DNA from: Atopsyche davidsoni
Taxonomy: Eukaryota; Arthropoda; Insecta; Trichoptera; Hydrobiosidae
Assembly (NCBI GenBank): GCA_022113835.1
Contig: JAILWY010000016.1
Location: forward strand, 4,378,501-4,442,500
Length of the DNA: 64,000 nt
Direction: 5' to 3'
The notes under the pieces are model-generated. The model was not told the DNA's origin and searched no databases. It saw only the letters and a list, made by a program, of their open reading frames with translations. How positions within the stretch are numbered: position 1 is the first letter of the stretch; each line of letters begins with the position of its first letter. The position numbers were made by a program, and so were the translations under genes. Shown in pieces: positions 1 to 64,000 of this stretch.

Positions 1-1765
1 CACTTTCATTGGTGAGGCATTGAAAAGTTCTATCTTTTTTTTTAATGTATCTTTATCGATATATTCTACTGAATGTATTGAGCATTGGTTCCTTTGTTTG
101 TCCACAAGCCACCGTTCCAATTCTCAACCTCTTGTAACAATTTTATTCGCAAAACTTGTTATTAGGCAATCTAACGCTAAATTTGATATTAAAATAATTC
201 AATACGCATTTATGAAATTCTGATACCAATATTTTACTCGACACGTACAAGTTACTACTTCAAGTGTCGCACCGAAACATGATTGGGTGTGAACAGAATG
301 CGTCGGAGCACCAGTAATCTATGTGTAGATTGATCTGCAGGATCGGGTTTGCTACAGATACTTGCCGTCTGGGGGCCATCGATAGAAACATAATCTCCAA
401 ACGCATTACGTACACTGTATTGATCGTACTTTACAAAAAAGGTTCTATTCTTCTGTTAGATTATACCCCACTATAAATAAACGGGGGACAAATGAAAAAT
501 TCGCGCCCTGAAAAGAAAATTGCACTGCTGAATGGAAGATATATTTTATATTTAAACAATGATTTTTTTTTTTTTTGAATTCTACCTTAGCGGTTATGGC
601 TGGCGACTAAATTTGAAGGGCTTTGTATTTTAAATTAAAAGGTTTTATTCACAAGTGATTATTAAATCAGAAACCTTGATAAGCATGTGTTTAAATACTC
701 TTAAAAATTACAACAAATATTTTATTTAACAATAGATCTGTGAATACTTGGAATCATCAACAAACTCAATGAAATATGCACTTTTTACATATGAAAAATA
801 TGTATGTAAAATTAAGCATCGTAGAAGAAACTAAGCAAATAAGGTCATCAGTATTACTAATCGTCTGTGATCATATAGGATAAAATTGTTGTGGTTTCTA
901 AATAACCCCCAGGGCATAAACTCTTAATGAAAAACATTCGATATAGTCTATTTATCATCATTGGTAAAACTTCTTCAAATAAAAAAACTCTTTAACATTA
1001 CTCAACCATTCTATTTTTAGGCTCTTCAGCTTAACCTCTTTATTTATATATAGGGGGTATTTTTTTTTTTTAACAGAGGGATATTTTCCGAGGAAACTCG
1101 ACAAGCAGTGAATGTCCAAGTGGTATTTATCTTGTTACTGTGCAAAATATATACAATTTACAGGCGCAGTGAATAGCAAACGTAAGAATAAAGTAATAAT
1201 AGTAAGCCGTCGCTTTGTATTATGATATATATTTTGATAACAGGTTTCGCGTCAGGACGCGTACTTTTCGATCAGCCCTCATATATACGCAGGTATTTTA
1301 AATCTGTTAAAAAAAGTAAGTACACTTTGTCGTGCGGCAGGAGAGGAAGTAATCAGATTGATTGTCGCCAATTTGTGGTTAATTTAGGCCGGCTATGATG
1401 AACTGTGAATAGTGTGTAGATTGTTTGCCGAGATTGTGGCTTTTTATGCTCCTTCTCGGCGACCAGCCGGACCGCAGCCGACTCACTCCGCGGACAGAAA
1501 CGCGCCTCGAGATTACTTTGAAATAAACCTGATATCGTTAGTACGATTTTTGATTTCAATATATGTTCTCACCAAAAGTTTTAATAAAAATGTACAATTA
1601 TTTGACTTTTTTTTTTATTTTAAATATGTTATAGCGTAGGTTCGGCCAACTGTTAACCCCGTTTGGGCATAGTGTTATTAATGTTTTAACATAAATATAT
1701 GGCTGTAACATCTTGTAGACTGGTTCATTATATTTTGATCGCACATACTTTTGTATCGTTATTAA
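1..1765. other. AT-rich noncoding DNA
   Basis: No gene is recognisable here. Open frames are short, of low complexity and without known motifs. A small GC-richer island at about 1390-1520 interrupts the AT-rich background and could be regulatory; nothing specific supports that beyond composition. Confidence 0.6.
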
Positions 1766-2308
1766 GGGTCTAGGTCCCATAATCGAGTTTTTTTTGATCA
1801 TTTTCTAGTCCGTTTTGCGAAAAATCGACTGCACCAATCAAAAATATTTAAATGCAAAAAGTTTGATACATCCCTTCTTCCGAACACAATACATTTTTAT
1901 GTCGTATAAATTTACTATTAATATGATAAATATGTGTTTTTCCGTTTGAAGTGTAAGAATTTGGAGATTCGTCCGGTACATTTTCCAAGAATCCTAAACA
2001 TTTAAAAGTCTTTTTTTCAATTGGAATTGAAAGATTAAATATAAACCATGTGCGAATTATAAATTTAAAAATTAAAAAAAAAAAAATCTTTAACAAACTT
2101 TAGTTTTGAAAAGTCGTCATTTTATCCAATTTTTCAACATCTTCAAGATTTTATTTTACTTTAAAAATGGACGTAAATTAAATAATAAAAAATTGGTAAA
2201 TATAATTTATTGTTTTCTCAATACTCTGTAAAAAAATCAACTTTCGACATAGAAAAATAAAGTGACAATTAAATTAATTAAATGGCACGATTTCGCCAAG
2301 TAATGGGC
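1766..2308. repeat. Unclassified interspersed repeat, copy 1
   Basis: This stretch of about 543 bp matches 52824-53346 almost base for base. The match starts at GGGTCTAGGTCCCATAATCG and ends near CGATTTCGCCAAGTAATGG. Both copies have the same orientation. Copy 1 keeps about 17 bp, near 2045-2061, that copy 2 lacks. I see no terminal inverted repeats, no clear target duplication and no transposase or reverse-transcriptase motif, so it may be a non-autonomous or truncated element. The sequence identity is seen directly; calling it a mobile element is inference from two dispersed copies with unrelated flanks. Confidence 0.8.
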
Positions 2309-2559
2309 TAGAAGGCCAGAAGCAACTGCCTTAATAGAATGGAGAAAAGTAACGAAGTTTTGAACACTTCGATGTACTTTTTTGCCGTAAATAATCAACG
2401 ATGAAGTATTTGATTGTGTAAATGAAATAGATAAATACTCAGATACACAAATATATGTGTGTGTGTATATATTGAATATTTTGAAAAAATAACCAAGGCC
2501 TTCGTGTTATGACGATTGAAAATTGTTGATTCGACATTTCCTCTCAGCTAATAGAAAGC

Positions 2560-2835
2560 ATTCCTTCACCCTTCTTCGCTCCCCTGTCCAGCTGTGTGGA
2601 GCCCGCACGTGCCCTTGCCAGCTCCCGTCGTTAGGTCCCTCCCCATCGAGGGACGCTCGCTTACCGCATTGCCGTTGTACCGAGCCGTCCTCCTCCGCTC
2701 CCGGCAGAGGATTACCGCAGGATCGGCAGCGTGCTCGGCGAGGTGAGTCTCCGCGAACCTCTGTGCCCTGAGCCAGGTAGAGTTGCGGAATCCTGCCACG
2801 TACGTATCGGCGAGGCTCGTGGACATTTTTATTTA
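2560..2835. promoter_or_regulatory. GC-rich island with a strong 5' splice-like site
   Basis: A sharply bounded GC-rich block lies in AT-rich DNA and is open on both strands (2523-2771 plus, 2566-2826 minus). On the plus strand GAG|GTGAGTCT at 2742/2743 is close to the consensus 5' splice site. It could therefore be an alternative first exon or a promoter/enhancer. The translated frames match no family I know. I treat it as regulatory or untranslated rather than coding. Confidence 0.35.
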
Positions 2836-5800
2836 CCCCCCAGTCTCGAGTATCAGTAGAAAAGCAATCTTATCGAATCACAGGTGATCAATTTGTAGTT
2901 TTTTTTTTTGAGATTTTACAGCGTACATGCCTAATCAGCCACTAAAAATAAAAACTGATTAACTAGGTTAATTACTATGCATAACTGTGCTATTATGTTT
3001 AATTCAGCATTCAAGGATATGCAGAGAACAGCACTTCGTGTTCATTCTAATTTTATATTTTTTTTGTAATAAAAATTTATTTGGACCATAAAGCTCCATT
3101 TTTCAGAAAAATCAGTTTTCCGTGTAGTTATATCATAAATTTCAAGAATTCAACATCAAAAATATATATTCCGTATTATTCCGTGGTATTATACTTTATC
3201 TTCAATCCACGGGGCATCGAAACTAGTCATTGGATATTATTGCATTTTTAAAATTTCTACTGCATATTACTACATATTATTCACAGCTCCATGCAATGTG
3301 ACATCTTTAGCTAACGCTAACATAACCAAACTCATAAAATTTTACTATGAATAATTATGTATTCTTGCATACATCAATTTTAATTGTCATTTTGTCTCTA
3401 TGCACCCGCTTTGTATGAGGCATCCCCGGCTCCTTTTTTGCTGTCCACACACCGCAGCCTCCCAGTTGGCAGACGTTTCCTGTAATTTCCCCACAGATTC
3501 GGCTAATCGCCGCCCTCCCTGCGCACCCCGCAGCCCTGCCGGCGGACCTACATAAAACATCGTGCCGCGGGGCGGGCTCCCTCATCCAATATAACAAACT
3601 GTTTACCTTCCACTCACATCCGCAGGAAGCCTGAAACAATCTCAATTCAAAATTAAAACCTGCCAACATTTTTCTATTTCCTCGCTCGGTGGACATTTCC
3701 GGCGCTAAGTGCCTCGTATAGAGCGCTGGGTATTTTTCTTTTCTTCGAAATACTGAGTTTTTAAGGTTCCGCTGCTTGATATGGCATAAAATTTTATTAC
3801 TGAAATTTAATTTTTCAGAATATATTAAAAATAAAAATTTTACAACCTATGTCTCAGAATACGTAATTCTTAGTCACAGTCTGATTAATAATTATTATCT
3901 TCTACATTATAACTATATTTATATTCGATGTTGATTGAAGGTACCCGAAGGACTAACATAGACCGTATAATACGGTACCCACATCTAAATTCAACCATCC
4001 AATCTGCTAGATTCCTGCCTCTAAAGATTATTATTCTCGTACGGGGATATCGTTTACTCTGTTCCATTATTCTAGTACATCTTTTAACCATTTACGTTAA
4101 TAAATCCGAAAAATTCATTCGCATTTCTTAGTTCTGTAGTTGCTTATTTCGAACGCAAGCAATACCATTTTGTTATCATAATAATAGAAACAAATGGAAT
4201 TGAATTACTCTGCAGCACGTGAAGCAGAAGTATCTAATTCGCGTATTTATTTTGGCTCAGAGCGTACGGGCGATCAAACGGATATGCTTTTTTCCTCACG
4301 AAGAATCACTTTATTTTTTCTCTTGTTCTATACGTGACCGGCATCAATCCATTTCCCAAATAGTCTTGGGCTGGCACAGGCGCACACTCTCTGTATGCTT
4401 AGGTAGCTGTTTGTTCTCACAATTCGCTTATTTAACAAAATTCTTGGAACCTTACCTCGCCAATGAGTATTTTCTTGTTGATGGATATTACTGTTTGTGT
4501 TCTAACTAATTTAATCAATCAGGAATAACCGTGTATCGCGTACATTGTACACCAAAGCAATTTCAAATTATTCCTGGGAAATGTTCCCTGCATGGGCTTT
4601 CAATCTCCATGGAATTATGTACTGAAGATACAAACGGTACGCGCCTAATGGTATTAACTGGTACGACAATGTTGATTTGCTTTGTGTCGCGCTATTCTAT
4701 ATATTAGTAATGTTACATATTATATCCATTACTGGTTTGCGAAAGCCCGGTTGGGAGTAGATTATATAACAGCTAGCACTTAATTTAAAGTATGGCATTG
4801 ATAATCTCGCTACAGGCCTTGCAGACTAACCAGTCAAAACTTTCAATAAAAACCTGAACACGTAAGCGCTCTCGAAGCAAAGTACAAGCGCAGTATCTTC
4901 TTTCTGCCATGCTTTATTTCCTCTGGTGTTAGCCAGGGTTTGTTCGTGTCAGGGGTAGCTATTCAATTGATTGTTCTTCATTTGAATATTCAGCAACCCT
5001 TTCCAGGTCTCAAAGCAATCTATAGACGGTTTTCCACCCAAACTTCATTATTGTCTTGAGGTTTTCACGCCTATTGCTAATAATGGTGTCGGTTTCTTGA
5101 GTTATTTTCGTTCTCCTTCGGCGATCCATCGTTTCAACTACTCAAAGTTTTTTTTTCATGATTTCTTCTTTCAACATTGGTGATTTTTTTGTATTGTGTT
5201 TAAAATATAAAATAGATACTTCTGTAATTCAAATTATTTTATTGATAAACCATTATTATTAACTTTTTCACGATACTTCTAGTGTGTGCCTATATTTTAC
5301 ATTAAATGTTTTTCACTGTCACGTTTGCCGATACTTCTCAGTGCCATGTATTGACATTTGTTGACTTCTAAAGTATACAATTTATTTGTGGACTTTTTCA
5401 TGTTCTCTCTTGTGTTCTTTTTATAGTAAAAATAAATATCACTCATGATAATGTAACAATTTTTTATCCACAAAATTCAAGTTTTACTAAAGAACAAATT
5501 CACTGATTACAATAAAAAAAATGTCCTCTTGAAACTACTGTTTCTACTCACTCTGTTTTAATCTAGTAGGTTATCTATCAACAATATGTTTTTTAATATC
5601 GAAAGCTAACTATTTAATATTAATATTGTGGTCTTTGCCACAAAATAAAATTCTTATAAATGTGTACTTATTTTCATTCAACCATTCAATATACATTTTT
5701 AAATGTAAATTTTGGTTATTTTTTTTATTTTAACACATCAAAAAGTATTGGTACTGTTATTTATCAAATAAAAACTTTAGAATACCAAAATACGTTTATT

Positions 5801-6180
5801 TAATACATATTCACCGCGTACGCTTAAACAGACCTGAACTTCACAAGCAATCAAGCTGGAGTGGCGTGAATGTATATAATTACTCAGGTTATTCCTTCAC
5901 ACCCACACTGTTTTATTCAGTTATCGGAGAGTTCAGCTCCACACTTCTGAAGCCGCTTTTGAGACGTCAACCTGATGACATACCGCCAACAATTACTGGA
6001 ACTTGAGTGCATACCTGCATAAACCTAGCGAAGGCATCTCCCTTGCACCGTCTCACCAAAGTTCACTTTGAGGTCTGAGATCCTTCAAGCCCAGTGTACT
6101 GACGCATTCATATTGCATAAACATGCATATATTGCTACATAAATTCTTGTGAGTGGGAGACATCAAAACTTTGATATTCT
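2836..6180. other. Noncoding DNA with one GC-richer island
   Basis: No gene is seen. A GC-richer island at about 3410-3710 is open on the minus strand (3355-3696), but the frame has no recognisable domain and a skewed Cys/Arg content typical of chance frames in GC-rich DNA. The rest is AT-rich with many homopolymer runs. Confidence 0.55.
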
Positions 6181-6689
6181 AAACGGGAGTCTATTAATCA
6201 CTATTCTGCAAGAGTAGAGGGCGTGAGCCAATAATTATAAGCAATTTGAAAGAATCGCTGCTGTATCAGGTGGGATTTGAACCTGAAGGCAACTTATGAT
6301 TTTTATATTGATACAATTGTTTGCGTTTTATTAATAACGACTTTAAATTAATTAATGAAATTGTTTTTAAACGCAATATTTTTTTAATAAAATCTAGAAT
6401 CTGAAGTGACAATTCCATATTCGAGTGCGGAATGATATAATTTTGAACACTTTGCATAAATCATTGATGCGCTATTTTCTTGCGTAGCCTGCCCACAGAA
6501 TTGAGGTTATCTGATATACACCAAATTTATTAAAACATATTGCAGTTTGAAATTTAGATTTATTTTTTATCTGAAATAATATTATTTATGTATACGTATC
6601 ATGTACACATCGGGCCACGCCTTCAGATATAAATTAAATTCAAGTCAAAGGTTTCCATACAATGTCATAAATCTCAGCGGCGATGGCTA

Positions 6690-7110
6690 TCAGGTCCTCG
6701 GTTCATTATGGCTATTGCGCCTTTGTAGACGGGTCGAGCCTAATTGCAACAGTGCGCCGCGAATCGGCGTCGGGTCTCGCGTGCGCGCAGGCCGGGACTG
6801 CGTAAGCCGCCCCCCCAACCCCATCAACCCCCCAACCCCATCAACCCCCCAACCCCATCAGCCCCCCAACCCCATCAGCCCCCAAACCCCATCAGCCCCC
6901 CAACTCCATCCGCCACACCCCAACCCCGTTCGCCACCCCCCGACCGGCCCGAGGGCTTATTATGGGGGTTTCTCAATCCTACGTCAACAATAAAGAGTTC
7001 CACATGCTTTGAGTTTCATAATCGACGCGTAACCTATTATGGATTTGTGGAAAAATATTTCTTGAGGCCGGCCCCTCGACACGGCGCGTGCGGTAAGTTA
7101 TTGCGATGAA
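6690..7110. promoter_or_regulatory. GC-rich island around a C-rich minisatellite
   Basis: The island begins with a mixed GC-rich segment (about 6690-6810), contains the minisatellite 6811-6912, and ends with GCG|GTAAGTTA at 7092/7093, a good 5' splice-like site. Two overlapping plus-strand frames (6601-6993 and 6744-7109) read the minisatellite as Pro-rich peptide in different frames, which argues that neither is under coding selection. The block could be regulatory or a non-coding first exon. Function is not established. Confidence 0.35.
6811..6912. repeat. 17-bp C-rich minisatellite (about 6 copies)
   Basis: Six tandem copies of a 17-bp unit (CCCCCCAACCCCATCAA with A/G and other point changes) start at 6811, 6828, 6845, 6862, 6879 and 6896. 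Later copies diverge most. The minus strand is a series of G4-G6 runs with short spacers, which fits the usual G-quadruplex pattern. Confidence 0.9.
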
Positions 7111-9140
7111 ACAGGAGATAAATGTATATTCAACAAAATTGGAGTAGGTTTATAAGCAGTATTACAACATCAAAAAGTTTGTTTTGTTTTGATCAAGTCT
7201 ATTATTACATAGACGATACCGGTCCCGGTGAATTTTGGTGATATTTATGTGTCTTATATTATGAAAATAAATATGTTTTGAGGGTCGTCATATTTTATAT
7301 GTTTACAATGCTTATGATTATTTTAATGTAATATATATGTTATAATCAATACAAACATTGTATATGAGAGAAATATTTCCGTGATTGTGAGTAACTTCAT
7401 ATAGAATGAAAACTGATTTAAATATTTTTGAATAAAATACTTGAGTGATTTTCCACATTTTCGTTTTTATTGATGACCGGTTGGCATTATCAAACAGAGT
7501 TATCACTCACAAACATTAAAATGGAATTCCACCAAGTACTCTCTGTCAAAAATATTGAATTTCTTAAAACTGATTTAGTTTATTTCACGTGGCGTGCGTT
7601 AATTTTTTTATGCGGATACGCAGTACTATCATATATCTTACATGAGAATGATCCAAAGATTCCTAATAAATTCAATTACCGTGTGATATGAATTATAACG
7701 TCTAAAGCATCTCTCATAAGGCTAACTTTATAACACTTGATTTCATTGTAAATCACAGTAATAAAATAACTAAACTATTCTTGTATCTAATACATATGAT
7801 ATTTTTAGTATCATAATATTTGGGACCATTTGAAAAAACCCGTTATTTTCTGAAAATGTTCACAATACAATATACACATAAAACATTATTCCTTCAAATT
7901 CTGTCATCACACTTAACCATTCACGTGTTAAATAATTTTATGAATATCAAAAGAACAATGTGGTGTTTTATCAGATACCATACAAAAGCTTCACAATTTC
8001 ACGTAAACCCACGCTGTCACTACACATTATAGATTTCAATAACAGACGATCCACCATTAATGTATTTTTTATTACGCCCGACTTCCGCGTCTCCGGCCGC
8101 GCGCCACGCCATCCGCTCGTTTGCCGTCGGGAAGGGACATCCCGGCAGCTCGCGGACTGCAGGCCATGTGGGAGGATAATCGCTCTCCTAAGCTGTCACA
8201 GAGAGCTTTGTCCATATTAAAAAGAATATCCACCATTATTTATGTACTCCCCGGATAACCACCGGATCTCCCGACGGCCAGATCTTGAGAACTGGGTCGG
8301 CCTATGATGATTTATTTAAAATCTAATAAAACCTTTGCGAACATGCAGAATATAAAAGTTTTTTTTTATTTTTACGTGCATACATTTGGTGGCATGGATT
8401 TTGCATGCAATGATCACATCCAAAAAGCGCCTGATATATTAAATATATCTAGGGTATTATAAATTCTCCGCGATCAGGAATTCCTCGACTGCACGTGGCT
8501 CAACACAGCAGGACCTTTGGCACTCCTGAAAATATGTATTTCACCCAGTCATATATAACATCCAAAACAGAAAGACGTAGCTTGTTGATAGGCCAATGCA
8601 AATCCAAAAAAAAATGTAAAAAAAATTTCATGTTCGAGAAAATTTGTCTGGCTGCTGCTTTGAATATATTACAAAACTCTAAGTGCTTTCTTTCAGTTAC
8701 TTGATGAATTATGTACTTCTGCATATTTTATACAATAAAGCTGATATCATTGAAGATAAATAATTAAATTTGATGAGACTATTTGGTTACGTTACTTTAA
8801 ATTTATTTGTCGTTTATTATAAGCTCAAAAATACACATGTATCTGAAAATTCAAAACTCAAAGCTATTTATTAATTAAGATTTTTTACTACAGAAGAGCG
8901 CCAAGGTTTTTTTTATATCACAAATTCATATAGCATGTATTGTAAGGTTTTTGTACTCACACGTATTTCAGAATTTAAAACTTGGAGTTATTTCTGTCGA
9001 TGCAATATTTTTCATTCCTGGACTATTTCAATTCAATGCAACCCAACCGCAAAGAAAACTCCGGGAATGCTCCCTGGGAATTCTTACTAAAGTGTCGGTG
9101 CTCATGCACGAGGGATTGTGTAGACTTTGTATATGCGATT
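7111..9140. other. AT-rich noncoding DNA with an island near 8070-8300
   Basis: No gene is seen. A GC-richer island at about 8070-8300 stands out in composition and could be a cis-regulatory module. The remaining open frames are short and low in complexity. Confidence 0.5.
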
Positions 9141-9176
9141 AATAGCATTGTTTTTCTCTTTGTTGCAGGTAATGAA
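9141..9176 (+). promoter_or_regulatory. Candidate recursive splice (ratchet) site 1
   Basis: A pyrimidine tract (TTTTTCTCTTTGTTGCAG, ending at 9168) is followed without an exon by GTAATG (9169-9174). A possible branch point lies in ATTAAT near 9139-9144. This 3'ss/5'ss junction is the known form of recursive splice sites in long insect introns. About 55 nt downstream, at 9223/9224, CCC|GTGAGTA offers a second 5' splice site, so a short recursive exon (9169-9223) is possible. In frame 1 that segment meets a stop at once, so it would not be coding. Confidence 0.5.
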
Positions 9177-11085
9177 CTGTTCTTACACTAGAATTAAGTC
9201 GGCGCTACTTATCACCCCCGCCCGTGAGTACAAAAACATAATTTATTAAGCTACATTCTGTTAATTAATCAGCCAGGAATCATTTATTTTCCGTGTAAAA
9301 ATAAACTTAAATACTCTGCTTGATTATTTAAGAAAGGAGCACTTCTATAAAAACCTTTTGTTATATTTATTTTTTCTACGAATTCAACAAAAAAAATATC
9401 ACTGCATAATAGCTTACTCATATGTTTATTTTCTTACGTCTCAATGTCGTGCTTATAAACTACGAAATAAGTCAGCGTTAATGTTGAAAAAAAAAATATG
9501 CTTACAATTTTAATTTCACATAAAAATACGCATTAGTGTGCATGTATTTTTATGTATACGTGCAACGACTGCATAATTATTTTACGTCTCGTGTGTAATA
9601 GTATTATTTTACATAAATGGATTTTTTTTTAATATTTACTGATTTTTTGAACAATTTTTCCCTCATAAACAAAAAATGACTACGCTCCTTCATGAGTTCA
9701 GTTCTCTCAGCATATTCTCATCCGCGGAGACACATTTTTCAAAATGCGGCCAACTTTTACATTTCCCAAGTTAGTTGGGGTCGGCCTCGCGCCCGCCCGC
9801 GAACTTTTTCCGGCTGTCAGCGCTTTATGACAATCTTCGTGAAATATCGCCACTCGAACGTATTTTATTACACAAAGAACATGATACAATATTCTTAATC
9901 GACCCACTGTATTTCCTCAAGTATGATGGAAGGTTTCTTTCCTTTGACAGTTTATCTGTTCAATTTTCATAAAAGCTCGCAATGCCTGGTCTAGAGTTTT
10001 ATACATAACCTGAATTTTTTTATAATTTACAAATGGTTTTTTTTATAATTCGACGAGTGTTATCGGTTCCTCGTGTAAAACTGAATGAATTTTTTCTGTA
10101 ATATTTTTATCATTTTATAGTTACCAGTGAAAAAAAAATAAGTTTATTGGACTTATTATTGTCCCTGCTATATTGTACTGCTGAAGAGTTTTGATGCAGC
10201 CATTTTGTTGCCGTTGCGTGCTCGTGTCCATTTCGCATCCAGGGAACTTTGTAACTTTTGATTGATTCGACTTAGTACCAAATGTCATGCTTTCCTTCAA
10301 GACATGCCAATTAAGAACTGCCTGTAATTTTAATTCGCTGCTTTCGTTTTGTTATTTTTTGCAGTAAACTTTACAAGCTTCGGTTTGGAGCTCGTGTGTA
10401 ATCGTAGGCAATCAGGACACCATTACAAATGTTTCTTCCTGTTGTATTGTACAAACCAAAAACACACTTTGCTTGGAACTTATTTTTATGGGATTCAGTT
10501 ACACTATTAAATTTTTACCAAAAAATATTTAATAATGAAAGAAGAGAATCAAATCGTTTTTTTGTCTTGCAATAATGTTAAAAGATCGGATACAGATCTA
10601 GACAACGAAACTTTGTTGTTTTTAAGCTCATGCCAATTTTTAAGTTGTTGTGTAACTGTTCGACTGTCGTTTTTTAAGCCAGTTTGCATGGTATAAACTT
10701 TTCATTTATGAATTAACGGCAAAGTATTGCAAATGCTTAACGCGGACATGCGCCTTATCCCAGCTTAGACGCATTTTTATGGTTTCTTAAGTCTACCTGA
10801 AATTCTGTATGGTTGATTATTGCAAAGGCTGTTAAAAGGATAAGCAATAACTCCCTGACGCATTAACACTAATTGTGAATATAAGTTATAATGAAATACA
10901 TAAACAAAACAATGCATTCACTCACTACGATTAAGCATCCATTTTTTATCGTGATGAAATACTATAGGAGCTTTATCATTTTCTAGTGGGGATTATTTTC
11001 AATTTCTATATGAACCGTGGCAGCCAGCCATGGCCACACAGGGACTAGATACACGCATATTAATGTCAGTAATTCGATCTTCGAT
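9177..11085. other. AT-rich noncoding DNA
   Basis: No gene or clear element is recognised. A modest GC-richer patch lies at about 9700-9830. A 3' splice-like site (TTATTTTTTGCAG) at about 10364 is not followed by a donor or a recognisable exon. Confidence 0.5.
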
Positions 11086-11089
11086 CTGA

Positions 11090-11280
11090 GGATGGCGCCG
11101 GACTGCTCAAATCTGGGCCAATTGAAATGGACCAATCCATGACGTCATCGATCAATTATGTCCTTCTCGTTGATGCCATCAAGGCAGGCGAATGGACGTG
11201 ACGGAATGTAAATCTGATTCTCAGATGTGCACCCGTATCTTTGAAAAACTAATGCACGTATATAATGACGCCATTTAAAT
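11090..11280. promoter_or_regulatory. Candidate cis-regulatory module with perfect CRE
   Basis: The block contains the full CRE palindrome TGACGTCA at 11140-11147, directly followed by ATCGAT and CAATTA, and preceded by two CCAAT-like words (GGCCAATTG, GACCAATCC). Clustered known factor words in a higher-complexity block suggest an enhancer. Which factors bind, and which gene it serves, cannot be seen from the sequence. Confidence 0.4.
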
Positions 11281-11519
11281 TTAAAACAGTTTCAAAATTT
11301 CACTGCGGTGCTGCTTTTGTTATTTTTGAATGCTCAATAGTTTGTTTTTTCATCTTTATAACATGAAAAATTAATTTATGCAAATAATAAAAATTAAATG
11401 TTTAAAAAAAAAATGGAAAATACTATTTTTTTAAATTTCTAGCAGGCATTTAATAAACAATGAAAACTTGGGATGTATTTCAGTGCAATAAAATGTACGT
11501 AGGTTTATTATTCATCAGT

Positions 11520-11790
11520 AATTAACGCAGAAAAGCACTTTAATCCCTTCGGAGAGCATAATGGCCCCCGGAGCCCTTCACAAACTGCACTCTTTACGGC
11601 ACTCAGTCACGGTCTGCGGTCTCGAGACAATGGCAGAGCTCCACGCGCGGCCGCCATTTGCGCAATTTCACCGTACGGTATAGAAATCCACCTAAGCTGT
11701 GCATGGCGGTCCCTGCATCTGGATCATGCTCAGACATTTGATGCATATGTAATTTGATCTGCCCCGTGCGCGCTGTGAGTACAATAAGTT
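11520..11790. promoter_or_regulatory. Candidate cis-regulatory module
   Basis: A compositionally distinct GC-richer block (GGCCGCCATTTGCGC near 11648) is flanked by AT-rich DNA. It contains several repeated ATGC and TGCAT words near 11700-11755 that resemble POU or Hox half sites. No open frame is maintained. Calling it an enhancer is inference. Confidence 0.35.
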
Positions 11791-12419
11791 TGGCACAATG
11801 CTTATTTTTTATTCAATCAGGCATGGGAAACTCATTATGTATATCTGCGACAAACTGGATTTAGTTGAAATTCTCCATATTTAAACAAAAAATATTAATA
11901 TTCAAATGGCTATATTACGATGATCGCTGTTCCCTAGCTATCGGGTTATGAATATTTGTTGTCACTCGTTATGTATTTATTATATGAATTACTAAAAACT
12001 GATGTACAACGTACTATAGTAACATTCTGAAAATATACATATTTTCAATCTTACATATCTCTTGGAAATCTTACGTATAAATCATATATTGTTTTTACTA
12101 TTTGGTAGAAAACTAAATTCAACGCTAAAATATCCATGCTATCTCTTAAGGCGGTGTTTGCTCCGGTGCATTTTAATGTAGCAAATATCACATGTCTTGT
12201 AAAAGTATCTCCCTGGATCCTGCGCCGTAGCGTAGACTGTCTCTAGCACATTTCCGAACAGATTTACAAAGATAGAATTTAACAAGATCATTTTAAACTA
12301 TCTGGAAAAGGAAATGGGAAAGCGTTAGCGTGCAAATCTTCAGTATCCGCTGGAAAATCTAACGGGGAATCGCCTATATATTTTCTACAATAACCCTCTT
12401 AATATTGACATCAAATCGA

Positions 12420-12620
12420 ACGGACCGAATTTCATGAATTAATAATACGAAACGGCCTGAGGCCACTCCGGGCGCAGACATCAGACCAGATAAGGGTCTG
12501 GAAATAGACAAGGAAAAGGACATTTACTATTGTTCCCAGTCGTCGATTATCAACGACTCATTTATAATTGTCAATGTTTAATAAAATAATATGCCAGCTA
12601 GCAAGAAGCGATTAGAGGCA
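12420..12620. promoter_or_regulatory. Candidate cis-regulatory module
   Basis: A moderately GC-rich block contains CAGATAAG (a GATA-type word) near 12487, GATTATCAACG near 12545, and TTAATAATACG near 12441. It carries no coding signal. Proposed as regulatory on composition and clustered motifs only. Confidence 0.3.
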
Positions 12621-12839
12621 ACTGGGTGTGTCCAAGTATCGATAGTCCTGCGACAAACGTGCTTTTTTTCAATAATTTATTTTTTTCGAACCTGTAATCA
12701 ACGGAACCTGCTTAGTTACTAAACCACGAGATACTGTCATATTTTTGTATTTCATCGTTTTTCATTTTAACAATTGTAACGTTGCAAAATGTATTTTACA
12801 TATATAAGTAATATTGAGGATGCCCATCAATAATAAATA

Positions 12840-13150
12840 GCTTGGCATATCAGCAGAGGCGCACCGGGTCGCCCTGGAGGAACACACATTGCACGGCAGA
12901 AACACAATACGGGCTCGCCGCACCATCTCGCACTGACCCGCCCGGCAATTATACAAAACGCCGGTGTCCGTAGTCCGCACTCACCTGCGCGCCGTATGAA
13001 TTATTCAGGAACGCGGCAGGTAGAGTCGGAGACCCGTAATGCGACTGATGCGTCGGACGCACTCCACGCGTGATGCTGCGTGAAAAAAAAAATCTACGAC
13101 TCGTTAAAAATGTTGTTGGTATCAGTGTGCCTGTTAGCCGCTCGACCAAA
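12840..13150 (-). promoter_or_regulatory. GC-rich island with minus-strand donor; possible antisense first exon
   Basis: On the minus strand an ATG at 13149 opens a frame of 165 nt (55 codons) that ends exactly at a near-consensus donor, CGCAG|GTGAGTGCGG (exon end 12985). The peptide (Arg/Ser/Thr-rich start, ending NNSYGAQ) matches no family I know. It may be the first exon of a transcript opposite to the inferred host gene, or a chance frame in GC-rich DNA. Confidence 0.25.
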
Positions 13151-14190
13151 GCAAAAACAGTTCATTTAAAGCTCGGCTCGAAGGTTAGGTTAGCAGTTAG
13201 TCTAATGAACTAGCGTTGTTTTTTCAGGTGTCTGAATGCGAGAACAGCCATGTTGTGCGATTCACGGCTTTGAAGTACCAGCTTGGTGTTGGTTCGGGGT
13301 GATTATCAATATAATCGATTACTTTTTCGGATCGTTTATAATAAGTGTAAAATAGCATATTTTTAGATTTCGATCAGAACTTCATTAATGTTTTTTTTTT
13401 ATAAATGAATGTTTGTGTCAAATGGTGCTTTTCAGCTACTCGTATGTACGAGAAAGATGTACTAGACATTCACTTTATCCAAGATTCATAAGGATGTTTC
13501 GCAATTTTTTAAACAAATTTATTTTTATAACTTCTCATTTTTATAAATGTTTGAAGTTAAATCACATGTTTTTTTTTAAATTTCGTGTAAACATTGCTAT
13601 ATTTTTAACCTAAATAACTAATGTTCTGATTCAAGTATGCACTTTTTTACTATTTAAAAAAATAGCTCCCATTACATGTGCTCACCTCTACTTGTGCAGA
13701 CTCTTTGCTCTTCGCAAAGGTATTGCGGTGTACGCTATGAAATTATGAAGATAATGGATTTTTTAGTATTGTATTTAATATAAGGGTGCAGAACATTTAC
13801 GTGTAATTGCGTTACCATTTTGTGATTTTAATATTACATTATATGCATACTTCGATTATAAAAATTATATTCTTTTATAATTACTGTATTTTTGACTGCA
13901 TTTTCGTTATTCAGTTAAAATCATTTTACCATGTTTACAGTTAGTAAAATTGCTTGATCCATAGCCATAACTCTTCATATAAGCGTTTTGTGTTTTCTTG
14001 CAAAAGTCCACTATATGTATAAATATATATATATACATATGTGTGTCTTTCATTGCTAGTTTCGCCGTTATGATGTTGAGATCACCAATTTCGCCAATGG
14101 TGAGGTTGATGGTTGTAAATCAGAAGGTTGGCGAAATATTTGCGTATTCGTAGTTTATGCAGTATAACTACACTGGGTAGAAATGTACGT
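13151..14190. other. AT-rich noncoding DNA
   Basis: No gene is recognised. A 3' splice-like site with a short tract (GTTGTTTTTTCAG|GTGTCT, junction at about 13227/13228) is weaker than the three recursive candidates because GTGTCT is a poor donor. An alternating TA/CA tract lies near 14015-14045. Confidence 0.5.
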
Positions 14191-14199
14191 GGTTACTGC

Positions 14200-14760
14200 G
14201 AGGTCTCTCTCGAGAGGCGCGGGGAAGCCTCTTATATAGGGTCCCGCTGCCTTTGTGGATAGCGTAAACAGGAAGAATCCCACGTATCGGGGATTGTCTC
14301 ATTGCGAGGACATTTCGCCTGAAATACGATCGCCTTTTGACTGACCGCTAATTACTATGGGTTTATGTCATATTTTAATGGGCCGTCTAATAAAATATCT
14401 AATGGATTATGGGCCGAATGTCACATTCCAACAGGCCGAAAGACACGTGTTCCGGTGTAGGTACTAACCCCTACACTAGTATTCATTTTGACCAAAGGGA
14501 ATTCGGAAACAATAAAACAATTTTAGAAGAAGTATCACAGCAACGCGAGGCATGTTTCCCGGAGCACCTCGCGGCCGCCGTAATGCCAAGGCCTCGTGTT
14601 TTTACAAAGAATATAATGCTCGTCTCATTGTCGCAGCGCGCCGGGCGCGGGCGGCCAGGCGCGACGCCTTTTTATAGGCCATTACTTGCCGAACCATTTA
14701 ACTTTTGAAATCCTCTCCGAATCCGATATCCTCACCGCCTTAATGCCCCTTGCGAGCTCT
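14200..14760. promoter_or_regulatory. Large candidate cis-regulatory module
   Basis: About 560 bp of complex sequence contains many homeodomain-like words: CTAATTAC near 14350, TTTATGTCA near 14361, TAATGG near 14376 and 14400, and TTTTTATAGG and CCATTAC near 14670-14685. GC-rich stretches surround a NotI-like GCGGCCGC near 14572. A plus-strand frame (14409-14708) runs through it but has no domain and is probably chance. This is one of the best enhancer candidates in the window. Confidence 0.4.
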
Positions 14761-16590
14761 TCGCAAAATCACTTTATTACTCTGCATAAAAATATAGCCA
14801 CTTTATATCGCCGTAAAGCAGAGTTTGTTGCTACTGACTAATTATGCCATCATCATTACCATCGTGTCAGCTTTGACAATCGGCTAGGCCTATGCGATCG
14901 GGCTGCCCAAGGTCTCTTGTAAATAAGCGTGACACTCGTATGTTCTATGCGTCTCTTGATCTAAGCCAAATTCTAAAATTATACTTCAACAAAATCTGAA
15001 AGAAACGAATGATGAATGAATCTACCGACACCTAGATAAATAAAAATATCCGTCATTGAACTTATGTCAATAATTACAGTACATTTTTTTTAAAATTATT
15101 AATGTTTGCGGACAACCGTGCGAATGTTGATTTTTTAAATAAATATTTAGCTACGGAGAAAAATGAAAAAGTCAGAGTAGAGAAGCCAGAGATGACAGTC
15201 TCACCTTCATCCGCGTTTCTTCTTCCATGTAACCCTGTGGTACCAATGTCAGGAATTCGTATCCTTAGGTTTTGCGCGACGTGTACAAGAAATTCTTACT
15301 TTTATTGTTTTAACAGAATTGAAATTCTACACGGACCCTTTAGCCTTACCGGTTGTCCTGCAAGAAAATCTTGAGCATTCAGCGACACACGCCTGTTGCG
15401 CAAGCCTCGAGTCTTCCTGTCGTAAACTAATCAGGATTCTAGTAACACATACTTAGGTGTCTAATAAATACTTAGATTTTTTATTATTTCTTTCAATTCT
15501 CAAATATTTCACAAATATAATATATATTTTTATACAGCAATAACATTCATATGTTTCTACCCACTGCAGCTTAGGTTTATTCAAGAATATATTTTATGTT
15601 CATTTTGCCTACTTTATTTAATTTAATTATAATTGCTTTGATATCTACCACCTCGGTCTCGTGTGTAATTATTTAAATTACACGTTGAATTAATAACACA
15701 AACGTGTACTCACCAATATTTATTTTAATTTACGACACGTTTCTTCATTTAATTCTCTAATGCAACTCTTTCGTAAACTCATATTCTTTACTTCCTCTCA
15801 AACAAGTGACAGTACAAACAAAGAACTGAAAAAATATTTGCTTTTTTCGTTTATCACATCTCGCCGGCAACCAAAATCGTTATGAATGCATAAGTTATAT
15901 ATATACCCAAAAGTGCTAAAAATCGATAGCATATTGCTAACTACTTAGCCCATGCTAGTCCATATTCTACTGATAAAAATTTCGCCAGTTTAAAATCCGT
16001 CATTCTTAGAAAATCTCAAGCCGGTGTACCTGATATTACGCATATTTTAATTAAACACTAAACAATGTATACTTTAAAAATAAAAATAATAAATAAAATC
16101 CTACCTCACATTGAATTTAAATTTCAGTTTATCGCTGTTTGCTTCTCTATCTATAAAAACAATCACTAATTTTCAGTATCACACATTCTAATTATAAAGT
16201 TAAATAAATCAGTATAACTTTCTAATTTTAGTTAAACGATAATTATAGCGATATCTCCGCTGTTGTGTGAAATTATACAATAAAAATCGATAAAAAATGT
16301 AGGTTAATACGGTTACATTTGGTTCAAAGTAAGTTTTATAATAAATTATAGTTTTGATTTATTTATTAATCGTTTTCATAGATTTCTAAGTAAAGCAGCT
16401 TTATATATTACGCTCGTGATACAACTTCGGCTTCGGCAGTGCTTCGTTTTAATACTTTTTCCGCGATGATCTTGAAACACATTTAGATCACAATGAAAAA
16501 ATATATATACTTACACTCTTTCAACGCGGTCATGCTCTATTTTAGAATCCACGAAAACATGACTTCACTGCGATAATTAAAACTAAAACG
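14761..16590. other. AT-rich noncoding DNA
   Basis: No gene is recognised. The frame at 15102-15374 is open for 90 codons but shows no domain. The rest is low-complexity AT-rich sequence. Confidence 0.5.
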
Positions 16591-16599
16591 CCGGATTCT

Positions 16600-16900
16600 T
16601 TTCTCCTATCGTAATTGAGCGTATCATTTGAGCCAATTAACTCCGCAAGTTGCCTCATACGAATCAATCATAACCAGGGACGCTTTTCTATACGAATCTC
16701 TCTAATTGACCGACGGCTCTTCCTGCCTGTACCTGTCCACCGGTCTGTTTGTAATGGCGAAAGTAGTTCTAGGAAAAGTCGGTATATCACACGACTGTCC
16801 CCGACAGGCGACCTCGATAATATTAATGTTTGTTTATAATAGTTTGTTGATTCTCTCTGCCTGCCTGTGACATCGCTGTCTCCGAGCACATCCGATGGGC
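16600..16900. promoter_or_regulatory. Candidate cis-regulatory module
   Basis: Complex sequence between AT-rich stretches, with CCAATTAA near 16633, AATCAATCA near 16663 and CTAATTGACC near 16703. It is open on both strands with unrelated peptides, so coding is unlikely. The regulatory role is inferred from composition and homeodomain-type words. Confidence 0.3.
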
Positions 16901-17459
16901 AATTAGCAGATTTGATATCAATATAAAGAAAACATTTTATGAACGTGATGGATTAAATATTACAAAGAACCTAGTAATAGTTCTAGCTTGTAGTAAATAA
17001 ATAAAAGCATTTATTGTGTTTTCAATATAAAGAAGTCTACGCATTTCTATTGTTTATTATTATTATTTTTATATGAACATACAAAACTAGTAACAAAGAA
17101 ATGATAACCTATTTTTTTGGTATAACCTAAATCGAGTCATTTTCGCTACTTAAACTGAATATAGCATACTACGCTCGAACTTGTTTACCTCGTTTATAAG
17201 TTATATTGATATGTATATATTATTTTCCTTGATTTTTAAATATGTATCAACGTCAAACATCATTCATATTCGTGGTGCGTTTCATTTATATTTTTAATGA
17301 AAATCTACCGGTTCATTTTAACGAAACGCTTGTTCATTTTCAACAAATGCACTTTGAATATTTACAGTACTGAAAATGTACACTTGATAAACTAGTGACT
17401 GCGGTATTTCGCGCTTCAATTTAATTCTACAGTACCAGAAACAACTCTATCCGAAACAA

Positions 17460-17850
17460 TCAACATATTAGTCACATCTCACCCAGCATCCTGCCCGCGT
17501 TCTCCAGCCCGGTACGTCCCGACTTCTCGTATCTTGGTAAAAGACATCACGTACCGAGCGGTAGAAAAAACCACGGCCCGACACGCCGTTTGATCCTTCC
17601 GTCGCGTGTCCTTGCCTGCCATTCCCGAATCTGCCCGCGTACGCCAAACATCTCCTCCATACACAAGTCATGCGTAGAGATTTAAACGCTCTGAAAAAAT
17701 AACGAATTTGCTATACGCAGAATCGGTTAGTGGGCCAAGCTCGACGGGCTTATTTTTGTGCGTCGCTGCGTGCGTACTTTCTTGCTGTTTGTTCTTCGGC
17801 GCTTTTGGGTGCGTGACAAGTGCCAGTCAATGCGTGTGTGCCTGCTTTGA
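17460..17850. promoter_or_regulatory. GC-richer island of unknown role
   Basis: A complex block of about 390 bp. Two minus-strand frames overlap here (17468-17671 and 17479-17664) in different phases with no domain. It could be an enhancer. Nothing in the sequence identifies a product. Confidence 0.25.
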
Positions 17851-18734
17851 TTTTGATAAACTTGTCAATTGATTTTATTTAACAAATTGTATAAAATGTA
17901 AAGAAAATATTTCACTTACTAACCCCACTTCGAAAGAGTCGACAGCCACATGTAAAATATAGATAAGGTTAAGGTTTTGGCCTTTTTGTATATGCCTGTT
18001 TTTCACAGATTTGAACCTGCTAGAAAAAAATCAAAGCGGTGGAAATACTACCCCGTCCACTTACCGATCCACTCCATAGCTTGTGAGCAAGCCAGACGTG
18101 TTTGTTTATATATTTCCCCCTTGTCTTGATGAACTGTATTTGTATTGAATCGCATTTGATCCCTTCGCAATTACGGTACACCACCGCATTGCTTAAAACT
18201 ACAACCATACACCTGCAGTGTAGCCTTGGGCTGTGGTTTCAGTACAGTAATAAAAAATTGTTGTCAATATCGATGGTACGTTGATGCATCAGTCAGTAAA
18301 GATTCTGTGCCAAGGTCCCATTGTAATCTAAACATTGCGTTAAATATTCCAGATGTACTATTTATAGATTTGTCATCATTGTATTAATCGTATTTGTTAA
18401 CGATGATTTCATAACACCAAGAAATGGTAACATGTCAATCAATGCTTAATTATCATTCCACGACCGAGGCGGCACTTGCTTCATGCGACTAAATGAAATA
18501 CAATCTCAACGCTAGACTCGACAACGACATTTCATTCTCAAATTACGAATAACAGCATTTTGCTTACATTCATGAATAAAATGTGATTTGAACTTACCTA
18601 CTCAGATAACAGCTATCGCCTTGTGTCAATTTTTACAGTAAGCGTTATAATATTCATTCTTGAATATTTATAGTACTTTTATCAATATCAATCTACACAA
18701 TAAGCATTATTAAACAATCTACTATATGTATGTA

Positions 18735-18830
18735 TGTCTTTAGCCGCCTAGTGGTCCTGCTATCCTGCTGTCCTACTTGATGACTATAAAGTCTCAGTTT
18801 CAAATCTTGCTATAGTAACTAGTTTAAAGT
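18735..18830 (+). repeat. Decayed tRNA-derived SINE fragment
   Basis: TAGCCGCCTAGTGGTCCTGC at 18741-18760 resembles the A-box half of insect tRNA-type SINEs. CAGTTTCAAATCTTG, about 50 nt later (18795-18809), resembles a decayed B box. Spacing and order fit a tRNA-like SINE head in plus orientation. There is no intact cloverleaf, so it is not a tRNA gene. Confidence 0.45.
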
Positions 18831-19149
18831 ACATAAAATCTAAAGGTCTTCAATGAAATATCCTTCCCTATACTAGTATTCTGTTAATTACTAATTTATG
18901 TACTATTTTATTTATGTTAAGAAGGAAATGTGATATATATATGAGAACTTATAATTATGCGTCATTTTATTTTTATTTTTTTATCGTTTAACGACTTCCT
19001 TGTAAATCATTATACAGATAACTACTTAATTATAAATAAAACTTTTATTAATCGAGTAAGTTTCTGATTAATAATGCTTTTGACATTTATAAAAATAATC
19101 GTATGTTTTTTTAAGGGACAACTCGCATTTTCAAAAAACCAAAATATAA

Positions 19150-19400
19150 ATATACATGTCTTTACATCAATGTCCCCAGTCGTGTGTCTCGTGGTGCGTT
19201 GCCCCTATATGGAGGTCTGGGAGAGGTGGTCGCGGGAGGGACCGCCGTCCTCTATAAATAAGCCCCGATCGCTCCCGACCATCATCTGGTGGCATGCGGG
19301 GCCACGTGTAGACCACCTGGACACCTTTGATGCCAGGATTGAGATGTTAATGATTACCGATTGGGAGCCGATAAGGAATGGTTCGTTTCAAAATTATCAA
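19150..19400 (+). promoter_or_regulatory. Complex island with a 121-codon open frame
   Basis: The plus-strand frame 19074-19439 is open through the whole island. The part from about 19190 to 19400 has balanced amino-acid use with several Trp residues, unlike its neighbours. I recognise no family, and no flanking splice pair is convincing. It may be a conserved noncoding element, a relic exon, or chance. Confidence 0.25.
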
Positions 19401-20135
19401 ACTCGACGGCGATGCATTGAGAAAGTAAATAAAATTTAAATATTTTGATATCTCTTTATTAATCTCTAAGCCAAGAAATCGTGGGAAATTTATAAATTCA
19501 TGTAGCTTGGTGTGTTTAATGGTATCAATTAATATGTATAAAACGGATCAGATATAGTTTCTATGTTATCAAAGTCATTTGCATCAATTTTGTTTATCTA
19601 TCAATGAAAATAGATATTAATGTTTTTTTTTATAAGTAACATGAAGTATTTATTAAATTATATAGCGTAGAAAGGCATTAATAACATCATCGTTTCACAT
19701 TTTTTTATATGATCTTTCTTTCATGCCCATATTTTCAATACTTCTACGTGTGCTCATTTGCTTAGAGAAGGGCGCGAAAGCAAAATAGTGCAGCTTAATA
19801 TATCAAAAACAATCCCGAATATCACAATATTATCAAATATTTACAGCTCTCTATTGCCATCTTGGGCAACGAAATTCATTTCTATCTCACAGTGATCTTT
19901 TTTATTAACTAAAACGCCTATTTTAATACGAGCAGATTCAAAGTGTTTACAGTAATACTTTGTTTGCTAAAATTGAATATGAATAGATTACTTCACCCCC
20001 ATTGTGTGTTGATTTATGAATGCAACATTAATTTACACATTTAAATGAGACCCCCATCGAAATATATGACACGTGTCGTGTTTAAGCTGTTATTTAAATT
20101 GGCCTGGTTTTATTTGCGCATTGTTCCCGACTCCA

Positions 20136-20172
20136 ATTAACCGTTTTCCTTCCTTTTGTTTACAGGTAAGAT
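20136..20172 (+). promoter_or_regulatory. Candidate recursive splice site 2 (strongest)
   Basis: A near-perfect insect 3' splice site (branch-like TTAAC at 20137-20141, tract TTTTCCTTCCTTTTGTTTACAG ending at 20165) is joined directly to the donor GTAAGA (20166-20171). This zero-length junction is what recursive splicing uses to remove long introns stepwise. It also bounds an open segment (20166-20334), so the site could equally be the acceptor of a conventional exon that happens to start with GTAAGA. Confidence 0.6.
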
Positions 20173-20334
20173 ACACCCTCGTACGTCAATGGACGGCGGT
20201 CCCGAGAAACTCTATTCAAAGCAAGTCAAAACTCGTGCCAATTTATGTGGGGTCAACGGAACTCCACCGTCCTAAATTAAACAACCACAACTTCACATAT
20301 GAACCACCCTTGTCGGCTAACAGCATCGGCGAAG
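20166..20334 (+). CDS. Hypothetical internal exon or recursive exon
   Basis: The segment starts right after the acceptor at 20165 and ends at GAAG|GTAAAAAA, a usable donor at 20334/20335. The 169 nt read open in the acceptor-phase frame (about 56 codons, starting Val-Arg-Tyr-Thr). Codon content is more even than in the surroundings. The peptide has no recognised domain, signal or membrane segment. Two readings are possible: a small alternative exon of the host gene, or the exon-definition segment of a recursive splice site that is normally spliced out. No start or stop of a gene can be placed. Confidence 0.25.
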
Positions 20335-23300
20335 GTAAAAAATCAAATAGTTTATTTTGCATAATATCTATGGATTTCTTAAGAGTATTTCACTGTTCAC
20401 TGTTTGTCCACTGCCTCTAAATAATATGACCTGCCCCACATTATGCGAGCAAATGAATAGCCTGCAATATCTTCGCTTTATAGTATAACGCCTGACGTCG
20501 TCTGAATCAATATACTTGATGAACGCAAGAACATCACACTTGTGAACTAGTTTCATGTCAAATCATAAAATTACGGCCGATTAATTTTGATTTGTCTGTT
20601 TTTAGTAGAATGATTTACCCGAAAAAGAATTTCTTACTCTGTGAACTGGCTAACTACCATTTTATATATTTAAATATTTCCTTTGTCCTTATACTGTGTA
20701 GTGGTTGTTGATTAAACACAAACAAATTAATAGATGTTTTACTAAAAAATATATACGTTTCATTTGATTGGAGCAATATATACAACCTTGCAACCTTACA
20801 GTTGGACTATTATCCAACCGTAAACGTGCTGAAAAAATTGGATTTAGAAACTTGCACCCTGAACTTTACTCGTCTATTGGTCACCAATAAATATATCAAG
20901 TTTACGGCCGATCGTGGAAAGGCCAACGCGAAAGTAGCATCACTCTGAGGGGCGAGTTATTATATTTTTAATTATTACGAGCTTTTAAAGCTCTAAAATA
21001 ATTTAAATATCGAAGTTTTTTTATAAGTATATCAATATTAAAGTATTTCAATTATAACCGCCGCCAGATATAAGTACAATGTCGGTATGCACCAGGACTG
21101 GCCTGGAGACTTGCGCCCCCACAGAGAGCTATTGCTGAATAACTTTTAAAAGTTTTGCCTTTAGACTTTCCGGCTTTGTGTTCAGCAGAACGTCTCTCCG
21201 GCTCTCTTTATATTAAATGGTCATTGTATTCGTTTTATTTACTTTAAATACAGTTGAAATTTTGGCAGTTGCTAATTAATAAAGTTTTTCGTTTTAGTTA
21301 CTTTTAAAACTACTTTTGTCAGTTGCATGGCTGATATTATTTATATATTTGTGCTTTCTAAATTTTATTATATAACAGTGGCGATAACGCACTCTGCTCA
21401 TAATATAAGACGATGCTCGAAAACCTAATATTATATTACTCCTGTCAAAATAAACAATTTATAGTTCATTTTAATTAAAAACGCATGTTGTCCGCTGCGG
21501 ATCATTAATATTTAAAATCAACACATCCCCATCTCTAGTGACATTTGACATTTATCGATATTAAAAATAGCTTTTTCACTATTTTAAACCCACATATATT
21601 CACAGACGTGAAGACCATATTGATAATTGAATAAATAAATATACAAAACTCTAAAATTCATGTTTTTTGTTGTATATATATTACACAAATAAATATCGAA
21701 TACGTTACCTAAAGGTGAATTCTATTTTAATGAGAAAATATTGGACGATTCAGGCACGTAGACAATGCAAATATACGAACTATTATATAAACGATTTGTT
21801 ATTCTTATATTGATTATAAAAGTTTTTATTGTTTTAAAGCACACGTTAAAATAAATTCATGTCGTGTTTATTTAATTGACGTTTATTTTTTTTTTAGTTT
21901 TGTAGAGTTATGAATATAAATAAGGCATTGTTTACACGTGGACACGTGTTCCTGTACTCAACGCCACTTGGACACTCGGCGTTATCTCACCCGAGTCCCT
22001 CTCGCGCGAGTAGAGCTCGGCTCCTCTCATATTTTATTTGATATCGCAATTCGTTTTTTAGCACAAAACCACTCTTATCTCGTGACTATCTTGTTTCCTT
22101 TTCCCTGCGAATCAAGGACACGAATCTCAAACGCCCCGGAATCTCACGAAGTTAACTCGCTGGAGATTTATTAAACGGCTTAAATTTTCTTATCTTTGTG
22201 TCCTGCCCGGTCCAGATAACACATCACCCTCTCTCTGCCAGAGGTCCCATTTGGATCGTCAATTTGAGCGTTTGACATTTGATCCCACGGAAAGGTATCA
22301 ACTATCAATTTGTGATATAAAAAAACACCTCCTGCTTCCCACTAGCAGTGACATCTATTGTATTATATCTGAAATTAATTTAAACTTTTGTAACCTTCAA
22401 GATTTTTATGACAGTTGGATATGAATTGTAGTAATAAATTTTCCTCTCCACGCTTCTCGAGCGGAGTCATTCGATTGCGAGATTGGCCTGATTTTGTTTT
22501 ATTGTTTTATTTATGTATAGCTGATGAAGCTTGCGTGGATCGTGTTTATAAATAAATGTGAAGAGAGTTCTAATCGAAATACACACTTAGCGATATTATT
22601 CATCGTTGGTCAATAATAAAACACGTGACATCTTTATACACGACATATTTATCATAATTTAAATCCGGCTTCTGTTTTATTTACTACGGCAATCTCTCCC
22701 CAACCGCGGGGGTTATGCTTCGTGTGGAAACTGAAACCGGTGAGGGTTGTTTTGCTGTCGTAGCCTCCTTCTTGTCTCTTCGTAACCTTTGCAGAATTGC
22801 CTCGACTTCAGGTGCTTTGTCGGGCGTACGTGAGACATAAATTACAATCTCAGGCTGAATATTTCTTTATAATATATTAAATATAAGCCTGCGTAAACAA
22901 CTATTCCTTTGGGCTGGATGAGCTTTAAAGTCTAGATGAGTTCATATCTGCTGTGATCATAAAATTTCCATTTGAGGTCAAACGTGCTGTGAACTGAAAT
23001 GACGGACACGCAAAAAATATAATATTAGTTTAATAAAGGTCACTAGGTTCGTGGCTAATTAATTTACTTCATAAAGTATACATAGGTCCTCACTTTAATT
23101 ACATATAGTTGTATCACACCTTTTCCCGGTGTATCTAAATATATATTAGCACTCTCGATCTTCAACTATGGGTGTCCGAGTTTGAGTTTGCAGTGAAACA
23201 TTTTTAAAGTTTTCAATTCAGCTAAAATTATTATTTAGTTCTACTAGAAAACCCTCTCGTGGGAATTTTCTGTCAAGCAACGGAAAAAACCAAACCGGCC

Positions 23301-23700
23301 ACAGCCGCATTTCCCAGTTACCTTTTTCCTTCCGGTCTTCTATTCTCTCATATCATCTCATTGAGATTATCTAGCTCAGATATCTCTTGCTCTTAAAGTA
23401 TTTCTTTTTATAAATATTTTCTCCTTTTCATTTATATCTATTTTTCGTAATGTATTACACTATATCAATAATATTGGTATAACATTAAACATCGATTTCT
23501 ATGCGAAGCCTACTAGTCTCAAATCACTCAATATTATTTAATTTTTAAGCTGTGGCATCGGCGCATTCGAGTTTTTTAACGTTGACCTTAGCGCCAATTA
23601 AAGATTTTAAATGTAGCATCCACTTCCTGCACTCACATACAAATATGAAATTTTGTCCAGATGTGAACCTGTTAAGAAATCTCCAAAAGTACTAAACAGT
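20335..23700. other. Noncoding DNA with small complex islands
   Basis: No gene is recognised. GC-richer patches at about 20860-20960, 21060-21200, 21930-22160 (open frame 21938-22174, no domain), 22680-22830 and 23270-23340 may be regulatory. The rest is AT-rich. Confidence 0.45.
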
Positions 23701-23709
23701 ATCAAATTC

Positions 23710-24160
23710 TTCTAGTCTTCAAAGGGAACGCACCGCCGCATCCCAGGGGGATATAATTGCTTAATTACTACAAGATCATAATTAGTTCATTTTCTTTCAC
23801 TTAGCATTGGAGTTAATTAATTATGAAAAGCATGTGTGCGGTTATTTTGTAATAACGCTTAGTTTCGCCATCAATGCCGTTGATTTATGAGGCCCCATAC
23901 AATAATAGACACGAGTTGCATTAGCTATGCAACTGCTTGCAGTCCCACACTCTGCTGCGGAAGCACACTTGTGCGATGGCATTCACCGGAATGCACAATG
24001 AACGCACTTTCCTTCTAGGGCAGCAATCACGCGCCCACGCTGCAGCTCTATCTATATAACTGCGGGCTGCTATAAGCGTAGGACGACAGTATTATAAGTG
24101 GACACTTGCTCGATACAATCTGACGCACACTTATCATTTTCCATGATCTTCTGGATAAGA
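23710..24160. promoter_or_regulatory. Candidate enhancer with Hox/Exd-like site
   Basis: This block holds TGATTTATGA at 23881-23890, which closely resembles the Hox-Exd composite site TGATTTATGG. It also has several TAATTA words (TTAATTACT near 23761, TTAATTAATTATG near 23815) and an inverted octamer-like pair, AGTTGCAT at 23914-23921 and ATGCAACT at 23927-23934. The density of homeodomain and POU words is the highest I noticed in the window. Binding is inferred from family knowledge only. Confidence 0.45.
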
Positions 24161-25415
24161 CTCTTCACTTTATGTGCCGTCAATTTTTAATGACGTTTGG
24201 AGTATTTCGATCGTTTTATTTAATGGACCAGTTTTACTGGATAACACATATTTCTTTTAATTAAAAATAGTAACTGATCGAGTGGCTATCGTTATCATTT
24301 TATGAGCTGAAATCCCAAGTATTTTTTTAATAGTTTAGTAAAATGATAACTTTTAATTTTAATTTTACTGTGTACATGATTAATCTCAGAGCTGTGATAC
24401 ACTGGGCACAGCTGCGCTAGCTCTTCGGTGAATATAGGCAAAGATCCTTACATTATCGAACAACGGTGGAGATAAAGGAGACTTTAACGATGCTAGTCCA
24501 AGCGCCCGTTGGCGATTTCCAACTATTGCATAAAGCAGCACGGATATTCCTGTAAAATCAGTGGGGAATTTACAGCACCAAAATTTACAACACTAACTAT
24601 ACATTTACTATACTACGATTCTTGCCAATCAAGCGTCGAAAATTCTGCTTATTCCTCTTATTATTTTCAGAAGCACCCTACATAGGTTACGAGTGTTAAA
24701 AAAAACCATCGTCACACGGTCATCATACCGCGCTTCGACAGCCGCGTATAATTTACAATACTATAAGTCTACTACATGTAACGGTGTAATTGTTAACTTC
24801 CTCGAGTGCATATTCGTGCATGGAGCGCTCCCAGCAGCCCGTCATTCATATCGGATTACACAATCGGGACTACCAACGCGCCTGGATGCCCGCTGCATAC
24901 TAGTGGGCTGCTTATTTTTAAACGATATTATTTATATTATTAAACAGCTGGTTTATAATAGGCGACGTGAGTCAGACTCGGCAAGAAAGGTCAGCCGGTC
25001 GCGTCATCGATTTATATACAATGATATCTGAACAAATTTTGTATATTTTGAAGAAGAATATTTATTTTGAAATGATAGTATTTGAGTAAATACAAAATAT
25101 GACAGTTACAACTGCATAATTGGCATTTCACATTACTTTGTATAGACCCAGTCTAATTAACGATTGGAAATTGTCACGACTGACGCTCACGCTTTTGGGT
25201 CAACGTATATTTTTCATAGGCAGGAAACATCTGATCTCAGATAATCTAAAAATTAGGAGTATAAGACTATAAAAGCAGGAGGTCGCAAACAAAAGTGTAG
25301 ATAAACGTAGTTTAAAAACGTCTCTAGCGTTTGCCTTGTCTGTGAAAGCACAGAAAACTTTATTTAAATTATTTTTTTTAATCTTGAAACTTAATTAACA
25401 TAATTGATAATACTT
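24161..25415. other. AT-rich noncoding DNA
   Basis: No gene is recognised. The frame 24693-25031 (112 codons) has no domain and mixed composition. TTATTATTTTCAG at about 24670 is a fair 3' splice-like site without a matching exon. Confidence 0.5.
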
Positions 25416-25419
25416 TTTG

Positions 25420-25490
25420 CTCCACCCGAATTGATATCGAGACACCATTGTCGGCAAGCAAGGCTCTAGCCACTGAACCGCAAAGTGGTT
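25420..25490 (-). repeat. Decayed tRNA-derived SINE fragment
   Basis: Read on the minus strand, GCGGTTCAGTGGCTAGAGCC (A-box-like) is followed about 35 nt later by CTCGATATCAATTCGGG (decayed B box). The order and spacing match the tRNA head of insect SINEs. No cloverleaf forms. Confidence 0.5.
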
Positions 25491-26920
25491 ATATTTATAC
25501 TACTATTTTCTTAACTGAAAAGAACTGCTACTCGCTTTATGCAACCCTTGTGGTGTGCTTGACAGCGTGTCTACTGCAGCTCTCAAAGTTCAGCCTTCAG
25601 AAGTTGAGCCATAAAAGTTAAGGTCTCAGGCCAGGCTTCTACAGGCTCGAGTTTAACTTTTTTTCATAATTGAATTTAATTTAAATGCTATATTTTATTA
25701 TTTGACACGAAGGTAAAAATATTGAAATTGCTTAAATGGTAATAATGTCTATTTATGCTATTATATGAATATGCTATTTGTATTTTAAAAAAAATTCGTT
25801 AACCATTTGTTAACACGTTTGTACATTAATTAAACACGACTCCATCAATTGTTTTTATTCAATTACGAGATTAACTAATTACTGAGATAGGTAAGTGTAC
25901 AACATTGTCACTAATGAGCAATTTCCCGTAAATTTAAAAGCCCATTAAAAACAGAGCTGTGTCAAATGTTGGCATACACATATATAATACTAGTTTGTAT
26001 ATTCGGTGCAAGTTTAAGAGATGAATTGAAAAAAATTTGGTAGATATCGCCTCCAGTGGCCCCCATCCCGAATAGAAGCGTTGACCGTGTCAACAAACAC
26101 AACTGTCATAGAAAGATAAAAATGTCACCTAGCAACTTCATTGACATATTTATACGATTGAATAACTAATCGAGTGACTTCAATGTCCGCATAGATAAAA
26201 ACAAACGTTTTGATTCAAAACTCCTGCATATATTACTGAGAAGCGAATCTCTGCCAACCTGATTGATACTTGCTGCCTTTTTAAGAACGCTAAAAGTATA
26301 TTAGATCTTCATACATGTTTTCTTATACAAGATGGTTTGAATATTCATTTTATAGTATTTAATGCATGTCCACTCACATTTAAATAAATTAGTGATATTT
26401 GTGTGTTAATAGCGACCATAAAAACATTCAAAAGTATGTAAAAATAAATTAATTTTACTATTATTGACTACTTAAAATTTCTCGGCTTGTACTTTATGCA
26501 TATAAAAAGACATGTTGGCCTTGTTTCTCTTCTTTAGTTTTATTTATTGGTTATTTCAATTACAGATATGACGTGTAACTAAATTATTATTAATATTCCT
26601 GAAACCAATTTAAGTGTCGGTTGGTTGTTAAGAATTGTGTCATACTCCACAATATGTTCCTTCCTCTTTTCATTCGCACTCGTTTGCAAGTATATTAAAA
26701 ATATTACAAATCATAAGTATGACTATAGTCATAAGGCAAACAAATGTCATTCTCACATTCCGTGATTCATGTTTTAAAACTGTTTAACAAGATGTGATTA
26801 TAGATAAGCCTTTGAATCATTTTTTAATTTAAAAAATGTCACGCCTTGTTTATTTATTCACTAAGAAGATAACACATCATCTCTTCGTCATTCGAATCAG
26901 AAACGATTCGTATGATTCGT
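25491..26920. other. AT-rich noncoding DNA
   Basis: I see no gene, repeat or clear regulatory cluster in this stretch. Confidence 0.5.
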
Positions 26921-26923
26921 GAG

Positions 26924-27312
26924 CAGTGGCGTACGATAACCACAACGGGAAAAAAAAAAGCTTTAAAAAAATGAATAAATAAAAATATATATATATATTA
27001 TTATATTATACAGATTCTTTAACTTTTTTTTTTTTTTTTTCCCTAATAAATTGTTATAAAAGTACTGTAAGAAGCTTGTAAAAAAAAACATTTTTAAGTA
27101 ATTTTCCCTTTCCAGCGTGGGAGTATATAAGTGTGTGCGTTTGAGTCAATTTGCCTTATAGAAATTAAAAATTCAATAGGGCGTTTATGAAATCAATAAT
27201 TTTGAGATGTGGGCTTTGATTAGAATTTGATTTTCTGCATTTCGCCGTTTCCGTTTAAATAATATAATCAAGGATGATATAATTGCTCACCCTACGCAAC
27301 AGCCCGCCACTG
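26924..27312. mobile_element. Possible small MITE (CAGTGGCG ends)
   Basis: The segment starts with CAGTGGCGTACG and ends with GCCCGCCACTG, which gives 8 bp of perfect terminal inversion (CAGTGGCG/CGCCACTG). Ends of this type are common on hAT-like and related elements. No matching target duplication is visible (TTCGTGAG against CCGCGGTA), so the pairing may be accidental or the element old. Confidence 0.3.
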
Positions 27313-28070
27313 CCGCGGTAAGTCATAGGTGGTGACGACATTTCGCTATTCGTGTATCGTTTAGTATGACTTTAAGCACATCGCTGTCAAAGCACTCACA
27401 AATTACACGTTTTATGGATTTTCTCGATTTAGTACACCGCGTAGGAATGGCCTTGTATAAATAAACACATCTACTCTGTAATTTCAGTAATGTTAGAACC
27501 AGTAATTTTCCCTTTTGCTTATTGACTTGAGATTGTGAAATATTATCATTTTAAGTTTCAAACGGTAATCTATCGCTATCCATATTTCCTTGAGTATTTA
27601 ATTATACTTTAGTCACTGACTTGCAGAACTGTTTAACTATTATGAAGAGTCAAATGAAAAAAATATATAAATAGATGGCAAATTTAATCTTCGTCTTTCA
27701 AGCGCTCACAAATAGAAAATGTTTGATTGTTTTTATCTGTTATCGATAAAAAACTATCACTTCATTAAAATGTCTTTCGTGTTTATATGGGTTTTCTCAT
27801 GCTATCCGATTCGCCGCCCTCTGAAGGCTTGAAACTTCATGGCTTTGGTGGTTGCCCTAAAGATGCTGTACTTATTTTCGACTATATTTCCTGAGAACTG
27901 AAAGTCTCTAGTGCTTTGTTTCAGGCACTTAGTAAACTTTTATATCTTAAATCTTCTGTTAGGATCATAGTGTCAATAACACTCTTTTGTTGTTTATTTT
28001 ATTATATTTTTTGCTTTTTATATGTAGTAAATAAATAAATATAAAGGTCTGTTAATTTGCATTTAAATAA
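27313..28070. other. AT-rich noncoding DNA
   Basis: No gene is seen. A GCG|GTAAGTCA donor-like word lies at about 27316 with no supporting acceptor or frame. Confidence 0.45.
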
Positions 28071-28074
28071 TATC

Positions 28075-28150
28075 ACTCCATAGCATAGTGGTCAGAACAT
28101 TGAACTTAGTATTCCAGATAACTGTGCGGCATGTAATTCTCACTAATGAC
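28075..28150 (+). repeat. Decayed tRNA-derived SINE fragment
   Basis: CCATAGCATAGTGGTCAGAA near 28079-28098 resembles a SINE A box. GCATGTAATTCTCACTA near 28129-28145 sits where the B box should be, but it is badly decayed. Assigned on order, spacing and likeness only. Confidence 0.4.
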
Positions 28151-29039
28151 ACAGATAATGTGTCTACATAAGAGTTTTATTAATTTATTTCTTTTAATGC
28201 AAGCTGTAAGATAAACTTTAAATGTGAATAATAACATTTAAAGAATAAAAACAAAAAAAATATGTCTGCATTATGTATACAAAAAATGATATATGATATA
28301 ATTGCCTCAGAGTGCATGAAACTAGATAATTTTTTTTTAATAAAGTTATTGTCAATCAGTATTTGTTTATTCGTGAATGCCGAAAAGGCAATATGTATTT
28401 TTTTATCGTCATGTGAAAAATACATCTTTGCCTCCTTGCGAACAAAACAATTGTGAACAAAAAAAAATAATTTCCCAAACATTATTTACAAAGCTTACAC
28501 TGCTGATTAAAGATCTTATCATTATAGCGGCATTTTTTATCTAAGTGTTTTATTCCGCCACTTGTTTATTGTAATATTTAATTACTGGAGTTTTTAATTA
28601 TCAGTAATTAAGAAGTATGTAATAACATACACTCAACTCCACATTTATCAACATGCGGTTATATCGAACAATAAGCTAAATCTCAGCTCACCGCACGCGT
28701 TTGAGATCATCTGTTTTTGCATGTGTATAATCAAAGGTCGAGGTGTATAATTCTGAACTTGACAATATCAACCACAATCTAAACAGATATTAATATTATT
28801 TTAGAAAATGCTGTATATCTAGATTAGATTTGTGTTATTTCTTACCGAAGCAAGTAATTTGATTCACATTTACTTTATATACGTTTGGTACATTTCAATA
28901 TATCTCTTGCATTGCAGTCACGAAAAACAAGTAAGAAAGTGATGTTTTTTTTTTGCTGAAGGTGCTTGATGCTCGCTTGTCGCTTGAACTGGCTCAAAGA
29001 AAGTTAGTGACGATACAAAGCAAGCGAGCAGATATTGAG

Positions 29040-29245
29040 GAATTAGCCTTGAAATCACCGACTGCAAGTACCGACTGTCCCGCGCGGCTCGGCGCCTTGA
29101 CAAACCGGTACAGGTGACACGAAGCGTGACGTCATAAGAACATGTCGGTCGCATGAGACCAGCAAAAACCGCAGACGCCGATGGAGGCCTCTCCTCGACC
29201 ACTTGGCGTCTCTCTCCGAACCAACGCCGCTGGGAATCTTGGCTA
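29040..29245. promoter_or_regulatory. Candidate regulatory module with CRE and E-box
   Basis: A GC-richer block contains a perfect CRE (TGACGTCA, 29127-29134) and CAGGTG at 29111-29116, about 10 bp upstream. Frames on both strands run through it without a recognisable domain. It may be an enhancer or a minor promoter. Confidence 0.35.
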
Positions 29246-30300
29246 TTGTTTACTCATGCAGACCCCCTCTGTAAATACTTTTTTTTTGTATATTCGAAGG
29301 TGACTCTTCTTATTACGCAAATATGTATCATAATATTGGTGTTCTTGGCCAATCCTTGTTTTATAACTGAAACTGCTAGATTGCAGGAATTTTTTTGTAT
29401 TTAACGCCATTTTCTGTAAAGAGCGTACGTCATCGCCAATTTAAAACATAAATCTTCCCTAAAAGCTCATTCAGATTCTTAGCCGCATGTCCCTATAATT
29501 CAATGGATATAAGATTCCTCATAGTTTAACTAATATATACAACGATTCCTTCGAACCCACATCCAACTCAAAATAGTATCTACAGAACTCCAATAGTAGT
29601 AGTAAATTTCTTTGGTAACTCGCGTAGGAGCAACGTTCATCTCTGGCGTATGTCTCAACGTTTTTTTTTTCTTAAATTTTGCTTCACCTAGATTTTGTTC
29701 AGTGCGAAGGTCTTCCACTTTTTGCTTACTTTCCATTACTCGTCGTCCTCTGTATTTTTTTTACATTGAGTAACATCACTCAACGTCAATGTTGGAACTC
29801 AACACAATACCACCTGCTCATAAGCCAAAGGCCGTTGTGTCAATTTAATTTTATAAAAATGCATTTTTCAATTAGTTGCATTGTAATAGAGTAAAATAAT
29901 CAGATTAAAGTTTTGAGCAATTTTTCAGATATATTCAGGTCTTATTTCATTGTGTGGTTGTTTTTACATTTTAAGGGAATCCAACCTGAACGTGGTTCAA
30001 ATTATCTATACTGTATGTAATTTTTACCTACACACCCTCCAACTGGGCATCTATGTATTTCTTAATAATGCCCTCCATTTGATATTCCTTCTCAACACTA
30101 CTCTTTACCTATGTCCACGTCTATTGTGAGCTCAAAGTCTAAAAAAGTGTAAATACACTTTTTTAGAGTTTAAATAATCTTCATGATTTTTATATTAAAT
30201 CACAGTAAAATCAATCGTTTACTTACTAATAAATTACTGTGTTATATTGGGCAATTAAAAAAAATTACTTGAAAACAATAGAGACACATTGTCCATCTTT
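29246..30300. other. AT-rich noncoding DNA with a perfect short inverted repeat
   Basis: No gene is seen. At 30139-30166 a 13-bp perfect inverted repeat with a 2-nt centre (CTAAAAAAGTGTA, AA, TACACTTTTTTAG) stands out. It could form a hairpin in RNA from either strand. There is no T-run beyond its own arms. Confidence 0.6.
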
Positions 30301-30450
30301 ACAGCGGGACTATCCCCCGGACCCTCCGGTGTTGACTCAGCCCCGAGTCAACAGGGGATAAAACCAAACGGGATTAATTAAACCATTAGCCACTAGTTTA
30401 ATACTCATTTCCAAATACATTCAAACCTCATTCGGTCCAATTTGGCCCCT
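30301..30450. promoter_or_regulatory. Candidate regulatory block with inverted AP-1-like arms
   Basis: GTTGACTC (30331-30338), AGCCCC, GAGTCAAC (30345-30352) is an 8-bp perfect inverted repeat, and the left arm contains the AP-1 word TGACTCA (30333-30339). A TTAATTAA word follows near 30375. Regulatory function is inference. Confidence 0.3.
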
Positions 30451-32715
30451 CTGGAACCTTTTGTAAATATAATTGTATCTGTTTGAAAGTAATTTTCTGT
30501 GCTATCTTTAATTATCCGATTAAATTCGTTGATATTACCCAACCGTCCAATACAACATTATCCCTATTTCTCTCAATTAAACCTTTATGCGCAAATCTAC
30601 TCACGTTTTTTTAAAACTGTATAAAGTAGGATGACTTGTATACTTACCGCTTGTTACATCAAATATTAAATGTAATTTGTAGCGAAGTTCTTACATACAA
30701 TATAAATCGTAATATCAAGGAGTACCTCGTATTTGAAGTACTTGTGAAAGTGACTTTTTTGCTCAGAGGCGACAGCAACAAATGTCTGCCAGAGGCGATG
30801 GACTCCTTAATTTTATTGTGCTGGTTGATATATCACACATAATTTATATATTTTAACATTTTTATTTATATTAATAAATTTTAATACAAACGGGGTATTA
30901 GAGCTTTATATAACTTCTGATGAGAACTATCGGAGGTTTCTAACTAACCTTGTTAATTATATACATTTTAAACTTTTGACATAATTACTAACTGTCATAT
31001 CAAATAAACATGATTGATGAAAATAGTTTGCTAACTTGTAGGGTAAGGATTCCAACTTTTATTTCAATCTTTATTTCTTTCTCAGAAATTACTTGATATT
31101 CAGAGAAAAAATAATCTCGAAATTATTTCGGTTTTTCTACGTCTTAGATTTTAATAAAATAATCGATTGTTTGAAACTCAATCATTTTTTTCCTCATTCC
31201 ATCAATATTCACGGAGAACCGAGAGTAACTTTAATGTTAACCTAAAATTGTAAAATCATCAAAAAATATTTAAATGCGTAGGTTAGTTCGTTTACACAAT
31301 TATCTGTAATAATATATACTAGGTGTGTATTTAGTATTACGTATATGTTGATTCATACAACAGCGTGCGTTCGTTTATTTAGTGGTATGATATACAATGT
31401 AGGTAGTATATAATATTTCATACAGATTTACCTCTAACCTTGTGCATGTACGTACTACGGTGCTATTTATCGCAAATCAAAAACAAACCAACTTTTGAAT
31501 AACTCCGCATTAGCATACGTTAGCGAAAGCAGCGGTGCGAAGTCTTATCCCAGCCCATTACTGTAATACAAGTTAATACGTTTAAAATAAAGTTGTGTTA
31601 TGAAACCCTCTGTAACCATACATATTACTTTAAAACAGTTCATGTTAATCATTGAATCGGACAATTTTAAAAACCATATCATCATTGTATGCTTCTAAAA
31701 AGCTTTATTTTAATCAAATTATCTGTCATAAACAATCAAATGTAGAAGGTGATGTTCTTGTCTCAGTGTCATTTTTTAAAAAAAAATTAGAAGATCTCAT
31801 TAATATTTCCCATCTCTGTGCCGTTCACTAACTGTAGACACGAACGTCTTGACGTTGAAAACAACAGTTAAAACATAATGCGACACAAAACTCAAAAACC
31901 ATTTTTTACTAACAGCGGCGTGCGAATCTCCAAATACAAATAATACAATTTTATTTGTATTTTACGAATCGTCGAACAGTGTTCAATCAAATTCATCTAA
32001 ATGTTTGCTAGCGCCGAAAACAATTAATCGAACGAACCAACTCGACAGCAAAACAAACGATCCACCTGCAAAACCCCTATTCAAGGAAACTAAAATACAT
32101 GGCCCTAATTTAATATTGATTTTTATAATGATAGGATCGGTCCAATTTCTATAATTAAAATAGATACTTTAAGCAAAAGAATATCTCAATCATAATAAGA
32201 TGTAATACTGTGTCTCGCTCTCATAATTAGGTAATTTTCTCAGGTGATAAGATGATACGATGCTGTTGTGCAGGATGACCAACTTCAGTGTAAGGAAAGG
32301 TATATCGTTTATTGTGTTACTCGGAGAAAGTTTGAATGGTTGCACTTAACTTAACAGGACTCGCACTTGCCAAGCGACACCCGAAATATAAACCCCTGTG
32401 CTTAAAATTGCAGGGTAAGAGTTCTAATACAGCGTCAAGTACTGGGTGAAGAGGCTTAGGTGAAAAACTTGAGAAAGTGGCATGGGCATAATTCAATCCC
32501 ACTGCTTGTTTCAATTTAAGGGTATCAAGCTATATCAAATTGCAACAATCGCTAAATCGCCTCGTCTGTTTCTTAGTAAAATATTTTGATATTTATTACT
32601 ATTACATATATCTTATTGGAACATTAAAAACCGCATAGTATAAAAAATTATTATTTTTAAACATTTTTTCACATATGAACGGATTAGTGTAACCATACAC
32701 TAGACTTAGTTAGTG
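30451..32715. other. AT-rich noncoding DNA
   Basis: No gene is recognised. ATTTTCTCAG|GTGATAAG at about 32242/32243 is a weaker recursive-type junction than the three listed. A small GC-richer patch lies at 32340-32510. Confidence 0.45.
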
Positions 32716-32719
32716 CCAA

Positions 32720-33260
32720 TCAAGCATAGAGACACAATAATCACCGAGGCGCCATGAGTTGATTAATTGTCGGCTGGATGATCCGCCCGTATCGACTATT
32801 TCAGAGCTCGCTCACCCTCTCGCAAGGTGACAGTCGCAACCCCCTGGCAGTTTGCATCTCCGCTTAATTATCGATGAGACGAACCATCGGATAGTGTAAT
32901 GGAACACTCCACGAAAGCAAACCCTTTGATGTCAAACCATTAGACCCGTGCACACAGACCAGACAGACAAAATTTCCATAGCAACATTTTTAACATCAAT
33001 GTCTTCGAATAAATGCTTTCGTTTTTTTTATTTATAGTTTTCCGGTAAGATTGCTCTATAAGTTTGTGGCAATCCAGTAATTAATCGTTAAGAAATTCAT
33101 GGCTTGGTATAAATCTTGTCAAAACTGTTTAAACTTCTCTGCTCAAAAAGGGGCAAAGTTGGATCTCTTATTTTTAGATCAACGAGGCTTAATTGATTAT
33201 AAAAGCTTGTTTAATGCATAGCGGGAGCCCATCGATCAATAATTGATCATCACCAATAGA
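32720..33260. promoter_or_regulatory. Candidate regulatory region with homeodomain-type palindrome
   Basis: A complex block at 32720-32960 contains GTTGATTAATTG near 32759 and CTTAATTATCGATG near 32864. Further on, GATCAAT A ATTGATC (33234-33248) is a 7-bp perfect inverted repeat next to ATCGAT. These are typical of paired homeodomain and Cut/DREF-like words. No coding frame persists. Confidence 0.3.
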
Positions 33261-33581
33261 TAGCTTCATTGGTATCACTTTAACGATTAAGTTATTGGAG
33301 GAAAAATAACTCTGTCAGTTTATTTTATTAAACCGGGTCCAGCTGCGGTGCAATCCTTTTTATACCTGTAAATATGATGTACAAAAAGTCTAAACGGTTA
33401 TTAAGTATATAAAAGATCCCAATATAGGTTTGTTGCACACATGTTTTTTTAACAAACGTATCACACATGAAGGGATCTCATCGCTGTGCCCCAAAATATA
33501 ATCGAATTTTTTTGTCATCAATTATTTCTTTTTACATTAATAAACAAATAACCAACCATAGATACATCACTGAGCCTAACC

Positions 33582-33589
33582 GTATAACG
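33582..33589. repeat. Left 8-bp target-site duplication of the composite element
   Basis: GTATAACG directly precedes the CAGGGG terminus at 33590. The identical 8 bp follow the distant right terminus at 37450. Eight base pairs is the hAT duplication length, and the central TA fits the nnnTAnnn preference known for Buster-type hATs. Confidence 0.8.
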
Positions 33590-33944
33590 CAGGGGTCCCC
33601 AACCTTTTTGCACCCGAGAGCACGTTCTAGAATGCCGGTCGGGCGGCGGGCACCATTTATTTTTTCCAGGTATATTTATAGTTGGAAATAGTCAATAATA
33701 CATATAATGCACAAAAAATATTGAATTCCAAAAATATAATTATTATTAATATAAAAATATAATTTTAACGATATAATTATTTTCGCTTTATTTCTCTGTT
33801 TTATTACTAAATATTCATATTTTTCATAACATTTTATTGTAAACTTTAATATATTTTATCGTGGTCGCACAGCGGCGGGCATACGTAAAAAAGGTCGGCG
33901 GGCGCCATGGTGCCCGCGGGCATAGGGTGTGGGGACCACCACTG
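33590..33944 (+). mobile_element. Left non-autonomous hAT element (MITE)
   Basis: This 355-bp element has ends CAGGGGTCCCCAACC and GGGGACCACCACTG. GC-rich subterminal blocks (GGCGGCGGGCACCAT on the left, ATGGTGCCCGCGGGC on the right) are inverted relative to each other, and the centre is AT-rich. A near-perfect 20-bp palindrome lies at 33898-33917. No transposase remains, so mobility would need an enzyme supplied elsewhere. Its left neighbour GTATAACG and right neighbour CCTTAAAG differ, so it does not have its own intact target duplication. Confidence 0.8.
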
Positions 33945-34437
33945 CCTTAAAGGCTTGGTAAAATCTGCTGCGAGATCGAGTATATGTATTATTTAATTTA
34001 AATACGTTTACAAAACAATAAAGAGCGTTATATCATATTGATTCAACGATTAAACTTACTACAATATTATTCGTTTTTTTTATTTATTGGGAAAAAGATC
34101 TGCATTTCCATGTAAGTATGCAAATCAATCTTCAAAATAATAGTACATCAGAACTGGATGTTTTACGATATGATAAAATTCGCAAAAAATTAAGTTTGAA
34201 TGATATTTCATTGATGTTTAACGTAAAACAAACAATCTGTGTTTATACAATAAAGTAAGAAAAAATTATTCAAATTCACTTGAAATTTGGACCCTCAGCT
34301 AGGTGTAAAAAAATGTGCTATTTTTTGTACAGAACGCGTATCTGATAATTGATACTCAAGGCTGTCGATTATCCAATCACTTTTGATAACATTGAATTTG
34401 TAACAAGTTCTTTGTGTACCTTTCACCAGCTCCGATA
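33945..34437. other. Unique AT-rich passenger DNA between left hAT and tRNA array
   Basis: About 490 bp of AT-rich sequence with no recognised gene. Its first 8 bp, CCTTAAAG, also fit nnnTAnnn and are the likely right half of the left hAT copy's original target duplication. The last bases before the first tRNA (ACCAGCTCCGATA) match the array spacer with one change (GATAG against GACAG), so the repeat unit starts a little before the gene. Confidence 0.6.
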
Positions 34438-34509
34438 GCCGTGATCGTCTAGTGGTTAGGACCCCACGTTGTGGCCGTGGTAACCCAGGTTCGACTCCTG
34501 GTCACGGCA
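34438..34509 (+). tRNA. tRNA-His (GTG), array copy 1
   Basis: This 72-nt gene folds as a full cloverleaf. Acceptor GCCGTGA pairs with TCACGGC before the discriminator A. The anticodon stem CCACG/CGTGG holds the loop TTGTGGC with anticodon GTG (His). The T arm is CCAGG TTCGACT CCTGG. Internal promoters are visible: the A box around TAGTGGTTAGGA and the B box GGTTCGACTCC, which matches GGTTCGANNCC. CCA is not encoded, and the G-1 of His tRNA would be added after transcription, as is usual in eukaryotes. The RNA polymerase III terminator is the T-run starting at 34538, an unusually long 28-nt trailer. The T loop has C where the usual insect His tRNA, as I remember it, has A (TTCGACT against TTCGAAT); all eleven copies share this. 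Spacer type A. Confidence 0.95.
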
Positions 34510-34632
34510 GTGCTCATACCACTATCATGGCGGAGGATTTTTTTTTCCAAAATTTCCGCAATTGCTTAAAATTGTCACGAAATCCGCTACATTTATCGAC
34601 AGTTTCGCATGAATATTTCACCAACTCCGACA

Positions 34633-34704
34633 GCCGTGATCGTCTAGTGGTTAGGACCCCACGTTGTGGCCGTGGTAACCCAGGTTCGACTCCTGGTCAC
34701 GGCA
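34633..34704 (+). tRNA. tRNA-His (GTG), array copy 2
   Basis: The body is identical to copy 1. It is followed by a type B spacer (ACCTCTATC, GGAGGG then a run of more than ten T). Confidence 0.95.
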
Positions 34705-34828
34705 GTGCTCATACCTCTATCATGGCGGAGGGTTTTTTTTTTTCAAAATTTCCGCAATTGCTTAAAATTGTCACGGAATCCGCTACATTTATCGACAGTT
34801 TCGCATGAATATTTCACCAACTCCGACA

Positions 34829-34900
34829 GCCGTGATCGTCTAGTGGTTAGGACCCCACGTTGTGGCCGTGGTAACCCAGGTTCGACTCCTGGTCACGGCA
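34829..34900 (+). tRNA. tRNA-His (GTG), array copy 3
   Basis: The body is identical to copy 1. It is followed by a type C spacer, which carries the diagnostic CAAACGTTCC after the T-run. Confidence 0.95.
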
Positions 34901-35024
34901 GTGCTCATACCTCTATCATGGCGGAGGGTTTTTTTTTTTCAAACGTTCCGCAATTGCTTAAAATTGTCACGGAATCCGCTACATTTATCGACAGTTTCGC
35001 ATGAATATTTCACCAACTCCGACA

Positions 35025-35096
35025 GCCGTGATCGTCTAGTGGTTAGGACCCCACGTTGTGGCCGTGGTAACCCAGGTTCGACTCCTGGTCACGGCA
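35025..35096 (+). tRNA. tRNA-His (GTG), array copy 4
   Basis: The body is identical to copy 1. A type A spacer follows, with GCCACGAAATCC where copy 1 has GTCACGAAATCC. It begins the second ABC block. Confidence 0.95.
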
Positions 35097-35220
35097 GTGC
35101 TCATACCACTATCATGGCGGAGGATTTTTTTTTTCCAAAATTTCCGCAATTGCTTAAAATTGCCACGAAATCCGCTACATTTATCGACAGTTTCGCATGA
35201 ATATTTCACCAACTCCGACA

Positions 35221-35292
35221 GCCGTGATCGTCTAGTGGTTAGGACCCCACGTTGTGGCCGTGGTAACCCAGGTTCGACTCCTGGTCACGGCA
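35221..35292 (+). tRNA. tRNA-His (GTG), array copy 5
   Basis: The body is identical to copy 1. A type B spacer follows, matching that of copy 2, three units (588 bp) upstream. Confidence 0.95.
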
Positions 35293-35416
35293 GTGCTCAT
35301 ACCTCTATCATGGCGGAGGGTTTTTTTTTTTCAAAATTTCCGCAATTGCTTAAAATTGTCACGGAATCCGCTACATTTATCGACAGTTTCGCATGAATAT
35401 TTCACCAACTCCGACA

Positions 35417-35488
35417 GCCGTGATCGTCTAGTGGTTAGGACCCCACGTTGTGGCCGTGGTAACCCAGGTTCGACTCCTGGTCACGGCA
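35417..35488 (+). tRNA. tRNA-His (GTG), array copy 6
   Basis: The body is identical to copy 1. A type C spacer follows, the second and last one with CAAACGTTCC. It closes the duplicated ABC block. Confidence 0.95.
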
Positions 35489-35612
35489 GTGCTCATACCT
35501 CTATCATGGCGGAGGGTTTTTTTTTTTCAAACGTTCCGCAATTGCTTAAAATTGTCACGGAATCCGCTACATTTATCGACAGTTTCGCATGAATATTTCA
35601 CCAACTCCGACA

Positions 35613-35684
35613 GCCGTGATCGTCTAGTGGTTAGGACCCCACGTTGTGGCCGTGGTAACCCAGGTTCGACTCCTGGTCACGGCA
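35613..35684 (+). tRNA. tRNA-His (GTG), array copy 7
   Basis: The body is identical to copy 1. A type A spacer follows; the unit is 195 bp because its T-run is one base shorter. Confidence 0.95.
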
Positions 35685-35807
35685 GTGCTCATACCACTAT
35701 CATGGCGGAGGATTTTTTTTTCCAAAATTTCCGCAATTGCTTAAAATTGCCACGAAATCCGCTACATTTATCGACAGTTTCGCATGAATATTTCACCAAC
35801 TCCGACA

Positions 35808-35879
35808 GCCGTGATCGTCTAGTGGTTAGGACCCCACGTTGTGGCCGTGGTAACCCAGGTTCGACTCCTGGTCACGGCA
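35808..35879 (+). tRNA. tRNA-His (GTG), array copy 8
   Basis: The body is identical to copy 1. A second consecutive type A spacer follows, apparently the same as that of copy 7, so this is a recent single-unit duplication. Confidence 0.95.
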
Positions 35880-36002
35880 GTGCTCATACCACTATCATGG
35901 CGGAGGATTTTTTTTTCCAAAATTTCCGCAATTGCTTAAAATTGCCACGAAATCCGCTACATTTATCGACAGTTTCGCATGAATATTTCACCAACTCCGA
36001 CA

Positions 36003-36074
36003 GCCGTGATCGTCTAGTGGTTAGGACCCCACGTTGTGGCCGTGGTAACCCAGGTTCGACTCCTGGTCACGGCA
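36003..36074 (+). tRNA. tRNA-His (GTG), array copy 9
   Basis: The body is identical to copy 1. A type B spacer follows that ends ACCAGCTCCGACAG rather than ACCAACTCCGACAG. Confidence 0.95.
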
Positions 36075-36198
36075 GTGCTCATACCTCTATCATGGCGGAG
36101 GGTTTTTTTTTTTCAAAATTTCCGCAATTGCTTAAAATTGTCACGGAATCCGCTACATTTATCGACAGTTTCGCATGAATATTTCACCAGCTCCGACA

Positions 36199-36270
36199 GC
36201 CGTGATCGTCTAGTGGTTAGGACCCCACGTTGTGGCCGTGGTAACCCAGGTTCGACTCCTGGTCACGGCA
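36199..36270 (+). tRNA. tRNA-His (GTG), array copy 10
   Basis: The body is identical to copy 1. A type A spacer follows with a private change (CACGATATCC instead of CACGAAATCC). Confidence 0.95.
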
Positions 36271-36393
36271 GTGCTCATACCACTATCATGGCGGAGGATT
36301 TTTTTTTCCAAAATTTCCGCAATTGCTTAAAATTGCCACGATATCCGCTACATTTATCGACAGTTTCGCATGAATATTTCACCAACTCCGACA

Positions 36394-36465
36394 GCCGTGA
36401 TCGTCTAGTGGTTAGGACCCCACGTTGTGGCCGTGGTAACCCAGGTTCGACTCCTGGTCACGGCA
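36394..36465 (+). tRNA. tRNA-His (GTG), array copy 11 (last intact)
   Basis: The body is identical to copy 1. A type A spacer follows with a shortened T-run (eight T), giving a 194-bp unit. It is the last complete gene before the right hAT element. Confidence 0.95.
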
Positions 36466-36587
36466 GTGCTCATACCACTATCATGGCGGAGGATTTTTTT
36501 TCCAAAATTTCCGCAATTGCTTAAAATTGCCACGAAATCCGCTACATTTATCGACAGTTTCGCATGAATATTTCACCAGCTCCGACA

Positions 36588-36604
36588 GCCGTGATCGTCT
36601 AGTG
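36588..36604 (+). pseudogene. Twelfth tRNA-His, truncated at 17 nt by hAT insertion
   Basis: GCCGTGATCGTCTAGTG matches the first 17 nt of the other copies and is then replaced by the CAGGGG terminus at 36605. The last 8 bp, GTCTAGTG, fit nnnTAnnn and are the likely left half of the target duplication of the right hAT copy. The rest of this gene is not found to the right of the element. Without anticodon, T arm and B box it cannot be functional. Confidence 0.92.
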
Positions 36605-37450
36605 CAGGGGTCCCCAACCTTTTTGTACCCAAGAGCACATTTCAGGATGCCGGTCGGGCGGCGGGCACCATTTATTTTTTCGAAATATGTTTCTGCTCCC
36701 AAAAGTAGGATCAAAGCCGGCTAAAAAAAAAAAATGTATGTTTTTAAGTCGCTACTAAGTTTTTGGTTTTCACACAAAGATGGCGCTAACGACGCTAGAC
36801 AATTCTAAACTTGTGTTGTTTTATAGTTTAGACATCAGTTTTCAATAAGCTACCAACACATTTCGCAACGCAATTTTTTTTTTGTAACAATGAAGATGTC
36901 GAGTTTTATGCCAAAAAAAACAGCATTTGCGGAAAGTTTTGGTTTTCTGCTTTAACTTAAAAAAAATTCAGCTGAAGTTCGTCGTTTTACGTACGGCCTA
37001 TGGAAAACATGCACCATCGAAAACTTCCTGTGAAAATTGGTTTAAACGCTTCAGAAGTGGCGATTTCGACACTAAGGATGCCAATCTGTAAGCGATATTG
37101 GATGAAGATGATACGCAAACACAACATCAACTTGCGGAGGCATTAATAATCAGAAGATAATAAAAAAATTATCAAAAAACTCAAAAATTGACCCATCAAA
37201 GGGATCAGCCACCATAAAATGCTATTTCAACAGACTTTTTTATGATTTTCTGGAAATAATTATTATTTTGAAAATTATAACGATATACTTATTTTTGGTT
37301 ACATTTCTCATTTTAATTGGTACAATTTTTTTTAAATATTTTTTTTATTGTTGTCGGATAGTGGCGATCACACGGAAAATGGTTGGCGGGCGCACGAAAA
37401 ATGATCGGCGGGCGCCATGGCGCCCGCGGGCACAGGGTTGGGGACCACCG
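36605..37450 (+). mobile_element. Right non-autonomous hAT element with nested mariner
   Basis: The left end is almost the same as the left copy over about 80 bp (CAGGGGTCCCCAACCTTTTTG, then GGTCGGGCGGCGGGCACCAT). The right end matches again from about 37270 (ATTATAACGATATACTTATTT against ATTTTAACGATATAATTATTT) to GGTTGGGGACCACCG. The extra 0.5 kb in the middle is a mariner remnant. A perfect 20-bp palindrome is at 37408-37427. It is followed directly by GTATAACG (37451-37458). Confidence 0.8.
36722..37255 (+). pseudogene. Decayed mariner transposase fragment
   Basis: From an ATG near 36890 the sequence encodes the N-terminal part of a mariner-family transposase, broken by frameshifts and a stop. 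One frame gives MSSFMPKKTAFAESF-like residues. After a shift, another gives YGKHAPSKTSCENWFKRF followed by RSGDFDTKD (about 36990-37080), the helix-turn-helix region typical of mariners. LDEDDTQTQHQLAEAL-like residues follow to about 37145. The catalytic DDD region is missing, so the remnant is dead. Boundaries are estimated by comparison with the left hAT copy; exact mariner termini and TA duplications were not resolved. Confidence 0.75.
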
Positions 37451-37458
37451 GTATAACG
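37451..37458. repeat. Right 8-bp target-site duplication of the composite element
   Basis: GTATAACG abuts the right terminus and equals 33582-33589. The base before it differs on the two sides (C at 33581, the element's own final G at 37450), so the duplication is exactly 8 bp. Confidence 0.8.
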
Positions 37459-38379
37459 TATTTGATAGATAATTTTACTAACTTTGTTCACTTTAACGTT
37501 GTTCTTAGAATTATGGTTTTAGTATAGTAATTTTAGATTTGTTTCCCAACATCGGTAAATTAAAATTATTATAAAATTGAACATATTTAAATTTTAATAT
37601 CGATCTATTTTTATATATGTATTATAACTTTGATGAATTCACGATCTGTAGTATCCTGTCGTCGAACCCAAATTTATTCATCGCACAAGCAAAAAGTTTT
37701 AATTTGATTTAGATTGATTAAATTTTGTACTAATTGTGTCGTTGAATTGATTTTTTTGAACATTTAAAAAACTTTATGTTTTCTTCAAAAATATTTTTTT
37801 AAACTTTTAATTTGACTTTTTAAAATATCGTTTGTAATCTTCATTGTATCGTAGCCTCGTGAAGAAAAAATGCTTTTTTTATTAAATCAGCTGCAGTATA
37901 AATACAATAAAAATTTTGTCATTGTAAAAATATTATCTTTGTATTTAAGGGTCGATTATATTTTAATTGTTAGCTTTTAAAATAAAAACCAAAATAAGTA
38001 ATGAATTGAGGTCACGAACAGGACGGGTCGTTTAAGTAATTTTAACTATTGCTCTGTGCATCCTTCGCTTCCGAGAAGCTAAGTAAATCCCACGGCAAAA
38101 CTAAAATTTTTAGCGTTTAAGTTTAATATGACGATTTAAATCATAAAAACAACACATCACCAGTGATAAAATGACATACTATTTATTCAACCTTGCTCAA
38201 ACATTGTCAAATTATAGTTATTCTCTAAAATCTAAAGCACGACAAAAAATATAAGAGACTATCTTTGAAATCCATATTTTAATTTCCGGTGCGTTAAACT
38301 GGAGCTATCATACTCTCACAGATCTTCCAATTATTCCTTCAGTGTGAAGAAGGAAAAAGAAGGAGGGCTCCAATCATTA
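37459..38379. other. AT-rich noncoding DNA
   Basis: No gene, repeat or clear motif cluster is seen. Confidence 0.5.
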
Positions 38380-38700
38380 CAAAATCCCTTATTTGATATG
38401 ACAAGCCGAGGGATGATGGGTGGACGCAGTGGGTGGAGTATCGCCAGAACGAGGCGCCATCACGTGAGGCGCCCATTATCGGGTCATATCAGGCCGCAAT
38501 TACGCCTCCAATATCGCGCCTCAGTTCCCTCTACTTGTTTATCTCCGTCAGCCGCCGGAGCGCGCCTCAGACTAGTGTGTGTAATAAATGTCAGTATTAA
38601 AACTGAATTAATAGTGTCGCCCAGCCCGCGCCATCCCGACAGCCCCGCCACATTACCGACACTTGCATACTCCAATTCATTATTATTTACCGTGATATCC
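38380..38700. promoter_or_regulatory. Candidate cis-regulatory module with E-box palindrome
   Basis: GGCGCC, ATCACGTGA, GGCGCC at 38453-38473 is an inverted arrangement around the E-box CACGTG. CCCATTATCGGGTCATATCAGGCCGCAATTACG follows in short homeodomain-like words. Long frames on both strands (38344-38796 and 38484-38777) share this GC-rich block but show no domain. Confidence 0.35.
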
Positions 38701-40825
38701 GTGCGCATTAACACAAAAAAAAAACTGGGAAAACTCACAGAAAATGAAAGGCTGAAACTCTCAGACATATGGTTCAAGTGCCCGAGATATTACTAATAAA
38801 AGAAAATTGGAGTTCCCCAGACGAACTACGAGAGAAAATAAATATGAACTTCTGTAGCTTGATATTCAAAGAAAAAATGTTGACTAGACGTAAGACGCTT
38901 TAGCAGAGAAGAATAGAGTTTCTTAAAGTACTAAAAATGTGATCAATGTTCAATATTTATTAAAATTAGAAGAGACTGTTTTTATGTGATTAGAAAAATT
39001 ACATTTGAAACCAATGTAATGAAAAACTTAAGTTATGGCTTCTAATTACAGCGTAAGACCGCTTTTTCGGTTTATCGTGTCATATTTACAACACCAATGA
39101 TTGCGTTTCGGATAAAGCTCTCCATGTTTTTTCAATCATCTACTACGCATTTTACTACATATATTATTGCTTTATAAAACAAAATGTACATCATCCAAAG
39201 CTTTGTTTTCTTTGGAAAATGAGGGTGATTAATAATTTTTAAAGCATTTAAATATTATTTTTATTTAACAATCCAGCCGTGATTTTGTATGTAACCATGC
39301 TTACTAACCACTTGACCACGAAACGGTATTATAGAAGTTCACGTCGAGTGGTTCGTTTTTAGTAGAGTAATGTTGATCGCGTGTTCCACAGCCACCCTTG
39401 TCTTCTGTCCCCACCCTTTCGTATTGATGTTTACAGAGGCATTTTCAGCCTCGGTTGACTGAAGCTTTGAAAGTTGTACCTCCACCGCTTACATTCTTGC
39501 GGCGACTTGCCTTGAGCTTGCTCCGACTATGAAATATCTTACACTGTCATGATAATAATTTACCATCCGATCTCGCTCTGTCAAAATCCCAAATTTTGCG
39601 TCCGCAACAGCACGACTTAATTAATAAAACGCGTTCAACGGGAATAGTAACTGTACAAGTACTCATCATCACGATAAAACGCTAGATCCATGATCTCTAA
39701 ATACAGGAACTATTTAATACAAATTTATTTTGAAACTTAATCAATCTTGTATATCATGAAAAATGGGATCGCGTATCATGATAATGCAGTAAATTGTGGT
39801 GCTTATTTTACAAAATATAATTTGTTTTGCATGTAAATGTGTAATAACGTATTGAGAAGTTAGACTTTTAAGCCAGATGTAATATTTTATTTAAGTAAAC
39901 GAATCTATACGTATTCCGGTCTCGCAGAGCGCATCGCAGCTGGTTCAGCTATTCCGTTTCATTCTCCTGTTAATAGGATTTGCAGTAATTGGCTCAGTCC
40001 CAGCCGTCCTGATGCAGCGAATGCCTCTTGAATGGAAGACCACAGATCGTTTCTACTCGCAGACACTAATCCAATTGTAGATATACAGAAAGAACTCTGA
40101 AAACTCGTTCTTCAATTACTTAATTCCTCAACATTACGTGTTTATACAAACACGGAGCTTATTGAAATATACTTTTATTTTATTTAACTGCCACTTTTTT
40201 TTCGTTGTAAAAAAAATATGGAAGCCATGGAAGTGTTCGCCATGGAAGTATTCGCAGATATCAAATTATTATTTCTCGTCCAAAGTATTATAAATTATTC
40301 AAAATTAAACTTTACCAAAAAAAAACTGTGCAGCTTTTTCTTTGCTCTATATCTATAAATATTAAATCAAATATTGTTTCAAAATTATACACTTTAATAA
40401 CTTGAGGGCTTTACAGAGTCAAGCGGTTCTGTATTAAAAAGATCTACTTTAGTTCCTGTAAGCTTAAAACACTTTTTTTACTCAAAAATTAACACGAGGC
40501 AAAATTAAATTTCGGGGAGCAACCATCCCATGCTGAAAAGAATAATATTTCAATGTTATAACTTCAACTAGTTTATCTACTGTCTTTGTTAGCATCGACT
40601 CTGACAGAAAACAATATTTCAGAACTTTTAATTTATTTATTGAAACTTTTTAGCCCCAAGCTATTTTAATGTTTTATAAAGATATAAACGTGCTGAGATT
40701 AAAATGACTGAATTTGAATACTATTTGTAAAACACTCGATGAAGCCAACATGTTTTTCAATTATAACTTATCTAATATAAATGTAATTTTATTTTAACGA
40801 ATACATTACTTTTTTCTGTGCAAAA
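38701..40825. other. AT-rich noncoding DNA
   Basis: No gene is seen. A small tandem duplication of 15 bp (CATGGAAGTGTTCGC then CATGGAAGTATTCGC) lies at 40226-40255. GC-richer patches at 39380-39530 and 39910-40060 have no motif I can name. Confidence 0.45.
39270..39326 (-). repeat. Decayed tRNA-derived SINE fragment
   Basis: On the minus strand, CGTGGTCAAGTGGTTAGTAAG resembles a tRNA/SINE A-box region. The expected B-box position (near ACATACAAAATCACGG) is badly decayed. The assignment is tentative. Confidence 0.4.
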
Positions 40826-40826
40826 T

Positions 40827-40860
40827 CACTAATATATATTTTTTTTATTGCAGGTAAATA
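40827..40860 (+). promoter_or_regulatory. Candidate recursive splice site 3
   Basis: Branch-like CACTAAT (40827-40833), a T-rich tract and TTGCAG ending at 40853 are joined directly to GTAAAT (40854-40859). It lies about 20.7 kb beyond candidate 2 and has the same strand. The donor half is weaker than in candidate 2, but the acceptor half is good. Confidence 0.45.
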
Positions 40861-41274
40861 ATTATTTCTTCAGACTCCCAATAAAGATTGCTCACTCCAG
40901 TCACGTGATTCCCGCTTCATATTAAAGTACGTACAACACTCTGCCTAGTAGACATTTACACACAGTTTACATATTTTCCCGGCTCAAAATTTATTAATTT
41001 AAGTAGAAATTCTAGACATTTTCAGGTCTTAATAAACGTACAACATAAATAACCAGTAATCATCACTTCGTTGGTGACAGTTATACTGCCATTATTTAAT
41101 CACGACAGACTTGCCTAAACAATATATATGAATTGTCAAATGGCTGAGAGACTGCCAACTTTTTTGTGAGCGCTTACGCCAATTTCATTAAGAATTTCAT
41201 TACGCATTATTTACACTAAACATGTATATTATATATTGCTCGTGTTTACTTGGTATTTAAGCTTTCGTCTTATC

Positions 41275-41545
41275 TAGGGCTACCGAAGCGCGCGTTCCGC
41301 TTTCCCGAACTCGCACGGGTCGTAGGTACACGTGTACGTGATCCTCCATGACTTGGCGCGATGAGTGATTCCCCTGGCGTAAGAGAGTAATTCCATATAA
41401 TTGTTTATTGCGCCCAATTACGTCACGTGTCGTCAACCCCGCGTCGGTCTTGTGATTGGTTATTTATTACCAGGCCTCCCGAAGCAACGGGCTCTCTATA
41501 ACTTATTTAAAATTACTTAGTCGTGACTCATCGTCGCACTGTGAA
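41275..41545. promoter_or_regulatory. Candidate cis-regulatory module
   Basis: A complex, GC-richer block with CAATTACGTCACGTG near 41414-41428 (CRE-like and E-box words overlapping), GTGATTGGTTATTTATTACC near 41451, and GTACACGTGTACGTG near 41327. No coding frame spans it. Proposed as an enhancer from motif clustering. Confidence 0.4.
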
Positions 41546-42830
41546 TCCGATTTGCATGGACTTTAATAAAAATGTGCTGCCGGCAATAAAATCAAGTCAT
41601 AAACTGAGGTACTAAAGTAATTACGAAATCAAAAACATTAATGTATGTGAGTACGTTTTAGGTCATAGACCTCTGTTTTTTTTTTTGTGTATAAAAGTGT
41701 TTTCATATACGAATGTGTTAATGCTAAAATCAAAACTTTTCAATCCGAGATTTAATTATTGATATTAAATTTAGTTTAAAAGCTGAGACACTCCTTGTTC
41801 AATAAAATTGTTGAACACTTTAAAAATGTTTACGACCCCCGTTCTTCTGGTAGTTTAATCCTTTCGTGAATCTTTTTCGTACAAAATCTAGTCTCGGCTC
41901 TTCGTTAAGATTGTGGCCATCTTGTCAATGTCAAAGATATTTGATCACTTTTACTTACATTTTTTTACAAGTGTATAAATTATGCAATCGATCTCCTGCA
42001 AAATGATTTATATTATATTATTTTTTTACAAAAATGAAAAGGATATAATATAAAATTATGAAAATTAAATTATACATATATAACTCAATAGCTGACTAAT
42101 AAGATGTTTTATGTAGTAAGACAACTGGCGCCTTTTAAAGTATTTTTTTATTTATTGTTTTTGTTAAATTTTCCCGAGTCATCTTCCCGTTAAGTAATTT
42201 TTTAGCAAATCTTCTGTAAATAAGTATGTTATGTTATTCGGCTAACATTATAGACATTTGCCCTTTTTATTTTTTGTTTAAGATAAGGAGTAATACTAAG
42301 TGTATGAATAGTTTTATTTAACCAAAACCTTTCATCCACATTGTTTTTTTAAGAGACTAATGGCAATCATCTTGAGTAACAGTTGACATTTTTCGTTATT
42401 TAAATGAACATAAAAATATTCGTTATTTATTTTTAGAATATTTTTATAAAAAAACGTAAAGAATCTATGCCAATTTTTTTATTTAAAACTTACATATTGT
42501 TCGGTAACGATTTTTGGCAAAACATCCAATACTAGTTACAAAATCTACTTTGAAAGCACACTTTTGTATTATAAGTAAAACATACATATTTTAATATGAC
42601 GTACAAAGTCATTTTTATTGACATTGTGTTTTTCCGGTCTACGTCAAAATATCAAAAGTTATGAATAAATGGAAATTCCAGATTACAAATAATAGTACAT
42701 TTTATATATTCAGTAAAGCGCGTTTATTTGCAAAATTCAATGTTCCGTTGCGCTCGAATACGCTCAGTTCTCATTCCAATTCAGGATTCCTTTAATATTT
42801 TTCATGCAAGGCTTATTTTCGTTTTCACTC
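41546..42830. other. AT-rich noncoding DNA
   Basis: I see no gene or element in this stretch. Confidence 0.5.
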
Positions 42831-42834
42831 TGTG

Positions 42835-42975
42835 ACGATATTTGCAGTCGTCGGACTGAGTGAGTTTAGAGAAGCCAAATATTGGAGTAGCAGCCTCCCT
42901 AACGATGCAGCAGCAAGCCGCGGGGTGCTCGCTATAAATATTACAGCTTTATTATGAGCCATATTATGACTAAGT
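42835..42975. promoter_or_regulatory. Small regulatory-looking block with TATA-like word
   Basis: GGGGTGCTCGCTATAAATATT near 42924-42944 places a TATAAATA word after a GC-rich stretch. ATTATGAGCCATATTATGAC follows. No initiator or open frame downstream was recognised, so a promoter is only one possibility. Confidence 0.25.
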
Positions 42976-43529
42976 TGCTTCAATTTACAATAAAGAAGAC
43001 ATTATTAAGCATTATACTAAAGTGTGAGTGATAAATCTGACAAAGTGTTTTTGCCTTTAGGGCCGCGATTTTAAATAATATATTAGGAGTCTGATATTGT
43101 TTACACGCGTAGATTAAACTTAAGTGCGTGGCATCAATCTAAAGATATAAAAATGCTTTTATTTTTTATTAAAACAATTTATAACTGCATGTATTGTAAA
43201 GCATGGTCATTATATAAAATAATTGCTTACTTTCATATTCTATATGTATATATTATATTATATTTTCAGCCATCGCTAGGTTGCGTTTTGAATATTCAAA
43301 GTTAGTTTTTAGATTTGTAGCAGCATGTTTGAACTGCTCAGTCTCCAAAAGGCCAAGCAATTTATATTTGTGCAAATTCTTCTACGTTTTGATGTCCTAC
43401 GGGCTTAACACAGTTTAGAGTTAAATCAAAAGTGTATACAAATAAAACGCGACTAATCTCGCACATCAAAAGAACGTTAAATATACACAAACTCAAGATT
43501 ATAAAACTCTGCAGTCGGTCTACTTTCAC

Positions 43530-43790
43530 CGCTGCAATAATGCATTAATCTCTAGTGCATTCATCCGTTTAACTCGTGCGGCCTTTCGCAACCCGCACGC
43601 GCGGACCGGCTCGTGTGTAATTTACGGCCGGGCCCATCACAGATGCGCTCTCAAGAGATCGTTTCGAAACGGAGAGCGTTCGCGTCCACACGCCGGGTCG
43701 AACACGGAATTGGGTCGCGACAATCCTAAATAGGCCCGATCGAAATGTGAAACGTTTTATAATGAATTAGATCATCGCCACTGAGCGGGT
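43530..43790. promoter_or_regulatory. GC-rich candidate regulatory module
   Basis: This is one of the sharpest GC islands of the window. It contains the 12-bp palindrome CGTTTCGAAACG (43660-43671) inside a longer imperfect inversion (GCTCTC and GAGAGC), plus GTGTAATTTACGGCCG near 43611. No frame is conserved through it. Confidence 0.35.
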
Positions 43791-45425
43791 CATTTCTGAC
43801 ATTGCGACAGTGAGGCTACTGGACGTATGTCGTTCGATACAGGCGTGCTTTTGTGTGGCTTATCTGAGCTGTTGCACACAGTACAGTTCATTAATAGTAT
43901 CTATTTACGCGGCGATACAATTATGGTGAAGTGGTTTTGATTTCATTTCAAATTTATGGCACACGAAGATGGCCTTGCTCTATTTAGTTCTGCGCAATTA
44001 TTATAATTGCATGGGGTTTTATTTACGACCATTTTTCAGCTTTTATTTATACGCGTTTTAATTTAGAGTTCATTGATCAACTTTGCTTTCGTTAATTTTG
44101 CACGGTATGCATAAATTTGTATTTTTATAGAAAGCTAACGTAAGTAGTGTCTTTGGTGCATAAGGTATTTCCATAACCATATAAATAACAATCACATATT
44201 TTTGTATAAATATTATGTTATGTTTCTCGAATGTTCTGCTAAGTTCGATTACAAAAGAACCCATCAATATTATTTTAATATCGTATTAGTGTTTTACGTT
44301 TTTTTTATCTCATCATAGGGGTGCTTAAATTCAAGGGTCTGGCTAACTTATTTTTAATTTATTGGACGCAAATAGTTCTAGTAAAGTCCAAACAAAATCA
44401 GTACAAATTTTAAGAGTATATATTTTTTTACCATATTTATATGAATTTTGTGCGGCACTAATAGGTAAAATCAGAATAAGAGTAGATTGAAGGGCTGTAT
44501 GTATTAAATAAAAAGGTGTACATATTCTATTTTTTTTTTGTTTAAACTTAAGCGTTTAGTTTGAATATAGCATATATTAACATCAATATTTTGTAATTTT
44601 CTATTGGGATGGAATTAGTATTCCAAGATCCAGGAATATTACACCCGATTAGATTGGCACACATTTCTACCTGCCCAACCGAATCTAAACTCAGGCAATT
44701 GAAGAGAAAATTACGATTAAACGACAATGGCTCTGCAACATCAGATAGCCTTTAGTTGTAAAATTTTATTATATAATTTGTGGATATTGGAAGGGTAGGC
44801 ACCAAGTAGGGAGGAAGTTCTAGGGACATAGACGCGTACTTAAGTAAGACAATAAATTTAGTATCTGTAGATACACGTGCTGCATTAGAATTTCTCTGCA
44901 GTGTATTTTCAATTGATTACTTATAGGTAGTACTAAAAACCTATTAGCGACATACTTTATGACATCTATATTATATGTAATACACTTTTAAACACGACGT
45001 CAGTACTTGTTCACATATATTTGAGGATAATCTATTGTGTCACAATCTATTGTGCTCGGCTTAAAGAGCTGCTAGGAATTGATTGATAGAGTAACTATGA
45101 ATTTTTAATCCCATTCGTGTTTCCCACCAAGTGCCGAAAATACAATGTGTAAGTCAAAATTTTATATTTTTTAAATATTTAATTTTTCGCAATGAAAAAA
45201 TTAACGTAGCTGACCTTGTAATGCTAAATCTGAAGCGTGTAAATAAGTATTTTTTAAGTTGTACATAAAAGTGTTTCCGGGTGATGCGACATCTCAATAC
45301 CCGCTTGTACTTTCTTGAAACATTTTAAGGCTGCTTTCATGGATGATCCGATTGAAAAAAGAATGCGAGAGTAATTCATTACTGCGATGAATCCAGTCAA
45401 AGCATAAAAGCATCTTTTTAAATAT
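43791..45425. other. AT-rich noncoding DNA
   Basis: No gene, repeat or motif cluster is recognised. Confidence 0.5.
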
Positions 45426-45429
45426 CTTC

Positions 45430-45740
45430 AAAGTTAATCCCGCTTTGCCTAGATTGGGTATGTCTTTTGGTAATATTTTATATGGGATGAAATTACCCGG
45501 GACTCGGGGTTCAGGGGACCAAATTATATTCAAATCTTTTCGGTCCCTCGGAGCAGGAGGCCTGAGCCAATCGCTGGGCCCGCCTAAGCCCCGGTTCTGT
45601 AACGAATCCGACAAATTAAAGGTGAATTGGGCTAAGCGGCGTATGTGCACTCGGCGCGGGACGCCTGGTAAATCCTTAAATTGATAATGCCGTTTACGTG
45701 TACAGTTTTTGTAAGCCGCGCTCTACAGCTGCTGCCGGCC
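45430..45740. promoter_or_regulatory. GC-richer island, open on both strands
   Basis: A block of about 300 bp is open on the plus strand (45445-45684) and the minus strand (45294-45650). Neither peptide shows a domain. It could be a conserved noncoding element. Confidence 0.25.
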
Positions 45741-46274
45741 TTACACCGTGCAGGGGTTAACTCGGTCGAATTAGATAAATGTATTTTTATTGTATTCGGT
45801 TTGTCATGTGACGAATTTTCGATTTGATGCGATGCGATTTGATGCTTTTATTGTTTGTTAGTAAATGCTATTCAATTTCATTAACAGTTTTCGTTTTGAG
45901 CTACTGCTTATTGTTATATGCTTATTAACATGATGTTTTAAAATTGATAGTATATTCGGTTAAAAAAAGCTTACTCCCGGTAGAAGGGTTAAAAAGAGTT
46001 CATTCTATGCGATGTTATAACAAAATTATGGAATTATTTTTCAAAACATATACTCTGATATATATATAGTAAATGTAAGTTCCGGGGCTGCTTGTTTTTC
46101 TACTTTAATTTTTTTATTTTTTATTTCAATATACTATAGTTTTGTATATACATAATATACAATATACCATTTTGATGTGATGTTTGTGTATAATAGATTT
46201 AAATGTCATACCTTTGTCGTCGCACATCTGGAAACCATTAATCTTACATTTTTTTTTAGATATTTAAACAATCC
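45741..46274. other. AT-rich noncoding DNA
   Basis: Nothing is recognised. Near 45828-45843 there is a short tandem GATTTGATGCGATGC-type slippage tract. Confidence 0.5.
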
Positions 46275-46416
46275 TTAACCCTTTGCGCTCGAGGCCGTTT
46301 CCGCGCGGACTAATCAGCAACTCGAAGCGTTTCGTATCACTTTCGGTGATTTTTTTACCTCTAACTTAAAATGTTCACACACACAAATTGACACATAATT
46401 TTTTTAATTTTCATAT

Positions 46417-46785
46417 TTAATGTATATTTACATCTTTACGAAGATAGGTTCGTAAACATAAGTCTTTGTAATTTTGCTTTGTATGATATTTCATGTAACA
46501 ATTGCCGAGATGCATGCCCGGCTTTTCGGGACAAGTATCACAAAAGTATGTCGTTTGATGTCTTTTGCCGGGTTTATTTTTTTGAGAACAGACTTTGTAA
46601 TCCTTCCTAACTCCTGTTATAATGTTATGCAGCCTTCCACTTAGGCGGATTTTCGGAATCGCAGGTTGAAGTGAAGCTCTAGCACGTGTCTGACGAAAAT
46701 CTCCAGTCAATTGCCGAACTAAGGTTTTCATATACCGCAAGTGATTAAGCGGCTGTTCTCCTCTCAGCTGTTTAGTGAGATACAC
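46417..46785 (-). pseudogene. piggyBac-like transposase, C-terminal remnant
   Basis: The 122-codon frame ends with the Cys-rich domain typical of piggyBac transposases: KVCSQ, then about 12 residues later YFCDTCPEKPG, then NCYMKYHTK, a Cys/His zinc-binding pattern that binds the transposon ends in the family. The upstream part (RYMKTLVRQLTGDF) fits the region just before that domain. Full-length family members are around 600 residues, so about four fifths are lost and the first Met is not a true start. No catalytic Asp residues remain. Whether the frame is transcribed is unknown. Confidence 0.85.
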
Positions 46786-47240
46786 ATTATCATAATATTA
46801 TTATATATTATAAAGCAAACAAAATAATGGTACGATAAGTGAATGGAAAGGTTATTGATATTGTGAGGGAGAAAAAAGTCTATTCTTCAGTGCAATATAA
46901 GTTTAAGCAAATAAGGACCCTCAAATGAATGATTACGATAAGAAGTACAAGCAAAAAATATATGGGTTGATTAGGTAGGTACACATCTAGTCATTTTGCC
47001 ATGGCTGTCAAGGTCGAACTGAGACCAAAAATGCAGTTCGCTTTATGGTGCCGCACTAATCTTGGATAAGAAATTCTAGCGTAGTTTGAAAGGGGGATAA
47101 CATGATCTTTGTAAAATTATATGGGCAGTGCTTAGTAACGAACTTTAAAGAACAAGATCACATAAACATAAACAAGAAATCACCAGATAAAAAACCATAA
47201 ATAGTTATCACCGCACATCGAATTTCCGCACCAAGCAAAT

Positions 47241-47308
47241 TGGTGCGGAATCCGCACCTCTCGAGTTGCGGCATTACATCGTGTGGTGCGGAATCCGCAC
47301 CTCTCGAG
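47241..47308. repeat. Subterminal palindromic repeats of the piggyBac-like element
   Basis: The 25-bp unit beginning TGGTGCGGAATCCGCACC and ending TCTCGAG occurs at 47241-47265 and 47284-47308. Each unit contains GGTGCGGAATCCGCACC, an almost fully self-complementary 17-mer. Such repeats are plausible transposase-binding sites. The left end of the element lacks them. Confidence 0.85.
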
Positions 47309-47465
47309 TGCAAAGGGTTAATATTATTTGGAGCCTATAAATGTAATGAGCGTCTTAAGTGCGCACTCTAAGTTATGTTCCCAAATGTAAAAAAATAAGT
47401 CGTCGCCGGAGCGTGATCGCTTTAAAAATGCTTTTCTTTAGGAAGGGACACATTTTTAAAATAAC

Positions 47466-47735
47466 TCAATCTATTTTAAAGCAGCATTTTTTCTCTGTCG
47501 TATATTGCTTTGCCATTTTCCCAAATCGATACCATTTAAGACTATTTGTAACGCAACCAAAAAAAAAATACTTGCACAGGAGCTCTCCATAATGATGAAT
47601 GGCCTCCTCCACCCAAGAAACAAACCGCCGCGGATATTCAAGTGGTGTTTCGCGAACTCCTTTATTTTCTTTAAAGTCTAGAATGCTCTGGTTAGTGTTA
47701 GCTCTTCCCAAATGCCGTTCTGCAGAAACACACAC
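47466..47735 (-). other. Open frame of unknown origin next to piggyBac
   Basis: The minus-strand frame has fairly even amino-acid use (for example YPRRFVSWVEEAIHHYGELL) up to about residue 55, then runs into a poly-Phe stretch from an A-run. On the minus strand TGTGTGTTTCTGCAG, a 3' splice-like site, stands just inside its start (about 47718). I recognise no family. It could be a relic exon or a degenerate transposon gene, or chance. Confidence 0.25.
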
Positions 47736-47984
47736 TTGCTAAATCTGATCACAAACACAAAAATAAATGAGTAAATTATTCAAAGTGAAATCTTTCAAGT
47801 AATGAAATTTTTACCACCAAAAATATGTTATTAAGGCAAGGCTTCATTTTTAATTCCAACTTATACATTTTTTCATGCTGCGTTGACGGTGGTTGCATTT
47901 TTTAGAAATTTGATATCAAGCTCATTGATTTTTCGTGAGTATATTGATGTCGTCTTTAAACCGACTTAAACAATCAGAGTCTCG

Positions 47985-48255
47985 CAAAGCTGCCCCGAAG
48001 CGCCGGCCCTCGGTCAGTGCCCACGCAGAGGGCGTGGGTGCACGTGAAGCGGAAGATTTATCGCCGCCAGAGAGGGCCGCTCTTCACGCCGACGGAGGAA
48101 ATGGCAGCGCCGTCGCAGAATACTAATGCTATTGTCCCGACGCCGCTGAGGCGCCGCCATTTGCATGATGCGGCCAGGAAACAGCGCTCCGCTCACCCAC
48201 TACCGGTAGTCGTCACTTGGAAGGATGATTCGAGCCGACTAGCATCCTAACCCAC
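47985..48255. promoter_or_regulatory. GC-rich candidate regulatory module
   Basis: The block includes GATTTATCGCCGCCAG near 48054 (Abd-B-like TTTAT word) and GCGCCGCCATTTGCATGATGCGG near 48151, with an octamer-like ATTTGCAT. It is open in three overlapping frames of both strands with unrelated peptides, so coding is unlikely. Confidence 0.4.
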
Positions 48256-48940
48256 TGCCGTAATTTTGCATTTATGTTTGCAACTTGCGTCATACTTCAA
48301 CAAGCTAAAAACAAACGGCATTCAACATCGCTCAGCCGTTGAATGCATTTCATTTTGACAGATCGAATGTCGTCCCGCCTCGGATTCTCGGACGTATCTC
48401 TCAACTGTCGATTCTTATCTAAGTTTCCAATAGTTCGAAATAGATATTAATATCTTTCTATTCGACCGTAAATAAAATGTGTCAATCATAGAACGGGTTT
48501 TATATTTACTCAAACTTGATAAAAACATCTAATGCGTTTCTTATCGACAGATAAAGCAATCCGCCATGGATACTCGTGTACTTCATTCCGGCCTCGAATT
48601 AATTTTACAGAAATAACGGATCGACATAAACCTAATTTTATTAACAGATATATATATATATAGTAATAATTTACCGTTGTTACAATTAAACACCTACCCA
48701 ATTATTAAAAAAATATTCCAATCAAAACTTCAATACGCTAATTTTTAAATCAATGACGATTCCTTAATTTTATAATTTTACTCGCTGCATCGCTTCAGTT
48801 GAGAATTTTTGACTATGTCATAAACTTTCTAAAACTAAGCAAGCACATTATTACTGAACTAGCTTATAACATGTCTACTTGTGTTATTTGTGGTGTAATA
48901 AGGGTGAAAGCATTTATACGACTGCAGTTCAAAACTAAGT
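48256..48940. other. AT-rich noncoding DNA
   Basis: No gene is seen; a short (TA)n tract lies near 48647-48662. Confidence 0.5.
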
Positions 48941-48944
48941 ATGA

Positions 48945-49085
48945 TCCAGCTCTCCCCGATTGTTAGGTTCACCTGCCGGGGGTTGGCCACGCCAAACTTC
49001 TGCCGGCGGCTTATCACTGGGCGTCATGCTCCCAGACTGCTGCCTTCTGCAAGTTGTACCCGGCCCCGGGGGGTTAAATCAACTA
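48945..49085. promoter_or_regulatory. GC-rich candidate regulatory element
   Basis: A compact block of about 140 bp rises sharply from AT-rich DNA (GGGGGTTGGCCACGCC near 48979, CCCGGCCCCGGGGGG near 49059). It has no open frame of note. Function is inferred only from composition. Confidence 0.3.
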
Positions 49086-50420
49086 GCTTCTCGCAAAAAT
49101 ACAGTGGTGCTTGATTTGATGTAAAAATACTAATAAAAAAACTTTATATTACTTACACATTACAGACTTGGTCAGCATTACTGGTCGTTTCATAAATCTA
49201 CACGTTTTAACTTAAGATATTTTATTCCTAAATGTAACGTTTAATATTTTCATCACATCAAAGTGTTTTATGCATATTATCTGTCTGCGTGAATCTCAAG
49301 ACAAGATGACGTTCAAGACGTATTCCTTTTTTATTACGATTTTGCTAAAAATCTTTATTACTTCACCACTCTTCATAATATGTTTGCTGAATTTAATGTA
49401 TAATCTTCAGTGATATTCGGCATTATGTGTTTTATTTAACAAGTGCAGATTATTACCTGAAAATGCTATATTAAAATTTAAAAATTCCTTCGTGCTACAG
49501 CATAAAATAGGAATATTGCTTTTCTTTTATTAAACTGCAAGAACATATAATCCTTGACTCTTTGTACTTTCTTAATATTGTTGAAGTGTTTTTCTATTAT
49601 CTTTGTAGTTGTTGTAATCTCACGTGAATCATAAATTTTTTCCAAGAAGTCTAAATTTTATCTTCGTCAGTTTTAAGAAGAATTGTGACTAAAGTGTAAA
49701 AAAATTTAACGACTCGGCGACTCTGTGCATCTACTCGCTTTTTCTTGTGTTGCATTTCTTGTTGTGAAATATATTCACCGTGCGTTGATCATTTACTGAA
49801 AGACGTGACGTCATCAACGGCCAGAATACTCAGAGCAACAAATGAGTATGTTTTCATTTCCCTGGATTTCTCTCACTTCGGTTTCGAAAGCTTATTTAGA
49901 TTAGAATCCGTAGTCGTCTAGATTCAATCGGAGACCTGATAATATTGGCAAACACGCCCGGGACTCGACAGATGGTGTTGATGACCCTTTCGGCGGGTGA
50001 CAATAATCTTGTTTGGTCCCAGAAGGGTTATTGGGCAGTGTACTCAGGGGAATGGTATTGCTTCTATTGTCCATTGTCCAATCACCCATTTATTTTGTAA
50101 ACTTTTAGGTACCGTCATCACAAGTATTTGTTCCTAAAAGCAAAATTTAATAAATATACATACTGTATCGCGATTGCTCAGAGGCTGTTGATATTGTGCG
50201 TCTGTTTTTATTTAATTAATATTCCTGTCAATACCATACCGCTTGTTTCCTACTCGATATATCGGACCTTTGCCTTGGAGGCAGGCATTTAATATTTCCC
50301 ATTTATCAAGATAATCCATTGGTTTTATAAAATGTTACAAAATAAAAACGTTGCATTTACAATTTACTTTCAAAGATCGATTTATATGAATTATAATTTA
50401 TAGTAAATATTCTTCCACTA
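49086..50420. other. AT-rich noncoding DNA with an isolated CRE
   Basis: No gene is seen. A perfect TGACGTCA lies at 49806-49813. The frame 49901-50089 (minus) has no domain. Confidence 0.5.
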
Positions 50421-50423
50421 CTA

Positions 50424-50512
50424 CCGACAACTGAACGGTTATTAGCCAATAGCGTCCTCTTTTGCAAAAACACCAAATTTAAGAGGAAGCTATTGGCTAA
50501 TCGGCTGTCGGT
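50424..50512. ncRNA. Pre-miRNA-shaped hairpin (candidate)
   Basis: The arms at 50441-50461 (ATTAGCCAATAGCGTCCTCTT) and 50481-50501 pair in 20 of 21 positions around a 19-nt loop. After an asymmetric internal loop (11 against 4 nt), CCGACA (50424-50429) pairs with TGTCGG (50507-50512). Size and shape fit an insect microRNA precursor of about 89 nt. The arm matches no microRNA I remember, and a tiny inverted-repeat element or a pair of CCAAT boxes is equally possible. Confidence 0.3.
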
Positions 50513-51225
50513 TGTATGGCAGCAAATATAGACTGCTTAAGATTACACGCTTTGATCGGTCATTGATAATTCGTGTTCAATTAGTCAGACTCATACTTTA
50601 ATGATAATGACTCCCAATGCTCGTTACCAAGCCGGCCAATGGGTTAACACAGTTATCATTAAGTACTGTATAGTTTTAATGGAAATATATTCAAATAACT
50701 CATTTCATACAGCAATTATTTTCGTAAATTAGGAACTTTCAATTTTTTCAGTGTTTAATTACAATTATCCAAACTACTCGTTATAATTTATTACTGAATG
50801 TAAGTTATTTACCGTAATTGTAACTTTGTCAATGTCAGCCCAATGTATATGACCTAGTCTTACAATTAACAATTAAGAAGAACTTGTCGGTCAAAACACA
50901 TAAATTGCAAGTTTGCATGCAAACATTTCATTAATTTATTTATAAGTACTTTTAAATTGTAATTAACAATACATTAATTATTAGGTATATCCAGCGAAGT
51001 TTGGGTTAAGTCGATGTAGGTGAACCTTAAAATGAATCACACCTTTTTTATCCACAACATAATGGTTAAATTTTTAAAATATAAATAATTCTCTCGGTGA
51101 GCGCTTTTGCCTTTTTTTAGGCCATATAATCCCATACATATTTTGTGTCACATCTTTTTTTAAAACTGAAGCCTCCCAAGCGTTGCGTCAAAATATTGCA
51201 GTTGAAATTTGTAGATTGATTGTCA
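50513..51225. other. AT-rich noncoding DNA
   Basis: Nothing is recognised. Confidence 0.5.
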
Positions 51226-51229
51226 TAAT

Positions 51230-51465
51230 CTACTCTCGCATCCGAGGCTATTCCTCTCGAGCCAACATTCTCAAGAATCCAGTGCAGACACGTGGCGGGC
51301 AGGGGCAGGGAGGGGCAGGTGAGGACAGACGGGGGCTGAAGCTGAACCACTCTCGAGCGGAACTGAAATCTGTTTCGCGCTCCGCTGATCGGGCAACGAA
51401 GGAACCGCATTTTCCAACCTCTGCGATGCCAAAACCCACCCGACACGGTTACTAACTTGCGAACA
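51230..51465. promoter_or_regulatory. GC-richer island, open on both strands
   Basis: A block of about 235 bp is spanned by frames 51183-51455 (plus) and 51117-51473 (minus). The purine-rich plus strand (GGGCAGGGGCAGGGAGGGGCAGG near 51298) gives Gly/Arg and Pro-rich frames by composition. No domain is seen. It may be regulatory. Confidence 0.25.
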
Positions 51466-52823
51466 TCCCTCATATCATTTTAGACACCCCCAATACACAA
51501 ACCGCCTAAAACACTTCGATCACATCCCTGTTAACATCGAACAACCTATCTCGTTTGCCTATCAGCATATTTTGCACTATCCTGTAAACTTAATAATATT
51601 ATTCCATCAATTGTGTTGTAATAGTTCAACTTGTGTAATGTACAAAAAACGGTTTGAGTTTTAATATACTTTTGTTGGGTTTGAGAGCACTTCCTTACGC
51701 AGTTTCTCTGAGACCTTTTAAATATGCGACAGTTTTTCTCGGCAAATATATTAATCAGTTTAAAAATCTCATGTCGTACAATTCTTATTATCTTTGTAAT
51801 CGTTAGATTGGTTATGGGTTACGATGGATCCCTACGGAGTCTATCAATAGCTATAATTTATTATAGATTGATTATTTGTTTTATAAAATTATAACGAATA
51901 CTCGTAAATCTACCCTCAAATGTTAGGGGCTAAAATAGAGCAGGGTTCAGCTGCTCTTCTTGTGGCGCTGTGTGAAAGCGTCCTCGATATTCCGCCTTGG
52001 GTGTGTACCGAGATACACTCGCCTCTCCCAATATGATATTCACTCGAGAATGTGAACGCTCGGTTTTGCGAGGGGCTTATATCTTATATCCTTATATGCC
52101 GTTCTGGATATTTCATATTCCAAATATCCACATAGTGCTAGGTGATACGTGAAAACCTGGAAAAACTTGAATCGAAAATGAACTGTGTACAAAATATTTA
52201 AATAATTTCGCTTTTAGCATTGTGGATACTAATCTAAAAATTATTTTCATAAACGTCGTTATAATAAAATGAATACATTAATATAAAATGAAACATGATC
52301 GATTCGATGTTTTTTATTAATTAATATTTATGTCTTTTCTGTATTTGATAATATTTTAATTATCACCAATTTGTAGAATTATCTTCAAACAGCATGGAAA
52401 GTTTAATATTTTTTTGCTTTTGAGAAAAACTATCTGTTCTCGAATTATAATAGGACAAACATTTGTAAAACTTTGAGGTACAATTATATTTTATTAAGAT
52501 CGAGACAATATTATTTTCTTGGTTGTGTAACACCAATGTTTCTTACCAATACTTTTGATTGTAACAATATTTTTTTAATTATCCAAAATTAGATTTCTTT
52601 GAAATAATCTTCTCACAATACAAAAAGTAAATATAAATTTATAATGATCGTTAACTTTTTTTTAGAATTTTTTCGTACTTATCCAATTTTTTGTTTTTTT
52701 AAAACTTGACAATTAATTCTTCAGTTGCCTTTTATCCTGAACTTTGAAGAGACGGCCCTTAAATTTACACGGGTGATATAAAACATCGATGGCCGAAATT
52801 TCATTCAGAAATAACTTAATTTC
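51466..52823. other. AT-rich noncoding DNA
   Basis: No gene is seen. A modest GC-richer patch lies at 51950-52080. Confidence 0.5.
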
Positions 52824-53346
52824 GGGTCTAGGTCCCATAATCGAGTTTTTTTGATAATTTTCTAATCCGTTTTGCGAAAAATCGACTGCACCAATCAAAA
52901 ATATTTAAATGCAAAAAGTTTGATACATCCCTTCTTCCGAACACAATATTTTTTTATTTCTTATAAATTTACTATTAATATGATAAATATGTGTTTTTCC
53001 GATTGAAGTGTAGGAATTTGGAGATTCGTCCGGTACATTTTCCAAGAATCCTAAACATTTAAAAGTCTTTTTTTCAATTGGAATTGAAAGATTAAATATA
53101 AATTTAAAAATTAAAAAAAAAAAATCTTTAACAAACTTTGGTTTTGTAAATTCGTCATTTTATCCCATTTTTTAACATCTTCAAGATTTTATTTTACCTT
53201 AAAAATGGACGTAAATTAAATAATAAAAAATTGGTAAATATAATTTATTGTTTTCTCAATACTCTGTAAAAAATTAACTTTCGACATAGAAAAATAAAGT
53301 GACAATTAAATTAATTAAATGACACGATTTCGCCAGGTAATGGACT
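52824..53346. repeat. Unclassified interspersed repeat, copy 2
   Basis: Same family and orientation as 1766-2308, with scattered point changes and an internal loss of about 17 bp (near 53103). Sequences outside the match are unrelated in the two copies (left ACTTAATTTC against CGTTATTAA; right ACTGTTTC against CTAGAAGG), which places the ends within a few bases. Confidence 0.8.
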
Positions 53347-53350
53347 GTTT

Positions 53351-53372
53351 CTGGTGTCCGGTTGGACACCAG
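53351..53372. repeat. Short perfect hairpin next to repeat copy 2
   Basis: CTGGTGTCC, GGTT, GGACACCAG is a 9-bp perfect stem with a 4-nt loop, about 5 bp beyond the end of repeat copy 2. Copy 1 has no such hairpin, so it is not part of the shared unit. Confidence 0.7.
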
Positions 53373-53502
53373 AGGCAATCAAAAGGCTGGGAGCCTGCCT
53401 AAGGGGATTAAATGAAATAAATACGTAATATTCCAGATCATTTCGCGCTGTCTTTTGAGATTGGGTTTCTTCAGAAGTTGAGTATTTTAAAATAATACAA
53501 AA

Positions 53503-53522
53503 TGTGTGTGTGTGTGTGTGTG
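53503..53522. repeat. (TG)10 microsatellite
   Basis: Ten uninterrupted TG units, which explain the Thr-His runs in the overlapping minus-strand frames. Confidence 0.95.
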
Positions 53523-53790
53523 AGTGACGAGTTGGTTCTGTGTTGAGTTCTGGTGGAACACACAAGTGTTCCCGATACCGGGCGAGTGTTCGTGGCGGAT
53601 GTGCATATGGAAACGATTCTGCAGACTGTTTGTACAGCGATTGCTGTGTTGACACAGCGCCAGCAGACCCTCCCACCGCTGCTGAATACACGATTCAGGA
53701 CACCGCTCAACTACCTTCCTTGACGGACATTCAACGCAAAGCCACAACTCAAAAACACCGCCACACTGAAATGAAATACTGGATACTCAT
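53523..53790. other. Complex block, open on both strands, after the TG repeat
   Basis: Plus frame 53540-53839 and three overlapping minus frames (53311-53691, 53471-53710, 53487-53747) cover this segment. Composition is more even than in the surroundings. Peptides match no family I know. It could be the tail of a retroelement, given the adjacent repeat, or a conserved noncoding element. I cannot choose between them. Confidence 0.3.
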
Positions 53791-55630
53791 GATTAAAACA
53801 ATTTTTTTTATTCGACAATGGCTGCTGCTTGCCTGGTAAATTATACAGTCTGTTCGGTTCGTATATTTTTTCATTGCTCCCTAAAAGTTTTTAATTTGAT
53901 TATTCGCAGTATTTCTATCCTTTTTTGGGATCACGGTGATTCAGCGGGAATGCCATTTATATGTATCTATTCTTGTATTCTAGTGGTTTAAAAGATTCAA
54001 GCTTTATAAGTTGAAACCATTAAATTTAAATAAGTAAGCGTTCGTAAATAATACATTTCTATTCGAAAGTTAATTATTAACGTACTTTATTTTTGAGGAC
54101 TTTCAATCTCGGGTACATCTAACAATACAAAGTAATATAATTTAAATTTTCTCTACAGTTAGTTGAGATAGGAATACTTATGACATCTTTATTAAATATG
54201 TATGTATACTTCACTCGATTATAGACACTATCGTGTTTCGCGTCTGTATCATCCCACACCAAACTCCCTTGTACTCGCTATCAAAGATCTTCAAAGCAGC
54301 ATTTTCTGTACTGAATGCTCTAACGTCATTATAAATTCCTTTGATAATTGACTTCGTTAAACCTATTTTCTAAGTAATAATTCAGTCCGGATCCGCGGTA
54401 ATTGGATTTTAAGTACTCTTTCTTTATTTTCTCTGCTTACCTCTATTATGTGCTTTAAAACCCTCTGCGTAACAATGAGCTACATTTCTTCGTTAAAAAA
54501 GTTTAATTTTCCCTTATTAAAATGGTTACCTTATTCATAACGAAAGCAACTGTAGAACTTCGAAGCGGAGGTTGAAACATCTCACCGCAAACAAGGGAGC
54601 AACTTGTCGGGTCGGTCGATGTACACTCAATTCTCGGCGCAAAGTTGGGAAGTTTGAATTCATATACAGACTACAATAATTGTCCTTCATTTATAAGTTG
54701 CTCAGCTTGGCGTTGGTTTCATTTCCTTTTTATATACGTTTAACGTTAGTAGTACCTTGGAGGTACTCATGTTCATCAAAATAAACCTAAGTTACAGATT
54801 ATCCACGGTGGGATAATTCATTGGAACACTTTTTTTTTCGTATAAAAAGTGGTTAATTATAATCAAATATATGTTTATGTACCATGCGACATTTTTACTT
54901 ACGAATAATGAATATTGAAAATCCAAAGACAAAACAATGGGTGAGCATCCTGCACGTACTCAAATCTTCCTTGCTTTTTTGCCATGTGATGTCATTTTCC
55001 TTCATTGTCATTCGTTCGCAGTGCGCTGGCAAACATCGTTATCTGTATTTAATTCAACAGACGACTGATGCTTACATCGCGGTTGTGTTTATTTAGCCGG
55101 AGGTAGACTGGAGTTTCTCCAGATGAGCCAGCAAAGCGACTCGTACGCCATACTCGTACAAAATGACTGCAAACGAAAGTATTCCGCCGCGGAGCGTCAA
55201 ATGGGAATGTGTTAGCGCGACGTCTGTGCCGTGAGTGAATTGCGGTCCGTTGATTGCGCACACTTATTCATGCTGAAAACGTGACATGTAAATGAAGAAA
55301 TATACTTATAAATAAAACATTTTTTTAATCTTAAGCAGGCTTAGGTTTTTAAATTACCTAAAAACAAGTCTCTGTGTTTATAAAAAAAAAACGCTATTTA
55401 TATTATTTATTTATTTGAAAATCGTTTTTAGTTTTCTTCTTTATATTACAAATAAGCTAATGACATTAGTAAATAAAAATATTTCAAGGTTTATTTTCAC
55501 TACGAAAAAGTCAGATTAACTGAATGTCTTCATGTGTGTAATGACTATATATAGTTTTATCAAAAAATATGTTGCACATAAAGTACATCATTTATCTATT
55601 TAAATATAAAAGTATACATGGTAGATTGTT
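53791..55630. other. Mostly AT-rich noncoding DNA
   Basis: No gene is recognised. GC-richer patches at 54550-54640 and 55090-55260 could be regulatory. The minus frame 55049-55261 is Arg-rich and without a domain. Confidence 0.45.
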
Positions 55631-55672
55631 TCACGGATAGCTCAGCGATAAAATTATCGCTTCTTTTAATTG
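55631..55672 (+). repeat. Possible tRNA/SINE-head fragment
   Basis: TCACGGATAGCTCAGCGATA resembles the start of insect tRNA-type SINEs, and AGCGATAA/TTATCGCT form an 8-bp inverted pair in the D-arm position. No B box is found downstream, so this is weak. Confidence 0.3.
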
Positions 55673-56795
55673 AAATAAAAAATCGTTTTAACATTGTTTT
55701 TTTTATTATATAGATGAAATATTGAATAACAGTTCGATTATTATTTTCAATTCTCTTCAATAAAAGGTCATATTTGGTCATTGTTTGGTCCTCAAATGAT
55801 TCCACTTCCAATATGGTGTTTCGCCATCCGAAAGACTTTAATCATTGTTAAGTACACAGCAGCCTTACGTTAGGTTTCTTAGATGCCATTCAAACCGTCG
55901 GTTAAACCGACTGCTGTCTACTACGTAATTAACGTATTTTGTCCGTTTTACCTCCCGCGGCACCGAAGCATTCGATTTCAACACCGCATCTTTATATCAT
56001 AACTATAAACAATTTGCCACAATATTACAAATATTACATTTATAATCAGTTGGAAACCATTCAGCAATAAATCAACATGGAATTCCATTGGAGACTTTTA
56101 TGCCGGTCATTTGAATATGAAACGATATTTTTCACTTATTTAAGCATTAAAATACGTCGAAACCTTTCGAAATTTCTATCCGTAAATATTCACTTTGATC
56201 ATTGTGCTATTTGTAATCTCATAATTTATTTTAGATATTTTAAAGTTTTTCTTCTAATCGACAGTAAAAAAAAACTTCTTATTAATATAGCATTCAATAG
56301 TTTTTCACATTACTATCTGTAAAATCTTGGGTCATAAAAATATAAAGTGAATAAAGTATTTCATTAGGACAAGACGTTTGAGTTTAATTTTTAGTTTATT
56401 AGTCTGTCACAATGTAAGAAAGCTAGTTTCTTATTTACATGTTTTTTGGAAAGTAATCAATGTTGAATTAAAATATATCAACACAATCTGCATTTTTTAT
56501 GTTGTTATGAATATATAATATATTCTAACACTTCTATGTGTTAAATATACTTTTTCTCCCATCTTATGTGTTGAATAAATACAAAAGGATATATAAAATT
56601 GCCATCACTACTTTGTTGACTGAACTTTTAACCTTAAAACTCTTGTATGACATCAAAACTTTATATGATATCTAATAAAGCACACCAGTAGATATTTACG
56701 CCCATAAAAATAACCATAAAACAAGTTATTATCCTTTCTAACATCCAATACTTTAATGAAATTTTCTCCATGGCACACTATATAGCAGCTCGGTC
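55673..56795. other. AT-rich noncoding DNA
   Basis: Nothing is recognised. The frame 56077-56322 is rich in Phe, Ile and Lys, as expected of AT-rich chance frames. Confidence 0.5.
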
Positions 56796-56799
56796 CTAA

Positions 56800-57030
56800 C
56801 ACAATTCAGTTGACCATCCCTCAGGGAGCCATCCGGTCTTCCGCGAATTCCACCCCTTGAAAAACTTATCCCCCGCCTGCCAATCGTCACCGCCGCCTTT
56901 ATTTTTCCATCCCCTTCAAATCTCTCGTCTCTAGGACGTGCTAGTAGCGACAGACACCCTCGAGCCCACAGACAGGGATGTTTTCATTGGAGCCTTCCAA
57001 CCCTAACATAGGGGGACTTCCGCCGGTAGT
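56800..57030. promoter_or_regulatory. C-rich candidate regulatory block
   Basis: A block of about 230 bp, pyrimidine-rich on the plus strand, is bounded by AT-rich DNA and has no open frame of note. Composition is the only evidence. Confidence 0.25.
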
Positions 57031-57755
57031 CTGAGGTGTATTCAATCTGACAATATTTTGATGTTGTTAATTTAATATTTTTTTTATATACTTTTGAACA
57101 ATTCCTATAATATTTAACATAAATATAATATTACAATAATCGTTTTATTTTTTACTGTATCTTATCATCCTTTATAAAAAAGGGTATATAAGTTTTATTA
57201 AATACACGCATAGTTTTTATATTATATATTTGGTGGAATACACAGAAAAGGTTTCACTTTTAATTTCAAAGTTTACTTAATTTTTACTTCAAATTGTTTT
57301 ACGATAAAGATAATACAATAGCACAAGCTTTGATTTTGAGCTCAGTGCGTGAGCTTTTATCGATAGTTAACGGCACAAACAATAATGTGACAGGCAGGGA
57401 TACAAAACCGATTTTCTCCGAGGAGAGCTTTCAAATGATGCTGCCTTTTCTTTCGTATCCTCAATTCGAGTGTGAATAATATTTGTTTTTTTTTATGTTA
57501 TGTTTATAAAAGACCTTAACTTAAAAATAGAATGGAAACATAAATATGATTGTATACAATTCTGTAAATATTTTATACCCGACAAAGCCACATATTTTAG
57601 GTCGCTGTAACGGTATGATATTGACAACTAAAATGTAAACTGACGTGATACATTTTTAACTTTTTACAGAATTTTGAATTTGTTAATTATTTTATAAATG
57701 CTCATTTGCAGTTACATCTAAATACAAAGCGTAAACCCAACGTCATTTCCTCCGC
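57031..57755. other. AT-rich noncoding DNA
   Basis: No gene is recognised. The frame 57294-57479 has fairly even composition but no domain, no splice pair and no neighbours to support it. Confidence 0.45.
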
Positions 57756-57759
57756 CAAT

Positions 57760-58065
57760 CTCCTCGTTAAAACGATCGAGTAAGTCTTTCGCGCAATTAA
57801 AACCAACGAACATCCCCGTCGCGTCGTCCTCCTCCTAACAAAATCCGCGGCTTAAATGGGAACAGTTGGGAAAAGTTCCGGGCCGGGGGAGGCGGATGGG
57901 GCCGATTGAAAATTACGCCGCATTGAGAGCGCCGCGCCTGCAGAGCCTCCCGTGCTGCACTTTTGTGCCGAGGCTTTGCTGCTGGAGGCTGCGCTGCAGC
58001 TTGGAGAGCACTCTCGCCTTGGCGGCGCGAACAGCGTCGCTGATGAATGCTTGTTGTTTTGCGGA
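57760..58065. promoter_or_regulatory. GC-rich candidate regulatory module
   Basis: A strong GC island, with GCCGGGGGAGGCGG near 57882, a series of GCTGC/CTGCAG words at 57950-58005, and CGATTGAAAATTACGCCGCATTG near 57903. The frame 57866-58084 is Cys/Leu/Arg-rich by composition only. Confidence 0.35.
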
Positions 58066-58980
58066 GTGTGCTAAATCTCTATGAACTGAACTACAGCTTT
58101 GGCTTTTTTTTAAACATCATTTCAGGAGCTCTCAATTAAGTTGTATTTCAAAGCATCTAATTTTAAATAAGAAAAAAAACACTTTTATCTAATTTATAAG
58201 TAAATAATTATTGTAGGCTTTGGCGGTTATAGTTTGACTGTCACATAAGATAACCTCAGTCGTGTCCGATCCCTTGAGATGTGTTCATGTGAAAGCAAGG
58301 CGGACTGGGCTGTCAAAGTTCGTGATTTAGTTATCATCTTCATATTATACACTAATAGAACTAACTGCGATGCCACCGTAGTCTGGCCACGTTATGAATC
58401 ACTCCAATAAGATATTTGTCTAGCAACTACTAGTACATCTGTTCCGGACTTGCATATAACTATTCAAATTCTTGCTCAGTTGCAGTGCCTCTGTAAAGAA
58501 AATATTTATTCATTGAAATTGTCCTTGTGTTTAAATAAATCATAATAATTTTATGGACTATCGAAATCATTCGATACTAGCAGTCTTAGCTATTTCAACT
58601 ACAGTGTAATGGAGTCTTTATTGAAGAGCGTATACATTACCAAGCGTTTTAACACCGCATTACTATTATTTTTATTTTGTTCTTACATGAGGCATCAATG
58701 TTAACATAATAAGATATCCATTGAAATCAAGAGTCTGTATAACGACATGCTCGTAGAAATCAGGAGTAAATAATAAAAATAAAAGTTTATACCAGGTAGT
58801 AAAGCGGGGTTGCTCAGTCGTATACTTGCCATAAATTTAAGCCACCGTATAATTTTATGGTCGTTTGATATCCGCAGCGGAGGCGCGATGCTCCTCGGTG
58901 ATTGTTTACCGAGGCTCTCATCCTCGCGCTTGTGTATGCATTTATTCCGTCCAATGGCGTGTACGTCTATTTTCAATTTG
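58066..58980. other. AT-rich noncoding DNA with a minor island
   Basis: No gene is seen; the patch at 58860-58970 is slightly GC-richer and open on both strands. Confidence 0.45.
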
Positions 58981-58984
58981 TCTC

Positions 58985-59140
58985 GCACAATAAACTAATA
59001 CAGCGCAGCCAGACTCGGCATCTGTCGCCTCCAATGTAAACATTTTTCCTCCGCTGCAATCCATCAATATTGACGCGGCGCGGCGCTGAAGCCGGGGACT
59101 CCCCCAAAGCTCGCCGATTAGATTGAGTCGGAAAAAGTTC
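58985..59140. promoter_or_regulatory. Candidate enhancer with Hox/Exd-like word
   Basis: GCAATCCATCAATATTGACGCGG near 59057-59079 contains ATCCATCAAT, which on the other strand resembles Exd/Hox words (ATTGATGGAT). GATTAGATTGAGTCGG follows near 59114. The block is GC-rich and not coding. Confidence 0.35.
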
Positions 59141-59995
59141 TATTTTCTTTTTCTTCTTCTGTCGGCGTTGAGTTCTATTTCTCCTTTTACGTGAGTTTGG
59201 ATTTGTGGAATTCGTAAATTATTGAGGGGAATCTAAATACGGCTCTACCTCGGTACGCGTTCTTGAGTCTATGTTTGAAATACGAGTATTACAGCGTATG
59301 AACTCCGTTGCACTTACAACCGTATTATGTGGTTTCCTCGGTAGGACTGCCGTAATCTAATATGGCTTAATTATCTATACGTATAAATACAGCGGCCTTG
59401 TCACATTGTGCGTCGTGTACATTATATATAAGTCCGCTGTGCAAATTCCGAGTACAACCAAACTAATATCGGACTTTTCTAAATATTTAGATATTCAAAA
59501 TCATTTTTTTGGTCAGATAGCGCAATGTTTGAATTTTTATATCTTATTGTGTTTCAAATATTGTATTGATGTTTTCATAGTCATATTCAAGGCAAACTTG
59601 GGGTTACATTGTTATAGAATATATGGATAAATTGAGTGTTGGCTTGTTATAGTAATCGCTCAGGTAGGTGGAGCTCCAGCCGCGACGTCAATATCTACGT
59701 ACAGATCTGAAGAAGCGTATCTAAAACGTTCACAACATATTTATTAAGGATTACTCTAGTACATTTATCTACAATATGCTAGATTTGTTTGAAATAATAT
59801 CAGAAACACGCGTTTGCAACGATGCAATTCTAAGCTTAGTATTGTAATGTACTTTGTTTAATAGGACTAGCATTACTTATAGCACAGGCTGAGAAAGTGT
59901 AGTTTAAAAATTCTCAAAATCAGAAGAACAATTAAAACCTTAGTTTATTTAATAAATGATTAAAGAATTACTCCGTACCGTACTTTTTAATACTT
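59141..59995. other. AT-rich noncoding DNA
   Basis: Nothing is recognised. Confidence 0.5.
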
Positions 59996-59999
59996 GCCA

Positions 60000-60330
60000 T
60001 CGGCACAAACGGTTCGGGAATGAATAGAGCGGCGCAGGCCGCTGCCCCCGACGGACTTTCTAGCGTACGGCTCGACACACGCTCCGTCCAAATTAATCCA
60101 TTGATTCCATCGGCACTCCCATGATTGTGATATTCCGACATAAATTATATTGGGATTTCAATTAATGGCCCGGAACGATCTTCGGGCGCGCCGGGAATGC
60201 CCAACGCGCGGCCCGGGAGCGCGGGATTTATTACTTTCCGATCTGTGCACCCCTGCCCGCGAATACATTACGTGTGACGCGAGGAACGCCAAAACTCTTT
60301 CTGCGAAACTAATGTGCGGGTAGCTGCCAC
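60000..60330. promoter_or_regulatory. Large candidate enhancer
   Basis: A complex block with AAATTAATCCATTGATTCC near 60090-60108 (bicoid/Otd-like TAATCC beside Exd/Hox-like CCATTGATT), TTCAATTAATGGCCCGG near 60157, and GGGATTTATTACTTTCC near 60222. GC-rich linkers separate them. No frame runs through it. With 23710-24160 and 14200-14760, this is among the best enhancer candidates. Confidence 0.45.
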
Positions 60331-62435
60331 ATCTGCGCGAATGCCAAAGGGAAGTCTTGTGTTGCCTATAAAAATATGCTTAATTAACTATTGTTACTTA
60401 TAAGAAAACACTTACAAGATTTTCTTGCTTAATCATTAGAATTATGCAAATCAGAAGGTTGTGATGTGTCTTTTTAAAGTGTTACTGTACATGCATACAA
60501 CATTTCCATAGTACAGCATCATCATCAAGATAAGAAAATATCTGACAAACCATCTAATAAATATAAATAAAATAATACACAGAACATCTACAAATATCGA
60601 TTCCCGTAGTCACGAATGACAAATCTCATGTAAAACGAAAACATTTAATAAAATGTTCCTACTAGTTGGAAAAAAAATTATTTTGTTTTATTTCAGATCC
60701 TATTTTTTTCATTCATAATTTTAATGTATTTGAATGCATGGTTTTAAGAAATTAAAGACGTATACACGCACGCATGGCATCTTGTCGATACTTTTTTGTT
60801 TCTTTTGATTCATTGTTGACGGCATCCTCTCTTTGTTACGGGTAAACAATTCACCTCCGAACCACCCAATAAGGCTCCATTTATTCATGCTCGTGTATTC
60901 AAGGGTCGCTCGTCTACAGGTTATTAATGCCAACTTACGTTTGTCTCAAGTACCCGTATTTAAGTATATTAAAGATTTTCGCCGTGTCGGAAAATTAAAT
61001 TTCTACGAAATAAGTAATAAAGTTTCAGCGCTAACGTTACTCAGAAAACAAATTATAATTGAATATTGAAGCAAAGTATTATAAATTCCAAGTTTTCTTC
61101 AATTTTATTAAATGGTGAGTTTTATTTTAATTTTTCAGCTAAAAACCTCCAATTGTGATAACTGTGAAGAAAAAAAAACACGTGATAAGCACAAGATCTA
61201 ATTTATTAGATAAATCTTTAAACTCTGTACACAAAAACATTAAACAAGGATTAAGTTATGCTCTCAAAGTAATGTTTTTATCATATCATGATAAAAAAGT
61301 AAACATGCATATAACCATTAGGTTTTTTTTATAAGAGAATATAAAAACATGTAACATTAAAAAAAAATTATAATTATATTGTATGATAATGTATAATTGA
61401 AACCACGATAATTAGCTTTAAGTTTTTGCTTTCAAAAAAATTACCTAATCTAACACTATACTTGGATTTTTATTTTTCTATGGTTTTTTTTGCTAGCCCT
61501 TGCTTTTACGTTCCTTTATACTAATTTGATTAGATTATTTTTATGTTTTAGCTTTTTATCGATATTGATTTTAAGAGTTTCACTCCTAAGCATAACAGAG
61601 CACCCTTGTTTCTTTGTGTGCGTAGTGAGAGGTTCATTATGCAATGCCTTTGAAAATACCGGATCAGAGCTAATCCATCAAATATCACATTATCTCTGCC
61701 ATGCCGCCGCACCCAGTATTGCTCGCTCTCTGTGATCTCCTTGCAGGCATTTCTTGCAACATAATATTATCCGTTTTAGATATATTTATAAAGACACACA
61801 GGGGTAATTGAATTAAATGGGCACTTTAATGTAGATGTAATGCTTTTAGATTGAATAATTGTTTTTTACGCGCATCAGCGATCCCATGAACCCCGAATGA
61901 CTCGACCGATTATCACAATGGGAACACTACTTTTTTCTATTAGAAAACAATGCAGTATTTTATTAAAAAAGTAAATGCGTGTTGTGTAATTTAAAGGTAT
62001 TGTTGACAAAAGTTTTAGAGTTTTTCAATTAAGCTTTAACAGCATATCAAGCGTTAAAAATCATGTCCTGTAGCATCTTTGTCAATACCAATGTATCTAG
62101 TTGCAAGTCATTTTGTAAATTTACCAACAATGTTACATAAATAAAATATAAAAACACAGTTTTATTCACGTTTAGTAAAGTCTTATATTTTAGTTATAAC
62201 CAGGCGATGGTGAAATTTATGTCAATGAATGCAATATTCGAATTAACAAAAAATATAAGTATTGGGAAAAGCAATAAATATATACGACAAAATTGATAAA
62301 AATCTATACATACAAAAACATTTTTTTAAATTATTTTTAATAAATAATCACACCTGCCATACATAGATTTTTTTTAAGCCTATGTATTAATAAATTATAT
62401 TGTTTTTTTTTTTTTTAATAAAATGATTACATATC
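60331..62435. other. AT-rich noncoding DNA
   Basis: No gene or repeat is recognised. The frame 61490-61735 is hydrophobic by composition and has no partner exon. Confidence 0.5.
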
Positions 62436-62439
62436 CCTG

Positions 62440-62585
62440 CTTGTACACACGTGTACGTGCGGGGAACACGCAGTGCAGTGCACAATGGTGATTGTGTGCA
62501 GCGAAGGCGAGTGCCGCATTAATTGGCCCGCTCCTGCCTAGGCTCCCCGCCCGGCGGACCCCCATCACTCCTACCCCACGTCTAG
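62440..62585. promoter_or_regulatory. GC-rich candidate regulatory element
   Basis: A sharp island with CACGTG near 62448, a repeated GTGCAGTGCAC word near 62470, and CCGCATTAATTGGCCCG near 62512. No open frame is present. Confidence 0.35.
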
Positions 62586-63475
62586 ATTTAAGAACTTAAT
62601 GCACCGGGTTTTATGGACTTTGACTAACTTTTTCAGTAATTATTATAAGGTATTAGAGCTTTTGAAGCTTACGTAGTTATTAAGGCTCCCGAGTGTTGCC
62701 AAAATTGCTCCTGTATATACATCATACATAACTACCCCTTCTTAGTTATTTATTCTATGCTCGAACCATTATTACAGAGGGTTGCAACTATTTGGGTTGT
62801 ACTTGGGATTTCAGTCTTGTCTTTTTATTAATGATCACGCAGATTAATCGAAGCTACAAATTGTTACATTTTGTATTTATTTTGACACAATCTATTAAAA
62901 CATATTTTTCATTCTTCTTCACCTTTAAAATATTGATTTTTTTTGTCATGCTTGAAATAAATTTATGTTATTTTTTATGTTTTTCGAGTAGTAATTTTAT
63001 TTTATTTATATACAAATCCACTGTACTCATGGATGGCATACATGCATTTTGTATTGTTTTTTTTTTTTTTTTAATAAATTACTTATTTCAATATTCAATG
63101 ATATATAAACCTGTAAAAAATTAATTGATATTTTTATACATTTTGATGAAAAAGTACGTCTAATGAAACACAAAAACAAACATATTAAATACTTGTTTAT
63201 ATTTAGGGAATAAAATCATATTATGTATTTCAATTCAATTAATACAGCAATGCATGCAATTTCAACTTAATGTAAACTCCGCTTCTCCGTAACATCGTCT
63301 AATAGTTCCAACGACCACCTAATTTGGAGTTTTTGAATTCAAATCAACATCGGACAACTAACAAAAACTACACATCACGTTCTCTATTTGCTTCTGAAAT
63401 GAATACAAGCTGTCTTTTATTATAATTCATACGCGTAGATTGCATAAGGAATACGCCATGTTTAATACAACGCAG
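62586..63475. other. AT-rich noncoding DNA
   Basis: No gene is seen. The 110-codon frame 62792-63124 is Phe/Ile/Leu-rich through T-runs and is probably chance. Confidence 0.5.
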
Positions 63476-63479
63476 TAAT

Positions 63480-63860
63480 CAAAGAAACGCTCTGGCCGAG
63501 CGTCGCCCAAATTAGGCTTCTTTCTGCCGAGCCGCTGTGATTAATACTCCTGCATTATATATGACGTCGGCCATTTTGCGTGTCCATAATTTGTCTCTGC
63601 CCTTCAGTCATTTCTCAGTGGACCCTCGCAAATTACTGCGACCAAGGATCGTTACTCATTTTGTTCCCCGCTCTCTCAAGAGTCTGGCTGAATAATTGAT
63701 GCCGATGTGACCGCAGGCGCCCGCGACTCGCTCTGCATCGAGAGCCCTGCCAATTATTACTATACAATATCGTTAGTCGAAATGCGATGTGTTTTATTGT
63801 GGCCCCGGTATTGTGATTAATGAAATGGATGACTCGGAAAAATCAGAAACACGCGGTAAT
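63480..63860. promoter_or_regulatory. Large candidate cis-regulatory module
   Basis: About 380 bp of complex sequence has many homeodomain-type words: GTGATTAATACTCC near 63537, GAATAATTGATG near 63690, CCAATTATTAC near 63750 and GTGATTAATGAAATGG near 63812. It also has ATGACGTCGG, a CRE variant, near 63561. It carries no coding frame. Confidence 0.45.
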
Positions 63861-64000
63861 CGCTCATTTCGCTTCTAACTTGTTAAAAACATCTGGGTAT
63901 TGCTTGATTAACGATTGGTGAATCTAAAAATAAAATGATATATAGATAATCACATATATATAGTTTTGACAACTTCGTTTATTTTTTTTTGTATATTGTA

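Follow-up and report, generated by a model that had tools for sequence, protein, structure and literature searches.

In maize, linked Ac/Ds elements form macrotransposons, in which the hAT ends of two elements act jointly and the host DNA between them moves; excision leaves a modified 8-bp target-site duplication (TSD), and copy number can rise (PMC9910405). In the compound maize element Ds-l4-483, two Ds-l4 copies have trapped a foreign transcribed sequence, with a copy of the TSD at the outer end (PMC3260210). Among animal hAT transposons, Mar and other Buster-type elements have an 8-bp TSD of the form nnnTAnnn, MITE derivatives and a GTF2IRD2-like transposase (PMC3517528). Dada transposons insert into tRNA and snRNA genes (PMC3706591, PMC8869645).

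The window analysed here, a 64-kb stretch of the Atopsyche davidsoni genome, contains a unit (C16) in which two hAT elements enclose an array of tRNA-His genes, and a second copy lies on C9. In common with the maize Ac/Ds macrotransposons, the unit appears to have used the outer ends of two hAT elements together and to have carried the intervening DNA. The cargo is different, being p1 enhancer DNA (PMC9910405) or mostly nested retrotransposons (PMC3260210) in maize and a tRNA array here, as is the setting: a plant Ac system in maize lines as against a Buster-like system at two sites in an animal genome. Ds-l4-483 resembles the unit in its paired elements around foreign DNA and in the TSD at the outer end; however, the TSD stands on both sides of its left copy and once more at the far end, it is described from one locus and its cargo is a retrotransposon fragment plus transcribed sequence rather than a tRNA array (PMC3260210). 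Mar and the other Buster-type elements share with the unit the nnnTAnnn TSD, the MITE derivatives and kinship with a GTF2IRD2-like transposase, but in the cited passages they are single elements without host cargo (PMC3517528). Dada is a comparable case of association between a DNA transposon and tRNA genes, although it targets tRNA and snRNA genes and the cited passages mention no array as cargo (PMC3706591, PMC8869645), whereas in our unit a tRNA gene happens to be the site of one of the two hAT insertions. Among the papers listed in the literature searches, none described a tRNA array as cargo. The preliminary description had supposed that no eukaryotic composite transposon with such a cargo was described; composites as such, and with them the class of mechanism, are already known from maize (Ac/Ds, compound Ds), while the tRNA cargo and the animal setting do look new.

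Architecture of the unit in the window

At C16, two related elements surround host DNA, share an outer TSD and have unlike inner flanks (Table 1). The tRNA-His(GTG) genes between them are identical (ARAGORN; Rfam RF00005, 60.3 bits each) and number eleven, as the preliminary description had counted, with the stump of a twelfth in addition. The elements are in direct orientation; their identity is 88.6% across the initial 88 bp and, at the opposite end, 88.1% across a stretch of 67 bp. Both are hATs, as had been proposed, but the right one is not the plain short copy it was taken for: it contains a mariner fragment (Pfam HTH_48, E 4e-12) and is a member of a repeated mariner-containing subfamily. 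The claim that the perfect 8-bp repeat is confined to the outermost ends also holds, since the inner octamers CCTTAAAG and GTCTAGTG differ and the outermost pair alone matches. The outer octamer GTATAACG occurs four times on the + strand of the window, two of these being the borders of the unit, and its reverse complement does not occur there.

Table 1. Positions of the features of the composite unit in the window.
Feature	Position	Strand	Remarks
Outer left target-site duplication GTATAACG	33582..33589	.	identical to 37451-37458
Left hAT, non-autonomous, 355 bp	33590..33944	+	starts CAGGGGTCCCC, terminates GACCACCACTG; 98% to C9 copy
Inner-left octamer CCTTAAAG, original TSD of left hAT	33945..33952	.	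comparison with C9 and C4
Native 5' flank (spacer) of tRNA-His array	33945..34437	+	recurs in genome
tRNA-His(GTG) array, n = 11	34438..36465	+	195/196-bp tandem repeat; ARAGORN, Rfam, identical 72-mers, TRF
17-base stump of twelfth tRNA-His gene, cut by right hAT	36588..36604	+	sequence
Inner-right octamer GTCTAGTG	36597-36604		last 8 bases of tRNA-His stump
Right hAT, non-autonomous, 846 bp, internal mariner (Mos1-type) fragment	36605..37450	+	terminates GACCACCG
Outer right target-site duplication GTATAACG	37451..37458	.	identical to 33582-33589

The features of hAT transposons are found in the unit and in its single relatives. TSDs of 8 bp occur in both (GTATAACG and CTCTAGTG in the unit), and the termini are short imperfect inverted repeats (CAG...), with CAGGGGTCCCCAACC on the left and GGTTGGGGACCACTG or CCG on the right; CCG right ends with duplications are also present in the relatives L052 (7/8) and L053 (8/8). 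The family is abundant, with 1926 first-look candidates. Ten of 15 single relatives have perfect 8-bp duplications, two have one mismatch and three have none. TA stands at positions 4-5 in all ten perfect duplications and in the octamers of the composite, in agreement with the nnnTAnnn consensus of the Buster group. A close hAT pair on C24 (L050) is not a composite, because one of its elements is flanked by a duplication of its own (CTATAGAG) and the outermost ends do not pair.

The second copy on C9 and related loci

The preliminary description had suggested looking for the array at another locus, bounded by CCTTAAAG-hAT and hAT-GTCTAGTG. A second copy of the unit is present at C9:5920531-5923194(-), with five tRNA-His genes and inner junctions CCCTAAAG on the left, one base apart from CCTTAAAG of C16, and GTCTAGTG on the right. 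Identity between C9 and C16 is 98% for the left hAT, 94% for the spacer and 96% for the right hAT, and 97-98% for both hATs and the spacer over ungapped positions (807/830 and 852/867 identical); the right hAT together with 34 bp of the array reaches 98.3% over ungapped positions. Homology ends at the termini of the unit, the flanks are unrelated, and the outer duplication CTCTAGTG is perfect at both borders and unlike GTATAACG of C16. One unit thus occurs at more than one unrelated site. In a genome pattern search the exact junction of array and right hAT was found on C16 and C9 only, with four further places at 2 mismatches. When the joined flanks (300 bp per side, one octamer) were searched for an empty site in the same genome, only halves of the known loci were matched.

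On C4, a lone left-type hAT with CCCTAAAG on both sides is followed by the spacer and then by one tRNA-His gene. The spacer itself occurs at five places in the genome: C16, C9 (94%), C4 (79%) and, in part, C21 (72%) and C12 (80%). A pattern search with at most 3 mismatches revealed no right hAT standing alone between two GTCTAGTG duplications; the single-insertion pattern was matched at two places, on C19 and C20, with 3 mismatches each.

Origin of the two copies

The unit is found on C16 and C9, each time with its own perfect 8-bp repeat, and has therefore likely moved as one mobile unit. We consider it highly probable that 33590-37450 is a composite hAT unit that moved by pairing of its outer ends, as a macrotransposon, together with the tRNA-His array. 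The joint transposition proposed in the preliminary description is supported by the C9 copy, with a different perfect duplication and unrelated flanks, and by the single insertion on C4. Of the outcomes which that description had named as refutations, none was encountered within this genome. The first event would have been the insertion of a short hAT at CCCTAAAG, some 0.5 kb upstream of a tRNA-His gene, as seen on C4. A second, mariner-containing hAT in the same orientation would then have entered the 5' portion of a gene of the array, at GTCTAGTG; as the right-hAT junction is seen and its partner duplication was not found, we infer this single-insertion stage. Transposase would have brought the two outermost ends together and inserted the block at new sites, giving rise to the GTATAACG and CTCTAGTG duplications; these products are observed, and we infer the transposition reaction. 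The arrays would subsequently have changed in copy number (11 versus 5 genes, with different unit patterns), presumably by unequal exchange.

The same order of parts and the same outer duplications are predicted if a circle of the array and one hAT arose by hAT-hAT recombination at a donor and then recombined into resident single hATs at GTATAACG and CTCTAGTG. The abundance of the family would favour such a route, and the outer-left 150 bp are too conserved for overall identity to decide: C16 and C9 are 98.0% identical there, the best other copy reaches 96.6% to C16 and 97.3% to C9, and the other 16 copies are up to 98.6% identical to one another (median 92.8%). Because this stretch is conserved family-wide, only two states argue against resident ends on the left. 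They are found 27 and 35 bp away from the outer left terminus and are private to C16 and C9 among 20 left-hAT copies (18/18 other compared copies differ), so the left crossovers would have to fall within the last 27 bp; private states this near the terminus indicate that the outer left end itself was inherited. The right outer ends of C16 and C9 are 98.0% identical over the last 100 columns, as against at most 93.1% to either for three right-hAT relatives; in the right hAT, the private states closest to the terminus are at distances of 92 and 155 bp (3 and 4 comparators, respectively). The circle route also calls for integration into resident copies on two separate occasions, and recombination of this kind is, in our judgement, improbable.

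Segmental duplication or interlocus copying, with the octamer matches coincidental, has a parallel in that unequal exchange can enlarge tRNA arrays, a case argued in Phytophthora infestans (PMC9584435). It does not sit well with homology that ends at the hAT termini between unrelated flanks, nor with perfect octamers at both sites: two fixed octamers match by chance at 35% GC with a probability of about 3e-5, and at C16 and C9 jointly of about 9e-10. Coincidence of this kind is very improbable. The array is bounded by repeats, which might have led the assembly to misjoin it with hAT copies, but the same mistake would have to have been made twice, at loci whose flanks are independent, whose duplications are correct and whose inner junctions agree, and we give it hardly any credence. 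On the best reading, a hAT macrotransposon, its outer ends acting together, brought the tRNA array to two sites or more.

tRNA-His genes and candidate source of transposase

All 16 complete tRNA-His copies of the composite on C16 and C9 are identical 72-mers and account for 16 of 29 tRNA-His genes of canonical sequence counted in the genome. The tRNA fold and the anticodon are intact and the sequence is identical to that of other genomic copies; the genes are predicted, from sequence, to work. Variable columns in the array comprise 12 with substitutions and 2 with indels only among 124 spacer columns versus 0/72 in the tRNA (Fisher p = 0.004), a result that is a pointer to constraint and not proof of it, since columns are not independent of one another when an array evolves by exchange.

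tRNA gene families shift in position and number, for which duplication and unequal exchange are the common explanation. In the present case an entire multi-gene tRNA array is found at two unrelated sites with signatures of transposition, and C4 represents the first step. This suggests that linked hAT ends, known to act jointly in maize, have also given rise to products in an animal genome, the cargo being an intact gene array, and a composite hAT unit could be a concrete, testable route for the spread of tRNA gene families. Only tentatively would we extend this to a mobile, self-bounded hAT macrotransposon that may copy a working tRNA-His array to new chromosomes, supply 16 of the 29 genes and exemplify a general mechanism for wandering tRNA clusters in animal genomes.

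A 4.2-kb relative at C1:4125884-4130089 has the same kind of ends, the perfect duplication TACTAAGG on both sides and an open transposase frame of 618 codons with a hAT dimerisation domain (PF05699, 8.1e-6, 26.0 bits versus a cut-off of 21.4). Its protein is similar to GTF2IRD2-like/ZBED5-like proteins and matched no solved structure at E 0.01. This element is a plausible candidate for the source of the enzyme that would have acted on the composite. Two other pieces with the dimerisation domain (L059, L060) were set aside as decayed or nested, and a 623-codon frame on C5 (L062) showed none of the family ends in the stretch taken. In the window, 10 of the 24 listed open frames were scanned; nine of the ten are without a Pfam family at E 0.01, and one of the ten has a sub-threshold transposase zinc finger.

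The composite unit and a second copy on contig C9

The A. davidsoni assembly comprises 370.7 Mb in 80 contigs, and the window corresponds to C16:4378501-4442500. The preliminary description, in which two hAT elements bracket a tRNA-His array and only the outermost octamers match, is borne out by the window sequence. The outer octamer is GTATAACG on both sides, whereas the 8 bases at the array-facing hAT ends read CCTTAAAG (left) and GTCTAGTG (right). The tRNA genes are set in a 195/196-bp tandem repeat and the right hAT contains an internal Mos1-type mariner fragment.

Features of the composite unit, other features of the window and the hAT element on contig C1
Feature	Position	Remarks
Left hAT, 355 bp	33590-33944	same orientation as right hAT; ~0.5 kb upstream of first tRNA-His gene
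Eleven tRNA-His(GTG) genes	34438-36465	all one identical 72-mer
Stump of twelfth tRNA-His gene, 17 bases	36588-36604	3' of eleven-gene array
Right hAT, 846 bp	36605-37450	directly adjoins tRNA stump
Tandem repeat	6811-6914	17-bp unit, 6.1 copies
126-residue frame	46417-46797 (-)	sub-threshold transposase-type zinc finger (PF13842, E 4.4e-4)
hAT element, 4206 bp	C1:4125884-4130089 (regions L063/L061)	open 618-codon frame, 608 from first methionine

Genome searches with either hAT, with the spacer 5' of the array and with a single tRNA repeat unit all led to one second place, on the minus strand of contig C9; the array with its bracketing hATs, which the preliminary description had proposed to look for elsewhere in the genome, is thus present there. 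On C9, a hAT and the spacer are followed by five tRNA-His genes, the identical 17-base stump and the second hAT. The two copies agree at 807 of 830 ungapped positions over the left hAT and spacer (gaps in 3 runs) and at 852 of 867 over the right hAT and 34 bp of array (gaps in 6 runs). When window 31001-40500 and the C9 stretch are compared locally, similarity ends within 1 base of the unit borders, and the 300-bp flanks outside the termini are 44-47% identical in a forced global alignment. In a search of the assembly that passes over very common words, the flanks of either site had no match other than themselves. The outer duplication on C9 is perfect and differs from that in the window (CTCTAGTG). 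By pattern search of the genome, the precise sequence at which the array meets the right hAT is present only at C16 and C9, with four further places having 2 mismatches each. The outer left terminus of the C9 unit (L009, C9:5923194) is CAGGAGTCC; the window and most relatives have CAGGGGTCC.

Probable transposition versus recombination into resident hATs

In principle, a circle carrying the tRNA array could have recombined into resident hATs, and the outer ends would then derive from the residents. Between the two units, identity over the outermost 150 alignment columns is 98.0% on the left and 97.2% on the right, but overall identity over the outer-left 150 bp does not discriminate, since the best other copy reaches 96.6-97.3% and the other 16 copies are up to 98.6% identical in pairwise comparison. 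Individual states on the left argue against the circle: in a comparison of 20 left-hAT copies (C16, C9, C4, 15 relatives and two of region L050), two positions, 27 and 35 bp inside the outer terminus, have states confined to C16 and C9, with 18 of 18 others differing. On the right, the nearest private states are found 92 and 155 bp inside the end (3 and 4 comparators), and over the final 100 columns C16 and C9 are 98.0% identical vs at most 93.1% to three relatives, which again speaks against resident ends. The shared private states and right-end identities make two independent integrations into resident hATs improbable.

As regards movement of the array as a hAT macrotransposon, linked hAT ends are known to mobilise jointly in maize. 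The cases described include macrotransposons capable of excision and of increasing in copy number (PMC9910405), a Ds/Ac pair that reportedly mobilised up to 100 kb, and a compound Ds element within which other sequences were trapped (PMC3260210). A hAT composite with a tRNA array as cargo was found in none of the titles and abstract openings listed, weak evidence against an earlier account given that subscription journals lie mostly outside that set.

An earlier stage and the tRNA-His cargo

Contig C4 carries a left-family hAT lacking an internal stretch, followed by the spacer and one intact tRNA-His gene, and is most readily taken as related to the donor locus. The C4 hAT has CCCTAAAG on both sides; the inner-left octamer is also CCCTAAAG at C9 and is CCTTAAAG in the window. 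A left hAT thus arrived as a single element beside the gene, and its outer left end later parted from the original context. Over 635 positions that could be aligned across the three loci, C16 differs from C4 at 61 and C9 at 63; with C4 as outgroup, private changes number 8 (C16) and 10 (C9), with 1 ambiguous, so that both composites have changed about equally since parting.

All 16 complete tRNA genes of the composites are identical to one another, and the same sequence recurs in 13 further complete copies from the regions examined, so that the composites hold 16 of 29 canonical copies counted, a lower bound (40 of 44 candidate regions were scored and several variant C5 copies, 89-92%, left out). 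Of 124 spacer columns in the arrays, 12 vary by substitution and 2 by indel, as against 0 of 72 in the tRNA (p = 0.004), and from their intact sequence the composite genes are predicted to be functional. Identical spacers occur in repeats 2 and 5, 3 and 6, and 7 and 8 of the window and in 1 and 5, and 2 and 4 of C9; the array structure was therefore altered after parting.

Other tRNA-His arrays were observed. L012 (C12:963000-972900) has fourteen genes at 4385-7004 in a 196-bp tandem array with the shared repeat unit (~86%), all fourteen with one difference from the canonical gene; this array has no match to the hAT copies. L023 (C2:2584000-2593900) has twenty-one at 1000-5269, with ~180-bp spacing and two 484-bp steps (four differences from the canonical gene in 19, five in 2). 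L024 (minus strand) and L025 (plus strand) form a loose variant cluster (C5:1.60-1.64 Mb) with irregular ~0.5-3 kb spacing.

hAT relatives and a candidate transposase source

The left-hAT genome search listed 40 matches, and 15 of the 16 that stand directly below the two composites in rank were examined, one partial match being omitted. Target-site duplications are perfect 8-bp in 10 of these, have one mismatch in 2 (one with shifted ends) and, within the limits of the script, are lacking in 3. TA occupies positions 4-5 in 10 of 10 perfect duplications and likewise in the composite octamers, matching the nnnTAnnn target-site consensus given for Buster (PMC3517528). Five further regions were examined. 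Four hold right-family relatives: where the ends are resolved, the duplications match at 8/8 (L051), 7/8 (L052) and 8/8 (L053) positions, and two of these three share the CCG end of the composite, while the fourth, L054, has unresolved ends. The fifth, L050, holds two left-family copies. L051, L052, L053 and right-hAT search matches belong to a hAT subfamily with a mariner fragment near the left end that has spread in that form.

Among at least 76 genomic matches to the hAT dimerisation domain, the 4206-bp C1 element is a candidate transposase source. It has TACTAAGG on both sides, ends in CAGGGGTCCCCAACC (reverse strand) and CGGTGGTGCCC, and matches right hAT positions 1-170 at 81%, beyond the 88 bp common to the left and right hAT. 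Its frame matches PF05699 at 8.1e-6, with two other Pfam families under their cut-offs. The protein has 877 relatives at E 0.001; among the 120 listed, most of those with names are animal proteins of GTF2IRD2-like or ZBED5-like type. The patchy spread of these relatives could reflect horizontal transfer. Among the matches listed, a scorpion protein covering 69% of the query shares 82% identity with it, and proteins from reptiles share 55-60%.
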